A DNA stretch of 64,000 nucleotides from Cutibacterium avidum ATCC 25577 (GTDB lineage Bacteria > Actinomycetota > Actinomycetes > Propionibacteriales > Propionibacteriaceae). The stretch lies in assembly GCF_000227295.1 (NCBI RefSeq), contig NZ_JH165054.1:860948-924947 (forward strand), written 5' to 3'. Positions 1-64,000 of the stretch are shown piece after piece (positions within the stretch are counted from its first letter, which is position 1; every line of letters starts with the position of its first letter). A program made the position numbers and the translations under genes. The notes under the pieces are model-generated. The model made no database searches. It worked only from the letters and a program-made list of their open reading frames with translations, and was not told the origin of the DNA.

Positions 1-114
1 TTCCGCAACTTCGACAACTACCGCCTGCGGATCCTCGCCTCAGCCTCCGGACAACGCCCTTACCGCCAACCCCCGAAACTCGTCAAGCAAGGACAACCAA
101 ACCACGCTGAATGA
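1..114 (+). CDS. ISL3-family transposase, C-terminal end only (partial)
   Basis: The window opens inside an open frame that reads FRNFDNYRLRILASASG and stops at 112-114. Seen: about 37 codons with no start inside the window. Known: the FxNFxNYRLRxL stretch near the C-terminus is characteristic of ISL3-family DDE transposases. Inference: most of the insertion sequence lies upstream of base 1, and its right end is just after this stop. It sits next to other degraded genes, consistent with a mobile-element scar. Confidence 0.75.
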   Translation, partial: FRNFDNYRLRILASASGQRPYRQPPKLVKQGQPNHAE

Positions 115-127
115 CGAAGAGCCCCTT
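108..127. repeat. probable right terminal inverted repeat of the ISL3-type element
   Basis: Directly at and after the transposase stop is TGACGAAGAGCCCC. Read on the other strand it begins GGGGCTCTTCGTCA, the GGCTCTT style of ISL3-family ends. The left end lies outside the window, so pairing of the two ends cannot be shown. Confidence 0.4.
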
Positions 128-233
128 TAATCAAGCTGAATCTTAGCCTCCGTGGACAACCCTTGTCCGTCAATGCGAAATTGACTAGAGCGCTCCGCTT
201 CAGCGTGTCAAGGGGAAAGTGGATCAGACATGT

Positions 234-711
234 TCACCAGGGCGAGTGCGGGGTACAGCTCTCTGGGTCGTGCCACGCTCGCAGGATGAGCTCGATCCGC
301 TCAGACATGTCCGACGAGGCCTCCAGTCGGATGGGCGTCCCGGTGGTCGGATGGCAAGCGATCGCCGAGTAGAACCGCATACCCCTGGCGGTGATCCAGC
401 GGTCCAGGCGGCCGATGATCTGGTCGCCGGCCAAGACCTTCCATGACGCCTTCGATCCCCTGGCGCGCACCGTCATCACCGAAATGTGCTCCAGGTGCAC
501 GCCCTCGGGCAGTGCCACCGTCTCCTCATCGTTGAACAGCATCACCATGCCGCACTTCTGTCCTTGTCCCTGGGGCACAAACACTAGATGTGGGCACTGG
601 CAGGTTCAGTGGGGTGACTCTCCCCTGCTGCAACGGGGACCACTGGAGGAGGTCATGAAGGCGATGTGACATGCCGCTGACGAGTTGGCCGGCGAAGGCG
701 ACATCGACCAT
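234..711 (-). pseudogene. hypothetical protein, frameshifted
   Basis: Two minus-strand frames abut. A start at 711 gives MVDVAFAGQLVSGMSHRLHD and continues to about LNLPVPT. The downstream frame then continues LVFVPQGQGQKCGMVMLFN to a stop at 234. A one-base shift near 580-590 would join them into one protein of about 158 aa. No family is recognised. The second half (about 116 aa) is well composed, with alternating hydrophobic strands and a C-terminal ELILRAW helix. The neighbours are also decayed, which favours real degeneration over sequencing error. Inference only for the joined product. Confidence 0.45.
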
Positions 712-768
712 CCCCGCGGTCCCGATTCGCCGGCCGATCCCGGAGGTCCCTGCTGGGACTTCTGAGGT

Positions 769-1080
769 TCAGGACTTGGCGAGCTCGGTGCGCAGGACGT
801 CGCGGATGACTGCTGAGACGCTCTTGTGCTCGCGGCGGGCCCGGGCGACCAGTGCGACGTCGGTCTGCTCGTCGAGTCAGGTGGCGCGTTCACAGGACTG
901 GCCGGCGCCGGTGGCGTGGTCGGCCCCCACATTGGGCCTGCCGGGCTGGTTCCCCGGTCAGCGTGGGGCTCGAGTCGTCGGTCAGTGGAGCCCGCGACTC
1001 AGCCCAGTCGGCCATCTGGTCCCAGTCGGGGGCGGTGGGATCGGTCGCGTTTCCAGCAGTGACGATCCGATGAATGCCAT
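769..1080 (-). pseudogene. degenerate small DNA-binding/antitoxin-like gene
   Basis: The C-terminal part reads DEQTDVALVARARREHKS then VSAVIRDVLRTELAKS and stops at 769-771. This is the pattern of a ribbon-helix-helix or CopG-type antitoxin C-terminus. An in-frame TGA interrupts ERAT*LDEQTD, where a Trp codon would be expected. Further upstream the N-terminal part (DWDQMADWAESRAPLTDD) lies in another frame. A good RBS (AAGGAG) precedes an ATG at 1080, also out of frame. At least two lesions are therefore present. Function as an antitoxin is inference from the C-terminal pattern; no partner toxin is visible. Confidence 0.5.
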
Positions 1081-1115
1081 GGTGTGCTCCTTGATGATGA
1101 TGGTCGGGACGGGTC

Positions 1116-1367
1116 TCAGCGGGCCACCGGGACCGAGCGCCCGCCGATGACGGCGCGCTCGATGGTGGCGATGCCGGCATCGGTCTGGGCCAGGACTGCC
1201 AGCCAGACGGTCGGGGACAGCTCGGCGCGGACGACGTGCTGAGGGATTCTCCCGCCGAGGATGTGCAGGGTGAGGTCAACGGCCTCCAGCTCCGGGTCGC
1301 GACGGACCTGGTCCCAGCTGGCAGCGGTGAGGGTGGTGTGGCCAGCAGCGCCAGTAAGGACAGTCAT
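1116..1367 (-). CDS. hypothetical protein (83 aa)
   Basis: Starts MTVLTGAAGHTTLTAASWDQV at 1367, preceded by AGGAG about 12 bases upstream. An upstream extension in the same frame has poor composition, so 1367 was chosen. The product is small and soluble, with TLHILGGRIPQHVVRAELSP and TVWLAVLAQTDAGIATIER stretches. It has no signal peptide or membrane segment, and I do not recognise the family. It lies between two other small minus-strand genes in the accessory block at the left end and probably came with a mobile element. Confidence 0.5.
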   Translation of the reverse strand: MTVLTGAAGHTTLTAASWDQVRRDPELEAVDLTLHILGGRIPQHVVRAELSPTVWLAVLAQTDAGIATIERAVIGGRSVPVAR

Positions 1368-1422
1368 GACGATCGGTGCTCCTGGGACCCCACAGGCACG
1401 GCTGTCGGTATACCGCACGATC

Positions 1423-1575
1423 TCAGACGCGCGTGAGGACTCCTGCGACGAGCAGGCCCTGGACACCTGTCGGCAGAGCGTCGTCGAGCAGGATGTCGGT
1501 GGCCACGATGAGCGCGTCGAGTTCAGAGGTGGTCGATGCGGACGGTGCAGTGGAGCTGGTCGTGCGGGTGTCCAT
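1423..1575 (-). CDS. hypothetical small protein (50 aa)
   Basis: A 50-codon frame starts at 1575 with AGGAG 8-12 bases upstream, a clear ribosome binding site that decides this start over longer readings. The protein begins MDTRTTSSTAPSASTTSELD and continues as one amphipathic helix (ALIVATDILLDD). The next small gene on the same strand starts 55 bases downstream of its stop, so the two may be cotranscribed. No function is recognised. Confidence 0.45.
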   Translation of the reverse strand: MDTRTTSSTAPSASTTSELDALIVATDILLDDALPTGVQGLLVAGVLTRV

Positions 1576-1809
1576 GATGGTGATCTCCTGGGATGACAGA
1601 ACAGAGTGGAACAACACAGAACGGGCTCGGATGAGCGCTGATCCAGTCGTTCTCCCGGATCGGGCTCCCCCGATCCCCCGCTGTGCCCCGCCCGACGTCA
1701 GCACCGACGTGGCAGACAGCCGTCACAGTGATGACAGAAAAATGTCATTGAACCGCACCGCACAAGGCATGACGAGTGGATCGTCCCGGGTTTTGTGGAG
1801 GGTGAGTAG

Positions 1810-2757
1810 TCACGCGGCGGCGCTCGCCGGCGTGGTGGTGTGATCGTAGTAGCGGTCCTCAACGGTGGCTGGTGGTAGCTCGTCGGGGTTGGTGCGGTGA
1901 GGTCGGGTGTGGTTGTACCACTCGACCCACGAGGCGGTGGCGGCCTCGAGATCGTCTCGGCCCTTCCATGATCGGGTCCAGACGAGCTCACGCTTGTAGG
2001 ACTTGTTCAGTGCCTCGGCGGCCGCGTTGTCGTAGGAGGACCCCACAGCGCCGGTGGACGCCTCGATGCCTTCACTCAGGAGGCGGCCGGTGTAGCGAAT
2101 CGATAGATATTGCGATCCGTGGTCCGAGTGGTGCACCAGCCCGGCCAGGCTGCGCCCGTCACGGTCCTTGCGCTGCCACACGGCGTGCTCGAGAGCTGAG
2201 AGGACGAAGTCGGTGTCCATCCGGCTGGAGGTCGACCACCCCACGATCCGGCGGGAGTAGAGGTCCATCACGAAGGCTGTGTAGCAGAACCCCGACCAGG
2301 TGCGGACGTAGGTGAAGTCCACGACCCACCGCAGGTTGGGATGCTCGGCGGTGAAGTCCCTGCGGACCAGGTCCGCAGGCTGGCGTGAGCAGGCCGCGGG
2401 CCGAGTGGTACGGATCGAGCGTCCCGGCCCGATGCCGACCATCCCGAGGGCCCGCATGCGCCGCTCGACGGTGCAGCGAGCCACTGGGAGAGTCGGCTCG
2501 GTGGTGTTGAGGAGGCGCCAGGTCTTGCGCGACCCCAGGGTGGCGTTGAAGGGCTGCTCGCGCAGCGCCTGCAGGCGCTTCTCGACCACCGCGTCCGACA
2601 CGGCCCTGTGCGAGGGCGGGCGGTTGCGGGCGGCGTAGTAGCCGGACGGGGCGACGTGCAGGCCTGAGCTGGTCAGGACCCTGCAGACCGGTCGACAACC
2701 CCGTGGTGCGAAGGCCGTCAATCTGGAAATCTGATCAGTACGCGGCGAGGCGCACAT
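1810..2757 (-). pseudogene. IS3-family transposase (OrfB), 5'-truncated and fused to exporter remnant
   Basis: The DDE integrase core is intact: WVVDFTYVRTW (first Asp), VHHSDHGSQYLS (second Asp) and AAAEALNKSYKREL (Glu), followed by the usual WYNHTRPH. The N-terminal HTH_21-type region (about 110 aa after CRPVCRVLTSSGL) is also present. No OrfA is found upstream. Homology begins around base 2705; codons upstream of that come from the neighbouring permease gene read in another frame. Inference: insertion and deletion removed orfA and the end of the permease. The remnant is probably unable to transpose because it lacks OrfA. Confidence 0.8.
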
Positions 2758-3019
2758 TCTTGGCGCCCGCCCCCGTCATCGCCTTCAAGACAGCAGGATC
2801 CGGGTAGCGGGTGGACCGCGGTTGATTGATGACGACGGAGGCGCCACTTGGGCCAAGCTCGCGATCCGCAACCTGAGCACCACTGAGCGCGAAAGACGAC
2901 ACAGCGATGTACAACGCCACGACCGCTGCCATCACAGCCAGCAACGGCACTGCCGCGGTGAAGCGGCTGCGGTTGCGACTCCAAATCCTCAACAGTGCGA
3001 TGTTCAGACTGTGACTCAC
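2735..3019 (-). pseudogene. MacB/FtsX-type ABC permease, N-terminal fragment (94 aa)
   Basis: A GTG start at 3019 overlaps the ATPase stop by 4 bases (GTGA), the usual coupling of exporter genes. The fragment MSHSLNIALLRIWSRNRSRF then has one membrane segment (about residues 22-45) and the start of an extracytoplasmic MacB-type domain (SGASVVINQPRS). It stops at 2735, where IS3-derived sequence begins. Complete relatives have several hundred residues and further C-terminal membrane segments, all missing here. It cannot form a working permease. Confidence 0.7.
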
Positions 3020-3743
3020 TTGATGATCTGCCCATCGCGCAGCACTGTCATTGAGTCGCAGAATCGGCCCGCGATCGGGTCATGGGTGGCAACCACCACA
3101 CACATTGACCGTTCGTGCGCCAGAGCGGCGAAGAGCTTGAAGAGCTCCTGCGAGTTAGCCGAGTCCAGCGCCCCGGTTGGTTCGTCGGCCAACAGAACTC
3201 GTTGCCCCCAGCCAACGCACGGGCGACACGCACAACTCGAACGGCGAGAGGAAATCCGCGCCCGTTGCCCCCAGCCAACGCACGGGCGACACCCACGCGC
3301 TGGCGCTGACCCCCCGACACCTCTGACGGCCGACGGTCACCCAGTTGGTCAATCCCAAGGCGGGCCAAGGCGTCCTCAGCAGCCCTGCGACCTTGGGCAC
3401 GGTTTTGGCCACGTGCCCACAGTGGTAAGGCCACATTTTCGATGTTTGTCATCTCCGCGATGAGATTGTTGTCTTGGAAAATGACCGACACATGTTCAAG
3501 CCGGTGCCGAGCCCGTGCCGCCTCATCCAATTCGGAGACACGTTTACGGTTCACCTCAATTTCCCCGGCATCGGGGACGTCCAGACCGGCGAGCAGATTG
3601 ATCAGCGTGCTCTTCCCCGATCCGCTCTCCCCCATGAGGGCGTGTAGACCCGACGACGAAAACTCAATATCTACGCTTCGAAGCGCTTCAACCCGACCCG
3701 CACCAACACCGAAGGATTTGGACACTCCAACCGCAGCAATCAT
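3016..3743 (-). pseudogene. ABC exporter ATPase (MacB/LolD type), disrupted by duplication and frameshift
   Basis: It starts MIAAVGVSKSFGVGAG at 3743. Walker A GESGSGKST and signature VSGGQRQRVGVARAL are present. After VARALAGG the reading is spoiled. A 30-bp segment encoding the end of the signature region occurs twice, 63 bp apart, and the frame is off by one base. The expected continuation (RVLLADEPTGALDSAN, then CVVVATHDP, then DGQIIK and a stop at 3016-3018) is intact in another frame. The original gene therefore ended by overlapping the permease start. The ATPase is inactive as read. Confidence 0.75.
3200..3292. repeat. short direct duplication inside the broken ABC ATPase
   Basis: The 30-bp stretch starting CGTTGCCCCCAGCCAACG at 3200-3229 recurs identically at 3263-3292. 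The repeat period is 63 bp. Because 63 is a multiple of three, the duplication alone keeps frame; the frame break comes from one extra or missing base near the G/C run in the copies. Confidence 0.8.
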
Positions 3744-3837
3744 TCTCGTCCCTTCGAAACCTGTTCAGCAGGAACCGTTCGTGGCTCAGAAATATAGCAG
3801 CCAGCCCCAACGCCATGGAGGACGACCTTATCCACCT

Positions 3838-4512
3838 TCACAATTCTCTCTTTCTAGGGAATCCCATTGATGAGAATGGCCTTCTCCCATACGCAGAGCT
3901 TAATAGAACACCCTCACCCTGAAAGTGAGAGATTTTGATATATATCCGAAAATACAACGATATGCGTCCGAAAGTACAGAACAGAGCATGCTTAGCTACT
4001 ACTGAGCACGACAAAACACATCCTGACGTACGGCCAGGACACATCATTCCAGTTTCATGATCTCTTGTTTCTACAATTTTTTCGGTAGACACGGAATATC
4101 GGAAGAATCCATCTTTCCGCCACTGCCACTTGGAGCGAGCGAGACGAGCAGATAGTTGCCGACCCGGATATAGCATGTGAATGATCCCCGGTAGGGCTAC
4201 TGGGTGATTTTGATCTCCATCCGCGAGCGCACATAGATACTCCTGCAGCGAGGACAAATAGTTAGAGTCGCTCGACAAAACAAGACGAAGTCGCCCGGTG
4301 GCGACATCACATTCAACCGATGCTGCGAGATCAGATGATCCATCGACATTCTTGAGTGGTTTTTTGCACGCAGCCAACGATTCGAAACGATCCATTCCCC
4401 TTTGATACTTGGCAGGAAGGGTGACCTCTGTCCCGTCATGGGCGCCCCCGTATACGTACGTCCCACTTCCAGTCACAACGACCGCCAGCCCCAGGGCACC
4501 AATCAGGTCCAT
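3838..4512 (-). CDS. hypothetical membrane-anchored or exported protein
   Basis: It reads MDLIGALGLAVVVTGSGTY and then a soluble domain with Cys-rich spacing (LAACKKPL, SVECDVATG, LCALADG, MMCPGRTSGCVLSC). The N-terminus looks like the hydrophobic part of a signal or anchor without its positive n-region, so the true start may be elsewhere. The last 50 or so residues (LFCTFGRISLYFRIY onwards) have odd composition. The gene is visibly AT-richer than its neighbours, suggesting transfer. No family is recognised. It lies next to the ars operon but on the opposite strand from arsDA. Confidence 0.45.
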   Translation of the reverse strand: MDLIGALGLAVVVTGSGTYVYGGAHDGTEVTLPAKYQRGMDRFESLAACKKPLKNVDGSSDLAASVECDVATGRLRLVLSSDSNYLSSLQEYLCALADGDQNHPVALPGIIHMLYPGRQLSARLARSKWQWRKDGFFRYSVSTEKIVETRDHETGMMCPGRTSGCVLSCSVVAKHALFCTFGRISLYFRIYIKISHFQGEGVLLSSAYGRRPFSSMGFPRKREL

Positions 4513-4600
4513 CCGGCAACGGTGCGCTGAGGGAAATATGAGCTACATCCTCCGTGGCCTACCCACAACACTCTTTGCCATGAGGGTTCTTCAAACGGGA

Positions 4601-4945
4601 TCAGGGAAGATCGGCCAGAAAGGCACGAAAGGCCTCCAACCCCTCTGGCCGCACCGTGAAATGAGCCCATCGTCCCCGCATTTCCTTGTCGACGAGCCCC
4701 GCTTCCACGAGTTTTTTGAGGTGATGGGACAGCGTCGGCTGACTCACCCCGAACAGGCCATCGAGATGGCAGGCGCACACACTGGCGCCACTGTTCGCCG
4801 CGATGTGGTGGAAGACGCGCAACCGCACTGGATCCGACAACGCCTTTGCCACGACGGAGAGCTCCTCGGCACGCGAAACCGGCAGAGGTGACGAGTCGGG
4901 CTCACACACATCGTCGGCCGACACAACTGGAAGCGTCGTCTTCAT
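4601..4945 (-). CDS. arsR: ArsR-family transcriptional repressor
   Basis: A 114-aa winged-helix regulator. LSVVAKALSDPVRLRVFHHI leads to GASVCACHLDGLFGVSQPTL and SHHLKKLVEAGLVDKEMRG. The Cys-x-Cys in SVCACHL at the start of the recognition helix region is the arsenite-sensing type seen in ArsR proteins. The start at 4945 (MKTTLPVVSADD) was chosen because longer readings run into the divergent operator. It is transcribed away from arsD-arsA and shares a 95-bp control region with inverted repeats. Expected role (family knowledge): repress arsDA and itself until trivalent arsenic or antimony binds. Confidence 0.9.
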   Translation of the reverse strand: MKTTLPVVSADDVCEPDSSPLPVSRAEELSVVAKALSDPVRLRVFHHIAANSGASVCACHLDGLFGVSQPTLSHHLKKLVEAGLVDKEMRGRWAHFTVRPEGLEAFRAFLADLP

Positions 4946-4968
4946 GCCGATAATCCTACCGTCGCCAT

Positions 4969-5021
4969 ATTGACACCCATCAATACGACCTCCTACTATC
5001 AACATATAGACGTTCATCAAT
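4969..5021 (+). promoter_or_regulatory. ars operon promoter with two candidate ArsR operators
   Basis: Reading towards arsD there is a consensus -35 TTGACA (4970-4975), an 18-bp spacer and a -10 TACTAT (4994-4999). Two 16-bp inverted repeats of the same 5-6-5 geometry bracket it: ATTGA-N6-TCAAT (4969-4984) over the -35, and ATAGA-N6-TCAAT (5006-5021) just after the -10. Spacing of 37 bp puts the two sites on nearby faces of the helix. Operator assignment is inference from symmetry and position; TCAA/TTGA half-sites are common in ArsR/SmtB operators. Confidence 0.7.
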
Positions 5022-5040
5022 GTGATCGCAGGAGGTCCAG

Positions 5041-5451
5041 ATGCCCACCATCCGTGTCTACGAGCCCGCACTGTGTTGCAACACCGGGGTATGCGGCGCC
5101 GATGTCGACCAGGAACTCGTGACCTTCACCGCCGATGTCAACGCCCTCCAGGCACAGGGAATCGACGTGCAGCGAGCCAACCTCGCCACCGACTCAACTC
5201 GGTTCACCGAGAACCCAGTCGTCGTCACTTTCCTCCAGACCGCAGGTTCCGAGGCCCTCCCCCTCACCCTCGTCGACGACGTCACCGTCCTCACCGGTCG
5301 TCACCCCAGCCGCGACGAGATGCTTCGATGGGCCGGTCGCACCGACGCCTCGCCGCGTATCGAGCTTCCCGTCATCGAGGACTGCTGCTCAGATCAAGGC
5401 ACATCCACGTCCTGCTGCGGGGACTCTCAGCGGTCCTCCGGTTGCTGCTGA
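5041..5451 (+). CDS. arsD: ArsD arsenite metallochaperone
   Basis: A 136-aa thioredoxin-fold ArsD. The N-terminal arsenite site Cys12-Cys13-Cys18 is present (ALCCNTGVCG), and the body matches family length and pattern (VDVQRANLAT, NPVVVTFLQ). The C-terminal tail carries three vicinal Cys pairs (EDCCSD, SCCGD, SGCC), more than strictly needed and typical of longer ArsD versions. RBS AGGAGG lies 6 bases upstream. arsA follows after 26 bases. Known role: pass As(III)/Sb(III) to ArsA; ArsD also has weak regulatory activity in some operons. Confidence 0.92.
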   Translation: MPTIRVYEPALCCNTGVCGADVDQELVTFTADVNALQAQGIDVQRANLATDSTRFTENPVVVTFLQTAGSEALPLTLVDDVTVLTGRHPSRDEMLRWAGRTDASPRIELPVIEDCCSDQGTSTSCCGDSQRSSGCC

Positions 5452-5477
5452 CCACACCAGAACGTCAGGAGGTCACG

Positions 5478-7247
5478 ATGGTCCAGTTCCTCGACGATGC
5501 CCCTCGTCACATCTTCTTCACCGGGAAGGGCGGAGTGGGGAAGACGAGCGTCGCGTGTGCCACCGCCGTCGAGCTGACGCGCCGCGGCAAACGAGTCCTC
5601 CTCGTCAGCACGGACCCTGCCAGCAATGTCGGCCACGTCTTTGGCCAGACGATCGGCAACCGCATGACCCCCATCGACGCCGTCGCCCGACTGGACGCCC
5701 TTGAGATTGATCCGGAGCAGGCGGTCGAGGCCTACCGCAATCGGATCATCGACCCGGTGCGCGCCATTCTTCCCGCCAGCGAGATCGCCACGATCACCGA
5801 ACAACTCTCCGGGTCATGCACCGTCGAGATCGCGTCGTTCAACGAGTTCACCAACCTGCTGGTTGATCCGTCTCGTACCGCCGGCTACGACCACGTCATC
5901 TTCGACACCGCACCCACCGGCCACACCATTCGCCTCCTCCAGCTACCCGGCGACTGGACCGCCTACCTTGATGCCGGCAAGGGCGATGCCTCCTGCCTGG
6001 GCCCGATGTCTGGTCTGGACAAGAGCAAAAACACCTACCGAGCTGCAGTCGAGGCCCTCACGGACTCAAACGTCACCCGACTTGTCCTCGTGGCACGCGC
6101 CCAGCCGTCAAGCCTGCGCGAAACGAACCGCACTCTCGCAGAGCTCGCTGAGATCGGTATCCAGGCTTCCCATCTCGTCATCAACGGCCTTCTCCCCCAT
6201 GCCGACGACGCCGATCCCCTCCGCCACGCCATTGAGGAACGCGAACACGCGGCCCTGGAGGCCATGCCAGCCGGTCTCGCTGCCCTTCGACGCGACGACA
6301 TACCCCTCAAGGCGACGACCATGATCGGCGTCGACGCTCTTTCCCGCATGTTCACCAGCGACGAGGCCCATCGCTCCCCCGACGACGTCATCGTCGACCT
6401 GCCCGAGCAGCCTGGTCTCGACGAACTCGTCGACGACCTCGCCAGCCAGGATCACGGCCTCGTCATGACGATGGGCAAGGGCGGTGTCGGAAAGACGACG
6501 ATCGCTGCCGCCATCGCGACGGAACTGGCTCGTCGTGGGAAGAAGGTCCTTCTCACGACGAGTGACCCAGCAACTCATCTTGCCGCGACACTGGATGGAG
6601 AGATGGCTGGCTTGACGGTTGACTCCATTGACCCCGAAAGGGCGACCCAGGCCTATCGCGAGCGCGTCATGGCAACCCGAGGAAGCAGCCTCGACGAGGA
6701 GGGACGAGCCGCACTTGCCGAGGACCTACGCAGCCCCTGCACCGAGGAAATCGCGGTCTTCCAGGAGTTCAGCCACGCTGTCAACACGGCCCGTCATCAG
6801 TTCGTCATCATGGACACCGCCCCAACCGGCCACACCCTTCTCCTCATGGACGCCACCGGCTCGTATCACCGGGACGTCCTGCGTCACATGGATTCCGCGC
6901 AGCGTCTCCATACGACGACCCCACTCATGTGCCTGCAGGATCCAGAGCACACCAAGATCATTATCGTCACCCTGCCGGACACCACACCTGTCCTCGAGGC
7001 GACATCTCTCGTGACGGATCTTGCTCGCGCCGACATCCACCCCTGGGCATGGGTCGTCAACAACTCGCTGGCAGCCGCCCACCCCACGAGCGCCCTCCTG
7101 GGACGTCGGGCCCGCGACGAAGTGACCCAGATTGAGAACGTGACCGCACAGGCCACCCGCTGGGCTGTCGTACCAGCCCTCGCCAACGAACCCATTGGCC
7201 AGGCACACCTCGCGGCTCTCGCTTCAGGGACGGAGGATCCTTCCTGA
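5478..7247 (+). CDS. arsA: ArsA arsenite-stimulated ATPase (two-domain)
   Basis: A 589-aa pseudo-dimer. Each half has a deviant Walker A GKGGVGKT (residues 16-23 and 333-340) and a DTAPTGHT switch motif. The three metalloid-binding cysteines are at 114, 173 and 421, matching the known 113/172/422 of plasmid ArsA. The start at 5478 has a textbook AGGAGG RBS; a longer upstream reading overlaps arsD and was rejected. ArsA energises an ArsB arsenite pump. No arsB or acr3 follows here: the next gene, 180 bp away, encodes a secreted protein. The partner pump must be elsewhere or lost. Confidence 0.93.
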   Translation: MVQFLDDAPRHIFFTGKGGVGKTSVACATAVELTRRGKRVLLVSTDPASNVGHVFGQTIGNRMTPIDAVARLDALEIDPEQAVEAYRNRIIDPVRAILPASEIATITEQLSGSCTVEIASFNEFTNLLVDPSRTAGYDHVIFDTAPTGHTIRLLQLPGDWTAYLDAGKGDASCLGPMSGLDKSKNTYRAAVEALTDSNVTRLVLVARAQPSSLRETNRTLAELAEIGIQASHLVINGLLPHADDADPLRHAIEEREHAALEAMPAGLAALRRDDIPLKATTMIGVDALSRMFTSDEAHRSPDDVIVDLPEQPGLDELVDDLASQDHGLVMTMGKGGVGKTTIAAAIATELARRGKKVLLTTSDPATHLAATLDGEMAGLTVDSIDPERATQAYRERVMATRGSSLDEEGRAALAEDLRSPCTEEIAVFQEFSHAVNTARHQFVIMDTAPTGHTLLLMDATGSYHRDVLRHMDSAQRLHTTTPLMCLQDPEHTKIIIVTLPDTTPVLEATSLVTDLARADIHPWAWVVNNSLAAAHPTSALLGRRARDEVTQIENVTAQATRWAVVPALANEPIGQAHLAALASGTEDPS

Positions 7248-7428
7248 CGGCCACTTGTCCAGGTTCCCCATCACAGTGACCATTCGTTTCCTTTCATCAG
7301 ACGAAAGTGCAACAACCTCGCCGCGCGGTGGACCGACTGAGGCGTGACTTCTTACCTTTTTGTTGTCAGCCGGACTCAGCCGGCACATGCACCCCCACCA
7401 GGTGCCGACCAACGCAAGGAGGACACCC

Positions 7429-7983
7429 ATGATCAAGAATCGACTCGTCGCCGCTAGCGCAGCTGCCGCCCTCGCCACCGGAACCGCTCTCATGGCCGCC
7501 CCGGCCCACGCGGCCGACGCCACCCCCGCCCCGACCCCTGCTCCGTCCGCCACCGCCATCGACACCTCGAAGCTGCCAGTCCAGATCGACTTCGACTGCC
7601 TCAAGAACAACGCCCACGAGCGTCACCAGACCGAGATCAAGATCGCCAAGATCCTCATCGAGAATGGCACCGCCAAGACCAAGGCCGTGGCCGTCGACTC
7701 CGCCAAGGAGATCGTCAGCACCGTTCTGAAGAACCCGGCTCTGCTGACCGACAAGACCGCCCTTGTCAAGAAGGTCGTCAAGATCGTCGCCGACAATGCG
7801 CGCAAGGCCTTCGGCGACACCTCCGACCTTGGCGACCTGAAGCCGCTGGCTCAGGAGATCGTCGCCAACCTCAAGAAGGCCAAGGTCTGCTTCACCATCA
7901 ACCTGCCCGGCAAGACCAAGCACGTCGGCCATCTCGGTGACATCCAGACCGCTGCCTGGGTTCCCGCCAACCAGGTGCGCTGA
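7429..7983 (+). CDS. secreted protein of unknown function (184 aa)
   Basis: A Sec signal peptide is clear: MIKNRLVAASAAAALATGTA then LMAAPAHAAD, with cleavage expected after AHA. A Pro/Ala/Thr linker (DATPAPTPAPSATAI) follows. The mature part is a mostly helical, Lys-rich domain of about 135 aa with two cysteines (DFDCLKNN and KVCFTI) that could pair. RBS AAGGAGG sits 7 bases upstream. A strong terminator follows 60 bp after the stop, so it is monocistronic. I do not recognise the family; it resembles the many small secreted proteins of skin Cutibacterium. Confidence 0.75.
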   Translation: MIKNRLVAASAAAALATGTALMAAPAHAADATPAPTPAPSATAIDTSKLPVQIDFDCLKNNAHERHQTEIKIAKILIENGTAKTKAVAVDSAKEIVSTVLKNPALLTDKTALVKKVVKIVADNARKAFGDTSDLGDLKPLAQEIVANLKKAKVCFTINLPGKTKHVGHLGDIQTAAWVPANQVR

Positions 7984-8041
7984 ATCCAAACTGTGAATAA
8001 CTTGAGCCAGGCAACCGTGTGACTCATGTCGCCTGGCATTA

Positions 8042-8072
8042 ATGGGGCTGCAGGATCATCCTGCAGCCCCAT
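8042..8072. terminator. intrinsic terminator-like perfect palindrome
   Basis: Arms of 15 bases (ATGGGGCTGCAGGAT and its exact complement) surround a single C. It sits 58 bp after the secreted-protein stop and 240 bp before the next gene. No long T run follows, which is usual in this GC-rich genome. Confidence 0.7.
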
Positions 8073-8310
8073 CTGGTCGCATCACCACCCGTTGCCATCG
8101 ACGATATCGTCGCGCCGATCCACCATCCCCGCCCGCCAAGGGCTCAACCGTCCAGCGTCCGCACGGCTGTGCACGAATCACATTTACTCCGCGACCATCT
8201 GACCAATTCCAGACGTGCACACGTTCACAGGTCTGCCGAATGAACCCGCGCCCCCTAGTCTCACGACACGAGCCGTACGGCTAGCCATTTCAGAGCAAAG
8301 GAGCTTGGAC

Positions 8311-9435
8311 ATGATCTTTATGAAGAAAATGAGCGCATTGGCCATCGCCGGCACCATGGCCATCACCGGGGTCTCCATGACGGCGTCTCCCGCCCTCGCT
8401 GCCGACAATGCCTCGACTCCGGTGGCCGCGGTCTCCGCCCAGCCGAAGCTCATCACCGGCTACGTCACCAGCACCGATCACTGGGGTACCAAGCTCTTCT
8501 TCCGCAAGAACATCGTCCCGAACGCCAAGGGAGCAGTCGTCATCGTCCATGGCGCCGCTGAGCACTCCGGCCGTTACGACTACCTGGCCAAACGCCTCAA
8601 TGACGCCGGGTACTCGACCTACCGCTTCGACCACCGCGGACACGGACGCAGCGCTCGTCCCTACGTCGACAACACCATCCCGCGCGGCAACATCGACGAC
8701 TGGCACAACCTCGTCAATGACGTCCACCAGTTCGTCAGCACTGCCCACCAGGAGAACCAGGGCAAGAAGGTCTTCCTCTTCGGCCACTCGATGGGTGGTT
8801 TCGCCGTTCAGTCCTACGGTGCCAAGTACCCGGGAACCGTTGACGGCATCGTCAGCAACGGTGGCGGCATCGCCGTCAACCCGTGGGGCCATGACACCGA
8901 GGAGCCCGAGATCATCACGGCTCACGACCTCACCGAGGCTGAGAAGAACGCCGATCCGACCATCAGTCAGAAGCTGCCCATGGAGAAGCTCACCAGCTTC
9001 AACGGCATCCTGCTGACCCAGGCCGTGCGCAACCCGAAGGCGATTCACTTGCCCTCGACCGTCGCTGAGGCCTTCATCCAGTTCACGAACCCGCTGTCGA
9101 GCGGCGTCTGCACCGACCCGGCCGTTGTCGAGGACTACAAGAAGGATCCGTACAACAACAAGTACATGAGCCTCGGCATGGTCAAGCAGATGGGCGTGGC
9201 CCAGACCTACAACGCCTTCAACGCCCCGTCCTTCACCGAGCCGACCCTCATCATGCACGGCGCAAACGACGGCATCGTCCCGGCCTACTTCGACACCAAC
9301 TGGTACAACGCCATTGGATCCACCGACAAGAAGGTCATCCAGTGGAAGGGCCTGATGCACGAGACCATCAACGAGCCCGTCAAGGATCAGGTCGACGACA
9401 CGATCATCAACTGGATCGACGCCCACAACAAGTGA
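8311..9435 (+). CDS. secreted alpha/beta hydrolase (monoacylglycerol lipase / lysophospholipase type)
   Basis: A 374-aa protein with a signal peptide (MKKMSALAIAGTMAITGVSM, cleavage near ALAAD). The Hydrolase_4 fold follows: VVIVHGAAEHSGRY (oxyanion region), FDHRGHGRS, nucleophile elbow GHSMGG, an acid in LIMHGANDGIV and the catalytic His in GLMHETINE. The RBS AAAGGAG is placed for 8311; two further in-frame ATGs lie at 8320 and 8329. Likely role: hydrolyse glycerolipids outside the cell, a common lifestyle trait of lipid-rich skin bacteria. Substrate is inference. A hairpin terminator follows closely. Confidence 0.85.
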   Translation: MIFMKKMSALAIAGTMAITGVSMTASPALAADNASTPVAAVSAQPKLITGYVTSTDHWGTKLFFRKNIVPNAKGAVVIVHGAAEHSGRYDYLAKRLNDAGYSTYRFDHRGHGRSARPYVDNTIPRGNIDDWHNLVNDVHQFVSTAHQENQGKKVFLFGHSMGGFAVQSYGAKYPGTVDGIVSNGGGIAVNPWGHDTEEPEIITAHDLTEAEKNADPTISQKLPMEKLTSFNGILLTQAVRNPKAIHLPSTVAEAFIQFTNPLSSGVCTDPAVVEDYKKDPYNNKYMSLGMVKQMGVAQTYNAFNAPSFTEPTLIMHGANDGIVPAYFDTNWYNAIGSTDKKVIQWKGLMHETINEPVKDQVDDTIINWIDAHNK

Positions 9436-9457
9436 CCTTCATCCTGTGATTTCCTGA

Positions 9458-9494
9458 CAGCGGTTGGGCCGGAACAAGACCGACCCAACCGCTG
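9458..9494. terminator. intrinsic terminator after the secreted hydrolase
   Basis: A hairpin with arms CAGCGGTTGGG and CCCAACCGCTG separated by 15 bases, followed by TGTCTGT. It lies 22 bp downstream of the stop. Confidence 0.75.
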
Positions 9495-9624
9495 TGTCTG
9501 TGCAGCCCATAAGCCAGTGACGGATTACCCTCACAGTGGCGTCACAGCGCAGTCTGGTCCTTTTCCCTCGCGACACGGCAAGCCCATTTTCGGGGATCCG
9601 AACATACGCTGTAAGGTCTCCCTC

Positions 9625-11118
9625 ATGTTGCTGAAGCCTTCCCTTACTCGGAGAGTCGCTGTCGTCGCACTCACGGCATGCCTGACCCTGAGTGCCTGCT
9701 CCTCGAACGATGGGCCCAAGGATTCTGCCCAGTCAGGAGGATCCCCGAGCTCCGGCTCGGTCGACGCCACCTTGACGAAGATCCCCGCAGCACGGGCCGG
9801 CGCAACTGACATCACCTTCAAGGCCGCCCCGGAGAAGGTCAGGGCCACCTACCCCCGCTTCGCGAAGGCACGGAACCTCAGCATGGCGGTCGAGGTCATC
9901 AAGGGCCGTATGCTGCGCGATTCCTGGCAGCAGGACGCCTCTGACGTCAACGTCACCTCCCAGATCATCGCCTCCAGCGACGCCGTCCTGGGGGTTCTGG
10001 TGACCAACACGACGACCGTCAAGGGAAAGAAGCAGACGATCCCGGCAAGCGTCTGGTACTCGACTGGGGCCAAGCAGTCGTACTCCTCCCCGGCACTCGT
10101 CAAGGCTGACCAGTGGGCCAACCTGACAACGGCCCTGCAGGAAGCTGGCAAGGACCAGTCCCTCGACGGCGGCAAGATCGCCGCGGCCGCCAAGGCCAAG
10201 TCCGCCCCGTACGGCAACGGCCCCGCCCTCGGCTTCGACCATGACGGTGACCTCCTGGCCACCTTCGCCTCAGGCGTCCTCAGCGACCATCCCATCACCC
10301 TCGTCGTATCGTCTGACAAGGCCAGGGGAATGCTCAGCAGCTTCGGCACCCAGGCCCAGAAGGCATCGACGAATCCCGGCAAGTTCACTGGGACGACGTC
10401 GCAGCCAGTCGACGAGTCCCTCAAGTCCACCGACACCTCGACTCGCCCCTCTACGGCCGTCGGTCCGGATTGTCGGGTACTGCACTGCGTCGCCGTCACC
10501 TACGACGACGGGCCCAGCGCGATGACCCCGGAACTCCTCGACACCATCAAGAAGTTCAAGCTCTCGATCACCTTCTTCCAGATGGGCAACAGCATCAAGG
10601 CCTTCCCGGAAACTGCACAAAAGGTGGCCGCCGCAGGCATGGAGATCGGCAACCACACAGTAACCCACCCGAATCTTCCGGCGAAGACCCCGGACCGTAT
10701 TCGTCGCGAGTTGGAGCACAACTCCCGGCTCATCAAGGAGTTCACGGGTGCCACCCCGCTGCTCTTCCGTCCGCCTTACGGCGCCCACAACGACACCGTT
10801 GACGAGGTCGCCAAGGAGAACGGCATGGCGATCATGCAGTGGCAGATCGACAGCGAGGACTGGAAGAACCGTAACCCTGGCATGACGTACAAGAATGTCA
10901 TGACGGCTCTGCCCTACACCGCACCCATCGTCCTCGAGCACGACATCCAGAAGGCATCGATTGACGCCGCCCCGCGGATCTACAAGGATCTGGAGGCCAA
11001 GGGCAAGACGATCGTCAGCGTCAGCGAGATCTCCCTCAACACCGGCGGCTACCAGGCTGGCCATGCCTACTGCAACGGCACGGTCAAGGAACAGAGCGGC
11101 TACAACTGCAAGGGATGA
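9625..11118 (+). CDS. polysaccharide deacetylase (NodB) lipoprotein
   Basis: A 497-aa lipoprotein: RRVAVVALTACLTLSACSSN has a lipobox (LSAC) with Cys as the lipidated residue. An N-terminal domain of about 250 aa resembles the RsiV/DUF type that precedes NodB domains. The catalytic domain has all motifs: TYDDGP, metal ligands HTVTH, FRPPYGAHND, DSEDW and VLEHD. The C-terminus has a paired-Cys tail (HAYCNGTV, YNCKG). Predicted to deacetylate peptidoglycan or another cell-wall glycan outside the membrane. Its stop overlaps the next start (ATGA). A close paralogue lies at 13066. Confidence 0.88.
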   Translation: MLLKPSLTRRVAVVALTACLTLSACSSNDGPKDSAQSGGSPSSGSVDATLTKIPAARAGATDITFKAAPEKVRATYPRFAKARNLSMAVEVIKGRMLRDSWQQDASDVNVTSQIIASSDAVLGVLVTNTTTVKGKKQTIPASVWYSTGAKQSYSSPALVKADQWANLTTALQEAGKDQSLDGGKIAAAAKAKSAPYGNGPALGFDHDGDLLATFASGVLSDHPITLVVSSDKARGMLSSFGTQAQKASTNPGKFTGTTSQPVDESLKSTDTSTRPSTAVGPDCRVLHCVAVTYDDGPSAMTPELLDTIKKFKLSITFFQMGNSIKAFPETAQKVAAAGMEIGNHTVTHPNLPAKTPDRIRRELEHNSRLIKEFTGATPLLFRPPYGAHNDTVDEVAKENGMAIMQWQIDSEDWKNRNPGMTYKNVMTALPYTAPIVLEHDIQKASIDAAPRIYKDLEAKGKTIVSVSEISLNTGGYQAGHAYCNGTVKEQSGYNCKG

Positions 11119-11981
11119 GAATCCAACCGGGAGCGCGCACGGCTTGGGAGGGCCTCGCCCTGCTGGCCTGTGCCGCGCTCGGATTCCAGCTGCTCATCAG
11201 TGGCCGGGTGCACCTCTTCGTGGGCACCATCATCACCACGTTGCTGTGGATCGCATGCCCCATCCTGACGATCATGGGTTTGTGGACCCTCGTCCGGGCA
11301 GTGCGCCACCCGAACACTGCCGGGCACCACAGAAATCGGATCGGCATGCTCATCGTCGCCCCCGTCGCGCTGGGGATGTTCGTCCCGCTGCAGCCGCTGT
11401 CCTTGCTGGGGGCCGCCAGTTACCGTCCGGCAGTCCGCAGTGCCAGCCCATCCCCGGACCAAGATTTCTCGGACTCGTGGAACGACGGACCGCCCAAGGC
11501 ACCCAAGTCGGTGTCCCCGGTGGCCATCGATCCCAAGACCGGAAAAACCGTCGGCGGATACGACAACGGCGGCGACAACATCGGCTCGGACCGTAACGGC
11601 CCGATGGGCCCACCGCCACAGCATTGGCCTGCTCTCAAGGGCAATCCGGCCGAGCTCACCATCTATGACTACGTGCAACGAGCTGACGATTCTCGCGGCA
11701 TCGCCACTCTCAAGGGCCGCAAGCTGACGATGATCGGCTTCGTCAGCGCCGCACCTGAGGACCCCGACCACGCCTGGGTCCTCGCCCGGCTCAAGATGTG
11801 GTGCTGCGTCGCCGACGCCCTGCCCTTCATGACGACGATGGTCGATGCCCCGTCGCGTCCTGCTGGCGGCTCGTGGATCCGCGTCACCGGCACCTATCTG
11901 CCCAGTTCTGCCAACGGTGACACCCGTTTCAAGGTGGATCGCTTCGAGAAGATCCCCGTCCCGGAGAACCCCTACATATGA
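11115..11981 (+). CDS. TIGR03943-family membrane protein (permease partner)
   Basis: A 288-aa protein with three hydrophobic segments near the N-terminus (GLALLACAALGFQLLI, IITTLLWIACPILTIMGLW, MLIVAPVALGMFVPL). A long soluble C-terminal domain follows, ending in an OB-like region (LTIYDYVQRADDSRGI, KLTMIGFVSA, WCCVADALP, GSWIRVTGTY). This is the architecture of the TIGR03943 proteins encoded beside two-gene permeases. Four-base overlaps with genes on both sides show coupled translation. The paired cysteines in MWCCVAD may bind metal. Transport substrate unknown. Confidence 0.78.
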   Translation: MRIQPGARTAWEGLALLACAALGFQLLISGRVHLFVGTIITTLLWIACPILTIMGLWTLVRAVRHPNTAGHHRNRIGMLIVAPVALGMFVPLQPLSLLGAASYRPAVRSASPSPDQDFSDSWNDGPPKAPKSVSPVAIDPKTGKTVGGYDNGGDNIGSDRNGPMGPPPQHWPALKGNPAELTIYDYVQRADDSRGIATLKGRKLTMIGFVSAAPEDPDHAWVLARLKMWCCVADALPFMTTMVDAPSRPAGGSWIRVTGTYLPSSANGDTRFKVDRFEKIPVPENPYI

Positions 11982-12910
11982 GCGAGCTGCCACCCCAGGC
12001 CAATGCCTGGCTCGTCATCTTCGTCGGCATCTGGCTGCAGGCGCTGCCCTTCCTGCTGCTCGGGACGGTCATCTCGTCGACGCTGACGGCCTTCCTCAAA
12101 CCACACACCCTGGCCCGCTTCCTGCCACGCCGCACCGCCATGGCCGTTCCGGTCGCTGGTCTCGCCGGTACTGCTCTTCCTGCCTGTGAGTGCGCTTCCG
12201 TACCCACGACCAGGTCCCTGGTGAGGGCAGGGGTCCCGACCGCCGCCGCGCTGACCTTCATGGTGGCCTCCCCCGCCATCAACCCAGTCGTCATCACCGC
12301 AACCGCGATTGCCTACACCGTCAACCCCAAGATGGCCCTGGCTCGATTCATGGCCGGGCTGCTGGCTGCCGTCCTCATCGGCCTGGGATGGATCTGGTTG
12401 GGACGTCCACTACGCGGAGTCGACGACGGGTCAGCAGGATCAGCTGTGGAGGAAGCCTCCTGCGGAATCCATGGCCATGCCCCGGGACGTCGCACACTGT
12501 CGACGATGACCGAAACCTTCCGCAGCGAGTTGGCCCATGACTTCATCCAGTCGTGCGGATTCCTCGTCATCGGCGCCGCCATCGCCGCCACCGTCAAGGT
12601 CTTCGTCCCGACTGCCTGGATGCAGGCCCTGACGAGCAATGTCCTGCTCGAGGCTGCTGTGCTGAGCCTGTTGGCCGTCATCGTCGCACTGTGTTCGGAG
12701 GCCGACGCCTTCATGGCCGTCTCCCTGACGAGCTTCTCCCCCACCGCTCAGCTAGCCTTCCTGGCCATCGGGCCGGTCGTCGACGTCAAACTCATGGCGA
12801 TGGAGGGTGGAGCCTTCGGAGCCGGGTTCCTGAGGCGGTTCGTCCCCCTCGCAGCGTGCTGCTGCTTCCTCTCGGCTCTCCTCATCGGCACAGTGCTTTT
12901 CCCCTCCTGA
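11978..12910 (+). CDS. permease (DUF318 / ArsP-like family)
   Basis: A 310-aa integral membrane protein with about eight helices in two repeats, separated by a polar loop with two Cys/His clusters (EEASCGIHGHAPGRR). The first repeat contains LPACECASVPTTRSLVRAG, the Cys-x-Cys hallmark of this permease family. Relatives include ArsP, an exporter of organoarsenicals, but most are uncharacterised. It overlaps the TIGR03943 gene by 4 bases. It is only 5 kb from an arsDA operon that lacks a pump, which makes a metalloid role worth testing; this is inference. Confidence 0.8.
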   Translation: MSELPPQANAWLVIFVGIWLQALPFLLLGTVISSTLTAFLKPHTLARFLPRRTAMAVPVAGLAGTALPACECASVPTTRSLVRAGVPTAAALTFMVASPAINPVVITATAIAYTVNPKMALARFMAGLLAAVLIGLGWIWLGRPLRGVDDGSAGSAVEEASCGIHGHAPGRRTLSTMTETFRSELAHDFIQSCGFLVIGAAIAATVKVFVPTAWMQALTSNVLLEAAVLSLLAVIVALCSEADAFMAVSLTSFSPTAQLAFLAIGPVVDVKLMAMEGGAFGAGFLRRFVPLAACCCFLSALLIGTVLFPS

Positions 12911-13065
12911 GGGCCTTGCGCTGATGCTCACCGCAGCCTCTTCCGAACGGGACACTGTGCACAAGGAGGCGAGATCAGCTGAGAATCCGAAGAACTCACC
13001 TAGAATGTCAGGCACGCCCGGCGTTGTGTTTCTTTCCCGCATGAAGTCCGCCCTAATCTAAGAGC

Positions 13066-14625
13066 GTGAGTGCCTCCCCGCGCCGCTCGATTCGAGCCCT
13101 GGCCATCGCCTTGGTGGCCCTGTTCCCTCTTGGAGCCTGCTCTCACGATGACGGGACACCCGAGTCCTCGCCCTCGGACGTCCGTTCCAGCTTGAGGTCC
13201 ACCTCAATCGCCACCGGCAACGTGTCGGGGGCGTCAATGACGACGACGTCCTTGGAGAAGCCGTCCGAGATTTCCGTCAAGGTGCCCACCATCACCAAGG
13301 CACGCAATCTCAGCCAGGCCATCGAGGTCGTCCGGGAGCGCACCCTGCGCGGATCCGCCTGGCAGTCAGCCTCCAAGGTGACCATGACCGGTCATTTTAT
13401 CTCGTCGACGACTGATCTGCTCGGAGTGGAACTCCAAGCTGAGATCACCAAGGACAACAAGACCTCCAAGGCAACAACGACTCTGTGGTACGACGCCACG
13501 ATGAAGCAAACCCTGTCGGCCAGCGCTCTCATCTCCTGGCCCGATTGGCCAAAGTTCAGTCAGCAGGTCGTCAAGGTAGCCAAGGCTGACGGGCTCGACG
13601 CAAAGAAGGCAGAGGTCGCCCTTCAGCAGCCACAGGCTCCCTACGGGACTGGACCCGCCCTGTCCTTCGACAGCAGGGGAGACATGCTCGTCCGCTTCCC
13701 CGCCGGAGCCCTTGACGCGGTGCAGCGCACCGTCATGATCGACTCCAAGACGATCTCCCCGATGCTCAGCGGGCTCGGCCAGAAGGCGTTGGGAGCATCC
13801 CTGCACCCGACTCCCTTCACCGGCACGGCGTCCGCGGACGTGACCTGGTTCGCCAAGCTCAAGACCAGCCCGAAGCCGGCTGATTCCCCCAACACCAAAC
13901 CCCTTCCGGGCGGCCCGGGCACCAAGTCGACCGGTACGCCCACGCATCCTTCGACGGCGATCGGCGTCGACTGCATCGTCGAGAAGTGCGTCGCACTGAC
14001 CTACGACGACGGCCCCGCCGACACCACGGACAAGGTCGCGAACAGCTTGTCGTCAGCGAAGGCGACAGCCACCTTCTTCCAACTGGGAACCAACGTCGAC
14101 GCGCACCCGGACACCACCAAACTCCTTGCCGGTTCAGGTTTTGAGGTCGGCAGCCACTCGACGAGCAACCAGACCCTGACGAAGCTCGGTCCCAAGGGAC
14201 GAGCCTCCGAGATCACTGACGCGGCAACCTCCCTCGGCAAGCTCACCGGCCGTCCGACGATGCTCTTTCGTCCTCCGTACGGCGCGCACAACGAGCGGGT
14301 CGATGCGACCATGGCCGAGCAGAACCTCGCAATGGTCAACTGGACGGCGGACTCCAACGACTGGAAGGACCGCGACGCGACCAGGATCACCAAGACCGTG
14401 ACCGAATATGCGACCACGTACACCCAGCCGATCATCGTGCTTCACGACACGTATCCCTCGACGGCTGACGCCACCAGCGGCCTCATCGACGCCCTGCGCA
14501 AGAAGGGCATGACCCTCGTCACCGTCTCCGAGCTGACGGTCAACACCGGTGGCCTGGAGGCCGGCAAGACCTACTGCCGAGGCACTGCCGTCAACCAGAG
14601 CGGTTTCGGCTGCGCAGCCTCTTGA
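13066..14625 (+). CDS. polysaccharide deacetylase-like lipoprotein with altered metal site
   Basis: A GTG-started 519-aa lipoprotein (IALVALFPLGACSHDD, lipobox LGAC) with the same plan as the one at 9625: N-terminal domain, Pro-rich linker (residues about 270-300), NodB domain and Cys-containing tail (KTYCRGTA, FGCAAS). TYDDGP, FRPPYGAHNE, DSNDW and VLHD motifs remain. The second metal motif reads HSTSN where the paralogue has HTVTH, so one histidine ligand is missing. It may be inactive, use altered metal binding, or act as a glycan-binding protein. It probably arose by duplication. Confidence 0.85.
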   Translation: MSASPRRSIRALAIALVALFPLGACSHDDGTPESSPSDVRSSLRSTSIATGNVSGASMTTTSLEKPSEISVKVPTITKARNLSQAIEVVRERTLRGSAWQSASKVTMTGHFISSTTDLLGVELQAEITKDNKTSKATTTLWYDATMKQTLSASALISWPDWPKFSQQVVKVAKADGLDAKKAEVALQQPQAPYGTGPALSFDSRGDMLVRFPAGALDAVQRTVMIDSKTISPMLSGLGQKALGASLHPTPFTGTASADVTWFAKLKTSPKPADSPNTKPLPGGPGTKSTGTPTHPSTAIGVDCIVEKCVALTYDDGPADTTDKVANSLSSAKATATFFQLGTNVDAHPDTTKLLAGSGFEVGSHSTSNQTLTKLGPKGRASEITDAATSLGKLTGRPTMLFRPPYGAHNERVDATMAEQNLAMVNWTADSNDWKDRDATRITKTVTEYATTYTQPIIVLHDTYPSTADATSGLIDALRKKGMTLVTVSELTVNTGGLEAGKTYCRGTAVNQSGFGCAAS

Positions 14626-14710
14626 GGCACAAACCACCATCAACCGCTGGTTGAGGCCATGAATCTCTGAGGCGCGAGTTTTCGGATTCCCTCGCACCCC
14701 TCTGATCCGC

Positions 14711-16531
14711 TCAGGCCTTGCGGAGAACCTTGTGCACGATAGGCCTGAGCAGGTCCATGACCTCGTCAATGTGCAGCACCTTTGCCATCCCGAGAACGAT
14801 GGCGACGAAGAGCACCCCACCAACGAAAGTTCCACCGGCATGGCCAATCCAGGCGCCGTGTCCGGCAGCGTCGATGCCATGGGCGACGAAGTAGGTCGGG
14901 ATGGCGGCAATGATGGAGGCCAGGGACAGCCTGAGCCACAGTCGGTGAACCTCTCCCATGCCAATCCCGCCAAGCTGACGAGAGGCGACGACGATCCACG
15001 CCGTCGCTCCCACGAGGTTGGCGATGGTCTGGGCCGCTGCCACGACGAGCAGGGCTCCCTGCGGCGGGAAGATGAACATCGTCACCAGGATGACGAGCTG
15101 GGTGACGGTGGTGACTGTCTGCATGATGAGGTTGAGCTTGCCGTCCTCACGGGCGAAGCAGTAGCGCTGCTGCAGGGTCGTGATACCAAAGGGCAACAGG
15201 CCGATACCCATGATCGCCACGGCCCAGGCGAGCGCATCGATCTGGCTGGGTTCCAGGGAGAAGACCGTCTGGATACCGGGGCGAGCCAGCACGACCATCG
15301 CCAGGGAACACGGAATGATCGCCAGGGCCGGCATCTCCAATCCCTGTCGCAGCAGCTTCTTCATAGCGGTGTCATTGCCATCGGCATTGGCCCGGCTCAT
15401 CCGCGGGAACAGAGCGGTGAGAATCGACGTCGTGATGAAGCTCTGCGGCAGCATGAAGATGAGGAAGGCGTTGTCGTAGGCACTGATCGACGACGACACT
15501 TCGGGGTGCACCAGGCGCACATGGGACAGCATCTTCTTCATGATGATGCCGGCAAGCTGGGCGATCACCAGTGCTGTGAAGGTCCACACCGTGATACGAG
15601 CGGCCGCTCCCAGCCCGTAGCCACGAACACCCCAGCGAGGCCGCCAGCGGAAACCACCGCGGTGCAACGGGATGATGAGGAACAACCCTTGAATGACGAT
15701 GCCCAGGGTCGTCGTACCAGCCAGCACCCAGACCATCTCCGACGTCCAGGTGGCCGGATCCGGGTGAGCACCAAACTGCACCAGGAACCACACCAGACCA
15801 GCGATCTGTACCACATTCGCCAGCACCGGGCTCCACATGAACGCGGCGAACTGGTTTCGCGCGTTGAGGACCTGCCCGAGGATCGCGTAAAGGCCGTAGA
15901 AGAAGATCTGCGGCATACAGATGAAGCCGAAGAAGACCGTCAGGTGGCGAGTCGCCCCGCTGGAGGAGAAGTAGAGATCCAGCAGCCACGGCGAGGCCAC
16001 GGTTGCCAACACCGTGACGACGAGGACCGACGCGAATGACACCGTCAGCAATCGGTCGACGAATTCCTGGCCACCGTCAGGCTGCTTCATGGCCTTGGTG
16101 ATCTGCGGAATGAGGATGGCGTTGAGAACTCCTGCGCTGAGCAGAATGAACACCACATTCGGCAGTGTGTTGGCGGCCTGGAAGGCGTCAAGAGCCAGTG
16201 AGGTGCCAGCGGCGATGACGGTGAGCAGGTAGGTACGCACGAATCCGAGGACTCGCGAGACCATCGTCCCGGCCGCCATCACCATGCTGACGCGACGCAG
16301 CGACCCCTCGGCGGGGACATTGCCGGTGGAAGGTCGAACCTGGGCGTCGATCCGAGGAATAGCTCGAGTGCGATCGACGTCCTCATCGGCGTCCAGATGG
16401 GTCAGTGCGCGGGTCGAAACATCGGCGCCGAAGGTGACGGCGTCGATGTCGAGACTGTCGTAGACGTCGACCGGCGGGGCTGCCTCCGGAAGGTGGAGAA
16501 GATCGTAAACGTCGTCGTGGGGTTGGGGCAT
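14711..16531 (-). CDS. murJ: MurJ lipid II flippase
   Basis: A 606-aa polytopic protein of the MVF/MurJ family with about 14 membrane helices (AAGTMVSRVLGFVRTYLL, ANTLPNVVFILLSAGVLNAI, YGLYAILGQVLNARNQFAAF). The first 95 residues form an acidic, disordered cytoplasmic extension (DDVYDLLHLPE, DVYDSLDIDA) often seen in actinobacterial MurJ. The start at 16531 lies 8 bases past the aspartokinase stop; longer readings overlap lysC and were rejected. Role: flips lipid-linked peptidoglycan precursor. Same strand as lysC, so possibly cotranscribed. Confidence 0.9.
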   Translation of the reverse strand: MPQPHDDVYDLLHLPEAAPPVDVYDSLDIDAVTFGADVSTRALTHLDADEDVDRTRAIPRIDAQVRPSTGNVPAEGSLRRVSMVMAAGTMVSRVLGFVRTYLLTVIAAGTSLALDAFQAANTLPNVVFILLSAGVLNAILIPQITKAMKQPDGGQEFVDRLLTVSFASVLVVTVLATVASPWLLDLYFSSSGATRHLTVFFGFICMPQIFFYGLYAILGQVLNARNQFAAFMWSPVLANVVQIAGLVWFLVQFGAHPDPATWTSEMVWVLAGTTTLGIVIQGLFLIIPLHRGGFRWRPRWGVRGYGLGAAARITVWTFTALVIAQLAGIIMKKMLSHVRLVHPEVSSSISAYDNAFLIFMLPQSFITTSILTALFPRMSRANADGNDTAMKKLLRQGLEMPALAIIPCSLAMVVLARPGIQTVFSLEPSQIDALAWAVAIMGIGLLPFGITTLQQRYCFAREDGKLNLIMQTVTTVTQLVILVTMFIFPPQGALLVVAAAQTIANLVGATAWIVVASRQLGGIGMGEVHRLWLRLSLASIIAAIPTYFVAHGIDAAGHGAWIGHAGGTFVGGVLFVAIVLGMAKVLHIDEVMDLLRPIVHKVLRKA

Positions 16532-16538
16532 CGTCGCC

Positions 16539-17813
16539 TCAGCGGCCGGTCCCGGCATAGACGACGGCTTCACCCTCAGCGTCCAGTCCGAAAGCAGTGT
16601 GGGCAACGCGAACGGCCTCGTCGACCTGATCGGCATCGACGACCACCGAGATCCGAATCTCGGAGGTCGAGATCATCTGCAGGTTGATGCCGGAGTCGGC
16701 CAAGGCACGGAAGAAGGTCGAGGTGACGCCGGGGTGGGACCTCATGCCCACGCCGACCACGGACACCTTGCCGATCTGGTCGTTGTAGAGGATCTGCTCG
16801 TACCCGATCTCGTCCTTGGCAGCCGTCAGCGCATGGACGGCGGTCGGGCCATCACTCATCGGCAGGGTGAAGGACAGGTCGGTGCGACCGTTCATCACTC
16901 GCGAGGCGTTCTGGACGATCATGTCGATGTTGATGTCGGCGCGCGCGACGATGTCGAAGATCTGGGCAGCCCGACCCACCGCGTCAGGGATCCCGGCGAC
17001 GGTGATCTTGGCCTCCGATCGGTCGTGGGACACACCCGAGATGATGGCCTCTTCCATGTCAGATCCCTTCGTGATGTCGGCAAGGTCCTTGACCCAGGTG
17101 CCGGGTTTGTCGGAGAACGAGGAGCGCACGTGAACCGGTACGTCCTCACGGCGGGCGTACTCGACGCAACGCAGGTGGAGAATCTTCGCGCCACAGGCGG
17201 CCATCTCGAGCATCTCCTCGTAGGAGATCTCGGGGATGCGACGAGCCCCCGTGATGATGCGCGGGTCGGCGGTGAACACCCCGTCGACGTCGGAGTAGAT
17301 CTCGCAGAAATCGGCACCCAGCGAGCTCGCGAGCGCGACCGCGGTGGTGTCGGAGGCTCCACGCCCGAGGGTGGTGACGTCCTTCGTCGTCTGCGAAACA
17401 CCCTGAAATCCCGCGACGATGACGACGTCACCGGCTTCCAAGGACTTCTCGATGCGTCCAGGAGTGATGTCGATAATGCGGGCATTGCCATGGGCGGCGG
17501 TCGTGATGACACCAGCCTGGGAGCCGGTGTACGAGCGGGCCGGGATGCCCAGGTCGGACAGGGCCATGGCCAGCAACGCAGCGGACTGACGCTCACCGGT
17601 CGTCAGGAGCATGTCGAGCTCTCGCGGAGCCGGCTGGGGGGAAACCTCAAGGGCTAGATCCATGAGATCGTCAGTGGTGTCACCCATGGCGGAGATGACG
17701 ACGACGACGTCATTACCAGCCTGCTTGGTTGCGGCAATCCGGCGCGCCACGCGCTTGATCGATGCTGCGTCGGCCACCGAGGACCCACCGAATTTCTGGA
17801 CGACTCGCGTCAT
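16539..17813 (-). CDS. lysC: aspartate kinase
   Basis: A 424-aa aspartokinase catalysing the first step towards lysine, threonine, methionine and diaminopimelate. The kinase motif [11 protein letters not shown] is at the N-terminus. [25 protein letters not shown]-type loops form the catalytic domain, and two ACT regulatory domains follow ([28 protein letters not shown]). ATG 17813 follows AGGAGG by 4 bases; a TTG one codon upstream is less likely. An internal start for a beta subunit, as in other actinobacteria, is possible. Usual partner asd is not adjacent; murJ follows instead. Confidence 0.93.
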
Positions 17814-18138
17814 CAACCCTCCTGCCAGGCTCGGCAGACCAAAGTCTAACCGGCGTCAGATAGCGACCCCTCCGTGGTCAGGACGGGAGCGCCCCGGCCT
17901 GCTGCTGGACCACCGTGACGAGACCGGGACCGTCAGGCGCGACTGCCACGATAGTAGGAGCACAGGGGTAAACCAGCGAAGGACCGGCCTGTGGAGCGGC
18001 ATCGAGGCGGCATCGCATCCCAAGCCCCCTCCAATGCAGTCCGCAACGTCACAATTCACAGCCTCACCACATCGTCAACACCACCGCAACGGCCTGTGCC
18101 GCTCGGGTATGTCCGGACCCTCACGTATCCTTGGGGCC
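17814..18138. other. divergent intergenic region lysC / penicillin-binding protein
   Basis: There are 325 bp between two divergent genes. Longer in-frame readings of the downstream gene extend through it but have poor codon composition and overlap lysC, so I treat it as non-coding control DNA. I see no clear operator or riboswitch. Confidence 0.5.
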
Positions 18139-20619
18139 ATGCGCTCAGACAGGCACGGCAAGCTCTACCCCTTAGCCATGTTCGGAATCGTCAGCATCCT
18201 GGCCGGATTGCTGGTAGCCGGATTCGTCGTGCCCGTCACTGCTCTGGCTGGTGGCACCGCGACGATGGTGGCTGACAGCATGGAGGACCTGCCTGCGGAA
18301 TTGATGAGTACCCCGCAGGCCCAGAAGTCCCACATCCTCATGGCAGATGGGTCGGTACTGGCCACCTTCTACGACGAGAACCGCGAGTACGTCCCGTTGT
18401 CGAAAATCTCCAAGGAGATGCAGACCGCCCAGGTGGCCATTGAGGACAACCGCTTCTTCTCCCATGGCGCGATCGACCTCAAGGGCACCGCGCGAGCCCT
18501 GGTGGGCAATGTCTCCGGATCAGCTCGTCAGGGCGGTTCGACCCTGACCCAGCAGTACGTCAAGCAGATCCGCATCGAGGCCGCCGTCGCAGCTGGCAAC
18601 GAGGCGGGCGCGCAGGCTGCCCAGGAGCCGACGATCACCCGAAAGGTACAGGAACTGCGCTACGCGGTGGCGATGGAGAAGAAGCTCTCCAAGAAGCAAA
18701 TCCTGGAGCGGTACCTCAACATCGCCTATTACGGTGACGGCGCATACGGCGTCGAGTCCGCGGCCCGTCACTACTTCGGGACGACGGCCGCCAACCTCGA
18801 TCTCGCACAGTCGGCGATGCTCGCTGGCCTGGTGCAGAACCCAGTCGCCTATGACCCGGTGAACCATCCTGAGGCCGCCATGAACCGCCGGAACATCGTG
18901 CTTGGCCGGATGGCTCAGCTCAACCTCATCAGCGCTGACGAGGCCCGGAAGGCGGAGGCGGTCGTCTTCGACAAGTCGAAGGTCGTCTACCCGAAGAATG
19001 GCTGCATCTCCTCGAAGTACCCGTTCATCTGCGACTACGCCTACCGGAGCCTGCTCCAAATGCCGAGCCTGGGCAAGAACCCGTCCGAACGGGCCAAGAT
19101 GGTCAAGCGTGGCGGACTGACGATTCAGACGAATATCGACCCAAAGGTCCAAGACGCTGCTCAGAAGGCTGTTTCCGACGTCGTCGGCCCGAAGGATCCA
19201 GTTCTCGCCGGAACCGCGATCGTCCAGCCTGGCACCGGCTTGCTCCTGGCGATGGCGCAGTCGCGTCCTGTCATGGGCGACAAGTCCGGCCAGACCTATT
19301 ACAACTACATGGCGCCCGCCTCGATGGGTGGTGCCACTGGTTTCCAGGCAGGTTCGATCTTCAAGGCCTTCACGACAGCCGCAGCCCTCGAGAAGGGCAT
19401 TGCCATCAACAAGCACTACACCGCGTCGTCCCCCATGGACTTCACGGGAGAGAGGTTCACCAACTGCAAGGGCGCCTTCAAGTCAGGCCCCTTCCGGGTA
19501 CGCAACTCCACCGGTCACTCGTGGAACATCGGTTTGCGTGAGGCCGCGGCATGGTCGGTGAACACCTACTTCGTCCAGCTGGAGCAGGACGTCGGCATGT
19601 GTGAGGTCACCAAGATGACCCAAAACGCAGGAGTCAAGCTCTCCAGCAGCAAGGACATCGTGACCGCCTTCCAGCACGTTCCGTCGTTCACCCTCGGTAC
19701 TGCGTACGTCTCCCCGCTGTCGATGGCCTCGGCCTACGCAACCTTCGCGTCTCGAGGTGTCCGGTGCGATCCGATCATCCTCAAATCGATCAAGAACCGT
19801 AACGGCTCTGCCATCAAGGTGCCGACCGGCAACTGCAAGCGGGTCATGCCGCAGAAGGTCGCCGACGGCGTCAACTCAGTGCTGTCCGGGGTGATGGACG
19901 CCACCGGCATGCCTGCCACCATTCCCGGGGGCTACCCGCAGGCCGGTAAGACCGGTACGACCGACGCCCACGAGGCTGCTTGGTTCGACGGTTACACCCC
20001 ACAGGCCGCTGGTGTGGCGATGATCGCCGCTGACGGCAGCAACCCCTACTTCCGCGGCGACAAGTCTCGTTCCATCAAGGGAATCCGGACCTCCACCGGG
20101 GTGTACCTCAATGGTTCCGGTGGTAGCGACGCCGGCAAGATCTATCGCGCCGCTATGGCAGGCGCCCTCAAGGACAAGCCTCCGACGGACTTCGTCTCAC
20201 CGACGGACGAGATCCGTTATGGCAAGCTCATCCAGATCCCGAACACCGACGGCATGACCTATTCCCAGGCCAAGGCTGCCATTCGCAAGGCTGGATTCCG
20301 TACCAAGATGTGGCGTGTCTGGGACGACTCGGAGCCGGGGACCTATCTCGGCTCGGATCCTGAGGGCAAGGCCCATTCCGGAGAAGCCGTCGCGCTGAAG
20401 GTGTCGAAGGGTCCCGAGCCCGCACCTGAGCCAACCTATGCTCCGCCGCCACCGCAACAGAATCAGCCGAACAACCCGGGCGACAACCAGCCCGGAAATC
20501 GACAGAACCCGAATCCGCCGCGCGATCAGAACCAGCCCGGAGACAACACCGGTGGCAGCAATGGGCGGGGACATGGCGGCGGTCAGCAGAACCCACCTGG
20601 TACGACGAGGCCTCGCTGA
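18139..20619 (+). CDS. class A penicillin-binding protein with PASTA domain
   Basis: An 826-aa bifunctional cell-wall synthase. One N-terminal membrane segment (AMFGIVSILAGLLVAGFVV) is followed by a GT51 glycosyltransferase domain (EDNRFFSHGAIDLKG from residue 102; QGGSTLTQQYVK; ERYLNIAYYGDGAYG). The transpeptidase has SxxK at S406 (GSIFKAFT), SVN in AAAWSVNTYF and KTGT in AGKTGTTD. A single PASTA domain (IPNTDGMTYSQAKAAIRKAG) and a Pro/Asn/Gln-rich tail of about 70 aa end it. Likely PonA-type. The next gene starts one base after its stop codon. Confidence 0.92.
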   Translation: MRSDRHGKLYPLAMFGIVSILAGLLVAGFVVPVTALAGGTATMVADSMEDLPAELMSTPQAQKSHILMADGSVLATFYDENREYVPLSKISKEMQTAQVAIEDNRFFSHGAIDLKGTARALVGNVSGSARQGGSTLTQQYVKQIRIEAAVAAGNEAGAQAAQEPTITRKVQELRYAVAMEKKLSKKQILERYLNIAYYGDGAYGVESAARHYFGTTAANLDLAQSAMLAGLVQNPVAYDPVNHPEAAMNRRNIVLGRMAQLNLISADEARKAEAVVFDKSKVVYPKNGCISSKYPFICDYAYRSLLQMPSLGKNPSERAKMVKRGGLTIQTNIDPKVQDAAQKAVSDVVGPKDPVLAGTAIVQPGTGLLLAMAQSRPVMGDKSGQTYYNYMAPASMGGATGFQAGSIFKAFTTAAALEKGIAINKHYTASSPMDFTGERFTNCKGAFKSGPFRVRNSTGHSWNIGLREAAAWSVNTYFVQLEQDVGMCEVTKMTQNAGVKLSSSKDIVTAFQHVPSFTLGTAYVSPLSMASAYATFASRGVRCDPIILKSIKNRNGSAIKVPTGNCKRVMPQKVADGVNSVLSGVMDATGMPATIPGGYPQAGKTGTTDAHEAAWFDGYTPQAAGVAMIAADGSNPYFRGDKSRSIKGIRTSTGVYLNGSGGSDAGKIYRAAMAGALKDKPPTDFVSPTDEIRYGKLIQIPNTDGMTYSQAKAAIRKAGFRTKMWRVWDDSEPGTYLGSDPEGKAHSGEAVALKVSKGPEPAPEPTYAPPPPQQNQPNNPGDNQPGNRQNPNPPRDQNQPGDNTGGSNGRGHGGGQQNPPGTTRPR

Positions 20620-20620
20620 C

Positions 20621-21523
20621 ATGAAAACCTTCATGAAGGCAGCTGTTGGGGTCCTTGGAGTCGGCGTCGCCGGACTGACCTATGGCGTCATTGAGGCCCG
20701 TCGGTTCACGGTACGCCACGTCGAGGTACCGGTGCTCAAGCCCGGCAGCTCGCCGCTGAGGGTGTTACACCTCTCGGACTTCCACATGCTGGCTCACCAG
20801 AAGGCCAAGCGGGAGTTCATCCGTGGACTGGCTGACCTCGAGCCGGATCTCGTCATCGACACCGGTGACAATTTCTGTTCGGCTGACTCCCTGCAACCCC
20901 TCCTCGACGACATGGCAGGGCTGCTGGAACGTCCGGGAGCCTTCGTCTTCGGGTCGAATGACTACTTGATGCCGGCTTTCACGAACCCGTTCTCGTATCT
21001 GCTGCTGGGACGTTCACACGCTTCGGAGGGGCCCGTTCCGGAGCTTCCCCACGAGGAGTTGAGGCAGGCGTTCATCTCGGCAGGGTGGCTGGACCTCAAC
21101 GACAAGTCGGGAACGTTGGAGGTGACTGGTCATCGGCTGGTCTTCCGCGGAACTGACGACGCCCACCACGACCGTGACCATTACGAGGAGGTCGCTGGAC
21201 CTGCAGATGATGACGCAGACCTCAACATCGGCGTCACCCATGCGCCCTACCTCAAGATCCTCGACGCCATGGTCAGCGATGGCATGGACATCGTGTTCGC
21301 AGGCCACACCCATGGTGGCCAGGTGTGCCTTCCCGTTAAGGGCGCCATCATCACCAACTGTGACCTCGACACGGACCGCGTCAAGGGGCTGTCACGGCAC
21401 AGCAGCGGTGGGCGCACCGGATGGCTTCATGTCTCGGCCGGAGTAGGGTCCTCCCCTTTCGCCCCGTACCGGACATTCTGCCAGCCGGAAGTGACGCTGT
21501 TGACGCTTGTCCCCCGGTCCTGA
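20621..21523 (+). CDS. metallophosphoesterase, membrane-anchored
   Basis: A 300-aa calcineurin-like phosphoesterase with an N-terminal membrane anchor (MKTFMKAAVGVLGVGVAGLT). Metal motifs are in order: LHLSDFHM, DTGDNFCS, FGSNDY (N in place of the common GNHD), GVTHAPY and AGHTHGGQV. This is the YkuE/YaeI-type group that acts on lipid-linked or envelope phosphate esters. It starts right after the PBP stop codon, so it is very likely in the same operon. Specific substrate unknown. Confidence 0.87.
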   Translation: MKTFMKAAVGVLGVGVAGLTYGVIEARRFTVRHVEVPVLKPGSSPLRVLHLSDFHMLAHQKAKREFIRGLADLEPDLVIDTGDNFCSADSLQPLLDDMAGLLERPGAFVFGSNDYLMPAFTNPFSYLLLGRSHASEGPVPELPHEELRQAFISAGWLDLNDKSGTLEVTGHRLVFRGTDDAHHDRDHYEEVAGPADDDADLNIGVTHAPYLKILDAMVSDGMDIVFAGHTHGGQVCLPVKGAIITNCDLDTDRVKGLSRHSSGGRTGWLHVSAGVGSSPFAPYRTFCQPEVTLLTLVPRS

Positions 21524-21603
21524 CGGGGATCGGCTTGGCGCTTTCGATCAAGCTGCGTTAGAGTATCCGTCGGTCCTCCTGTTGAGGAGGATGACCGTGG
21601 TCG

Positions 21604-21680
<77 letters not shown>

Positions 21681-22005
21681 TCCGGTTTCTTCCCCTGACA
21701 ATGATCGTCAGTACGTATCCTCTCCCATCCTCTGATCGTGGGTCACTTTTCACCGTAGCCCAGACGGGTTCCCCCCAGAACATCCTTTCACATGCCGCAA
21801 TCCGTGGATTTTGCACAACAGTTTTGGGTTGCACGGCTTCCGGTCTCGCATGGACAGATGCCCAGCGCTGAACACCTGCCCGTGACCGTCCCCACGCTCC
21901 AGGTCACCGAACCGCCCCAGGGTGGCACGTTTGTTTTCCAACCCCTCGGAATACTTCGGCCCCCGGAGTTGTTCCACCACTGGACGCAACTGAAGGAGGA
22001 CAAAC
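21681..22005. other. intergenic region between tRNA-Pro and PfpI gene
   Basis: There are 325 bp with no convincing gene on either strand. The last 20 bases hold the RBS (AAGGAGGA) of the downstream gene. No attachment-site duplication of the tRNA 3' end is seen downstream, so there is no sign of an integrated element here. Confidence 0.5.
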
Positions 22006-22545
22006 ATGGCTGCACGCGCACTCATTGCCGTCACCGACTTCGGAGTTGAGGAGGCCGAGATCGTCGAGCCCCTCAACGCCCTCAAGAAGGCTGGTATCGA
22101 GGTGACCGTCGCCTCCAACAGCGGCGAAACCATTCAGGCCGTCACCGGCGACAAGGACTGGGCGTCCAAGGTTGACGCCGATTCCAAGCTGGCTGACGCC
22201 AAGGCAGCCGACTACGACCTGCTCGTCATCCCTGGTGGCACCGTCAATGCGGACACCCTGCGTGTCGACGAGGACGGTCGTCGCTTGGTCAAGGAGTTCT
22301 CATCCGCAGGCAAGCCGGTCGGAGCGATCTGTCACGGGCCGTGGGTTCTCATCGACGCCGGCGTGGCCAAGGGCAAGAAGATGACCTCCTACATCTCCAT
22401 CCGTCCGGATCTCGAGAATGCCGGGGCCAACTGGGTGGACGAGGAGCTCGTCCGCTGCCCGGGCAACGACTGGGTGCTCATCACCTCGCGCAACCCCAAC
22501 GATCTCCCGACCTTCACCAAGGCGCTGGTTGACGAGGTCGCCTGA
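22006..22545 (+). CDS. DJ-1/PfpI-family protein
   Basis: A 179-aa class I glutamine-amidotransferase-like fold. The nucleophile elbow is VGAICHGPWVL with Cys in the strained AxCHG motif; the conserved Glu is in DFGVEEAEI, and DLLVIPGGTVNADTLR is the GG loop. This matches the PfpI/YhbO subgroup annotated as general stress proteins, deglycases or intracellular proteases; the activity is debated. RBS AAGGAGGA is 6 bases upstream. Terminated by a hairpin 20 bp after the stop, so it forms its own transcript. Confidence 0.88.
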   Translation: MAARALIAVTDFGVEEAEIVEPLNALKKAGIEVTVASNSGETIQAVTGDKDWASKVDADSKLADAKAADYDLLVIPGGTVNADTLRVDEDGRRLVKEFSSAGKPVGAICHGPWVLIDAGVAKGKKMTSYISIRPDLENAGANWVDEELVRCPGNDWVLITSRNPNDLPTFTKALVDEVA

Positions 22546-22565
22546 TCCTCACATCAGCTTCGTGG

Positions 22566-22596
22566 CAAGGGCCCTCACCCTCGGGTGGGGCCCTTG
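22566..22596. terminator. intrinsic terminator after the PfpI gene
   Basis: Arms CAAGGGCCC and GGGCCCTTG surround a loop that itself contains the pair ACCC/GGGT. Confidence 0.75.
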
Positions 22597-22842
22597 CTGC
22601 GTCCATTCTGGCGGCACGGCGAGGGAGGAAACCGCGTCAGACAGCGGTCCACAGGCCCCACTCTCGCCGCATCGTGAGACTCGCGTCCACTTATGAGGAC
22701 GACTCTGCCTATGTTTCAATTTGGTCACGATGTCGTCTCACCGTCATGAGACGAGCGCTGAATGGGTCTCACGGGTGGCATGGTGTCCCGAACAACCTGG
22801 GATCGTCGGGTAACTGCCGACGAGACGTGAGAAGGAGGCACC

Positions 22843-24510
22843 ATGCGTCGAATGAGCCCACTCATTGCGCTGTCCCTCGCAGGCTTGATGGCATTGTCAG
22901 CTTGTGGCGAGGACGTTGCGGCCAAGGATGACTCGGCCGCTGGTTCGTCGGCGACGGGAGGCAGCAACAACAGCGCCCCCGCCAAGGATGGGGGTTCGAT
23001 CACCGTTCGCGGCTGCACCCCGCAGAATCCGCTCATTCCGTCCAACACCAACGAGACCTGCGGCGGAAACGTCCTCGACGCCGTCACCGCTCGTCTCATC
23101 CACTACAACTCCGACACCGCCAAGCCGGAGATGGACATCGCCGAGTCCATCGAGACCAAGGACAACCAGAACTTCACCGTCAAGATCAAGCCTGGATACA
23201 AGTTCTCCGACGGCACCGAGGTCAAGGCCAAGAACTTCGTCGACGGCTGGAACTGGGCTGCCTACGGCCCGAACGCCCAGCAGTCCGGCTACTTCTTCGA
23301 GCCGATCGAGGGCTACGCCGACGAGCAGTGTGACGATGAAGCCTGCAAGACCAAGCCGAAGTCCACGACGATGAGCGGCCTCAAGGTCGTCGACGACCAC
23401 ACCTTCACCATCAAGACCACCGAGAGGGTCTCGAACCTCGAGGTGCGTCTGGGCTACACCGCCTTCGCCCCGCTGCCGGATGCCTTCCTCAAGGATCCGA
23501 CCGCCAAGAAGTGGGAGAAGATGCCGATCGGCGCCGGACCGTACAAGGTCACCGAGAACACGGCCACGGCCATCACCGTCTCGAAGAACGACCACTACGC
23601 CGGCAAGTACAAGGGCCACGTCGACAAGGTCACCTTCAAGATCTACAACGACGCCAGCCCGGCCTACAACGACACCGTCGCCAACCACCTCGACGTCAAC
23701 GACCTCATCCCGACCGACCAGCTCACCAACGACCAGTGGAAGAACGACCTGGCCAACCGTTGGGGCATCCGTCAGTCCGGTGTCACCCAAACCCTGACCT
23801 ACTCCGGCAAGGACAAGCAGCTGGCCGACAACAAGGACCTCGTCAAGGCCCTTGCCATGGACATCGACCGCGAAACGATCACCAAGCAGATTTTCGCCAG
23901 CTCCCGCACCCCCGCCGACGGCTGGGTCTCCCCCGTGGTTGATGGGTACAAGAAGGACCAGTGCGGCGAGATGTGCAAGTACGACAAGGACAAGGCTCTC
24001 GAGCTCTACAAGAAGTCCGGCGGGTACAAGGGCGTCCTGACCATTGCGGTCAACGGTGACGGCGACCACAAGGCCTGGTCGCAAGCCATCTGCAACGGGT
24101 GGAAGAACGACCTCGGTCTGAAGTGCCAGCTCAAGGTCACCCCGGATTTCAAGACCCTGCGCGACATGGTCAACAAGCGGTCCGTCGACGGCTTCTTCCG
24201 TACCGGATGGCAGATGGACTACCCGTCCATCGAGAACTTCCTGACGCCGATGTACGCCACCGGCGCCTCCAGCAATGACAACGACTACTCGAACAAGGCC
24301 TTCGACGCCAAGCTCAAGGAAGCCGCTGCCGCTACGGACTCCCAGCAGGCCAACAAGCTCTACCAGGAGGCCGAGAAGATGCTGGCGGACACCCCGCCGA
24401 CCGTCCCGCTGTGGACGACCTCGATCCCGTTCGCGTGGTCGGACAAGGTCGCCAACGTCAAGCTCACTCCGTTCGGCTCGATTGACCTTCAGTCGGTCAG
24501 CGTGAAGTGA
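22843..24510 (+). CDS. oppA: ABC transporter peptide-binding lipoprotein
   Basis: A 555-aa SBP_bac_5 family lipoprotein (LIALSLAGLMALSACGED, lipobox LSAC) with a Ser/Ala/Gly-rich linker. The fold motifs are typical: TARLIHYNSDTAKPEMDIAE, FKFSDG-type GYKFSDGTEVKAKNFVDGW, YKVTENTATAITVSKNDHY and LVKALAMDIDRETITKQIF. RBS AGAAGGAGG precedes the ATG. It is the first gene of a five-gene opp/dpp cluster; a hairpin between it and the permease probably lets the binding protein be made in excess. Peptide length preference cannot be read from sequence. Confidence 0.9.
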   Translation: MRRMSPLIALSLAGLMALSACGEDVAAKDDSAAGSSATGGSNNSAPAKDGGSITVRGCTPQNPLIPSNTNETCGGNVLDAVTARLIHYNSDTAKPEMDIAESIETKDNQNFTVKIKPGYKFSDGTEVKAKNFVDGWNWAAYGPNAQQSGYFFEPIEGYADEQCDDEACKTKPKSTTMSGLKVVDDHTFTIKTTERVSNLEVRLGYTAFAPLPDAFLKDPTAKKWEKMPIGAGPYKVTENTATAITVSKNDHYAGKYKGHVDKVTFKIYNDASPAYNDTVANHLDVNDLIPTDQLTNDQWKNDLANRWGIRQSGVTQTLTYSGKDKQLADNKDLVKALAMDIDRETITKQIFASSRTPADGWVSPVVDGYKKDQCGEMCKYDKDKALELYKKSGGYKGVLTIAVNGDGDHKAWSQAICNGWKNDLGLKCQLKVTPDFKTLRDMVNKRSVDGFFRTGWQMDYPSIENFLTPMYATGASSNDNDYSNKAFDAKLKEAAAATDSQQANKLYQEAEKMLADTPPTVPLWTTSIPFAWSDKVANVKLTPFGSIDLQSVSVK

Positions 24511-24529
24511 TCCATCCCTGATGACGCAT

Positions 24530-24565
24530 CCGTCGGTCCGCTGAAGTTGCCCAGCGGACCGACGG
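24530..24565 (+). terminator. attenuator hairpin between the binding protein and permease genes
   Basis: A perfect 14-bp stem (CCGTCGGTCCGCTG and complement) with an 8-base loop lies 20 bp after oppA and 16 bp before oppB. It is suited to partial termination or mRNA 3'-end stabilisation, giving more binding protein than transporter. Confidence 0.8.
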
Positions 24566-24581
24566 TGTCGTGAGGAACACC

Positions 24582-25505
24582 ATGTTCAGATATATCGTCA
24601 GACGCACACTTCAGATGATCCCGGTGCTTATCGGGACGACGTTCATCATCTTCTGTCTGGTCTTCGCCTTGCCGGGCGACCCGACGGCCGGTCGATGTGG
24701 TGAACGTCCTTGTCCGCCCGCCTATGTCGCGGCCTTCCGAGCCGAGTACAACCTCGACAAGCCACTCCTCGTCCAGTACGGCCTGTACTTGTCGAAGCTG
24801 TTGCACGGCGATCTCGGCGTTGACTATTACGGCAACACCGTCGTCTCCGAGCTCGGTGCTCGCTACCCCGTGACGATCAAGCTGGCTCTCATCGCCGTGC
24901 TCATCGAGATCATCGTCGGCATCCTGGCCGGTGTGTGGGCCGGTGTGCGACGCGGCAAGTTCGTCGACTACTTCGTCCTCGTGTCCTCCCTGATCGTCAT
25001 CTCCATCCCGATCTTCGTCATCGGTTCGCTGGCCCAGCTCATCTTCGGCCTGCGACTCGGATGGTTCCCGGTGACGGCCGGCGACGGATCGTGGAGTGAA
25101 CTCATCTTGCCGGGCCTGGTGCTGGGAGCGTTGTCGGTGGCCTATGTGGCGCGTCTGACGAGGTCGAACCTGCTGGAGAATCAGCGAGCCGACTACGTGC
25201 GCACCGCGAAGGCCAAGGGCATGTCACCGGGCCGCATCGTCAACGTGCACACCTTGCGCAACTCACTCATCCCCGTCATCACGTTCATCGGATACGACTT
25301 CGGCGCCCTCATGGGTGGTGCGATCGTCACCGAGCGGATCTTCAACATCAATGGAATCGGCAACTACGTGTATCGATCGATCAACCAGCGCGACGGCGTC
25401 TCGGTGGTCGGGTCGGTGACCTGCCTGGTGTTGGTGTATTTGTTCGCAAACCTCCTCGTCGACCTGCTGTACGGGGTGCTCGACCCGAGGATCAGCCATG
25501 ACTGA
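24582..25505 (+). CDS. oppB: peptide ABC transporter permease OppB/DppB
   Basis: A 307-aa inner-membrane permease with six helices. It starts MFRYIVRRTLQMIPVLIGTT, the canonical OppB N-terminus. The EAA coupling loop is at YVRTAKAKGMSPGRI. The ATG at 24582 has GTGAGGA as RBS; a GTG four codons earlier is part of that site. It ends overlapping oppC by 8 bases. Partners: OppC, OppD, OppF and the lipoprotein encoded upstream. Confidence 0.92.
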   Translation: MFRYIVRRTLQMIPVLIGTTFIIFCLVFALPGDPTAGRCGERPCPPAYVAAFRAEYNLDKPLLVQYGLYLSKLLHGDLGVDYYGNTVVSELGARYPVTIKLALIAVLIEIIVGILAGVWAGVRRGKFVDYFVLVSSLIVISIPIFVIGSLAQLIFGLRLGWFPVTAGDGSWSELILPGLVLGALSVAYVARLTRSNLLENQRADYVRTAKAKGMSPGRIVNVHTLRNSLIPVITFIGYDFGALMGGAIVTERIFNINGIGNYVYRSINQRDGVSVVGSVTCLVLVYLFANLLVDLLYGVLDPRISHD

Positions 25506-26481
25506 ACCACGCACGAACCTTCCCGATTCCCCGCTGGGGGCCGACGGCCCAGAGGCCCTGGCCGAGCCGATTGCCGCCCCCCGCGAGAACGACGTCCTCG
25601 GCAACTCCAAGCCACGCTCGGTGTGGAATGACGCCTGGGACTCCCTCAAGAGCAATCCGCTGTTCTGGATCTCGGTGACCCTCATCGTCATCTTCTTGTT
25701 GATGGCGGCCGTCCCGGCAATCTTCACCTCGAAGAATCCCACCGACTGCAACTTGTCAGCCGCTCGTCACATCCCCTCCGGTGTGCACTGGTTCGGCACT
25801 GACATCCAGGGGTGTGACGTCTACGCCCGGACTGTCTACGGAGCCAGATCGTCGATCCTCGTCGGCGTGCTCGCCACCTTGGGGACGACCCTCCTTGGTG
25901 CCTTCATCGGCTTGATCGCCGGATTCCGGGGCGGCTGGCTCGACACTCTGCTGAGCCGGACTGGTGACGTCTTCTACGCCATCCCACTGTTGCTCGGCGG
26001 CATCATCATTCTGTACACCTTCCCCAATGAGCCGGGCACTCCGTATCTCGTCATGGTGCTCAAAGTGGTGGGAGCCATCGTGATCCTGGGTTGGCCGTCC
26101 TTGGCTCGACTCATGAGGTCGTCGGTCTTGCAGGTTCTGCCCCACGATTACATCCAGGCCGCTCGGGCGTTGGGTGCCTCGTCGTGGCGGATCATCCGTC
26201 AGCACATCCTGCCCAATGCCATTGCCCCGGTCATCGTGGTGGCCACCATCAACCTGGGCGCCTACATCGCCATCGAGGCGACGCTGAGCTATCTGGGCAT
26301 CGGTCTGCAGGAACCGGCCATCTCGTGGGGTGTGTCGATTTCCGACGCCTCGGGTCTGGGCTACGTCCGATCGGCGCCCTTCATGCTGCTGTTCCCGTCG
26401 CTGTTCCTGTCTCTGGCGGTGCTGGCATTCATCTTCCTCGGCGAGGCGGCACAGGACGCCTTCGACCCCAAACAGCACTGA
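25498..26481 (+). CDS. oppC: peptide ABC transporter permease OppC/DppC
   Basis: A 327-aa permease with an N-terminal cytoplasmic tail of about 50 aa (SVWNDAWDSLKSNPLFWIS is the OppC_N signature) and six helices. The EAA loop is YIQAARALGASSWRII. The periplasmic insert HWFGTDIQGCDVYARTVYG is typical of OppC. It starts within the last codons of oppB and ends 9 bases before oppD, showing tight coupling. Confidence 0.92.
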   Translation: MTEPRTNLPDSPLGADGPEALAEPIAAPRENDVLGNSKPRSVWNDAWDSLKSNPLFWISVTLIVIFLLMAAVPAIFTSKNPTDCNLSAARHIPSGVHWFGTDIQGCDVYARTVYGARSSILVGVLATLGTTLLGAFIGLIAGFRGGWLDTLLSRTGDVFYAIPLLLGGIIILYTFPNEPGTPYLVMVLKVVGAIVILGWPSLARLMRSSVLQVLPHDYIQAARALGASSWRIIRQHILPNAIAPVIVVATINLGAYIAIEATLSYLGIGLQEPAISWGVSISDASGLGYVRSAPFMLLFPSLFLSLAVLAFIFLGEAAQDAFDPKQH

Positions 26482-26490
26482 GGTTTCGAC

Positions 26491-27528
26491 ATGGCACGAA
26501 AGACACTCACCAGCGCCCGTCTTCACCTGGAGCCGGTCGACGGGCTGCTTCTCAACGTCGACGACTTACACGTGGAATTCCGCACCCGAGACGGTGTCGC
26601 CAAGGCCATCAACGGCACGAGCTTCACCCTGTCCGAACGGGAAACCCTCGCGATTCTCGGCGAGTCCGGGTCGGGCAAGTCCGTGACGGCCCAGGCGATC
26701 ATGGGAATCCTCGACTCCCCTCCGGCCAAGGTCACCGGCGGAAAGATCGAGTACTGCGGGGTTGACCTGCTGACGATGCCCGAAAAGAAGCGTCGTCAGA
26801 TCCGCGGCGAGCACATCTCGATGATCTTCCAGGACGCCTTGTCGTCACTGAATCCGGTTTTCCCGGTCGGGTGGCAGATCGCCGAGATGTTCCGTATTCA
26901 CCGCGGTATGAACCGCTCCGACTCGATGTCCGAGGCCATCCGCCTCATGGAGAGGGTGCACATTCCGGCGGCCAAGGAGCGCGCCGACAACTACCCGCAC
27001 CAATTCTCCGGCGGTATGCGTCAGCGCATCATGATCGCGATGGCCATCGCGCTCAACCCGTGGGTGCTCATCGCCGATGAACCGACGACTGCCCTCGACG
27101 TCACCGTCCAGGCACAAATCATGACCCTGCTCAAGGAGCTCCAGGACGAGTCCGGGATGGGTCTGATCCTCATCACTCACGACCTCGGCGTCGTGGCGGA
27201 CGTGGCTGACGACATCGCGGTGATGTACTGCGGCCGGTTCGTCGAGCATGCTGACGTCCACCGTCTCTATGACAACCCGGCTCACCCGTACACCGTGGGT
27301 TTGCTGGACTCGATTCCGCGTCTGGACCAGAGGGGCAGCGAGTTGTATGCCATCGGCGGCCTGCCGCCATCCCTGACGAATCTGCCGTCGGGGTGTTCCT
27401 TCCACCCACGTTGCCGCTGGGCCACCGACGAATGCCGCGCAGGCGGTGCACCGAAGTTCGTCGAGGTCGAGCCCGGACGTTGGGCTGCCTGCCACCACAC
27501 CGAGGAGGTGCTCCACCGTGACCGCTGA
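26491..27528 (+). CDS. oppD: peptide ABC transporter ATPase OppD/DppD
   Basis: A 345-aa ABC ATPase: Walker A GESGSGKS, Q-loop MIFQDALSSLNP, signature FSGGMRQRIMIAMAI, Walker B VLIADEPTTALDVT, H-loop ITHDLGVV. The C-terminal oligopeptide-transporter extension (PYTVGLLDSIPRLDQRG, GCSFHPRCRWATDEC) carries the Cys cluster that in some relatives binds an iron-sulfur centre. It overlaps oppF by 11 bases. Confidence 0.92.
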   Translation: MARKTLTSARLHLEPVDGLLLNVDDLHVEFRTRDGVAKAINGTSFTLSERETLAILGESGSGKSVTAQAIMGILDSPPAKVTGGKIEYCGVDLLTMPEKKRRQIRGEHISMIFQDALSSLNPVFPVGWQIAEMFRIHRGMNRSDSMSEAIRLMERVHIPAAKERADNYPHQFSGGMRQRIMIAMAIALNPWVLIADEPTTALDVTVQAQIMTLLKELQDESGMGLILITHDLGVVADVADDIAVMYCGRFVEHADVHRLYDNPAHPYTVGLLDSIPRLDQRGSELYAIGGLPPSLTNLPSGCSFHPRCRWATDECRAGGAPKFVEVEPGRWAACHHTEEVLHRDR

Positions 27529-28597
27529 GACGACGACCTCGACCAGCGCAACCGCTGCGACGAGCCCAGAACCCATCCTGTCAGTTCGCGACCTCACCAA
27601 GCATTACCCGCTGAAGTCCGGGGTGGTGCGTCACACCGTCGGCCATGTCAAGGCCGTCGACGGCGTGAGTTTCGATCTCTACCCCGGCGAGACCCTCGGT
27701 GTTGTCGGGGAGTCCGGCTGCGGAAAGTCCACCCTGGGGCGGCTGTTGGTGGCCCTCGAGCCACCGACCTCCGGGACGATCACCTTCGAGGGGCGTGACG
27801 TCACCCACCTCAGGGGATCGGAGATGCGCAAGCTGCGCCGTGACATCCAGATCGTCTTCCAGGATCCGTACACCTCGTTGGATCCGCGTATGACGGTCGG
27901 AGACATCGTCAGCGAGCCCTTCCGCATCCACCCTGACGCCGTTCCGCGCGGCAAGAGGACCGAGAGGGTCAAGGAACTGCTGGACCTCGTCGGCCTCAAC
28001 CCCGAGCACATCAACCGCTATCCGCACGAGTTCTCCGGGGGCCAGCGTCAACGCATCGGTATTGCCCGCGGCATCGCGCTGCAGCCCAAGGTACTGGTGT
28101 GTGACGAGCCAGTGTCGGCTCTGGACGTCTCGGTGCAGGCCCAGGTCGTCAACCTGTTGCAGAAGCTGCAGCGGGAGTTGGGAATGGCCTACATCTTCAT
28201 CGCCCACGACCTGTCGGTGGTGCGTCACATCTCCGACCGGGTGGCCGTGATGTACCTCGGGCGGATCATGGAGATGGGTGACGAGGAGCAGATTTACGAG
28301 CGCTCCACCCATCCGTATACCCAGGCCTTGCTGTCGGCAGTTCCGGTACCCGACCCGTCCTTGCGCGGGCAGCGGCATCAGATCCTGTTGCACGGAGATG
28401 TGCCCTCCCCCGCCAATCCGCCGACCGGCTGCCGCTTCCACACGCGGTGCTGGCGGGCTCAGCCGCTGTGTTCGGAGAAAGAGACCTCCTTGAACATGCA
28501 CGCCGATGGACAAGGGGAGCATGCCTGCCGATGCCATTTCGCGGAGATCTTCGAGAAGGCCTCGGACGACGTCAAACCCGGTGACCTGACCGCCTAG
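27518..28597 (+). CDS. oppF: peptide ABC transporter ATPase OppF/DppF
   Basis: A 359-aa ATPase started by GTG at 27518 with GAGGAGG 9 bases upstream, inside the end of oppD. Walker A GESGCGKST, signature FSGGQRQRIGIARGI, Walker B VLVCDEPVSALDVS, H-loop IAHDLSVV, and the C-terminal PYTQALLSAVPVPDP / GCRFHTRCWRAQPLC extension are all present. It completes the transporter: two permeases, two ATPases, one binding protein. No further gene is coupled after it. Confidence 0.92.
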   Translation: MTAETTTSTSATAATSPEPILSVRDLTKHYPLKSGVVRHTVGHVKAVDGVSFDLYPGETLGVVGESGCGKSTLGRLLVALEPPTSGTITFEGRDVTHLRGSEMRKLRRDIQIVFQDPYTSLDPRMTVGDIVSEPFRIHPDAVPRGKRTERVKELLDLVGLNPEHINRYPHEFSGGQRQRIGIARGIALQPKVLVCDEPVSALDVSVQAQVVNLLQKLQRELGMAYIFIAHDLSVVRHISDRVAVMYLGRIMEMGDEEQIYERSTHPYTQALLSAVPVPDPSLRGQRHQILLHGDVPSPANPPTGCRFHTRCWRAQPLCSEKETSLNMHADGQGEHACRCHFAEIFEKASDDVKPGDLTA

Positions 28598-28981
28598 TTG
28601 TCCGTTGACTGGGTCAGCCATCCGGGCTACGACACGCAGTTGCCAAGAACTGCCTGGACGTGGCGATGTCCTCGTCGCCATGGGCTTTTCCTGGCGGCCG
28701 GAGGACGCCTGCCGCAGAGACGGGGACGGGTATCGCGCCGCTATCTGCCAGCTGCGCCTGTTCGGTACAGCTGCGCCGGTTTTATGCAGTTGCGCCAGCT
28801 CCCCCACGACGCCCCGCGACACCCCGAGACGCCTCGGAACGCCGAGGATCCCCCACCCCCAAAAATCCAGCGAGTTCTGCCAAGGCCTGGCCTCCGAATC
28901 CCAACGGCACCGTCACGACGCCGATTCCTTGACAGAGCTCGTCGACGCCTCCGGATATCACCGCCCGGCTAGGCTGTCTGG
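28598..28981. other. 384-bp region after oppF with no supported gene
   Basis: Several overlapping plus-strand readings exist but none has an RBS, family pattern or good composition. A small hairpin CCTCGG-AACG-CCGAGG lies at 28832-28847 and may end opp transcription. The last 30 bases should contain the promoter of the next gene, which starts with GTG. Confidence 0.5.
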
Positions 28982-29746
28982 GTGCTGACCCTCATCTCTC
29001 CCGCCAAGTCTCTGGACCTCGAGAGTCCTGTTCCCAGGAGCCAGTCCACCGAGCCTCGCCTGCTCGACGAGACGGCCAGGCTCGCCGAGATCATGGCCGG
29101 CAAATCGGTTGCTGACCTGCGCAAACTCATGGGGGTTTCGGAGGACATCGCCACCCTCAACGTCGAGCGCTACCGCGACTTCCAAACCGGCATCCCCGAC
29201 ACCGCGCGTCCCGCCGGCGTCACCTTCGACGGGGCCGTCTACCGAGGCATGGACCCGCAGTCCTTCGACACCCGCGACTGGACCGAGGCCCAGAAATCAC
29301 TACGTATCCTGTCCGGTCTCTACGGTGTCCTCCGTCCCCTCGACCGCATCCAGCCCTACCGCCTCGAGATGGGTACCGCCCTGCGTACCCACCGCGGCAA
29401 CACCTTGGTGAGTTGGTGGGGAGACCAGCTCCGTGATCTCGTCTCCGCCGACCTCCAGGAGTCCCCCGGCCCGAAGGCCATCGTCAATCTGGCCTCGGCC
29501 GAGTATTTCCAGGCCGTCGCGGGGATCGACGCGAAGATCATCTCCCCGCGCTTCGAGTCCCGGGACCGTCAAGGACGTTGGAAGGTCATCTCCTTCACCG
29601 CCAAGACGGCCCGCGGCCTCATGGCCGGATGGATGATCCGTAACCGTGTGCGCACGGTCAAGGCACTCACTGACTTCCATGACGGCTGGGAGTACTGCGA
29701 CGAGGTGTCCTCCTCAGACATCCCCGTCTTCCGCAAGTTCGACTGA
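28982..29746 (+). CDS. yaaA: YaaA-family peroxide stress protein
   Basis: A 254-aa DUF328 protein. It opens LTLISPAKSLDLESP and contains YRGMD-type PQSFDTRDW, LSGLYGVLRPLDRIQPYRLEMG, IVNLASAEYF and VISFTAKTARGLMAGWMI, the family's conserved blocks. GTG is the start; an upstream extension would have poor composition. Known role in E. coli: limits free iron during peroxide stress, under OxyR. Relation to OxyR or other control cannot be seen here. A strong hairpin follows the stop. Confidence 0.9.
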   Translation: MLTLISPAKSLDLESPVPRSQSTEPRLLDETARLAEIMAGKSVADLRKLMGVSEDIATLNVERYRDFQTGIPDTARPAGVTFDGAVYRGMDPQSFDTRDWTEAQKSLRILSGLYGVLRPLDRIQPYRLEMGTALRTHRGNTLVSWWGDQLRDLVSADLQESPGPKAIVNLASAEYFQAVAGIDAKIISPRFESRDRQGRWKVISFTAKTARGLMAGWMIRNRVRTVKALTDFHDGWEYCDEVSSSDIPVFRKFD

Positions 29747-29788
29747 TCCTGGACCCTGGCAGCCTGATCCACCAACCTGCTGACAACG

Positions 29789-29834
29789 CGCGGCACCCGC
29801 CACCCCGAAGATCACCAGGGTGACGGGTGCCGCG
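29789..29834. terminator. intrinsic terminator after yaaA
   Basis: Arms CGCGGCACCCG and CGGGTGCCGCG with a partly paired interior (ACCCC...AGGGT). It is placed 43 bp after the stop. Confidence 0.7.
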
Positions 29835-30012
29835 TTCAGGGACCGGACGGATGCCAGGGATCAGTCGGCACATCGATCAGCAACGGCACACTCGTCACTG
29901 CCGATCGGGTCCAGGTCGACCTGCGTCATCAGCGAGTCAATGAATCACCCCCAGTTCCAACTCGTTGTTCGTCGTTCATTCCGGGATACGCACTGTGCGC
30001 GACCCCGCGGTC

Positions 30013-30258
30013 TCACTTCTTGCCGTAGCGGCGATTGAACTTCTCGACGCGCCCAGCGGTGTCGACGATCTTGGCCTTGCCCGTGTAGAAGGGATGACTG
30101 GCCGACGTGATGTCGACGTCGATGACCGGGTAGGTGTTCCCGTCCTCCCACTCAATCTCCTTGGAACTGGTGGCGGTGGACCTCGTCAAAAAGGTCATGT
30201 TCGCCGAGATGTCCCTGAAGACCACGGGGTGGTAGTCGGGGTGGATGCCTTGTTTCAT
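30013..30258 (-). CDS. rpmE2: 50S ribosomal protein L31 type B (zinc-free)
   Basis: An 81-aa L31 that lacks the CxxC zinc ribbon ([20 protein letters not shown]), hence the type B paralogue used when zinc is scarce. It matches family length and ends [20 protein letters not shown] is 3 bases from ATG. It is divergent from rpmB-rpsN-rpmF, with a Zur box between them. Known logic: substituting zinc-free ribosomal proteins frees zinc from ribosomes. Confidence 0.95.
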
Positions 30259-30326
30259 CGGTTTCCTTCCGGCCTTGGCGCGTGCCTGTCCAAACGACGA
30301 GTTCGCATCTCGTCAGCATCAGTATA

Positions 30327-30341
30327 TGATAATGATTCTCA
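30327..30341. promoter_or_regulatory. Zur box in the divergent ribosomal-protein promoter
   Basis: TGATAATGATTCTCA is an imperfect palindrome of the Fur/Zur type (TGATAATGATTATCA ideal). It lies 27 bp before rpmB and 69 bp before rpmE2, over the likely promoter. It is one of the few AT-rich spots in the region. Assignment to Zur rather than Fur rests on the genes controlled, all zinc-independent ribosomal paralogues. Confidence 0.85.
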
Positions 30342-30367
30342 CGTGCAAACCATGACAGGAGATACCA

Positions 30368-30604
30368 ATGTCACGACGCTGCCAGGTCCGCGGCACCAAG
30401 CCGGGATTCGGTAACAACGTCTCGCACTCCCAACGCCACACGAAGCGCCGCTGGAATCCGAACATCCAGAAGAAGCGCTACTGGGTGCCGTCGTTGGGTA
30501 GGCAAGTCACCCTGACCCTGACCCCGAAGGCGATGAAGGAAATCGATCGCCGTGGCGTCGACGTCGTCATCGCCGAAATGCTCGCTCGAGGAGAGAAGAT
30601 CTGA
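30368..30604 (+). CDS. rpmB: 50S ribosomal protein L28 (zinc-independent paralogue)
   Basis: A 78-aa L28: [20 protein letters not shown] then [20 protein letters not shown]. It resembles the mycobacterial RpmB2 version that lacks the zinc-ribbon cysteines, with only Cys5 left. RBS AGGAG is 7 bases upstream. Its stop overlaps the rpsN start (TGATG). First gene of a Zur-box operon. Confidence 0.93.
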
Positions 30605-30909
30605 TGGCCAAGAAGTCCAAGATCGCTGCCCAAAAGAAGCGCGAGAAGTTGGTCGCTCAGCACGCCGAACGGCGCGCCGAGCTCAAGGCCATCATCAAGT
30701 CTCCGACCGCCTCATTGGACGAACGCATGGAGGCATCGCGTAAACTGTCTACCCTGCCGCGCGATTCATCCCCCGTGCGGCTGCGTAACCGTGACCAAGT
30801 CGACGGACGTCCTCGTGGCTATGTCGGCAAGGCCGGTGTGTCCCGTATCCGTTTCCGTGAGATGGCCCACCGCGGCGAACTCCCCGGAATCACGAAGTCA
30901 AGCTGGTGA
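30604..30909 (+). CDS. rpsN: 30S ribosomal protein S14 (zinc-independent)
   Basis: A 101-aa long-form S14 without CxxC motifs: [20 protein letters not shown], then [20 protein letters not shown] and [20 protein letters not shown]. The zinc-binding short form is expected in the main ribosomal operon, so this is the low-zinc copy. It starts within the rpmB stop codon and is followed after 4 bases by rpmF. Confidence 0.95.
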
Positions 30910-30913
30910 GACC

Positions 30914-31084
30914 ATGGCAGTACCGAAGCGTAAGAAGTCCCGTTCGACCACGCGTCATAGGCGGGCCCAGTGGAAGACCACGCCAACACAGTTGGTTGAG
31001 ATCCGCGTTGAGGGCAAGGTCCTGCGGGTCCCTCGAAATCTGGTCAAGGCCTACCACTCTGGGTTGATCGACGCCGAGGACTGA
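30914..31084 (+). CDS. rpmF: 50S ribosomal protein L32 (zinc-independent)
   Basis: A 56-aa L32: MAVPKRKKSRSTTRHRRAQW, ending VKAYHSGLIDAED. The four cysteines of the usual L32 zinc ribbon are absent. The ATG lies 4 bases after the rpsN stop; RBS TGGTGAG is weak, so translation probably depends on coupling. Third gene of the Zur-linked operon. Confidence 0.93.
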   Translation: MAVPKRKKSRSTTRHRRAQWKTTPTQLVEIRVEGKVLRVPRNLVKAYHSGLIDAED

Positions 31085-31166
31085 ATCCTCGCAGCCTGAG
31101 CGGTCCAATGTGGCCGCTCGGGTCAGTTGATCACCCGAGAAGCGTTGATCCCGTAGGGTTGTCGTC

Positions 31167-31532
31167 ATGAGCAAGCCCGAAGTGCCCCTGCCCGATTCCG
31201 CCCCCGACGACCTCACCATCGAGGACATCACGGTGGGCGACGGCCCCGAGGCCTCCGCCGGAAACCTCGTCGAGGTGCATTACGTCGGAGTGGCCCTGAG
31301 TAATGGTCGCGAGTTCGATTCCTCGTGGAACCGCGGAGAACCGCTGACCTTCCAGTTGGGAGCCGGCCAGGTGATCCCCGGATGGGATGAAGGCGTTCAG
31401 GGCATGAGGGTCGGTGGACGACGCAAGCTCGTCATTCCCCACCACCTCGCCTACGGTCCGCAGGGTATTCCCGGCGTGATCGCTGGCGGTGAGACGCTGG
31501 TCTTCGTCTGCGACCTCGTCAACGTCATCTGA
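31167..31532 (+). CDS. FKBP-type peptidyl-prolyl cis-trans isomerase
   Basis: A 121-aa cytoplasmic FKBP: VEVHYVGVALSNGREFDSSW, FQLGAGQVIPGWDEGVQGM, RRKLVIPHHLAYGPQGIPGV and TLVFVCDLVNV. All core active-site residues are in place and length is typical of the single-domain actinobacterial enzyme. No signal peptide. It lies 82 bp after rpmF; cotranscription is possible but unproven. Confidence 0.93.
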   Translation: MSKPEVPLPDSAPDDLTIEDITVGDGPEASAGNLVEVHYVGVALSNGREFDSSWNRGEPLTFQLGAGQVIPGWDEGVQGMRVGGRRKLVIPHHLAYGPQGIPGVIAGGETLVFVCDLVNVI

Positions 31533-31559
31533 CGGCGTCATTCGACAGCGCCATCTGAC

Positions 31560-32174
31560 GTGACCCCGGATCAAGCAGTCGCTCGTGCCCGGGCCCTCGT
31601 AGGGTCCGGGCATCGTTGCGTGCTCGGACTCTGTGGTGAACCGGGCGCTGGCAAGACGACCCTGTCCCACCTTCTGGGCGAAGAATTGGGCGAGACATGC
31701 GCCGTCGTCCCCATGGACGGGTTCCACCTCGCCCAAGCCGAGATCGAACGACTCGGCCGCGCCGACCGCAAGGGAGCTCCCGACACCTTCGACGGGTGGG
31801 GATTCCTGTCTTTGGTGCGTCGCTTGGCCACCGCCGACGAACCGGTGGTCTACGCACCGATGTACCAACACGGGTTCGGCGAACCCATCGCCGGAGAGAT
31901 CCCAGTGGCACGGGAGGTGCCGCTCGTCATCATCGAGGGGAACTACCTCCTCCTCGACGAGGAGCCGTGGTCCCTGCTGGCGCCGATGTTCACCCAGACC
32001 TGGTACGTCGACGTCGATCCTCAACTACGGATGGAACGACTCGTCCGACGACACGTCGCCGCAGGAAAACCCCCGGAATACGCCCTGACGTGGGCCAATG
32101 GCCCCGACGAACGCAATGCTGCGCTCATCCGTACGACGAGGACCCGTGCCGATGATGTCGTCCTGATGAACTGA
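31560..32174 (+). CDS. P-loop nucleoside/nucleotide kinase family protein (uridine-kinase like)
   Basis: A GTG-started 204-aa kinase of the panK/uridine-kinase superfamily: Walker A GEPGAGKTT, substrate-binding VVPMDGFHLAQAE, DTFDGWGFL, IIEGNYLLLDE (Walker B-like) and RRHVAAGKPPEYA. These YggC/FrcK-like kinases are usually annotated as nucleoside or fructose kinases; substrate cannot be fixed from sequence. It begins 27 bases after the FKBP gene on the same strand. Confidence 0.82.
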   Translation: MTPDQAVARARALVGSGHRCVLGLCGEPGAGKTTLSHLLGEELGETCAVVPMDGFHLAQAEIERLGRADRKGAPDTFDGWGFLSLVRRLATADEPVVYAPMYQHGFGEPIAGEIPVAREVPLVIIEGNYLLLDEEPWSLLAPMFTQTWYVDVDPQLRMERLVRRHVAAGKPPEYALTWANGPDERNAALIRTTRTRADDVVLMN

Positions 32175-32361
32175 CGACGACGTCTCACCCTGCGCACCAC
32201 CCGTGGTGATACCGTCGGTATGTCTCCTTGGCGAGACGACCCACGGCGATCACACCGACGCGATTCGCCCCAGCCCTGGCAATTGCGCGTGCTCCCTCGC
32301 AGGCGTCATCGCGCCATGGCGACACCACATCCGCATGAGTACGCATCTGGGAGCACCACCG

Positions 32362-34368
32362 ATGTACGACAACAGCAGCACTGCCGCAGCCATGACGATC
32401 AAGCTCGACGCCGAGTTCCCACCCGACCCGGTCTTCCGGCCCGGCATACGACGAGCACCCTCACGTGGATTCCACCTCACCCCTGATCAGACCAAGATCG
32501 CGCTGCGCAATGCCCTGCGTTACCTTCCCCCGGAACTGCACGAGAAGGCCGCACCCGAGTTCCTCGAGGAACTTCGCACCTTCGGCCGCATCTACGCCTA
32601 CCGCTGGCGTCCGGCTGGTCACCTCAAGGGCCGTCCGATCGACGAGTACGAGGGCCGCTGCACCGAGGGCAAGGCCTTCCAAGTGCAGATCGACAACAAC
32701 CTCGACTTCGACGTCGCCCTCTACCCCTACGAGCTCGTCACCTATGGCGAAACCGGCAGCGTCTGCCAGAACTGGCTGCAGTACCGACTCATCAAGAAAT
32801 ACCTCGCCCAGCTCACCGAGGACACCACCTTGGTCGTCATGAGCGGCCACCCGCTTGGACTGTTTCCTTCCCGCCCGGAGTCACCCCGCGTCATCATCAC
32901 CAATTCCCTCATGGTCGGCCACTTCGACAACCAGAGGGACTGGGAGATCTGTGAGGAGATGGGAGTCGCCAACTACGGCCAGATGACTGCCGGCGGCTGG
33001 ATGTACATCGGCCCGCAGGGCATCGTCCACGGCACCTTCAACACCATCCTCAACGCCGGGCGCATCCGTCTCGGGATCCCCGCTGACGGTGACCTCTCAG
33101 GAGTGCTCTTCGTGTCGTCGGGACTGGGCGGAATGTCCGGGGCCCAACCCAAGGCTGCCGAGATCGCCCACGCCGTCGGAATCATCGCCGAGGTCGACAT
33201 GTCGCGCATCCAGACCCGTCTCGACCAGGGCTGGGTGGGTCACGTCTCCGAGGATCTCGACGAGGTGTTCGCCCTGGCCAAAAAGCACATCGACGAGCGC
33301 ACCCCGATCTCGATCGCCTACCACGGCAACATCGTCGATCTGCTGCAGTACGCCGTTGACAACGACATCGACATCCCGCTGCTGTCCGACCAGACCTCCT
33401 GCCATGCCGCCTATGACGGCGGCTACTGCCCGCAGGGCCTGACCTTCGAGGAGCGCACCGAGCTGCTGGCCCGTGACCGTGACGAGTACGCCCGCCGCGT
33501 CGACAAGACCCTGCGCAAGCATTTCGAACTCATCCGCACCCTCACCGAGCGTGGCACCTACTTCTTCGACTACGGCAATGCCTTCATGGCGACCGTCTTC
33601 GAGTCCGGGGTGACCGAGATCGCCAAGGACGGGGACTCCCGAAATGGGTTCATCTGGCCCTCCTACGTCGAGGACATCATGGGACCCGAGCTCTTCGACT
33701 ACGGTTACGGCCCCTTCCGCTGGGTCTGTCTTTCCGGCAAGCACGAGGACCTCATCGCCACCGACCATGCCGCCATGGACTGCATCGACCCGAATCGCCG
33801 CGGCCAGGATCGCGACAACTACATCTGGATCCGGGACGCCGAGGCCAACGACCTCGTCGTCGGCACCCAGGCGCGCATCCTCTACCAGGACGCCAAGGGC
33901 CGTAGGGACATCGCGTTGCGATTCAACGAGATGGTGCGCAACGGCGAGATCGGACCGGTCATGCTCGGGCGGGATCACCATGACGTCTCGGGCACCGACT
34001 CCCCCTTCCGCGAGACCGCGAACATCAAGGACGGGTCCAACGTCATGGCGGACATGGCCACCCAGTGCTTCGCTGGCAATGCCGCTCGCGGCATGAGCCT
34101 GGTGACCTTGCACAACGGCGGAGGAACCGGCATCGGCAATGCCATCAACGGCGGGTTCGGGCTGGTCCTGGATGGTTCCGAGCGGGTCGACGCCGTCATC
34201 CGCAGCTCCTTGCTGTGGGACGTCATGTGCGGTGTGGCCCGACGCGGCTGGGCCCGCAACGACCACTCCATCGAGACGGCCACCGAGTTCAACCAGGAAC
34301 ACGACGACGCCCAGATCACCCTGCCCTACCTGGTCGATGACGCCCTCATCGACGGATTGGTGAAGTGA
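32362..34368 (+). CDS. hutU: urocanate hydratase
   Basis: A 668-aa urocanase, second step of histidine degradation (urocanate to imidazolonepropionate). Motifs: GPQGIVHGTFNTILNAGR, SSGLGGMSGAQPKAA (NAD-binding glycine-rich), GNIVDLLQYAVDN, LSDQTSCHAAYDGGYCPQGL with the catalytic-site Cys/Asp region, and LGRDHHDVSGTDSPFRET. It is the long type, about 110 aa longer than enteric HutU. The start at 32362 has GGGAG upstream; 32335 and 32392 are alternatives. Next gene overlaps by one base. Confidence 0.93.
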   Translation: MYDNSSTAAAMTIKLDAEFPPDPVFRPGIRRAPSRGFHLTPDQTKIALRNALRYLPPELHEKAAPEFLEELRTFGRIYAYRWRPAGHLKGRPIDEYEGRCTEGKAFQVQIDNNLDFDVALYPYELVTYGETGSVCQNWLQYRLIKKYLAQLTEDTTLVVMSGHPLGLFPSRPESPRVIITNSLMVGHFDNQRDWEICEEMGVANYGQMTAGGWMYIGPQGIVHGTFNTILNAGRIRLGIPADGDLSGVLFVSSGLGGMSGAQPKAAEIAHAVGIIAEVDMSRIQTRLDQGWVGHVSEDLDEVFALAKKHIDERTPISIAYHGNIVDLLQYAVDNDIDIPLLSDQTSCHAAYDGGYCPQGLTFEERTELLARDRDEYARRVDKTLRKHFELIRTLTERGTYFFDYGNAFMATVFESGVTEIAKDGDSRNGFIWPSYVEDIMGPELFDYGYGPFRWVCLSGKHEDLIATDHAAMDCIDPNRRGQDRDNYIWIRDAEANDLVVGTQARILYQDAKGRRDIALRFNEMVRNGEIGPVMLGRDHHDVSGTDSPFRETANIKDGSNVMADMATQCFAGNAARGMSLVTLHNGGGTGIGNAINGGFGLVLDGSERVDAVIRSSLLWDVMCGVARRGWARNDHSIETATEFNQEHDDAQITLPYLVDDALIDGLVK

Positions 34369-35570
34369 TGACGACCTGGACAGCGGCAGCCCTGCTCGAC
34401 GAGATCGCCGGGATCGGACGCAACGAAGACGGGTCCTACTCGCGGTTCTGCTTTCGCCCTGACGAGGTGGCCTTGCGGGAATGGTTCGTCGCGAAGGCCA
34501 CCGAGTTGGCTCTGACGATCGTCACGGACATGAATGCCAACATCTGGGCTTGGTGGGGAATGCCGGGCCCGGAGGCCGTCCTGACGGGGTCCCACCTGGA
34601 CTCAGTTCCTGGCGGCGGCGCCTATGACGGGCCGCTCGGCGTCGTCTCCTCCCTCGTGGCCGTGGCGAAGATGAAGGAAGCCGGGGTCGAGCCGTCGAAA
34701 CCCTTTGCCGTCGTCGCCATGGCTGACGAGGAGGGCGCACGATTCGGCATGCCCTGTCTGGGGTCACGCTTGGCCTCGGGCAAGCTCAGCAAGGACGACG
34801 CCCGCAGGCTCGTCGCCCGGGACGGACAGAGTCTGCCGGACGCCTGGCGGGAGGCCGGCCTGGATCCTGATCTCATCGAGCCTGACGATGTCCTGCTCGA
34901 TGCCTCCTGCTTCATCGAGTTGCACGTCGAGCAAGGGCGCGGGCTGGCTGACCTCGGCCACCCGGTCGCGATTGCCACGGCGGTGCGGCCGCACGGTCGC
35001 TGGCGTGCCGAATTCACCGGGCAGGGGAACCATGCCGGGACCACCCTCATCCCCGATCGCCACGACCCCGTCATCCCAGTGGCCGAAACCATTCTGGCGT
35101 CCCGCGAGGCCGCTGAGCGGGAGGGCTGCGTGACGACGGTTGGGCGGATCAACGTCGAGCCAGGCGGGACGAATGTCATCGCCTCGACCACGACGATGTG
35201 GCTGGACTGCCGAGCCGAGGATCCCGACACCGTCACCAAAGTCGTCGAGGAGATCCAGAAGATCTCAGCAGAGGCTGCTGACAAGCAGGGGTGCCAGGTC
35301 GTCTGGGCCCGTGAGTCATGGACCGACCGCACCGCCTTCGACGACGACCTGCGTCATCGGATGCTGCAGGTCCTCGGTGAGGAGACCCCGCAACTGTCGA
35401 CGGGAGCGGGTCACGACGCTGCCACCTTGGCCGCGACGATGCCCACCGGGATGCTCTTCGTCCGCAATCCCACCGGAGCGTCCCACTGCCCGGCCGAATC
35501 AGCCAGCGACGAGGACTGCGAGGCGGGAGCGGAGGCTCTGCGGGCCGTGTTGGAGGAGCTGGTCAAGTGA
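34368..35570 (+). CDS. M20-family amidohydrolase (allantoate amidohydrolase type) in the hut operon
   Basis: A 400-aa zinc amidohydrolase: GSHLDSVPGGGAYDGPLGV (metal ligands), MADEEGARF, FIELHVEQGRGL, GQGNHAGTTLIPDRHDP and GAGHDAATLA. Family members hydrolyse allantoate, N-carbamoyl amino acids or ureidoglycolate. Here it is locked between hutU (1-bp overlap) and hutF (4-bp overlap), where an N-formylglutamate deformylase (HutG) is otherwise expected. Inference: it probably removes formate from N-formylglutamate. Annotated functions from the family alone would miss this. Confidence 0.85.
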   Translation: MTTWTAAALLDEIAGIGRNEDGSYSRFCFRPDEVALREWFVAKATELALTIVTDMNANIWAWWGMPGPEAVLTGSHLDSVPGGGAYDGPLGVVSSLVAVAKMKEAGVEPSKPFAVVAMADEEGARFGMPCLGSRLASGKLSKDDARRLVARDGQSLPDAWREAGLDPDLIEPDDVLLDASCFIELHVEQGRGLADLGHPVAIATAVRPHGRWRAEFTGQGNHAGTTLIPDRHDPVIPVAETILASREAAEREGCVTTVGRINVEPGGTNVIASTTTMWLDCRAEDPDTVTKVVEEIQKISAEAADKQGCQVVWARESWTDRTAFDDDLRHRMLQVLGEETPQLSTGAGHDAATLAATMPTGMLFVRNPTGASHCPAESASDEDCEAGAEALRAVLEELVK

Positions 35571-36907
35571 GTGAGTGGTTCTTCCCGAAGGCTCTCGTCG
35601 AGGGGCGGGTTGCGCACAATGTGCGCGTTTCGAGTGATGCCGGCGTCATCACCGAAGTCACGGTTGACGCCCAGCAAGATCGCCACAGCTTCAGCGGCGT
35701 CGCTGTCCCGGGATTCGCCAATACGCACTCCCACGTCTTCCACCGCGGGCTGCGAGGAGCCGGGGAGGGGGAGGACTTCTGGTCCTGGCGGACCGAGATG
35801 TACCGGCTGGCCAACCGCCTCGACCCGGACTCCTACCACCGCCTGGCACGAGCGGCCTTCGCCGAGATGGTGGCTGCCGGGTACACCAGCGTGGGCGAGT
35901 TCCACTACGTCCACCACCGGCCCGACGGCACTCCCTACCCGCACCACGACATGGAATTGGCCCTGGTCAACGCCGCCATCGACGTGGGTATCCGGATCAC
36001 CCTGCTCGACACCTGCTACCTGCACGCCGGACCGGGAGCTCCACTCGGTGAGGACCAGACGAGGTTTGGTGACGGCAGCGTCAAGGGATGGTTGGAGCGC
36101 TGGCATGCTCTCACTGACGCCCTGCCGGATTCCCCCCTGGTGACGCCGGGAGCGGCCCTGCACTCGGTGCGAGCCGTCAGCCCTGACGAGATGGCCACAG
36201 CTGTCTCGGGCTTGCCGGACCGCACCCCGATCCACGTCCATGTCTCCGAGCAGCCCCGTGAGAACGAGGAGTGTCTGGCCGCCCACGGGCTGACGCCCAC
36301 CGCCGTCCTGGAACGTGCCGGAGTGCTCTCCGATCGCACCACCGTCGTCCATGCCACGCACCTGAGCGACGACGACATCGCCATGATTGCTCGCACGGAC
36401 ACCATCGTCTCGCTGTGCCCGACCACCGAGGCCGATCTGGGTGACGGCATCGCGCCGGTCAAGGATCTGCTCGACGCCGAGGTGCGTCTGACGATCGGCA
36501 CCGACGAGGACGTCGTCACCGACCCCTTCGCCGAGTTGCGCCTGCTCGAGTCCACCGCTCGGCTGGCCACCGGGACCCGAGGGGTCGTCGGCTGCGACTC
36601 CCTGTGGAAGGTCGGTTTTCGATACGGGGTGGAGAGCCTGCGCCCGACAGCGGGACCACGCCCGCACCGGGTTTCCACACCCGCTCCCGACCTCGCCGGG
36701 CTGAGCGTGGGTGATCCTGCTGACGTCGTCGTCGTCGATCCGTCGTCGGCTCGCTTGGCCGGGGTGGACCCGACACGCTGGCCGCTGGCGGCAACCGCCG
36801 AGGACGTCACCGCCACCATCATCGCGGGCGAGTGGATCCGACGCGACGACGCCACCGCCGAGGATCTGCGCCATGTACTGGACGAGCTGAGAGGTCGTGA
36901 CTCGTGA
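35567..36907 (+). CDS. hutF: formimidoylglutamate deiminase
   Basis: A GTG-started 446-aa amidohydrolase of the HutF group: GFANTHSHVFHRGLRGAGEG (HxH metal site), VGEFHYVHHRPDGTPYPH, HVSEQPRENEECLAAHG, ATHLSDDDIAMIART and GTDEDVVTDPFAELR. It converts N-formimino-glutamate to N-formylglutamate plus ammonia, defining the five-step branch of histidine catabolism. Start and stop overlap neighbours by 4 bases each (GTGA), so the four genes are translationally coupled. Confidence 0.93.
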   Translation: MSEWFFPKALVEGRVAHNVRVSSDAGVITEVTVDAQQDRHSFSGVAVPGFANTHSHVFHRGLRGAGEGEDFWSWRTEMYRLANRLDPDSYHRLARAAFAEMVAAGYTSVGEFHYVHHRPDGTPYPHHDMELALVNAAIDVGIRITLLDTCYLHAGPGAPLGEDQTRFGDGSVKGWLERWHALTDALPDSPLVTPGAALHSVRAVSPDEMATAVSGLPDRTPIHVHVSEQPRENEECLAAHGLTPTAVLERAGVLSDRTTVVHATHLSDDDIAMIARTDTIVSLCPTTEADLGDGIAPVKDLLDAEVRLTIGTDEDVVTDPFAELRLLESTARLATGTRGVVGCDSLWKVGFRYGVESLRPTAGPRPHRVSTPAPDLAGLSVGDPADVVVVDPSSARLAGVDPTRWPLAATAEDVTATIIAGEWIRRDDATAEDLRHVLDELRGRDS

Positions 36908-38094
36908 GCGTCGTCATCAACAACATCGGTCTGCTGGTCACCAACGATCCATCCGTCAGCGGTGATGGCCTCGGACAGATCCGTGACGCAGCCGTCGTCA
37001 TCGACGGAGATCGAATCGTCTGGGTGGGGCGCTGTGCCGAGGCTCCCGCAGCCGATTACCAGGCCGACATGACGGGAGCCTGCATCATCCCCGGTTTCGT
37101 CGATTCCCACAGCCATCCGGTCTTCGCGGGGGATCGTAGTGACGAGTTCGACGCGCGGATGAACGGTCAGAAATACGAGGCCGGCGGGATCCTGCGCACC
37201 GTTCGACGCACCCGGGAGGCGTCCGTCGGGCTGCTCGATGCTGTCATGACCGGGATCCTCGACGAAATGGCGCTCGGTGGAACGACGACTGTTGAGGCCA
37301 AGACGGGGTACGGGCTCGACGTCGAGACGGAGGTCAAGCTGGCGCGAGTGGCCAGTTCTCACACCGACGAGGTGACCTTCCTGGGCGCCCACGTCGTCGG
37401 ACCCGAGTACGAGCCGGACGAGTACGTCCGTCTGGTGTGCGGGGAGATGCTGCAAGCCGTACGTCCCTATGTGCGCTGGATAGACGCCTTCTGCGAGACC
37501 GGCGCCTTCGACCCCGACCAAACCATGGAGATCCTGCACGCAGGCAAGGATGCCGGGTTGGGGCTTCGTCTCCATGCCGCTCAGTTGGGGCCCTCCGAGG
37601 TCATTCCGCAGGCCTGCGAGCTGGGTCTGGCTTCAGTAGACCACTGCACGTTTTTGAGCGATGAGGACATCGACGCCATGAAGGCCACCGACACTGTGGC
37701 TACCCTGCTCCCGGCCGCCGAGTTCAGCACCAAACAGCCCTACCCCGACGCCAGACGTCTTCTCGACGCCGGGGTGACGGTGGCTCTGGCCACTGACTGC
37801 AACCCCGGAACCGCCTTCACCTCGTCCATGCCGTTCTGCCTTGCCATCGCGGTGCGGGAGATGGGCATGACGCCCGAGCAGGCTCTCTGGGCGGCGACGG
37901 CAGGAGGTGCGGCAGCCCTGCAACGCGACGACGTCGGCGTCATCAAGCCGGGAGCCCGTGCGGATCTGGTGGGTTTGGCGGCCCCGTCGTGGCTGCACCT
38001 TATGTACCGCCCAGGAGTCCCTCTCATCGACAAGGTCTGCCGGGGCGGACGACTGCTCACGTTGACCCAACCACGGCTGAGACTCGACGGTTGA
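36904..38094 (+). CDS. hutI: imidazolonepropionase
   Basis: A 396-aa metal-dependent amidohydrolase: GFVDSHSHPVFAGDRSDEF (HxH), TVEAKTGYGLDVETE, TFLGAHVVGPEYE, HAAQLGPSEV and ALATDCNPGTAFTSSMPF. It opens imidazolonepropionate to formimino-glutamate, the step between HutU and HutF. GTG start overlaps hutF by 4 bases. hutH follows after 134 bp with its own RBS. Confidence 0.94.
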   Translation: MSVVINNIGLLVTNDPSVSGDGLGQIRDAAVVIDGDRIVWVGRCAEAPAADYQADMTGACIIPGFVDSHSHPVFAGDRSDEFDARMNGQKYEAGGILRTVRRTREASVGLLDAVMTGILDEMALGGTTTVEAKTGYGLDVETEVKLARVASSHTDEVTFLGAHVVGPEYEPDEYVRLVCGEMLQAVRPYVRWIDAFCETGAFDPDQTMEILHAGKDAGLGLRLHAAQLGPSEVIPQACELGLASVDHCTFLSDEDIDAMKATDTVATLLPAAEFSTKQPYPDARRLLDAGVTVALATDCNPGTAFTSSMPFCLAIAVREMGMTPEQALWAATAGGAAALQRDDVGVIKPGARADLVGLAAPSWLHLMYRPGVPLIDKVCRGGRLLTLTQPRLRLDG

Positions 38095-38228
38095 CCGGCA
38101 CGACCACCGTCGCTCCTGATCCCCTTCGTGCTCGACACGGGGTCAGTCATGGCGACGGCCCAGAAGACATACCCAAATACACGCGATCGCCACGACACCG
38201 TGGCACTCACGACAAGGAAGTGACGACC

Positions 38229-39764
38229 ATGAATCCAGCCACCATTGACGTCGGTGCCCCACTCACTCCCCACGACATCATCGCCATCGCCCGGTCAGGG
38301 GCCCAGGTGACGGTCGGAGACGACGCGATGGAGCGGGTGAAGCGAGCCTCCGACCTCGTTGAGAGTCTGGCCGACGACCCTGCCCCTCATTACGGGATCT
38401 CCACGGGCTTCGGCGCGCTAGCCTCTACCCGAGTGCCCCGTGACCATCGCGTGGCCCTGCAACACTCCCTTATCCGTTCCCACGCCGCCTCGACCGGGCC
38501 ACGGGTGGAGACCGAAGTCATCCGCGCCATGATGACTCTGCGTCTCAAGACCATGGCATCTGGCCACACCGGAGTGCGCCCGGAGGTCGTCACTGCCTAC
38601 GCTGACCTGCTCAACTCTGGGCTGGTGCCGATCGTCGGGGAATACGGGTCCCTTGGGTGTTCGGGCGACCTCGCCCCGTTGGCCCACTGTGCCCTCGTCC
38701 TCACCGGGGAAGGGACTGTCCTGACCCCCGACGGTGGTGAGGTCGACGCCGCCACCGGTCTTGCCCAGGCCGGGCTGACCCCGATCGCGCTGCGTGAGAA
38801 GGAGGGGCTGGCCCTCATCAACGGGACCGACGGTATGCTCGGCCAGCTGATCATGGCCCTCGCCGACCTCGACGTCCTCGTCCCGACGGCTGACCTGGCC
38901 ACCGCCATGACCGTCCAGGCTCTCTGCGGCATCGACCGAGTTTTCGCCCCCGATCTGCAGAGCTTGCGTCCCCACCCCGGACAGGGGGTTTCAGCTGCCA
39001 ACATCCTCGCCCTGCTGGAGGGGTCCGACCTCATCCAGGCCGGTCGGGAGGGTGCCGTCAAGCGCGTCCAGGATGCCTATTCGCTGCGGTGCGCCCCGCA
39101 GGTTCACGGAGCCGTGCGCGACACCATGGCCCACGCCCTTCAGGTGGCGACGGTCGAGTTGGCCTCGGCCGTCGACAACCCGGTCATCACTGACGACATG
39201 CGCGTGGAGTCCAACGGTAACTTCCACGGTGCACCGGTGGCATATGTGCTCGATTTCCTGGCAATTGCCGCAGCCGACCTCGCGTCGATGAGCGAGCGCC
39301 GCACTGACCGTATGCTCGATCCGGCACGCAACCGCGACCTTCATCCCTTCCTAGCCGAGGATCCCGGTGTCGACTCCGGTCACATGATTGCTCAATACAC
39401 CCAGGCCGGCATCGTCTCGGAGATGAAGCGGCTGGCCGTCCCGGCGTCGGTGGACTCCATCCCGACGTCGGCCATGCAGGAAGACCACGTCTCGATGGGA
39501 TGGTCGGCGGCCCGCAAGCTGCGCCGCGGGATTGACGGCCTGGGAGCCGTCATTGGCATCGAGATCCTGACCGCCGCCAAGGCTATTCAGATGCGGGGTG
39601 TGGAGCCGTCGAAGCCGGTAGCCGACGTCATTGCTCGGATGCGTCAGACGATCCCTGGCCCCGGACCGGACCGCTTCCTCTCCCCCGAAATCGACGAGGC
39701 CCATCGCTTGGTGGCTTCTGGTGAGCTCCTCGAGGTCGTGCGACAGAAGGTGGAGATGGGCTGA
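38229..39764 (+). CDS. hutH: histidine ammonia-lyase
   Basis: A 511-aa lyase converting histidine to urocanate. The cofactor-forming tripeptide that becomes MIO is Cys144-Ser145-Gly146 in EYGSLGCSGDLAPLAH; the reference Pseudomonas enzyme has Ala-Ser-Gly. Other blocks: YGISTGFGALA, LQHSLIRSHA, NGTDGMLGQL, SLRCAPQVHGA and NFHGAPVAYVLDF. RBS AAGGAAG precedes the ATG. It ends the hut cluster; the CRISPR regulatory element starts 34 bp after its stop. Confidence 0.94.
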   Translation: MNPATIDVGAPLTPHDIIAIARSGAQVTVGDDAMERVKRASDLVESLADDPAPHYGISTGFGALASTRVPRDHRVALQHSLIRSHAASTGPRVETEVIRAMMTLRLKTMASGHTGVRPEVVTAYADLLNSGLVPIVGEYGSLGCSGDLAPLAHCALVLTGEGTVLTPDGGEVDAATGLAQAGLTPIALREKEGLALINGTDGMLGQLIMALADLDVLVPTADLATAMTVQALCGIDRVFAPDLQSLRPHPGQGVSAANILALLEGSDLIQAGREGAVKRVQDAYSLRCAPQVHGAVRDTMAHALQVATVELASAVDNPVITDDMRVESNGNFHGAPVAYVLDFLAIAAADLASMSERRTDRMLDPARNRDLHPFLAEDPGVDSGHMIAQYTQAGIVSEMKRLAVPASVDSIPTSAMQEDHVSMGWSAARKLRRGIDGLGAVIGIEILTAAKAIQMRGVEPSKPVADVIARMRQTIPGPGPDRFLSPEIDEAHRLVASGELLEVVRQKVEMG

Positions 39765-39797
39765 CTTTTCCCGCGTTTGTGGCCCCGGTAGCGTGAG

Positions 39798-39886
39798 ATG
39801 TGCTCTGCCCATGCAGAGGTGAGCCATTGTTCGGTTACGTGACGTCCCTACCGGGGGCATCTTCCCCGCCGCTGCGGGGGTTGACA
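39798..39886 (+). ncRNA. hidden mini-CRISPR: CreR-like Cas-regulating RNA (psi-repeat, pseudo-spacer, psi-repeat)
   Basis: Psi-repeat 1 (39798-39825) matches the array repeat at 19 of 28 positions and keeps the exact handle GTGAGCC. Its stem CTCTGC-CCAT-GCAGAG is fully paired although two base pairs differ from the array stem, so the changes are compensatory. Psi-repeat 2 (39859-39886) matches at 20 of 28, including TCTTCCCCGCC and GCGGGGGT. The gap is exactly 33 nt (39826-39858), giving the array period of 61. The pseudo-spacer seed fits the cas promoter (next entry). Known: such mini-CRISPR RNAs guide Cascade to repress cas or toxin promoters. Transcription here is inference; no strong promoter is visible. 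Confidence 0.75.
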
Positions 39887-39922
39887 TCGACATGGTTGAA
39901 GTGACTGAAATCTAATTCCTAA

Positions 39923-39956
39923 CTTGTTAGGTTAGCTTCATTTTTTCTGATACTAT
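39923..39956 (+). promoter_or_regulatory. cas operon promoter overlapping the predicted Cascade target
   Basis: A -10 TACTAT (39951-39956) lies 32 bp before the cas3 ATG at 39988, with RBS GAGGAAG between. The -35 is weak (TTAGGT, 39927-39932, spacer 18). The pseudo-spacer of the upstream mini-CRISPR matches from 39924: TTGTT, mismatch, GGTTA, mismatch. The preceding AAC (39921-39923) would be the PAM. A 32-nt protospacer would span 39924-39955, covering -35 to -10. The palindrome CCTAACTTGTTAGG (39918-39931) overlaps it and could also bind a protein repressor. Confidence 0.65.
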
Positions 39957-39958
39957 GC

Positions 39959-42781
39959 ATGCCAACACCAAACGCGAGGAAGCGACAATGCTCAACACGT
40001 GGTCTTCCCCCAGCACGGTCCTGCTGGGGGAAGACGAACGAGGAAGCCGACTGGCTCCCCGTCGTCCAACATCTGGAGGACGCCGCCGGCGTCATGCCCG
40101 AGGTGTGGAGACTCCAACCGAGATCCATCAGATCACTGCTGTCGGACAGTCTTGGCGGCGCGGAAGCCGCCCAGGCGTTCGAATGCTTCCTGGCGGGCGT
40201 ACACGACGTCGGCAAGATCAGCGCCGACTTCGCACACATGGCACGATTTCCCCGCCGCAACGGGACGTCGACGAGCTACCTGTGCGACCGGATGGAACAT
40301 CAGGGATTCGTCATACCGACGCCCGAGCGCCCGATTCCTCACGGCACGGTGGGCCAGATCCACATCGAGTCCTGGTTGCTCGACCGCTACCGCCACCAGT
40401 CACCACGGGCACGTCGGTGCGCCCGCAACATTGCATCCATCATCGGGGGCCATCACGGGACGAACCCGACGGAGGGCGACATCGAGGAGTTGAGAAGTGG
40501 ATTGGCCAGGGAGGACGACCTCTGGAGGACCACCCGCGACGAGGTCATCGACACCATGGCCGCACACACGGGAGCCGATCAGTTTCTTGGCGACTGGATG
40601 AGCTCTCCCATCCCGATCGAGGTGCAGGTTCTCTCCGAGGGCCTCGTCATCATGGCCGACTGGATCGCCAGCTCGGAATCCCTCTTCCCCTACGACCTCA
40701 CCGATCCGACGCCGGACCGCGTCCGCAGAGCCATCGCTCGACTCCGTCTGCCTCGGCCCTGGCGGCCAGATACCGGCCCGGACACTGCCGACGACCTCTT
40801 CGCGAGGAGCTTTCCCGCACTGGCCCATGGCTCCCCCAATGCCATGCAGCGCGCGGCCGTGGAGGCAGCGGCGAGCATGACCAGCCCCGGGTTGCTCGTC
40901 ATCGAGGCCCCCATGGGTCAGGGCAAGACCGAGGCCGCGCTCATGTGCGCCCAGGTGCTGGCCCGCAGGTTCGGGCAGGGCGGCATCTTCTTCGGACTAC
41001 CCACGATGGCGACGTCCAACCCCATGTTCGGACGCGTGCGCGAGTGGCTCGACGCCGTCCCGGCCACCAACCCATCGAGCATCACACTGGCCCACTCGAA
41101 GGCCGGGCTCAACGAGGACTACCAGCAGCTCATGCCCTGGAATGCGTCGATGGCTGTCTATGACGAGGGCACCTCACAGCGCGAAGCCTCGGCGATCGTC
41201 CACGAGTGGTTCCTCGGCCGAAAACGCGCGATCCTGGCCGATCACGTCATCGGCACCATCGACCAGGCGTTGTTCACCGGACTCAAGGCCAAGCACGTCG
41301 TCCTGCGCCACCTCGGTCTGGCGAGCAAGGTCGTCATCATCGACGAGGTCCACGCCGCTGACGTCTACATGCGCGAGTACCTCAAAGTCGTCCTCGAGTG
41401 GCTCGGCGCCTACCGCACGCCCGTCATCCTCATGTCCGCGACCCTACCGCCCGCCCAGCGCGAGGAACTTGCTCTGGCCTACGCCAGAGGACGCCATGGA
41501 AAGCGTGCCACCATGGCGCTGCCCACCTCGGACGAGTACCCGCTCATGACCTGCGTCACCGACGACGTCATCCAACGCGGCACATCGGTCACGGCCCCGG
41601 CGCGCGGCATCACCATCGAGACGATGACCGACTCCCTTGACGATCTCGCGGCTCGGCTCAAGGAGCAGATGTCCGAGGGCGGTTGTGTCGGGGTCATCCG
41701 CGACACCGTCGCACGGGCCCAGGAGACCTTCGACGTACTCCGGCAGCGTCTCGACTGCGAGGTCGTCCTCGTCCATTCCAGGTTCGTCGCGCCACAGCGT
41801 GCCCGTCGGGAGTCCGACCTCGTCAGGCGTCTTGGACGCTCTGGCCAGGCCCGTCCTCATCGCATCGTCGTCGTCGGCACCCAGGTGCTCGAGCAGTCCC
41901 TCGACGTCGACTTCGATCTGCTCGTCAGCGACATCGCGCCCATGGACCTCCTCCTCCAGCGCATCGGCCGGTTGCATCGACACGACCGCGAGCGTCCGCC
42001 CCGACTTCGTGACGCCGTCTGTCTGGTCACCGGAGTCGACAGCTGGGACGACGACGGTCCGAGGTTCGGCCGTGGAATCGACCTTGTCTACGAACCGGAC
42101 GCCCTCATGCGCACCGCGGCCATCCTCGAGGATCTGCCGTCCGGTGAGATCTCGATCCCGCGGGACATCCCTCGACTCGTCCGACAGGCCTATCAGGAGC
42201 CCTTCCCCTGGCCCCACACCTGGACGGACAGGGGAGAAAAAGCCGCACTCGGTGCCAGGTCGAATCGTCAGTTGGCAGCGACTCGCGCCATGGCCTTCCG
42301 TCTGACCGATCCATTCGGCGCATCGAGCCTCATGAAAGGGCTCACCGACATGGCTTCCTCCGATCCCGAGAACACCCGCGGCCACGCGTCGGTGCGCGAC
42401 TCCGAGGATTCCATCGAGGTCATTGTCGTCCAACAATCCGACTCCGGACATCGGCTGCTCGACGACATCGGGGAATACTCCGGAACAGAGCTGCCGCTGT
42501 TCGGTGCCCCTGACGGCGATCTGGCCCGGGCCGTCGCATCGTGCACCGTCACCCTTCCCCGATCGCTGTCGAACCCTTGGGACATCGACAGGACCATCGC
42601 CGAGCTGGAGGCCGCGCCGATCGACCTCAGCTCATGGCAGACATCCCCGTGGCTTCGGGGACAACTCGTCCTCGTCCTCGATGCCCATGGCAATTCCACA
42701 TTGTTGGGACATCCACTCCACTACGATCACGATCAGGGGCTCATCGTCGAGCCCCTTCCCCAGAACGGAGCACCGGTATGA
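39959..42781 (+). CDS. cas3: CRISPR-associated helicase/nuclease Cas3 (type I-E), frameshifted near the start
   Basis: The body is complete: HD nuclease (AGVHDVGKISADF, IIGGHHGTNP), Walker A EAPMGQGKTEAAL, DEVH box IIDEVHAADVY, MSATLP and motif VI QRIGRLHRHDR. About 940 codons, usual for Cas3. The start is the problem. The RBS-backed ATG at 39988 gives MLNTWSSPSTVLLGEDERGS, while the expected LWGKTNEEADWLPVVQHL lies one frame over. Removing one base near 40024 (CTGCTGGGG to CTGTGGGG) would restore MLNTWSSPSTVLWGKTN. The ATG at 39959 that opens the long frame has no RBS and sits at or before the predicted transcription start. Either cas3 is inactive or there is a sequencing error. Confidence 0.85.
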   Translation: MPTPNARKRQCSTRGLPPARSCWGKTNEEADWLPVVQHLEDAAGVMPEVWRLQPRSIRSLLSDSLGGAEAAQAFECFLAGVHDVGKISADFAHMARFPRRNGTSTSYLCDRMEHQGFVIPTPERPIPHGTVGQIHIESWLLDRYRHQSPRARRCARNIASIIGGHHGTNPTEGDIEELRSGLAREDDLWRTTRDEVIDTMAAHTGADQFLGDWMSSPIPIEVQVLSEGLVIMADWIASSESLFPYDLTDPTPDRVRRAIARLRLPRPWRPDTGPDTADDLFARSFPALAHGSPNAMQRAAVEAAASMTSPGLLVIEAPMGQGKTEAALMCAQVLARRFGQGGIFFGLPTMATSNPMFGRVREWLDAVPATNPSSITLAHSKAGLNEDYQQLMPWNASMAVYDEGTSQREASAIVHEWFLGRKRAILADHVIGTIDQALFTGLKAKHVVLRHLGLASKVVIIDEVHAADVYMREYLKVVLEWLGAYRTPVILMSATLPPAQREELALAYARGRHGKRATMALPTSDEYPLMTCVTDDVIQRGTSVTAPARGITIETMTDSLDDLAARLKEQMSEGGCVGVIRDTVARAQETFDVLRQRLDCEVVLVHSRFVAPQRARRESDLVRRLGRSGQARPHRIVVVGTQVLEQSLDVDFDLLVSDIAPMDLLLQRIGRLHRHDRERPPRLRDAVCLVTGVDSWDDDGPRFGRGIDLVYEPDALMRTAAILEDLPSGEISIPRDIPRLVRQAYQEPFPWPHTWTDRGEKAALGARSNRQLAATRAMAFRLTDPFGASSLMKGLTDMASSDPENTRGHASVRDSEDSIEVIVVQQSDSGHRLLDDIGEYSGTELPLFGAPDGDLARAVASCTVTLPRSLSNPWDIDRTIAELEAAPIDLSSWQTSPWLRGQLVLVLDAHGNSTLLGHPLHYDHDQGLIVEPLPQNGAPV

Positions 42782-44436
42782 CGAGCGCCTTCAACCTCAT
42801 CGACGAGCCATGGATCGCGGTGCGACGTCCGGACAACGTCGTCATCGAGGTGTCGATCCACGACGCCTTCCATCAAGCGAGCAGTCTTCGCGGCTTGGCC
42901 GGGGAAATCCCCACCCAGGAGGCCGCCGTCCTGCGCCTCCTCCTCGCCATCGCCATCCGGGCCACCGCCGAGTACCGCAGTGACGACGAAAAGGTGGACG
43001 ACTGGGCGCAGTGGTGGGAGTCCGGACTACCGCTGCAGCAGATTGACGACTACCTGGGCCGCTGTCACGATCGATTCAACCTCTTTGACGACAAAGCTCC
43101 GTTCATGCAAGTCGCCGGTCTGCACACCAGCAAAGGAGGGTATTCAGGCCTGATCAAGATCATCAGCGAAGTCCCCCCGAACGACAAGTTCTTCACGACA
43201 AGGGACGGGCCTGGTATTGCGTCATTGAGTTACGCGGAGGCCGCCCGGTGGCTCGTCCACGCCCAGGCCTTCGACATCTCGGGCATCAAATCCGGGGCCG
43301 TCGGCGATCCGCGTGTCAACGGTGGCAAGGGGTACCCCATCGGGACGGGCATCAGTGGTCCCATGGGTATCGTCGTCATCGAAGGCACCAGTCTGGCCGA
43401 GACGATCCTGCTCAATCTCTTCCTCGAGGACGATCCGCAGACCGATGTCCCGGTCTGGGAGCGTCCACCGCAGACGGCAGCCCCCGACGCCGAGCACCCG
43501 GTGCCCACCGGCTGCGCCGATCTCTTCACCTGGCAGAGCCGCCGGGTGCGTCTCATCGCCGAGGCGGACCACGTCGTCGACGTCCTGCTGTGCAACGGCG
43601 ACAAGGTCGAATGGAAGTACTTGCTGCACAAGGACCCGTCGACCGCGTGGCGCTTCAGCGCACCCCAGACGAAGGCGGCCGGGGAGATCGTCTACATGCC
43701 CCGCAGCCACGACTCCTCCAGGGCCATGTGGCGAGGACTGGAGCCTTTACTGGCCCGCGAACCATCACCCGAAGACAGGCGCAGGAAGAAGGCCGGAGAG
43801 CCCGACAGGGCGTGGCTACGGCCAGAGATTCTCGAGCAACTCGCAATCCTCACCAGCGATGGCGCCCTGCCTGACGATCATCTCATTCGCATGCGGACCA
43901 TCGGCATGGAATATGGATCGCAAAGCGCAGTGGTGTCGACGACGATCGACGACTCCCTGCCGACGTCCTTGGCAGTCATCGCCAACGAGCAACTGGGACG
44001 GCTCGCCGTCGATTGCGCGCACACCGCCGAGTCCCTGGTGTTCGCCTTGCAGAACCTCGCTTCCGATCTGGCTGCCGCGACCGGCGATGAGTCGGAGGGG
44101 GTCCGCCCCCGAGCCGCCGAAGCCGGTTTCTCCGCCCTCGATCCCGCCTACCGAGAGTGGTTCAGTCGCCTCACGAGTACCACCGACGTCGATGCCGCAA
44201 CTCTGGCATGGCGCCGCACGGCTCGGCGGATCATGTGCGAGGTCGGCCTCCAGCTCTGCCGCGACGCCGGGTCGGCAGCCCTCACCGGACGCATGGTCCC
44301 GGTGCCCAACACCGAGCGAGACGACCTCATGGACCTCGCCCGCGCCTGGCAGCGATTCCTCTCCCGGATGCGCGCCAGCGCCCCCCTACCTGACGATCCT
44401 CAACGCGACACCAAGTCATCCTCGAAGGAGCAGTGA
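42778..44436 (+). CDS. casA: Cascade large subunit Cse1 (CasA/Cas8e)
   Basis: A 552-aa Cse1: FNLIDEPWIAVRRPDNVVIE is the family opening, followed by LRGLAGEIPTQEAAVLRLLL, HDRFNLFDDKAPFMQV and the L1-type loop region around GGYSGLIKI. This subunit reads the PAM and recruits Cas3. It overlaps cas3 by 4 bases (ATGA). A C-terminal four-helix bundle (ARAWQRFLSRMRASAP end) is present. Length matches the actinobacterial form. Confidence 0.93.
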   Translation: MTSAFNLIDEPWIAVRRPDNVVIEVSIHDAFHQASSLRGLAGEIPTQEAAVLRLLLAIAIRATAEYRSDDEKVDDWAQWWESGLPLQQIDDYLGRCHDRFNLFDDKAPFMQVAGLHTSKGGYSGLIKIISEVPPNDKFFTTRDGPGIASLSYAEAARWLVHAQAFDISGIKSGAVGDPRVNGGKGYPIGTGISGPMGIVVIEGTSLAETILLNLFLEDDPQTDVPVWERPPQTAAPDAEHPVPTGCADLFTWQSRRVRLIAEADHVVDVLLCNGDKVEWKYLLHKDPSTAWRFSAPQTKAAGEIVYMPRSHDSSRAMWRGLEPLLAREPSPEDRRRKKAGEPDRAWLRPEILEQLAILTSDGALPDDHLIRMRTIGMEYGSQSAVVSTTIDDSLPTSLAVIANEQLGRLAVDCAHTAESLVFALQNLASDLAAATGDESEGVRPRAAEAGFSALDPAYREWFSRLTSTTDVDAATLAWRRTARRIMCEVGLQLCRDAGSAALTGRMVPVPNTERDDLMDLARAWQRFLSRMRASAPLPDDPQRDTKSSSKEQ

Positions 44437-45065
44437 TGCCAGAACCATGGAATGACGTCAGCGCGGCGACGCTTGGCGCCGTCAACCACCTGCAGCGGGG
44501 CTATCTCGCCACACCGCGCGATCCGTGGGCGGTACGGACTCTGGCAGCCCTGCGCCATGCCGATGCGACCCGCCCGGGAACCGACCCGAATCTCTGGGAG
44601 GTGACCCTGGGCCACCTTCCGGACGATCTGGTGGGCCACGGGGCATCGCCGGCGACGTACGCCGAACGAGCCGTCCACGCCGCCGTCGTCCTCTACGCCA
44701 TCCATCAGCAGTCCCGGCCCGGGCCGATGCACGCCACCGGCATCGGATTGGGCCAGGCGGCTCGGATGCTCTCGGCGCGACGCTCGACGAGCACCGAGTG
44801 GGACCCCGGCACGGTCTCCCGGTTCCAGCACCTGTGCCGCGCCCAGCAGTGGGCCATCCGCCTCGAAAACCTCCGAGAGCTCGTCACTCTCATGCGATCC
44901 GAGGACGTCCCGCTCGACTACGGCCGACTCGCCGCCGACCTGTGGCGATTGCAGACCTCGGCATCCGACCGCGTCCTCCTGTCCTGGGGACGCCAGCTCC
45001 ACCACCTCCCATCCGACGCCCCAACCACCACCACCGAGAGCACAGACCAAGGAGAATCCCGATGA
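44436..45065 (+). CDS. casB: Cascade small subunit Cse2 (CasB)
   Basis: A 209-aa helical protein: WAVRTLAALRHADATRPGTD, AVVLYAIHQQSRPGPMH, GLGQAARMLSARRSTS and LRELVTLMRSEDVPLDYGRL AADLW. Basic residues on its surface contact the displaced DNA strand in known Cascade structures. ATG at 44436 overlaps the casA stop (TGATG) and has GAAGGAG; a GTG one codon earlier is possible. casC overlaps by 4 bases. Confidence 0.9.
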   Translation: MPEPWNDVSAATLGAVNHLQRGYLATPRDPWAVRTLAALRHADATRPGTDPNLWEVTLGHLPDDLVGHGASPATYAERAVHAAVVLYAIHQQSRPGPMHATGIGLGQAARMLSARRSTSTEWDPGTVSRFQHLCRAQQWAIRLENLRELVTLMRSEDVPLDYGRLAADLWRLQTSASDRVLLSWGRQLHHLPSDAPTTTTESTDQGESR

Positions 45066-46186
45066 GTTCGTACTACGTCGACATCCACGTCCTTCAGAGC
45101 GTCCCGCCGTCCAACGTCAACCGCGACGACACCGGGTCGCCGAAATCAGCTCTGTACGGCGGGGTCCGTCGGGCGCGGGTCAGCTCACAGGCATGGAAGA
45201 AGGCCGTGCGAACGTCCTTCAAGGACTTCCTGCCCGCTTCCCAGACCGGCGCGCGGACACTGCGCGCCGTCGAACTGCTCATGAACCGCCTCACCGCCGA
45301 TCCCTACCGACTGGCGCAGGAGGATGCTCGACAGAAGGCCCTCGCGGTCGTCAAGGCGCTCGGTCTCAAGGCCGACAAACCTCGAGTGAAGGAAGGCTCG
45401 GGCCCCGAGGGCGTCGAGCGCACCCAGTACCTCGTCTTCTACTCCAACCAGCAGCTCGATCGCCTGGCGCAGCTCGCGGCGACCTCGGAGGGCAAGATCT
45501 CCAGTTCCGACGCCAAGAAGGCCGCCGATTCCGATCATGGGGTCGAGGTCGCGTTGTTCGGTCGCATGGTCGCCGATTCCAAGTGCCTCAACGTCGACTC
45601 GGCCGTGCAGGTCGCCCACGCGCTGAGCACCCATGCCGTCGAGATCGAGTCCGATTACTTCACCGCCGTCGACGACTACAAGCTCGATGAGGACGACGCC
45701 GGAGCCGGCATGATCGGAACCGTCGAGTTCACCTCCGAAACCCTCTACCGGTTCGCCACGGTGGCTGTTTCGACCCTCGAGGACAACCTGGGAGACGTTG
45801 ATCTCACCGCCGACGCCGCCGCCGCGTTCGTCCGTGGGTTCGTCGTGTCGATGCCCACCGGCAAGCAGAACACCTTCGCCAACAACACCCTGCCCGACGC
45901 CGTCGTCGTCCAGATCCGCAAGGGCAGGTCGGCCAGCTTCGTCGGCGCGTTCGAGGACGCCATCACCTCGACCACAGGTGGTTTCGTCGAGGCATCGTGC
46001 AAGGCGCTGGCCAGCTATGCGCACGACTGCGAGGAGGCCTTCCTCGGGGCACCAGTGGCCTCCTTCGTCACCCGGGTCGGCACGCGTACCGAGGCCGTCA
46101 GCGACATGGGCACTGCCATGCCCATCGACGAGCTCGTCTCATCGGTGCGAGACCAGGTCGCTACCGTCCTGCGAGCGCAATCGTGA
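45062..46186 (+). CDS. cas7e: Cascade backbone Cas7e (Cse4/CasC)
   Basis: A 374-aa Cas7: YYVDIHVLQSVPPSNVNRDD, YGGVRRARVSSQAWKKAVR, DSKCLNVDSAVQVAHALSTH and SMPTGKQNTFANNTLPDAVV are the conserved backbone blocks. Six copies coat the crRNA spacer, kinking every sixth base outwards, which matters for reading the mini-CRISPR match upstream. It is coupled to casB (ATGA) and cas5 (GTGA). Confidence 0.94.
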   Translation: MSSYYVDIHVLQSVPPSNVNRDDTGSPKSALYGGVRRARVSSQAWKKAVRTSFKDFLPASQTGARTLRAVELLMNRLTADPYRLAQEDARQKALAVVKALGLKADKPRVKEGSGPEGVERTQYLVFYSNQQLDRLAQLAATSEGKISSSDAKKAADSDHGVEVALFGRMVADSKCLNVDSAVQVAHALSTHAVEIESDYFTAVDDYKLDEDDAGAGMIGTVEFTSETLYRFATVAVSTLEDNLGDVDLTADAAAAFVRGFVVSMPTGKQNTFANNTLPDAVVVQIRKGRSASFVGAFEDAITSTTGGFVEASCKALASYAHDCEEAFLGAPVASFVTRVGTRTEAVSDMGTAMPIDELVSSVRDQVATVLRAQS

Positions 46187-46890
46187 CCGTCCTGCTGTTG
46201 CGGCTCGCCGGGCCCTTGCAGTCCTGGGGAGACTCGAGCCGATTCACGACTCGTGCGACGCGCCGCGAACCGACGAAATCCGGTGTCATCGGGCTGCTGG
46301 CGGCGGCGCAGGGGCGACGTCGTACCGATAGCATCGAGGACCTTCTCACGCTTCGGTTCGGCGTACGCACCGACCAGTCCGGCTCGGTCGTCCGTGACTT
46401 CCAGACGGCCATGGACTGGGCGCACCCCAAGAAGGACGGCAGCATCCACGCGATGCCTCTGTCGAACCGCTACTACCTGGCCGACGCCGTCTTCGTCGCC
46501 GCAGTCGAAGGAGATCGGTCGTTGCTCGAGGCACTCGACGAGGCCATTGGAGAACCGGCGTTCCCCCTGTACCTAGGCCGCCGCGCATGTCCCACGGAGG
46601 GACAGGTGTCCTTGGGCATCCATGACGACGAGATGCTGGCTGCCTTGGAGACCGAACCGTGGCATGCCAAGCCCTGGCATCGACGTCGCCTGGGCCGCTC
46701 GGTGTACCTGCCCATCACCTACGACGCCGCCCCCGGCCAGCTCGGCGACACCGTCCGAGACCTTCCGCTGAGCTTCAACCCGGAGCGGCGCGAGTACGGG
46801 TGGCGCGACGTCGCCTCGACGGCTGTTGTCGTCGACAACCCCGACGGCAACGACGAGCCCGACTGGTTCGCGGGCCTGGAAGGAGCGTGA
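46183..46890 (+). CDS. cas5e: Cas5e (CasD)
   Basis: A GTG-started 235-aa RAMP protein: VLLLRLAGPLQSWGDSSRFT TRATRREPTKSGVIGLLAAA is a classic Cas5e opening, followed by YLADAVFVAAVEG and FPLYLGRRACPTEGQV. It binds the 8-nt 5' handle of the crRNA; the handle encoded here is GTGAGCC plus the following base. Start overlaps the cas7 stop (GTGA); the stop overlaps cas6e (TGATG). Confidence 0.93.
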   Translation: MTVLLLRLAGPLQSWGDSSRFTTRATRREPTKSGVIGLLAAAQGRRRTDSIEDLLTLRFGVRTDQSGSVVRDFQTAMDWAHPKKDGSIHAMPLSNRYYLADAVFVAAVEGDRSLLEALDEAIGEPAFPLYLGRRACPTEGQVSLGIHDDEMLAALETEPWHAKPWHRRRLGRSVYLPITYDAAPGQLGDTVRDLPLSFNPERREYGWRDVASTAVVVDNPDGNDEPDWFAGLEGA

Positions 46891-47555
46891 TGTTTCTCAC
46901 CCAGTTCGACGTCAACGTCGCCCGCCGCGACGCCGTGCGTCTGTTGGCATCTCCGGAGCGACTCCACGCCGCGGTGCTGAGCTCGTTTCCCCCTGGTCAG
47001 TCCGCTTCCGATGACGGCCGAACCCTGTGGCGACTGGATCGCGGGCCGACTCCCCATGAGGCGAAACTCATGATCGTCAGCCCGCTGAGACCTGACCTCA
47101 CCGTGCTCAACGAGCAGGCTGGATGGTCGACGGGGGTCTCGGGTCGGTCGGCTGACTACGACCCCTTCCTGCAGGGCCTCCGATCCGGCTCAACCTGGCG
47201 ATTCAGGTGCGCTGTCAACCCGACGACCGCAGTGCGCAGGACGGCCGGGTCACGCGGCCAGCGAGTTGCAGAGGTGACGGCCGAGCAGCAACTGGCCTGG
47301 TTCCTCGGCCGTGCCGAAGGCCACGGACTGTCCGTGCCCGTCACACCCGACGGGACGCCGTCCGCGCGCGTGACCCGTCGGGAGGTCCTGAGATTCCGTC
47401 GTCGGGGGTCCATGGTGACACTGGCGGTGACACAGGTGGACGGCGTCATCCATGTGGCTGACGCCGATGCCGCCCGTGTGGCACTGACCTGCGGGATTGG
47501 TCCGGCCAAGGGATACGGCTGTGGCCTCATGACTCTGGCACCGGTCGTGAGTTGA
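46890..47555 (+). CDS. cas6e: Cas6e crRNA endoribonuclease (CasE)
   Basis: A 221-aa Cas6e with two ferredoxin-like RAMP folds. FLTQFDVNVARRDAVRLLAS precedes His26, the position of the catalytic His in characterised Cas6e. The glycine-rich loop GIGPAKGYGCGLMTLAPV is at the C-terminus. It cuts at the base of the CCCCGC/GCGGGG stem in each repeat; the psi-repeats near 39.8 kb keep this stem. It overlaps cas5 by one base. Confidence 0.93.
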   Translation: MFLTQFDVNVARRDAVRLLASPERLHAAVLSSFPPGQSASDDGRTLWRLDRGPTPHEAKLMIVSPLRPDLTVLNEQAGWSTGVSGRSADYDPFLQGLRSGSTWRFRCAVNPTTAVRRTAGSRGQRVAEVTAEQQLAWFLGRAEGHGLSVPVTPDGTPSARVTRREVLRFRRRGSMVTLAVTQVDGVIHVADADAARVALTCGIGPAKGYGCGLMTLAPVVS

Positions 47556-47558
47556 GCG

Positions 47559-48497
47559 ATGGGCAAATCGATCCCGGGCGCGAGACCTGCCGAGGTCCAG
47601 GAGTTGGCGCGCGCCCAGGATCGGCTCAGCTTCATCTACATGGAGCATTGCATCGTCAACCGCGACTCGAATGCCATCACGGCGTCGAATCAGCAGGGCA
47701 CCGTGCATGTTCCGGCGTCCATGATCGGAGCGCTGTTGTTGGGCCCGGGAACGAACGTCACCCACCAGGCGATGGTGCTGCTGGCCGAGTCCGGCGCGAC
47801 GACGCTATGGGTGGGCGAACACGGTGTGCGGTATTACGCCCATGGCCGACCACTGGCCCGGACGACCCGACTGCTCGACCTGCAGGCCGAAGCCGTCACC
47901 GACCACACGAAGCGGCTGGCGGTCGCTCGGCGCATGTACGAGATGCGGTTTCCCGACGACGTCGCGACGGGCCTGACCCTGCAACAACTGCGCGGACATG
48001 AAGGGGCCCGAGTTCGGCAGGCGTATCGGGACACGGCCGTCAGGTTCGGCGTCGCCTGGGACAAGCGCAGCTACAAAGTCGAGGACTTCGAGTCGTCCGA
48101 CCCGACGAACCAGGCGCTCACTGCCGCGACGACCTGCCTCTACGGAGTCGTGCACTCCGTCATCGCGGCACTCGGACTGTCGGCCGGATTGGGATTCGTG
48201 CACACGGGCAAGGACCGATCCTTCGTCTACGACGTCGCAGATCTGTACAAGACGTCGCTGGCGGTACCAGTCGCGTTCGAATGTGCAGCGAACGGGGACG
48301 TTGACGACATCCCTGGCGCGACACGACGAGCCATGCGCGACGCCATTCATGAGTCGACATTGCTGAGCACGTGTGTGAAGGACATCCACACACTTCTCGA
48401 CGCCCCCGGAGATCCCGATGACGGATACGGGTGGGATGTTGTCGACCTGTGGGACGACCGCACTGGCACGGTCGCCGGCGGAAGATCGTGGGCATAG
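47559..48497 (+). CDS. cas1: Cas1e integrase
   Basis: A 312-aa Cas1: DRLSFIYMEHCIVNRDSNAI, VPASMIGALLLGPGTNVTHQ, RRMYEMRFPDD (catalytic Glu), GFVHTGKDRSFVYDVADLYK (catalytic His and Asp). These residues are all present, so spacer acquisition chemistry should be intact. It starts 3 bases after cas6e and is followed at once by cas2, as in all type I-E loci. Confidence 0.95.
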   Translation: MGKSIPGARPAEVQELARAQDRLSFIYMEHCIVNRDSNAITASNQQGTVHVPASMIGALLLGPGTNVTHQAMVLLAESGATTLWVGEHGVRYYAHGRPLARTTRLLDLQAEAVTDHTKRLAVARRMYEMRFPDDVATGLTLQQLRGHEGARVRQAYRDTAVRFGVAWDKRSYKVEDFESSDPTNQALTAATTCLYGVVHSVIAALGLSAGLGFVHTGKDRSFVYDVADLYKTSLAVPVAFECAANGDVDDIPGATRRAMRDAIHESTLLSTCVKDIHTLLDAPGDPDDGYGWDVVDLWDDRTGTVAGGRSWA

Positions 48498-48499
48498 CC

Positions 48500-48844
48500 A
48501 TGGTCGTGCTCGTCCTCACCGCCTGTCCCGCGGGACTGCGTGGCCACCTCACGAGGTGGTTGCTCGAGATCAGCCCTGGGGTGTTCGTCGGGCATCTGCC
48601 TGCACGGATCAGGGATGCCCTGTGGAGCCGAGTCGTTGAAATGTGCCACGACGGGCGGGCGATCCTCGTGTACTCGATGCGCGGCGAGCAGCATTTCGAG
48701 TTCCGCGTGCATCGACATGACTGGGACGTCGTCGACTTCGACGGGCTGAAACTCATGCAGAGGCCAAACAATAGGGCACACAACTCGACACTGCGGCCGG
48801 GATGGAGCTCGGCTGCGCGGCGACGTAGGACGGCCAAGCGCTAG
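48500..48844 (+). CDS. cas2: Cas2e adaptation protein
   Basis: A 114-aa Cas2e: MVVLVLTACPAGLRGHLTRW LLEISPGVFVGHL, ALWSRVVEMCHDGRAILVYS and FRVHRHDWDVVDFDGLKLM. It is the structural partner of Cas1 in the integrase complex. Its C-terminal tail is basic (SAARRRRTAKR). Its start is 2 bases after the cas1 stop, and the array leader begins directly after its own stop. Confidence 0.94.
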   Translation: MVVLVLTACPAGLRGHLTRWLLEISPGVFVGHLPARIRDALWSRVVEMCHDGRAILVYSMRGEQHFEFRVHRHDWDVVDFDGLKLMQRPNNRAHNSTLRPGWSSAARRRRTAKR

Positions 48845-48898
48845 ATCGAGTACACTTGTATCTGGGCAAAGCTCCTGCATCAACCGTAGTCGGCTGGT
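48845..48898 (+). promoter_or_regulatory. CRISPR leader
   Basis: A 54-bp segment between the cas2 stop and the first repeat. TACACT (48851-48856) could serve as a -10; the matching -35 would lie in the end of cas2 and is poor. It is shorter than the E. coli leader. New spacers should enter at its right edge, making the cas2-proximal spacers the youngest. Confidence 0.6.
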
Positions 48899-50513
48899 GT
48901 CTTCCCCGCCTACGCGGGGGTGAGCCGACTCTCCATTCCCTCGTCACGTTGCTGAGCCAGTCTTCCCCGCCTACGCGGGGGTGAGCCTTGATGATAGTGC
49001 CAGCAACAGTTCTGATTCGTGTCTTCCCCGCCTACGCGGGGGTGAGCCGGTTGCATTCCTTAAGCCGCCAATAAGTGAAATGTCTTCCCCGCCTACGCGG
49101 GGGTGAGCCGACATGAAAAAGGGCCACTTGACTAGGCATAACGTCTTCCCCGCCTACGCGGGGGTGAGCCGACATGAAAAAGGGCCACTTGACTAGGCAT
49201 AACGTCTTCCCCGCCTACGCGGGGGTGAGCCTGTTCGGCGCAGTCCTCGAGTCCCGACGACTCGGTCTTCCCCGCCTACGCGGGGGTGAGCCGTCCGAGC
49301 CGCACTCAACCACGGCGCAAACCCGGTCTTCCCCGCCTACGCGGGGGTGAGCCGGCGCTCTCCTGTTCACCATCCTCGCCGGATTCGTCTTCCCCGCCTA
49401 CGCGGGGGTGAGCCTTCACGCCGCGATCCCCGAGGCCCTGGTCGAGTGTCTTCCCCGCCTACGCGGGGGTGAGCCGAACGCCGAGGTCATTGGCCCGGTC
49501 GACTCCCTGTCTTCCCCGCCTACGCGGGGGTGAGCCGCTGAATGGAGAGCGAGCATGAGCACCACCCCTGTCTTCCCCGCCTACGCGGGGGTGAGCCGGT
49601 CGCGGCCTTCCTTGAACAGGGAGGTGTGCGGTCTTCCCCGCCTACGCGGGGGTGAGCCTTCGAGCGTGACCTCATCGCTGAACGAACCCGTGTCTTCCCC
49701 GCCTACGCGGGGGTGAGCCTCGCCCCGACCATGCGGGCGTGAGCAGCAGAGGGTCTTCCCCGCCTACGCGGGGGTGAGCCTCCTCCCCGGTGGGTGTCTG
49801 CCCAGATGCGGGAGTCTTCCCCGCCTACGCGGGGGTGAGCCGGGCGCTATCCGGTATATGCCTGATGAGGAGATGTCTTCCCCGCCTACGCGGGGGTGAG
49901 CCCCGACTAGAGGGCGCATGGGGTATGACGATCCACGTCTTCCCCGCCTACGCGGGGGTGAGCCTCAAACCCTTGTTGATCGGGATGTCGATAACCCGTC
50001 TTCCCCGCCTACGCGGGGGTGAGCCTTGCCCATCGTGAGCCACTGCTTTGTCCCCAATGTCTTCCCCGCCTACGCGGGGGTGAGCCGGTGATATCTGGGT
50101 ATGTGCCGCTGGCTAGGACGTCTTCCCCGCCTACGCGGGGGTGAGCCGGCCACCGCCGCCCGCGTCATCGACACCGTCGGGTCTTCCCCGCCTACGCGGG
50201 GGTGAGCCGCGGGGCCAACCTGCGCTGGGCCAGGCTGGGCTGTCTTCCCCGCCTACGCGGGGGTGAGCCGGACTGATGACATGGCATCCCCAACAATTCA
50301 CGGTCTTCCCCGCCTACGCGGGGGTGAGCCGCTGAACCACACACCTCCCTATTCAAGGAAGGCGTCTTCCCCGCCTACGCGGGGGTGAGCCGGCCGCCAT
50401 ACCAGCACCAGCAAGCCCACCAACGTCTTCCCCGCCTACGCGGGGGTGAGCCTACCCGTGAAAAGGCTGCGGTAATGCTGGGTCAGTCTTCCCCGCCTAC
50501 GCGGGGGTGAGCC
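48899..50513 (+). CRISPR. type I-E CRISPR array, 27 repeats and 26 spacers
   Basis: The 28-bp repeat begins GTCTTCCCCGCC, has loop CTAC, and ends GCGGGGGTGAGCC. By comparison with E. coli the functional repeat is 29 nt and takes the first base of each spacer. All 27 copies appear identical. Spacers are 33 nt (period 61) except one of 34 nt at 49903-49936. Spacers 4 and 5 (49110-49142, 49171-49203) are identical. The base after the repeat is G in 16, T in 9 and C in 1 of 26 cases, never A, suggesting a PAM-derived position. Two further repeats lie beyond foreign inserts at 50807 and 51654. Confidence 0.97.
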
Positions 50514-50523
50514 GGAGGTCAGC

Positions 50524-50667
50524 ATGGCTGACCTTGTTATCCAGGCGTTGCAGTTGGCGACAGCGGTCGTCAACCTCGCAGCCGCCGTGATTGCGGTGCG
50601 CAAGCTCCGCAAAGAAAGCCGCCCCCGAGGTGCAACTCGGAGGCGGCGAGGTGGCAAACGCCGGTAA
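50524..50667 (+). CDS. 47-aa hydrophobic/arginine-rich small protein inside the CRISPR array
   Basis: An ORF with a perfect RBS (GGAGG, starting directly after a CRISPR repeat) and ATG at 50524. MADLVIQALQLATAVVNLAA AVIAV forms one hydrophobic helix, and the tail (RKLRKESRPRGATRRRRGGK RR) is strongly basic. This is the build of a small membrane peptide such as a type I toxin or phage lysis helper, but I recognise no family. It would be translated from the array transcript after Cas6e cuts the preceding repeat. A strong terminator follows at once. Origin: probably phage or plasmid DNA trapped in the array. Confidence 0.55.
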   Translation: MADLVIQALQLATAVVNLAAAVIAVRKLRKESRPRGATRRRRGGKRR

Positions 50668-50672
50668 ACAAC

Positions 50673-50704
50673 GGGGACCCGGTTCCACAGAGGGGCCGGG
50701 TCCC
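50673..50704 (+). terminator. strong intrinsic terminator inside the array insert
   Basis: Arms GGGGACCCGG and CCGGGTCCCC with a 12-base loop, followed by TCCTT. It lies 5 bp after the 47-aa ORF and should stop pre-crRNA transcription before the last two repeats. Confidence 0.85.
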
Positions 50705-50806
50705 CTCCTTCCACGAAGTATACCTGTCTGCGCGGGCCAGGAGAAGGGGTCGCCGGTACGCCGATGAAGCGCTTAGGTCTCACCACAAGGGCCGTTGATT
50801 GAGGTC

Positions 50807-50834
50807 GTCTTCCCCGCCTACGCGGGGGTGAGCC
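50807..50834 (+). CRISPR. displaced CRISPR repeat 28
   Basis: An exact copy of the array repeat, but 293 bp instead of 33 bp after repeat 27, and 819 bp before repeat 29. With the terminator upstream it is unlikely to yield crRNA from the main leader. Confidence 0.9.
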
Positions 50835-51142
50835 GGCATCACCGCCTCACAGACCCCCAGCGCGGCCGATGGACCGCAGCCGGAAGCGTCATCATCGACT
50901 GGCAAAACCGATCACTGGTCCCCATCGACGGAAACCTTGATGCCGTCATCGACCACTGGGCATGGACTCACGACCCCCAAGCCCACACATCCACCATGAT
51001 CGACCTTGGCACCGGAACCACCACCACCAGCCCCGTCACCGCAACCCCGGCACGCCCCCTCGGCCTCGCCCAAAACCACCTGATCGTCATCAGCGACGAC
51101 GACCAAGGGCACCTGAACCTCTACGGGCTCAAATCTGCATAA
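50835..51142 (+). pseudogene. 5'-truncated gene fragment abutting a CRISPR repeat
   Basis: An open frame runs out of the repeat and reads HHRLTDPQRGRWTAAGSVII DWQNRSLVPIDGNLDAVIDH W, ending NLYGLKSA. It has good composition but no start of its own, since the repeat replaces its 5' end. No family recognised; the acidic, WxxI-rich pattern resembles a phage or secreted-protein fragment. A hairpin terminator follows its stop, suggesting the natural 3' end of a gene. Inference: foreign DNA joined to the array by recombination. Confidence 0.5.
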
Positions 51143-51147
51143 GCACT

Positions 51148-51175
51148 GCGGCGGCGCGCTAACAAAGCCCGCCGC
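51148..51175. terminator. hairpin between convergent genes in the array insert
   Basis: Arms GCGGCGG and CCGCCGC with a 14-base loop, located between the plus-strand fragment and the minus-strand membrane-protein gene. It can serve both directions. Confidence 0.65.
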
Positions 51176-51184
51176 CACAGCACT

Positions 51185-51580
51185 TCACAGATCATCTCTG
51201 AGCATGACTTCTTTCAGCTTGCGCGCTTGCCTCTCCAAAGCCTCTTCTTCGGCCCGGTTCTCCAGCTCACCGTCAATACCAGCTGCAATGAACCACAGCA
51301 GCAAGCCACCGCCGACCAGCACACCGGCCAAGACCCACTCTCGTGTAGCAATCTCGGACAGGTGCGCGTGACGGCCAATCACCCAGACCCCATAGCCGAT
51401 GCAGACCAACCCCCCGTAGCGGCAGAACCACATTCCCAGGTGCATCGCCCCCTCACGCGGCGACACGACCAAGAGGAAGAGGGCATGGAAGAACCCAGCG
51501 ATAAAGTTCCATACCTGCTGTAGAACAAAGCCAATAAAGTTGAAAAGAGTGAGTAAAAGAGTGAGTATTAGCGCCGACAT
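51185..51580 (-). CDS. small membrane protein of unknown function, between CRISPR repeats
   Basis: A 131-aa protein with an N-terminal hydrophobic hairpin (LILTLLLTLFNFIGFVLQQV; FIAGFFHALFLLVVS), two central membrane segments (GGLVCIGYGVWVIG; VLAGVLVGGGLLLWFIAAG) and a charged coiled C-terminus (ELENRAEEEALERQARKLKE). ATG 51580 has AAGG 9 bases upstream, better than the ATG two codons earlier. Opposite strand to the array. A holin, immunity or defence effector role is conceivable, but nothing is recognised. Confidence 0.6.
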   Translation of the reverse strand: MSALILTLLLTLFNFIGFVLQQVWNFIAGFFHALFLLVVSPREGAMHLGMWFCRYGGLVCIGYGVWVIGRHAHLSEIATREWVLAGVLVGGGLLLWFIAAGIDGELENRAEEEALERQARKLKEVMLRDDL

Positions 51581-51653
51581 CGCCATCCCCTTCCGATCCT
51601 ACCAGCCAGGATAATCAACCTGACACATTCTGTGGAGGCAACCCCGCCAGCCG

Positions 51654-51681
51654 GTCTTCCCCGCCTACGCGGGGGTAAGCC
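51654..51681 (+). CRISPR. terminal CRISPR repeat 29 with one substitution
   Basis: Matches the array repeat except GTAAGCC for GTGAGCC in the handle. A mutated last repeat is the normal mark of the leader-distal end, so this was once the true end of the array. That implies the two inserts arrived inside an existing array. Confidence 0.9.
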
Positions 51682-51711
51682 GGGGTTTCTCACTCAGATG
51701 AGGAGGGCGAG

Positions 51712-52001
51712 ATGAGTGAGTTTGTTGCCGACAATGGTGTCCGAGTGACCGACGAGATGGTTCGCCAGTGGGCGAGTGAGGCTGAGTCGGGTTTTGAGGG
51801 GTTGCAGGTCGAGCCGTTCGAGGGTCGAGCTTGGGAGGAAGCGGAGACTGAGCCCCTGGAGCCTCGCACGATCCGGGTGAGTGCCAGCCCAGCGTGTGGA
51901 GGCCGATCGAACGAGACGCGGCCCGGCAAGGCATGACCGTATCCGCGTGGACCCGTCAAGCGCTCACCCGCGAGGTCGCCCAGACCCTCAAAGCCAGCTA
52001 A
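51712..52001 (+). pseudogene. ribbon-helix-helix antitoxin-like gene, frameshifted
   Basis: It starts MSEFVADNGVRVTDEMVRQW with RBS GAGGAGG-type 6 bases upstream, continues WASEAESGFEGLQVEPFEGR and EPRTIRVSASPA, then shifts frame near 51895. In the next frame it resumes WRPIERDAARQGMTVSAWTR QALTREV to a stop at 51999-52001. The VTDEMxxxWAxxAExG start and the MTVSxWxRxALxRE end are the layout of CopG/RHH antitoxins common in actinobacteria. One missing or extra base breaks it. No toxin gene is recognisable beside it. Confidence 0.6.
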
Positions 52002-52116
52002 GGATTCACGAGGCGGGACCAGGGGGCGAGGAAGTCGCTCACGCTGGGCCACTCGACGGGCGGCTCTCAGCCGTATCTGTTCGTCTCTTCAACGTAAAGC
52101 CGGGGGACTTTTCGGG

Positions 52117-52764
52117 CTAGATATTGCGGTGGGCCTTGGTTGCTTCCGGCTTGGGCTCGACAAGTTCGACCTTGAGCGGACGACCAGCCGGGTTGATGAT
52201 CTGCCGCCTGGTGCCACCAGACGGCTCACCGGTGAGCCATTCTACGACCTCAAGCGGACTGTAGAACAGCGTCACAAAAAGAGTCCCCCAGAGCCGCCAC
52301 AGAGCCTCCCCCAAGGCCTCCCTGATCAAGGAATCCCCGAAGGAGAACTCCTCCTTCCAGGAGGCCGTAATCAAGTCCGTCATAGAGACGACGAATCCGA
52401 CAGCGAGGAGCAAGATCAGCCACAACCAGCTCATACCAGCCGTAACCATGAGACCCGCACCACACCAAAAGGTCGGCCCGGAACGACCCCGACACACATC
52501 ATGAGTCGCCACGCCCAACACACCAACGACCGCGACGACAACACCAACCCGACCCCACGGAGTACCGCCAGCAAGAACAGCATCCACCCGACCCAACCAA
52601 CCAACAGGGACCACGAGAGCCCCCAACCAACCCCGCAGAATGTCAAGTGGCCGAACGTGGTCGACGATGGCGAACACAGAGAGCACCCCGACGAAAGAGC
52701 CCAAAAGCGAGTAGAGACGATCAAAGACTCCGTCACGAAGCCAAGGAAGAACTTTGTCCAGCAT
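52117..52764 (-). CDS. membrane protein of unknown function
   Basis: A 215-aa protein with about five membrane segments (LYSLLGSFVGVLSVFAIVDH; GWLGALVVPVGWLG; VGVVVAVVGVLGVATHDV; LMVTAGMSWLWLILLLAVGF; ALWRLWGTLFVTLFYSPLEV). The cytoplasmic tail is polar (GRPLKVELVEPKPEATKAHR). Start 52764 has AGGAGACC 8 bases upstream; a start at 52791 overlaps the upstream gene and was rejected. It begins 11 bases after the degenerate L,D-transpeptidase gene and probably shared its operon. Family unknown. Confidence 0.6.
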   Translation of the reverse strand: MLDKVLPWLRDGVFDRLYSLLGSFVGVLSVFAIVDHVRPLDILRGWLGALVVPVGWLGRVDAVLAGGTPWGRVGVVVAVVGVLGVATHDVCRGRSGPTFWCGAGLMVTAGMSWLWLILLLAVGFVVSMTDLITASWKEEFSFGDSLIREALGEALWRLWGTLFVTLFYSPLEVVEWLTGEPSGGTRRQIINPAGRPLKVELVEPKPEATKAHRNI

Positions 52765-52775
52765 GAGATGGTCTC

Positions 52776-53392
52776 CTAATGACGCTCGCACGGGGGCAGA
52801 TAAGCTGCGAGAATGGGCGCGGCCGCGTCATGGTAGTCGGCGTTGATGTCGATGCCCAGATATGGGAATTGACCGCCACACAACCACCGGTGTAACGAGT
52901 CGCGTAATGCATGAAGATACCCGCACCCGAACCCGCGCCATGACGAGTCGGAGAAGCATAGTTGTACGACAGCACCGCAGCCTGTCGATACAACGAACCA
53001 GCATAATCAGCCAGACGCTCATTGTCAGACGTCGACAAGTGCGAACAATCCTCACGCCACCGGTTGTAATCACGCTGGCTAGGATCCTCAATCCACCACG
53101 AACACGAGCCAATCGTGCGGTAGCTCAACTTGGTACCCGGATTACCCACACCAAAAGCCGAAACCACCCCGAAAGTACCGGCCGGGGTGGTTCGAGTACC
53201 CTGCCGACGCCGCGCCGCCCCCGATGCCACCGGACAACGCAGGGAAGGAAGGCGGTGGTTATGCCTGGTTCCATTGATGGTTCGTCCTTCCACTCGAGCA
53301 TGACCGACGTGAGGAACTGCTTCGAGGGCCACGATCGGCGGTCCACAGGCTCGCGCTGCGTCAACGACCAGATGATCCCCGTAATACCGCAA
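52776..53392 (-). pseudogene. L,D-transpeptidase (YkuD-like) gene, frameshifted
   Basis: The middle reads RRRQGTRTTPAGTFGVVSAF, SWWIEDPSQRDYNRW, AAVLSYNYASPTRHGAGSGA and GIFMHYATRYTGGCVAVNS, the YkuD catalytic H-x-x-x-G-C layout. After VNS the long frame turns to nonsense (HIWASTSTPTTMTRPR). One frame over, the sequence reads PYLGIDINADYHDAAAPILA and stops at 52776, just before the next gene's start, so a one-base loss is likely. The N-terminal 60 residues are atypical and no signal peptide is visible, so the 5' end is probably damaged too. Confidence 0.6.
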
Positions 53393-53436
53393 GGAGGCTC
53401 ATCAGGTTCAAGCCTCATCGTGGCGTGACACAAATC

Positions 53437-53487
53437 GGGGGGCTTTCCATGAGGATCGACACAAAATCTCCCTCATGGAAAGACCCC
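53437..53487. terminator. hairpin terminator after the Tat-exported protein gene
   Basis: Arms GGGGCTTTCCATGAGG (53439-53454) and CCTCATGGAAAGACCCC (53471-53487) pair with one bulge. Placed 84 bp after the stop of the minus-strand gene at 53571. Confidence 0.65.
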
Positions 53488-53570
53488 GACAACTTGATCG
53501 TCCCATCAATCACCTATGCCTTGACACGTCACATGAAGCCGACTCGAGTGGCCTACATGGAATTCCAGGC

Positions 53571-54359
53571 TCACTGAGGACAGGTGCTCCAACGCATGGG
53601 GCTGATCGAGACGTACTGTCTACCCATGCCATGTTTGGATGCGTTGCCACCCGGTTGGGTATCCCCGTAGAAGACGGTGATCTGCGTCACCGCTTCAGTT
53701 GCGGACGTCTCGAACCGTATCGTTCCACGGTGGTTGCCTCCATTATCCGTAAACTGTGCGACGCGGCTATCTGACACCGCTGTCACCCTGTTGGTTCCCT
53801 CACCATCAACCTGCAGAGAATTCTTGAGTGCTCCGTACTTGTAGTCATGACGGGTCTTGAACACAGGATGCGACGTTCCGTCGCCAGTGGCCGTCACGGT
53901 CACCTTATCGATATACCATGCAGGAGCATCATGAGATGAATCTATCTGACCGATGTAAAAGGCAAGCCCGTACACCGGTCTTGAAAAAGTAATGGTCAGA
54001 GTTTGCCCCAAGCCATCCTTGTCATCGGCCCTGACCGCCTGAGCAAGGTTGAGCCATGTGGACTTGAGCGTATCCTTATCGGTTGGGGTGAGGTCATAGT
54101 CGTCCGGCATCTTGTGCCAGTAATCCGCTATGACGTTGTTATCCTTCCAGGTGTCAACATCTCGAGTCTTCTCGAGGTTGTAGGTAGCGCCTTCCGAGAG
54201 CGCCGAGGACGGCCTCCAGACGCCGACAGTGGTTACACACTCACTGGTCGCATACGCTGATAGCGCGCTGCTCGCCACGATCGCCGGCACAGACCAAGCC
54301 GATGCTGCGACAACAGAGCGCCGAGAGGGCTGCCCCCGCTGGAAGAGGTCACCATTCAT
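53571..54359 (-). CDS. Tat-exported surface protein of unknown function
   Basis: A 262-aa protein with a twin-arginine-like signal: RGQPSRRSVVAASAWSVPAI VASSALSAYATS, cleavage near AYA. The mature part is a beta-rich domain (QTLTITFSRPVYGLAFYIGQ, WYIDKVTVTATGDG, RGTIRFETSATEAVTQITVF) like adhesin or carbohydrate-binding domains in other Cutibacterium surface proteins. No cell-wall sorting signal is seen at the C-terminus (RWSTCPQ). ATG at 54359 follows AAAGGG by 8 bases; a longer TTG start was rejected. It is divergent from the lipoprotein gene at 54592. Confidence 0.65.
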   Translation of the reverse strand: MNGDLFQRGQPSRRSVVAASAWSVPAIVASSALSAYATSECVTTVGVWRPSSALSEGATYNLEKTRDVDTWKDNNVIADYWHKMPDDYDLTPTDKDTLKSTWLNLAQAVRADDKDGLGQTLTITFSRPVYGLAFYIGQIDSSHDAPAWYIDKVTVTATGDGTSHPVFKTRHDYKYGALKNSLQVDGEGTNRVTAVSDSRVAQFTDNGGNHRGTIRFETSATEAVTQITVFYGDTQPGGNASKHGMGRQYVSISPMRWSTCPQ

Positions 54360-54591
54360 CTCCGTGTGCCCTTTCAGGTTCAACTACATATGCCCGAAAT
54401 AGTTCTACTCGGCCACTCCTATATACCATTCGATTGTCATGTTTACAAACTGTCGATCACCTGTCGACTACCGCGCGACGGCTGGGCGTCGACCTCAACG
54501 AGGACACCACCCGGATCATCGATACGGTCACCCATACAGGCAGGAGAGCGTCATGATCTCTTCTGCACTCATCTCTGTCAGGAAGGTTCCT

Positions 54592-55200
54592 ATGCACCAT
54601 CGTGGTATCGCTGCCCTCACCGCCGTAGCAGCCCTCACCGGCTGCCACTCAGCAGGATCAACGTCGGCACCCACGCCGACACCGAGTACCCCCACCACAA
54701 CATCGGCATCATCGGTAAGCGCCTCCTCCTCGTCAACACCCTCAGCAACCCCAACGCCATCGGCGGGGGCCGTCAGTGCCGCCGAAGCCGAAAAGGTCTA
54801 CCGCACCATCCACAGAAATAACTTCGAGTTGGAGAAGATGGGAGGTTTGGCCCCTGGCGAACCGGCCCCGCTCATGCTCACCAACTACGCCAGCGGGTCA
54901 GCCCTCAAGGACTACATGACCTTCAACCACAAGATCTCAGGGCTGGGCATCAAGATCACATCAGGGAACTCCTCCGTTACCGCGGTGCGGGAGAAGAAGG
55001 GTGACACCACCCATCCTGAGGCTGCCATCGCCCTGGAATCGTGCGAAGACTACAGCTCCATCCGGACTGTGGACCGCCACGGAAAGACTGACCATGGACA
55101 CATCATCCATGTCGATAGCTGGTATACCCGCGACAAGGCAGGCACCGTCAAAATGATCGCATTCAACTCAGTAAAGGTTCCCTCATGCGACGTCAAGTAA
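54592..55200 (+). CDS. lipoprotein of unknown function
   Basis: A 202-aa lipoprotein: MHHRGIAALTAVAALTGCHS has a clean lipobox (LTGC). A long Ser/Thr/Pro linker (about residues 20-65) leads to a domain of about 130 aa (AEKVYRTIHRNNFELEKMGG, LTNYASGSALKDYMTFNHKI, IALESCEDYSSIRTV). ATG at 54592 has AGGAAGG 5 bases upstream and gives a short proper signal; an ATG at 54553 also has an RBS but adds an unneeded 13 residues. The domain resembles secreted Cutibacterium/Propionibacterium proteins of unknown role. Overlaps a short secreted ORF at its end. Confidence 0.65.
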   Translation: MHHRGIAALTAVAALTGCHSAGSTSAPTPTPSTPTTTSASSVSASSSSTPSATPTPSAGAVSAAEAEKVYRTIHRNNFELEKMGGLAPGEPAPLMLTNYASGSALKDYMTFNHKISGLGIKITSGNSSVTAVREKKGDTTHPEAAIALESCEDYSSIRTVDRHGKTDHGHIIHVDSWYTRDKAGTVKMIAFNSVKVPSCDVK

Positions 55201-55334
55201 TCACCACGACCCTCCTGGGCCTGACGCTGGAAACCACTGCGCTCCCCGCTCTTGCCGAGAGTAACAGCGTTGATGGGAGCGTGAACACGGATATGCGTGG
55301 GCTCATCGTAACACACGTATACACTGTGACCTGA
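55185..55334 (+). CDS. short secreted peptide or truncated exported protein (49 aa)
   Basis: An ATG at 55185, inside the end of the lipoprotein gene, has AAAGG 7 bases upstream. The product MRRQVITTTLLGLTLETTAL PALAES is a good Sec signal peptide ending at ALA, followed by only about 23 residues (NSVDGSVNTDMRGLIVTHVY) before a stop. Such a short mature part suggests the start of a longer gene cut off by rearrangement, but a genuine secreted peptide is possible. Translationally coupled to the lipoprotein. Confidence 0.45.
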   Translation: MRRQVITTTLLGLTLETTALPALAESNSVDGSVNTDMRGLIVTHVYTVT

Positions 55335-55373
55335 CGTCACTCCACGTCATTCATCCAGTCACAGGAGACCGTC

Positions 55374-56162
55374 ATGGCGCCGACCGCCGCTGCCGCCGAT
55401 GAACTCGTCAAGACTTACGGAACCGGAAATGCCGTCGTCAAGGCCCTCGACGGGGTGAGCGTCACCGTCGAGGCCGGTGCCCTCACCGCGGTCATGGGTC
55501 CGTCGGGATCGGGTAAATCGACGCTCATGCACTGCATGGCCGGGCTCGACCGCCCCACTTCGGGTCGCGCCTTCATCGGCCAGACCGATGTCGCCACCCT
55601 CACCGACAGGAAGCTGACGCTGCTGCGACGTGAACGGGTCGGATTCATCTTCCAGCAGTTCAACCTCGTGCCAACCCTCACGGCCCGCGAGAACATCCTT
55701 CTGCCCCTGGCCATCGCCGGACGCAAGCCCGACCCGCAGTGGTGGGACACCGTCATCGACGTCGTCGGCCTGGCCGACCGGCTCGACCACAAGCCCTCCG
55801 AGCTGTCAGGTGGGCAGCAGCAGCGCGTCGCCTGTGCGCGCGCCCTCGTGGGCCGGCCCGAGATCATCTTCGCCGACGAGCCCACCGGCAATCTGGACTC
55901 CATGAGTGCCACCGAGGTGCTCGGCTTCCTGCGCCGGTCGGTCGACGAGTTCGGCCAGACCATCGTCATGGTCACCCACGACCCCGTCTCGGCCTCGTAT
56001 GCCGACCGGGCGCTGTTCCTTGCCGACGGGCGCATCGTCGACGACATCTGCCACCCCACCCATGACGCCGTGCTCACGACGATGAGCCGCCTGGACCCGC
56101 GCCGGGCGAAGACAACCGATGGCGAGCACGTGCCGGCCGCCCGCCGTGTCGAAAGGCCCTGA
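55374..56162 (+). CDS. ABC exporter ATP-binding protein (MacB/LolD type)
   Basis: A 262-aa ATPase: Walker A GPSGSGKST, Q-loop FIFQQFNLVPTLTARENILL, signature LSGGQQQRVACARALVG, Walker B IIFADEPTGNLD, H-loop VTHDPVSASYADRALFLADG. A C-terminal extension of about 30 aa is disordered and basic. It pairs with the large permease 6 bases downstream. Unlike the exporter at 2.7-3.7 kb this pair is intact. Confidence 0.9.
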   Translation: MAPTAAAADELVKTYGTGNAVVKALDGVSVTVEAGALTAVMGPSGSGKSTLMHCMAGLDRPTSGRAFIGQTDVATLTDRKLTLLRRERVGFIFQQFNLVPTLTARENILLPLAIAGRKPDPQWWDTVIDVVGLADRLDHKPSELSGGQQQRVACARALVGRPEIIFADEPTGNLDSMSATEVLGFLRRSVDEFGQTIVMVTHDPVSASYADRALFLADGRIVDDICHPTHDAVLTTMSRLDPRRAKTTDGEHVPAARRVERP

Positions 56163-56168
56163 ACCACC

Positions 56169-58769
56169 ATGTGGAAGGCCACCTTCACCTCCCTGTGGAG
56201 CCGCAAGCTGCGGCTGTTCATGTCCACCTTGGCCATCGTCCTGGGCGTCGCCTTCGTCTCGGGATCGTTCGTCTTCGGCGACATGCTCCGGTCCACCTTC
56301 AACTCCATCGTCTCGGGGTCCGTCTCGGACGTCGAGGTGTCCAAGAACACCGAGGACGCGGTGCAGGGCGACGTGACGACACCGTACCCGTTGACACCGG
56401 CCGTCGTCGACAGGATTCGCACGGTCGACGGTGTCAAGGACGCCCAGGGCACCGTCACCGAGACGGGAACCGTCCTCATCGACCGCGACGGCAAGGCCAT
56501 CACCAGTTTCGGGCCGCCCCAGTTGGGCTTCAGCTGGCAGACGACCCCGGCCCTCGGCGGCCAGCAGGGCGTCCACGTCGTGTCGGGCCACGAACCGCGT
56601 ACCGACGACGAGGTGGTCGTCGATCCGCAAACCCTCGACAAATCCGGCCATCATGTCGGCGACAGGGTCAAAGTCATCACGAGCCGAGCTGGCACCGTTC
56701 AGGCAAAGCTCGTGGGCACCGCCACCGTCGGTCAGAGTGGGTCCGCCGGGGCCAGCTATGTGTTCTTCACGACGCACCGCGCCCAGCAGCTCTTCCTCAA
56801 GGGCCACGACGCGTTCACCGGTGTGGCCACGGTCGTCGAACCGGGCGCCGACCGGGCGACCGTCGCCAAGGCCGTCCAGAAGGTCCTGCCGAAGGGATAC
56901 CAGGCCAAGGACGGCAAGGTCGTCGCCGATGAGCAGATGAGCGCCATCGGCAAGGCCCTCGGCTTCGTCGACATCTTCCTGCTCGTCTTCGCGGGCATCT
57001 CCCTGCTCGTCGCGAGCTTCCTCATCGTCAACACCTTCACCATCCTCGTCGCCCAACGATCCTCCGAGCTGGCGCTGTACAGGGCCATGGGAGCCAGCCG
57101 CGGTCAGATCAGGGCGACCGTCCTGGTCGAGGCCCTCGTCGTGGGCGCCGTCGGGTCAGTCTTGGGGCTGTTCGGCGGCCTCGGTCTGGCCGTGGCCATC
57201 AAGGCGATCATGGCCGCAACCGGATGGGACATCGGCCAGACAACCCTCACCCTGGGCGTCAAGGCCATCGTGGCCTCACTTATCACCGGCATCCTCGTCA
57301 CGCTCGTCGCCGCCCTGCTGCCGGCAGCCCGGGCCACCCGCATCTCTCCGGTCCAGGCCATGACCTCGGCCCGAACCGAGTCCGAGGTCGGGTTGGGCAA
57401 GCGGGCCGTCATCGGCTCCGTCATGGCCACCGTGGGCGTCGTGGGGATCGTTGTGGGGGTGCTCGACGTCGTTCCCAAGCCGGTGGCCTGGGCCGGGGCC
57501 GGCATGGCCCTGACGATGATCGGCGTCGCCCTGGCCTCGCCCCTGCTCGGCCGTCCGGTCATCTGGATCGTCGGCAAGGTGTACCGAGCGATCTTCAGCG
57601 AGGTCGGCAAATTGGCCGAACTCAACTCGATCCGTCAGCCCCGACGCACCGCCGCGACCGCATCGGCCCTCATGATCGGGCTCACCCTGGTCTCCCTCAT
57701 GGCCGTCTTCGGGGCCTCCTCGACGCGCTCGGTGACCAGCCAAGTCACCGACACGCTCCGTGGCGACTTCATGGTCGGCCGACAGGGATTCGAGGGGTTT
57801 CCCGACCAGGTCCGCACCAAGGTGGCCGCCGTCCCGCAGGTCAAGGACGTCCACGCCATGAAGATGGCGCAGATGCTCGAGATCCCCGCCGGTCAGGCGA
57901 CCCCGCCCAAGGAGTACTTCACCGACGCCATGGGACGTCACATGCGCGCCATCGCAGGCATGGAGGCGACCTCGCTGGACAAGATGTTCCCCCAGAAGGT
58001 GACGAAGGGACGCATGTTCCACACCAACGGCGAGATGATCGTCGACGAGAAGACGGCAGAGAAATACCACCTGAAGGTGGGGTCGTCCTACCGGTTGTGG
58101 TCGGTGGATGCCCAGCGTCCCATGACGCTCACCGTCGTCGGCATCTACACGACCGGCAAGGGACAGCCCATCGCCACCATGTGGGTCTCGACGAGCACCC
58201 TCACCTCGGCCGGTCTGGGCGACAAGGACGCCTTCCTGTCGATCTACCTCAAGGCGGGCACCGACCACGAGCAGGCCCACAGGGCCCTCGACGCGGCATT
58301 GGCCGACATGCCGTTGGTGAGCGTCATGGACGTTGGCCAGTACACCGACCAGGTCCTCGTCAACGTCAACCGGACCATGGCGCTGCTCTACGCACTGCTG
58401 GGACTCAGCATCGTCATCGCCGTGCTCGGCATCGTCAACACCCTGGGTCTGAGCATCATCGAGCGCACCCGGGAACTGGGCCTGTTGCGTGCCATCGCCC
58501 TCACCCGCCCGCAGGTGCGCCGGATGATCACCCTGGAGTCGGTCGTCATCGCCCTGCTTGGTGCGGTGGTCGGGGTCGGTCTGGGAACCGTCTTCGGCAT
58601 GGTGCTGCAACGTCTACTCGCCGACCAGGGCATCGACAAGCTCTCGATCCCGTGGCTGCAACTCGTGGCCTTCCTCGTGGCCGCGGCGCTCGTCGGGGTC
58701 CTCGCCGCGCTGTGGCCGGCGCGCCGAGCCGCCCGCACGAACATCCTCAAGGCGATCGCCACCGAGTGA
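56169..58769 (+). CDS. FtsX-like ABC exporter permease (long, two-module)
   Basis: An 866-aa permease with two FtsX modules. An N-terminal helix (LFMSTLAIVLGVAFVSGSFV) is followed by a MacB-type extracellular domain. Helices in the first module include LGFVDIFLLVFAGISLLVAS FLIVNTF; after a middle pair (VMATVGVVGIVVGVLDVV; GAGMALTMIGVALASPLLG) the second module begins at ASALMIGLTLVSLMAVFGAS. A second extracellular domain precedes the final three helices (TMALLYALLGLSIVIAVLGI). Eight to ten helices is the actinobacterial YknZ-like architecture, exporting peptides, antibiotics or lipids. Substrate unknown. Cotranscribed with the ATPase. Confidence 0.88.
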   Translation: MWKATFTSLWSRKLRLFMSTLAIVLGVAFVSGSFVFGDMLRSTFNSIVSGSVSDVEVSKNTEDAVQGDVTTPYPLTPAVVDRIRTVDGVKDAQGTVTETGTVLIDRDGKAITSFGPPQLGFSWQTTPALGGQQGVHVVSGHEPRTDDEVVVDPQTLDKSGHHVGDRVKVITSRAGTVQAKLVGTATVGQSGSAGASYVFFTTHRAQQLFLKGHDAFTGVATVVEPGADRATVAKAVQKVLPKGYQAKDGKVVADEQMSAIGKALGFVDIFLLVFAGISLLVASFLIVNTFTILVAQRSSELALYRAMGASRGQIRATVLVEALVVGAVGSVLGLFGGLGLAVAIKAIMAATGWDIGQTTLTLGVKAIVASLITGILVTLVAALLPAARATRISPVQAMTSARTESEVGLGKRAVIGSVMATVGVVGIVVGVLDVVPKPVAWAGAGMALTMIGVALASPLLGRPVIWIVGKVYRAIFSEVGKLAELNSIRQPRRTAATASALMIGLTLVSLMAVFGASSTRSVTSQVTDTLRGDFMVGRQGFEGFPDQVRTKVAAVPQVKDVHAMKMAQMLEIPAGQATPPKEYFTDAMGRHMRAIAGMEATSLDKMFPQKVTKGRMFHTNGEMIVDEKTAEKYHLKVGSSYRLWSVDAQRPMTLTVVGIYTTGKGQPIATMWVSTSTLTSAGLGDKDAFLSIYLKAGTDHEQAHRALDAALADMPLVSVMDVGQYTDQVLVNVNRTMALLYALLGLSIVIAVLGIVNTLGLSIIERTRELGLLRAIALTRPQVRRMITLESVVIALLGAVVGVGLGTVFGMVLQRLLADQGIDKLSIPWLQLVAFLVAAALVGVLAALWPARRAARTNILKAIATE

Positions 58770-58820
58770 GGTCTGCCGGCGGGTCCTCCACACACCGGGC
58801 GGCGGTCGCCAGCGGCCCGG

Positions 58821-59546
58821 TCATCGGCGAGCTTTCCTCAGCAGGGTGCGGACGCGGTCGGGATCGTCGGCCATGTCAAGGGTGGCGAAGACGTTGGAGA
58901 CATCCACCTCGGGACGCTGCCAGCCGATGGTCGCGGCGTGGGCGGCCAGGGCGACGCAAATCTCCTGACAGCCGTCGATGATCCACTCGGGGTCGACGCC
59001 CGGGTTGACGTGACGGGAGAACTCGGCGGCGTCGTGCTGCTGGGCCGCCAGGATCGCCGACAAACCACTGCGCAGCTGCTCAACGGCCTCCTCCCCCATG
59101 GTGGAGACGACGACCGGGTCGGCCATGTCACGACGAACCCGCTCAACCAGCAGGCCGGGGACCTCGTCGGAGGTGAGCCCCTTGTGGTCGAAGAGCCAGT
59201 CGGGCAGGTACACCTCGACGGCGTCGTCGTCGACCTGTTCGACCCGCTTGACCACGGCGTCGAGCAGGCTGACACCGAGCATGATCGCACCCTCGAGCTG
59301 ACAGAGCGGGGTGAGGGCGATGGCGATAGCGGCTCGTCCGGACTCGAGTGGGTCGATCTGTTCACCACCCTCCTGGGCTCGCAGCTCCTCTTCGCTGGCC
59401 CGGCGCAACACCTCGAAGGACTCGGCCGGCGGAATCTGCACGGATTGCGGGTCGGCCTCGACGTCGTCGGCCTCCGGGAGCTCAGCGCCGACAGAGTCAG
59501 GATCGCACCAGTTGGCCGGGATCTCCGGGATGTCGTTCATGGTCAT
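58821..59546 (-). CDS. conserved hypothetical protein (acidic, 241 aa)
   Basis: The N-terminal 70 residues are very acidic and Pro-rich (DDVEADPQSVQIPPAES). Then comes a mostly helical domain (ESGRAAIAIALTPLCQLEGA, IMLGVSLLDAVVKRVEQVDD, LLVERVRRDMADPVVVSTMG). No membrane segment or signal is convincing. Its start overlaps the upstream acetyltransferase stop by 4 bases, so the two are coupled; ATG at 59540 is an alternative. It contains a DUF-like helical core I cannot name. Confidence 0.65.
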   Translation of the reverse strand: MTMNDIPEIPANWCDPDSVGAELPEADDVEADPQSVQIPPAESFEVLRRASEEELRAQEGGEQIDPLESGRAAIAIALTPLCQLEGAIMLGVSLLDAVVKRVEQVDDDAVEVYLPDWLFDHKGLTSDEVPGLLVERVRRDMADPVVVSTMGEEAVEQLRSGLSAILAAQQHDAAEFSRHVNPGVDPEWIIDGCQEICVALAAHAATIGWQRPEVDVSNVFATLDMADDPDRVRTLLRKARR

Positions 59547-60139
59547 TCGCCTTTCCTGTCATAGACCGATCCGATGACGCGCGCCGGATTGCCGACGGCG
59601 ATGGATCCGGCCGGGATGTCCTTGGTGACGACCGCTCCGGCTCCGATGACGCTGTCCCCGCCGATGGTGACACCGGGGCAGACGATCGCACCTCCGCCGA
59701 GCCAGACATTGTTGCCGATCGTGATGGGTTTGGCAGCCTCCAGGCGATCCCGACGCAGGTCCGGGTCGATGGGGTGGGTGGGAGTCAGCAACTGGACGTT
59801 CGGGCCGATCTGGCAGTCGGTGCCGATGCGAATCTCGGTGACGTCGAGAGCCGTCAGGTTGTAGTTGGCGAAGCTGCGCGCGCCGAAGTGGATGTTCTCA
59901 CCGTAGTCGACGTACAGCGGCGGCTTGATGACGGCATCCTCTCCGAGTTCGCCGAGGAGTTCGGCCAGCAGGGGACTGGCGCTGTCCGGATCGTTGAGGA
60001 AGGCCCGGTGGTAGGCGTCAGCCAGCCTGGCCCCGCGGTCGGCTATCCGGGAGTTCTCCGGGTCGTCGGCGATGTAGAGGTCCCCGGCGAGCATCCGTTC
60101 CCGGTTCGTGCGGGGGTCCCCTGCGAAGTGGTCAGTCAT
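59543..60139 (-). CDS. sugar O-acetyltransferase (maltose/galactoside acetyltransferase type)
   Basis: A 198-aa left-handed beta-helix acetyltransferase: N-terminal Mac domain (RTNRERMLAGDLYIADDPEN), NIHFGARSFANYNLTALDVT, TPTHPIDPDLR with catalytic His, and hexapeptide turns IGNNVWLGGGAIVCPGVTIG then DSVIGAGAVVTKDIPAGSIA. Length and order match Maa/LacA enzymes, which acetylate sugars with acetyl-CoA. ATG 60139 gives MTDHFAGDPRT; a longer start lacks support. Confidence 0.9.
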   Translation of the reverse strand: MTDHFAGDPRTNRERMLAGDLYIADDPENSRIADRGARLADAYHRAFLNDPDSASPLLAELLGELGEDAVIKPPLYVDYGENIHFGARSFANYNLTALDVTEIRIGTDCQIGPNVQLLTPTHPIDPDLRRDRLEAAKPITIGNNVWLGGGAIVCPGVTIGGDSVIGAGAVVTKDIPAGSIAVGNPARVIGSVYDRKGE

Positions 60140-60201
60140 GGGGTCAACGGTATCGGGAGAGCATGAAGGCATCCCCTGAACCTCGAATACCGGCTAGTAC
60201 T

Positions 60202-60275
60202 ACACGGAGCTGCCAGAAAACCGGGATGGTGACGTTGCCATCGGGTTTTCGGAGCGTTTTTTGGCAGCTCCGTGT
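60202..60275. repeat. nested inverted repeat (possible mobile palindrome or structured RNA)
   Basis: Outer arms ACACGGAGCTGCCA (60202-60215) and the exact complement TGGCAGCTCCGTGT (60262-60275). Inside, GAAAACC...GATGG (60216-60229) pairs with CCATC...GGTTTTC (60238-60250) around a short loop. It lies between divergent-end genes, without a coding frame. Perfect outer arms with a second inner stem suggest a REP/MITE-like element or structured RNA rather than a simple terminator. Confidence 0.7.
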
Positions 60276-60451
60276 GGTGGAGGCCGTGCAGCAAGGCTGC
60301 GAGAGGAATGCGCCCCTGGGATCACAGTTGGGCCACCTGGACCAATCCCCGCCCCTGCCACGTCCACCCGTACCAGTTGTGTCCCCTGCGCCAGAGATCT
60401 TGACAGGGGGGACACAGCTGGCACAGCTGACAATGAAGGTCACGGAAAGAA

Positions 60452-60477
60452 GGGGCGCCCGGTACCCCGGACGCCCC
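60452..60477. terminator. intrinsic terminator after the proline-iminopeptidase-like gene
   Basis: Arms GGGGCGCCCGG and CCGGACGCCCC fold around TACC; it begins 7 bp downstream of the minus-strand stop at 60484. Confidence 0.65.
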
Positions 60478-60483
60478 TCAGCC

Positions 60484-61731
60484 TCACCTGACGAGCTCTC
60501 CCTTGACGAGCTTGATGAGACGGTCGAGAACCGCACCACCCGAGGCATTCGACCCGTTGTGCTCGTACTCAGTCGTCACCCAGGCATGCATCTGCGGCAG
60601 TAAGGCCGCCGTTTCGACGGAAAACTGGCGCGGCACATAGGCGTCGTCGTGGTACACCGCCGCAGCACAGGGCACCTCGGCAGCCCGGAGGGCGTCAGCG
60701 TCATACAGCTTCGGCCACGGATGGTTCGCAATGAGATTGGCAACCTCCTTCCACGGCCGCAGCTCCTGGTCGGTGTCGAACCACTCTGGCATGACGTGCT
60801 CACCGGTCAACAGGGTCGGATCCTGCTGGAAGTCCTCGGGCAGCATCCGCGCGGCCGACCAGTCGGTGACCACACCGTCGGCATAGGATGACTCGTGGAT
60901 GACGGCGTACAGCGGGTTACGTCCGCCAAAAGGCAGCAGCCCGGCAAGATCATGGCGGAACGACCGTGAGGTGTGCGGATACTCCAGCAGGTAGTGCAGC
61001 TTCTCAGCCCCACCCGAGGCGCCCAGCAGGTGTCCCAACGACCGCAGCCGCGACGGCGTCACGATGTCACCGTTCGGAATGGTGATCTCGCCCTTCTCGG
61101 CCAGCGCCATGAGCTCTGCGAGCCGCACCCGATCCTCCGGGAATCGCTTGTAGTACTCCAGCGACTTTGCGCGCAGCTGGTCGTAACAGGCGGTGTAGAC
61201 CTCGTCAGCAGAACGTCCGACCGCCGACAGACCACCCGTAAAGTAACCCGCCGACAGCGACTCCGGGTAGGTGGACAGGTACCTCAGCAGGGTGAATCCG
61301 CCGAAGGACTGGCCCAGCACCGCCCATCTCTGAACACCGAGGTGACGACGGATGTCCTCGCAGTCCTCGACGATCTCGTCGGCACGCAGGTGAGTGAGGT
61401 ACTCCGCCTGGCTGGCCGGATCCCCCATCGGCTCGCTCACTGGCGAGGACAGTCCAGTGCCGCGCTGGTCCAGCAGCACGAGCTGGTAGTCCTGCAGGGC
61501 CCGGGCCAGCCAGCCCGGGAATCCGGGATCACTCAGCGTCGGCCGCGGAGACTCACACCCCGGGCCGCCCTGCAAAAAGACGAGGTACGGCTTGTCGGTG
61601 CCGTCAGGAGCAGCAACCAGACGCGCATAAATCTCGATGGTGCGCAGGTCCTCGGGGTTGTTGTGGTCCAACGGGACCCTGAGGCGAATGTCATCTGTTA
61701 GCAGGCCAGGAATGTTGCGGTTCCACGTCAT
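60484..61731 (-). CDS. alpha/beta hydrolase, proline iminopeptidase family (S33)
   Basis: A 415-aa cytoplasmic hydrolase: oxyanion motif LQGGPGCESP, LLDQRGTGLSSP, nucleophile elbow GQSFGGFTLLRYLSTYP, acid in AAVYHDDAYVP and catalytic His in TEYEHNGSNASG. No signal peptide. The HGGPG-like motif reads QGGPG, as in tripeptidyl and prolyl aminopeptidases of actinobacteria. Likely releases N-terminal proline from peptides imported by systems such as the Opp transporter in this window. Monocistronic. Confidence 0.9.
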   Translation of the reverse strand: MTWNRNIPGLLTDDIRLRVPLDHNNPEDLRTIEIYARLVAAPDGTDKPYLVFLQGGPGCESPRPTLSDPGFPGWLARALQDYQLVLLDQRGTGLSSPVSEPMGDPASQAEYLTHLRADEIVEDCEDIRRHLGVQRWAVLGQSFGGFTLLRYLSTYPESLSAGYFTGGLSAVGRSADEVYTACYDQLRAKSLEYYKRFPEDRVRLAELMALAEKGEITIPNGDIVTPSRLRSLGHLLGASGGAEKLHYLLEYPHTSRSFRHDLAGLLPFGGRNPLYAVIHESSYADGVVTDWSAARMLPEDFQQDPTLLTGEHVMPEWFDTDQELRPWKEVANLIANHPWPKLYDADALRAAEVPCAAAVYHDDAYVPRQFSVETAALLPQMHAWVTTEYEHNGSNASGGAVLDRLIKLVKGELVR

Positions 61732-62024
61732 AGCATCAGCCTACGAGGTCCGGACGCCAACCGAGTCGACTCCGTCACTCCTCGCCCAGCGGCGCGAGGC
61801 TTGCCATATCCAGAACCCTCAGTATTTTCTCAGCCTTACCATGATGTTCCCCCATCCTCCGCAACTATCGTCACGGCTTGTCCCGTAGATTTGGGGGTCC
61901 ATCAACAGCGCATCCCCGAGGTGACACCCACTCACCTATACTGAACAGATTTTGAGAATCTCTCAGGAACACGTACAGTTCAACGAGCCTCTGAACCTGC
62001 GGCAACGCTCGGAAGGAACATCAC

Positions 62025-63068
62025 ATGACCAACACCTCGACCAACGCCGGGACGGCTCTCAAGCGCACCGTCGCTCTGACCGCTGCGGCCGGACTCGCCG
62101 TCATGGGCACCATCGCCGAGGAGGCCCACGCCGCCCCCACCGGTACCCCTGGGGCCCATGCGGAGAAGGCTCCCACCCAGCAGACCAAGAAGGCGCCGAC
62201 CAAGCAGGCCAAGCGCGCCACCCCGTACACCACCCAGTTCGCGCAGTCCCGTGCCCACCTCAACGTTCGTTCTGGACGTGGCACCGCGTACAAGCGTCAC
62301 GGTCTCATCCACCCCGGCGACCGTCTCCTCATCGTTGGCAAGGACGTCCAGGGCTGGACCCCCGTCAACTACCGCGGCAAGACCTCCTGGGTCGCCACCC
62401 GCTACATCAACAAGGTCACCCGCCCGGTCGGCATCTTCGCCCAGCGAGGCGACCACAATGCCCGCACCAAGGCTGTTCAGCGCGACCTTTCGACCCTCAG
62501 CTACTTCCCGGGCAAGTGGGTCGGACTGCCTTACGGCCCATCCACCACCAACGCCGTCAAGGTGTTCCAGAAGGCCAATGCTCTCAAGCAGACCGGCGTC
62601 ACCGACGCCGTCACCATGAGCCTGCTGCGCTCGAAGGCCAGCTACAAGCGCGCCGCCGAGGCCGAGAAGGCAGCTCAGAAGAAGGCCGCCGCTCCGGAGC
62701 CGACGCAGCGTCACTCCGAGGAGTCCTCGCGCACCTCCCGTTCCTCCGAGCGCTCGGACCGTAGCGCCGCCGACGTCTCCACCAGTGGCGTCGCCGGAAG
62801 CTGCGGGGCCTCCTTCTACACCGATTCGCAGACCGCCTCCGGTGAGCCCTTCAGCTCCTCGGCCATGACGGCTGCCTCCAAGACCTACTCCTTCGGCACC
62901 CGCCTCAAGGTGACCAACAGGGCCAACGGACGCTCTACCGTCGTGCGCATCAATGACCGTGGACCCTACGTCTCCGGTCGCTGCCTCGACCTGACTCCGG
63001 CCGCCTTCAACCAGATCTCGTCGCCCAGCGCTGGCGTTGCCGACGTCACCTACGAGAAGGTCTCCTGA
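62025..63068 (+). CDS. secreted SH3 / peptidoglycan-binding / RlpA-like protein
   Basis: A 347-aa secreted protein. A signal peptide (ALKRTVALTAAAGLAVMGTI AEEAHA) is followed by a Lys/Thr linker, a bacterial SH3 domain (LNVRSGRGTAYKRHGLIHPG, SWVATRYIN), a peptidoglycan-binding-like helical repeat (TKAVQRDLSTLSYFPGKWVG) and a charged linker. A C-terminal double-psi beta-barrel ends it (GASFYTDSQTASGEPFSSSA MTAAS; VRINDRGPYVSGRCLDLTPA AF) with the catalytic Asp of RlpA in NDRGP. Predicted to bind or cleave cell wall outside the cell. RBS GGAAGGA lies 9 bases upstream. A strong terminator follows. Confidence 0.9.
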   Translation: MTNTSTNAGTALKRTVALTAAAGLAVMGTIAEEAHAAPTGTPGAHAEKAPTQQTKKAPTKQAKRATPYTTQFAQSRAHLNVRSGRGTAYKRHGLIHPGDRLLIVGKDVQGWTPVNYRGKTSWVATRYINKVTRPVGIFAQRGDHNARTKAVQRDLSTLSYFPGKWVGLPYGPSTTNAVKVFQKANALKQTGVTDAVTMSLLRSKASYKRAAEAEKAAQKKAAAPEPTQRHSEESSRTSRSSERSDRSAADVSTSGVAGSCGASFYTDSQTASGEPFSSSAMTAASKTYSFGTRLKVTNRANGRSTVVRINDRGPYVSGRCLDLTPAAFNQISSPSAGVADVTYEKVS

Positions 63069-63093
63069 GCTCACCAGACATCGATCATGACAG

Positions 63094-63130
63094 CGTCAGC
63101 CCCCGATCCACTGCGGATCGGGGGCTGACG
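63094..63130. terminator. intrinsic terminator after the RlpA-like gene
   Basis: Arms CGTCAGCCCCCGATC and GATCGGGGGCTGACG with a 7-base loop; it serves the plus-strand gene and perhaps the convergent minus-strand gene. Confidence 0.85.
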
Positions 63131-63178
63131 TCATGTTCAAGACTTCTCAGGCCAGGCCAAAGATCTCTGGCCCAGGAA

Positions 63179-64000
63179 TCAACCGGCAGGAGCCTCCGGG
63201 CCGTCGTTGAACCACCAGGTGGCCTGTCCGGGAACTCCGGCCTTCTTGGCCTCCTCCGGTGCCTCGACCTTGTCGAGCTCGTGGACATTGCCCTCGGCAT
63301 CCTCCCAGCACACCACCTCGCGGCGCACCGGGATCTGCACGGTCACCAGATCAGTGACGACGTAGCGGCGCAGCTTGGCACCAGCCGGCAGACCCATGGC
63401 GGGCACGGGCTCGGCGACCGGGAGAACCTCATCATCAGAGTGTTCCTCGGAGTGATCATCGCTGAGCGCCTCAGGACGGTTCTCGTCGTCCTCCTCGCCA
63501 TCCTCAGCAACCGGGAAGCCCACGTTGTCCTCGTCACGGGGAGCCGCCGGAACGATGACCGGAGTGACGGTGGTGTCCTTGCCGACCTCGTTATCGTCGA
63601 CGGGCTGGGTCTCGCCGACCTCCTCGGGGGAGTCGTCGTCAACCTCTGCGGCGTCGACGATGTCAGGATCGCTGTCGGCACCGCGTCCTGGCTGGGCAAT
63701 GATGATGTCGTCATCATCGATCTCCAGTCCGGAACGACGAGCGGGCTCCATGCCGTAGTGGCCGTAGACCTCGGCCTCACGGTCACGCGAGAGATCGTCC
63801 TCCTCGGACGCCTCAGGGGCGGTCTCGATGATGTCGCGGTTGAACGGCACACTGACGTGGCTCGTGGAGTAATCGGCGCCGCGTACCGGAATGAAGTGCT
63901 CGTGGCCCTCCGAAAGCACGGTCACGAAAGTCACGGCACCGGTGACCTCGTCGGCAAAGATCTGCTGGATCGTCCCGACCTTCTCACCATCCGGTCCGAC
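63179..64000 (-). CDS. PRC-barrel domain protein with acidic region (5' end outside the window)
   Basis: The frame is open to base 64000 with no stop, so the gene starts beyond the window. Upstream of the first internal start it reads VGPDGEKVGTIQQIFADEVT GAVTFVTVLSEG then HFIPVRGAD and VSVPFNRDIIETAP, the PRC-barrel fold. A very acidic stretch (DDDSPEEVGETQPVDDNEVG and similar) joins it to a C-terminal beta-rich part (KLRRYVVTDLVTVQIPVRRE VVCWEDAEG). Likely a cytoplasmic stress protein like those with PRC plus DUF2382 domains; the C-terminal region would fit a short DUF2382. Function unknown. Confidence 0.8.
   Translation of the reverse strand, partial: VGPDGEKVGTIQQIFADEVTGAVTFVTVLSEGHEHFIPVRGADYSTSHVSVPFNRDIIETAPEASEEDDLSRDREAEVYGHYGMEPARRSGLEIDDDDIIIAQPGRGADSDPDIVDAAEVDDDSPEEVGETQPVDDNEVGKDTTVTPVIVPAAPRDEDNVGFPVAEDGEEDDENRPEALSDDHSEEHSDDEVLPVAEPVPAMGLPAGAKLRRYVVTDLVTVQIPVRREVVCWEDAEGNVHELDKVEAPEEAKKAGVPGQATWWFNDGPEAPAG

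What the first reader, a model, noticed from the sequence alone, without database searches (positions are those of the whole stretch)
50514..50704. A 47-aa toxin-like ORF wired into the pre-crRNA
RBS GGAGG starts at the base after a repeat, the ORF has a hydrophobic helix plus Arg-rich tail, and a strong terminator follows. Its mRNA would be the tail of the array transcript, freed by Cas6e cleavage. This could make the peptide report on array transcription or Cas6e activity, for example as a guard that punishes loss of processing, or simply be phage debris.
Basis: inference. Interest (0 to 1): 0.65.

Follow-up and report, generated by a model that had tools for sequence, protein, structure and literature searches.

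The report
Oversized CRISPR spacer carrying small gene
The small "toxin-like" gene is most likely a passenger on a roughly 300-base piece of foreign DNA sitting between two CRISPR repeats of a skin bacterium (Cutibacterium), where a normal immune memory is 33 bases; related species hold plasmid pieces of up to about 1,600 bases in the same way, which suggests that the memory-writing machinery sometimes records whole genes.

Summary
The ORF, its Shine-Dalgarno and the hairpins exist, but the array does not end at repeat 27. A perfect repeat follows at 50807 and a one-mismatch repeat at 51654, so the 47-aa ORF lies inside a repeat-bounded 293-bp unit; an 819-bp unit follows. The genome is Cutibacterium avidum-like with a complete type I-E system. 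Relatives hold repeat-bounded units of about 0.46-1.6 kb, all in the trailer part of their arrays. Donors, where found, are Cutibacterium linear plasmids: one 1053-bp unit equals a continuous plasmid segment from repeat to repeat (97.9%). The three left edges mapped to close plasmids follow 5'-AA, the PAM of ordinary spacers (chance about 5e-5); right edges are not PAM-defined. I conclude that the unit is an oversized, PAM-anchored spacer and the ORF a captured passenger. "GGAGG directly after the repeat" then fits PAM AA plus GGAGG, AAGGAGG in the donor. A dedicated guard toxin is not supported: no homologue, no self-targeting spacer, no antitoxin or promoter candidate, a start hairpin hiding SD and AUG, and ORF statistics near chance. 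The donor of this particular unit was not found, so its capture is inferred from its siblings.

The parts
39959..48841 (+). Type I-E cas genes: cas3, cse1, cse2, cas7, cas5e, cas6e, cas1e, cas2e
   Evidence: NCBIfam and Pfam matches
48899..50513 (+). Regular part of the array: 27 identical 28-nt repeats, 26 spacers of normal length
49537..49570 (+). Ordinary spacer identical to Cutibacterium linear-plasmid DNA, preceded there by AA (PAM)
   Evidence: same spacer quoted in PMC3316620
50486..50513 (+). Repeat 27 (perfect), left border of unit W1
50514..50806 (+). W1: 293-bp oversized spacer-like unit
   Evidence: repeat-bounded on both sides; donor not found
50514..50535 (+). Shine-Dalgarno GGAGG (50514-50518) and start hairpin with AUG in a 3-nt loop
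50524..50667 (+). 47-aa ORF, hydrophobic helix plus Arg-rich tail
   Evidence: no Pfam match, weak PHROG match E 0.048
50618..50647 (-). Terminator-like hairpin on the minus strand, inside the ORF
   Evidence: folding
50673..50705 (+). Strong hairpin after the ORF, terminator-like but with a poor T tract
   Evidence: not called by the scan
50807..50834 (+). Repeat 28 (perfect), right border of W1
50835..51653 (.). W2: 819-bp oversized unit; begins inside a truncated ORF (+) and holds a 133-aa membrane-protein-like ORF (51185-51586, minus)
   Evidence: no homologue found
51654..51681 (+). Repeat 29 (one mismatch)
51682..52012 (+). Plasmid-derived DNA starting at the end of repeat 29 (ribbon-helix-helix gene, disrupted here, open in G002)
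   Evidence: 87% to AP024748.1, plasmid reads GACGAA upstream of the edge

Best explanation
The 293-bp stretch is an oversized spacer: foreign (plasmid- or phage-type) DNA placed between two intact repeats, most likely by the system's own Cas1e-Cas2e with a normal PAM-defined left end and a failed length cut at the other end. The 47-aa ORF is a captured passenger gene (or chance ORF) with its SD and hairpins, not a part evolved for the CRISPR system. Its SD lies at the first base of the unit because PAM AA plus GGAGG is the SD AAGGAGG of the donor. The unit survives at the trailer end because its terminator-like hairpins do little harm there. Shown: repeat borders, length, recurrence in the genus, plasmid donors and AA-preceded left edges of sibling units. 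Inferred: the same origin for this unit, Cas1-Cas2 as agent, passenger status. If pre-crRNA is read into the unit, Cas6e would cut in repeat 27 and leave a short 5' leader whose handle Cascade normally holds and whose SD is paired, so I expect little or no translation.
For: W1 is bounded by two perfect repeats and W2 by a perfect and a one-mismatch repeat. Sibling units in G002, G004 and C. porci occupy the same trailer position. The 1053-bp unit of G004 equals pTP-CU411 1576-2628 over its whole length, 97.9%, and the plasmid reads GCGAA directly before it. The 1577-bp unit is plasmid DNA at both borders and follows GGGGGAA; the window/G002 trailer piece follows GACGAA. Ordinary spacers with close plasmid matches are preceded by AA. 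AA is 3.6% of plasmid dinucleotides: three of three about 5e-5, at least three of five about 4e-4. Right edges are not 33 nt from a PAM. Plasmids read carry no repeats. GGAGG with ATG behind it is preceded by AA in 18 of 124 plasmid cases against 3.6% of GGAGG sites overall. Type I-F spacers of wrong length mostly keep the PAM end and err at the distal cut (PMC5059440). The window also contains intact cas1e and cas2e.
Against: No donor was found for W1 or W2, so their left-edge PAM is untested. The cleanest two-edged cases come from a metagenome-assembled genome (G004) with an N gap elsewhere in the same array. Two lower-identity edges read AG and GA, not AA. The GGAGG excess at spacer starts is weak (5 against a mean of 1.6). 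No kb-scale acquisition by a CRISPR Cas1-Cas2 was found in the papers searched.
Confidence: 0.68

Rival explanations
1. Spacer-primed recombination: an ordinary plasmid-matching spacer recombined with, or was copied from, the incoming plasmid, so that plasmid DNA beyond the protospacer was pulled into the array and joined to the next repeat. The ORF is again a passenger.
For: It also gives a PAM-adjacent left edge and an arbitrary right edge; one or two bases of shared sequence exist at two right edges (G, GT). The arrays do hold spacers against the same plasmids.
Against: It does not explain complete repeats on both sides of every unit; a 33-bp homology is short for recombination; the two-spacer version is excluded by the right edges.
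Confidence: 0.17
2. A dedicated CRISPR-linked guard: the 47-aa peptide is a toxin whose expression is controlled by array transcription, Cas6e processing or Cascade, as the first reader proposed (CreTA-like in logic).
For: Hydrophobic helix plus basic tail, SD at the repeat border, hairpins.
Against: No homologue anywhere and no conservation beside other Cutibacterium arrays; no promoter match, no self-targeting or partially matching spacer above shuffles; start site in a stable hairpin; ORF plus SD in 5% of shuffles.
Confidence: 0.05
3. A mobile element or insertion sequence landed in a spacer near the end of the array.
For: Insertion sequences do enter arrays: a 1142-bp insert in Oerskovia flava carries a transposase-like ORF and matching ends.
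Against: W1 and W2 hold no transposase, no matching ends and no split spacer; both borders are whole repeats.
Confidence: 0.04
4. Decay of an integrated plasmid next to the array, with single repeats copied into it by recombination between repeats.
For: The DNA right of the array to about 55261 is patchily plasmid-like.
Against: Units come from separate plasmid loci, are divided by single intact repeats and, in G004, by ordinary spacers; the plasmid sequences read hold no repeats.
Confidence: 0.06

Closest known systems
Type I-E spacer acquisition by Cas1e-Cas2e
   Same: Position between intact repeats, leader-trailer layout, left edge next to the AA PAM (in sibling units), plasmid donors
   Different: Units are 0.3-1.6 kb instead of 33 bp; right end not measured; units carry whole genes
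Variant-length (aberrant) spacers, e.g. type I-F in Pectobacterium (PMC5059440)
   Same: PAM end correct, PAM-distal cut inaccurate
   Different: There the reported errors are treated as small shifts around the 32-nt length; here hundreds of bases to over a kilobase
Casposase integration (PMC6977970)
   Same: Cas1-family integration of long DNA with duplication of a repeat-like target site
   Different: Casposases act on their own element ends; here a CRISPR Cas1-Cas2 would act on plasmid DNA with one PAM-defined end (inferred)
CreTA / CRISPR-guarding toxin-antitoxin RNA (from general knowledge)
   Same: Tiny ORF-like element associated with a type I CRISPR locus
   Different: No antitoxin crRNA-like element with degenerate repeat, no Cascade-controlled promoter, no conservation
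Type I toxins and small phage membrane peptides (from general knowledge)
   Same: Short peptide, one hydrophobic helix, basic tail
   Different: No antisense antitoxin seen, no homologue; resemblance is by composition only

Membership tests
CRISPR spacer (type I-E), oversized | lies between two repeats of an array next to type I-E cas genes | tested here: met
CRISPR spacer (type I-E), oversized | derived from foreign mobile DNA | tested here: inconclusive
   no donor for W1; siblings and trailer piece are plasmid DNA
CRISPR spacer (type I-E), oversized | donor carries the PAM (AA) directly before the unit | tested here: inconclusive
   not testable for W1; met for three sibling edges, one mismatch in two low-identity edges
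CRISPR spacer (type I-E), oversized | length of about 33 nt | tested here: not met
   293 bp; hence 'oversized', not an ordinary spacer
CreTA-like CRISPR guard | antitoxin crRNA-like element (degenerate repeat plus spacer) next to the toxin | tested here: not met
   flanking repeats are perfect and no degenerate repeat-spacer element adjoins the ORF
CreTA-like CRISPR guard | spacer partly matching the toxin promoter so that Cascade represses it | tested here: not met
   no AA-PAM seed match of array spacers in W1/W2, best matches at shuffle level, no promoter match
CreTA-like CRISPR guard | toxicity when Cascade is lost | not testable with these tools
   needs an experiment
Type I toxin | small hydrophobic peptide | tested here: met
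   47 aa, best 19-residue hydropathy 1.94
Type I toxin | antisense RNA antitoxin on the other strand | tested here: inconclusive
   no sigma-70-type promoter match and no Rfam family; consensus scans cannot exclude one
Insertion sequence | transposase and matching ends | tested here: not met

The most novel reading that the evidence does not exclude
Cutibacterium Cas1-Cas2 can integrate PAM-ended DNA of 0.3-1.6 kb as full-site insertions, a casposase-like activity, so that type I-E arrays act as gene-capture sites; some captured units carry plasmid addiction modules (a ParE-type toxin with a DUF6290 partner and a HicA-like gene in one relative) that could by themselves stabilise the array.
Probability: 0.3. 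Interest if true: 0.82.

Novelty: new variant of a known kind. Interest (0 to 1): 0.5.

Why it matters
Spacer length is thought to be fixed by the Cas1-Cas2 ruler plus trimming. Natural kb-scale units with correct PAM ends would show that the PAM end and the length end are controlled separately, that the full-site reaction tolerates long DNA (the overlap of casposase and CRISPR integration pathways is left open in PMC6977970), and that arrays can hold whole genes, toxin-antitoxin modules included. It also warns that an RBS touching a CRISPR repeat can be explained by overlap of the AA(G) PAM with the Shine-Dalgarno sequence.

Tried and rejected
Peptide search in the own genome, 96 relatives, phages, plasmids and viral contigs: nothing; the many matches are all E 0.05 or worse, i.e. 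noise. Exact DNA patterns of W1 in viral contigs: none. W2 proteins: none. Guard/CreTA reading: no self-targeting spacer, no promoter match. Two-spacer recombination model: right edges not 33 nt from AA. Plasmid-borne repeats as source of the borders: none in the plasmid sequences read. tblastx between inserts and plasmids was dominated by composition noise and not used. Enrichment of SD at spacer starts: weak only. The 324-bp unit in G040: no donor. The 1014-bp unit of G002: no plasmid match. Literature searches for long or oversized spacers gave no report of the phenomenon in the open-access library; subscription papers were not searchable.

Full report
1. What is there. The window holds a complete type I-E operon (cas3 to cas2e) followed by an array of 27 identical 28-nt repeats (48899-50513). 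But the array goes on: a perfect repeat lies at 50807-50834 and a one-mismatch repeat at 51654-51681. The ORF therefore sits in a 293-bp stretch (W1) framed by two perfect repeats, and an 819-bp stretch (W2) follows. The terminator-like hairpin after the ORF is very stable but has a poor T tract. A second hairpin, inside the ORF, reads as a terminator on the minus strand, and a third encloses SD and AUG. As an ORF it is only marginally special: 5% of shuffles give an SD-preceded ORF of at least that length.

2. Where it is. Relatives found through Cas1 include Cutibacterium species. The repeat and one spacer (GCTGAATGGAGAGCGAGCATGAGCACCACCCCT) are exactly those reported for Propionibacterium (now Cutibacterium) avidum ATCC 25577 (PMC3316620). 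That paper counted 28 repeats and 26 spacers; the section read does not mention the large units.

3. Not alone. In G002 the array ends with a 1014-bp unit and a 757-bp unit, the latter ending at a truncated repeat (19 nt intact). G004 (Cutibacterium sp. S24M_St_45, a metagenome-assembled genome) has units of 1577, 879, 467, 1053 and 456 bp interspersed with normal spacers; C. porci (G001) has larger gaps bordered partly by degenerate repeats. All lie in the trailer part of the array. Most other arrays fetched, including Acidipropionibacterium timonense and the array of G005, have no such gaps; one in Oerskovia is an insertion sequence.

4. The donors. Cutibacterium linear plasmids match the sibling units. 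The 1053-bp unit of G004 equals pTP-CU411 1576-2628 from repeat to repeat at 97.9%. The 1577-bp unit is a mosaic of plasmid segments that reaches both borders; it holds a ParE-type toxin (Pfam PF05016), its DUF6290 partner, and a HicA-like gene that stays below Pfam's cut-off. In the window and in G002 the DNA right of the last full repeat is the same plasmid locus (87-88%). None of the plasmid sequences read has a repeat-like sequence.

5. The edges. Ordinary spacers that match these plasmids closely are preceded by AA on the plasmid, the local PAM. The left edges of the G004 1053-bp unit, the G004 1577-bp unit and the window/G002 trailer piece are also preceded by AA; two lower-identity edges (82% and 76%) read AG and GA. 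AA is 3.6% of dinucleotides, so three of three has a chance of about 5e-5, and at least three of five about 4e-4. In none of the units does the right end lie 33 nt behind an AA. The pattern is one correct end and one uncontrolled end, the same asymmetry as reported on a small scale for aberrant type I-F spacers (PMC5059440).

6. Why the RBS touches the repeat. If the unit was cut at an AA PAM, its donor read AAGGAGG, a full Shine-Dalgarno sequence. In the plasmids, GGAGG followed by ATG 4-9 nt later is preceded by AA in 18 of 124 cases, against 3.6% of GGAGG sites in general.

7. Function. I see no case for a guard: no conservation, no antitoxin element, no self-targeting spacer, a closed start site. 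As part of a pre-crRNA, the 5' handle left by Cas6e would normally be held by Cascade, which should further hide the SD (inference from general type I-E knowledge). The most likely role is none; the ORF is a passenger. At the trailer end its hairpins cannot silence many other spacers (inference).

8. Limits. W1 and W2 have no donor in the collections, so their capture is inferred from siblings. The cleanest two-edged cases are in a metagenome-assembled genome with an N gap in the same array. Cas1-Cas2 as agent and spacer-primed recombination are not fully separated; intact repeats on both sides and unmeasured right edges favour Cas1-Cas2. Absence from the literature refers to an open-access library only.

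Noticed in passing
L018 6177-7753 (G004, Cutibacterium sp. S24M_St_45): A 1577-bp unit between two CRISPR repeats carries a plasmid ParE-type toxin with a DUF6290 partner and a HicA-like gene; such addiction modules inside an array could stabilise it.
   Followed up: partly
window 49598-49632 and 50331-50362: Two spacers are near reverse complements of each other (93%) and match overlapping sites of the same plasmid locus from opposite strands.
   Followed up: partly
window 49109-49202: Two neighbouring spacers are identical (GACATGAAAAAGGGCCACTTGACTAGGCATAAC), a recent repeat-spacer duplication.
   Followed up: no
window 51682-55261: The DNA right of the array is a patchy plasmid relic: ribbon-helix-helix gene piece, an L,D-transpeptidase piece (96% to p11-79) and a pilus/lipoprotein-region piece (about 77-83%), before the ABC transporter genes.
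   Followed up: partly
window 50514-50535: The start codon lies in the 3-nt loop of a 9-bp stem that takes in most of the SD; it may have been an operator in the donor.
   Followed up: partly
L024 805-5033 (Cutibacterium porci): Gaps of 1343 and 2858 bp between partly degenerate repeats; the second holds a full oxidoreductase-like gene of chromosomal appearance.
   Followed up: no
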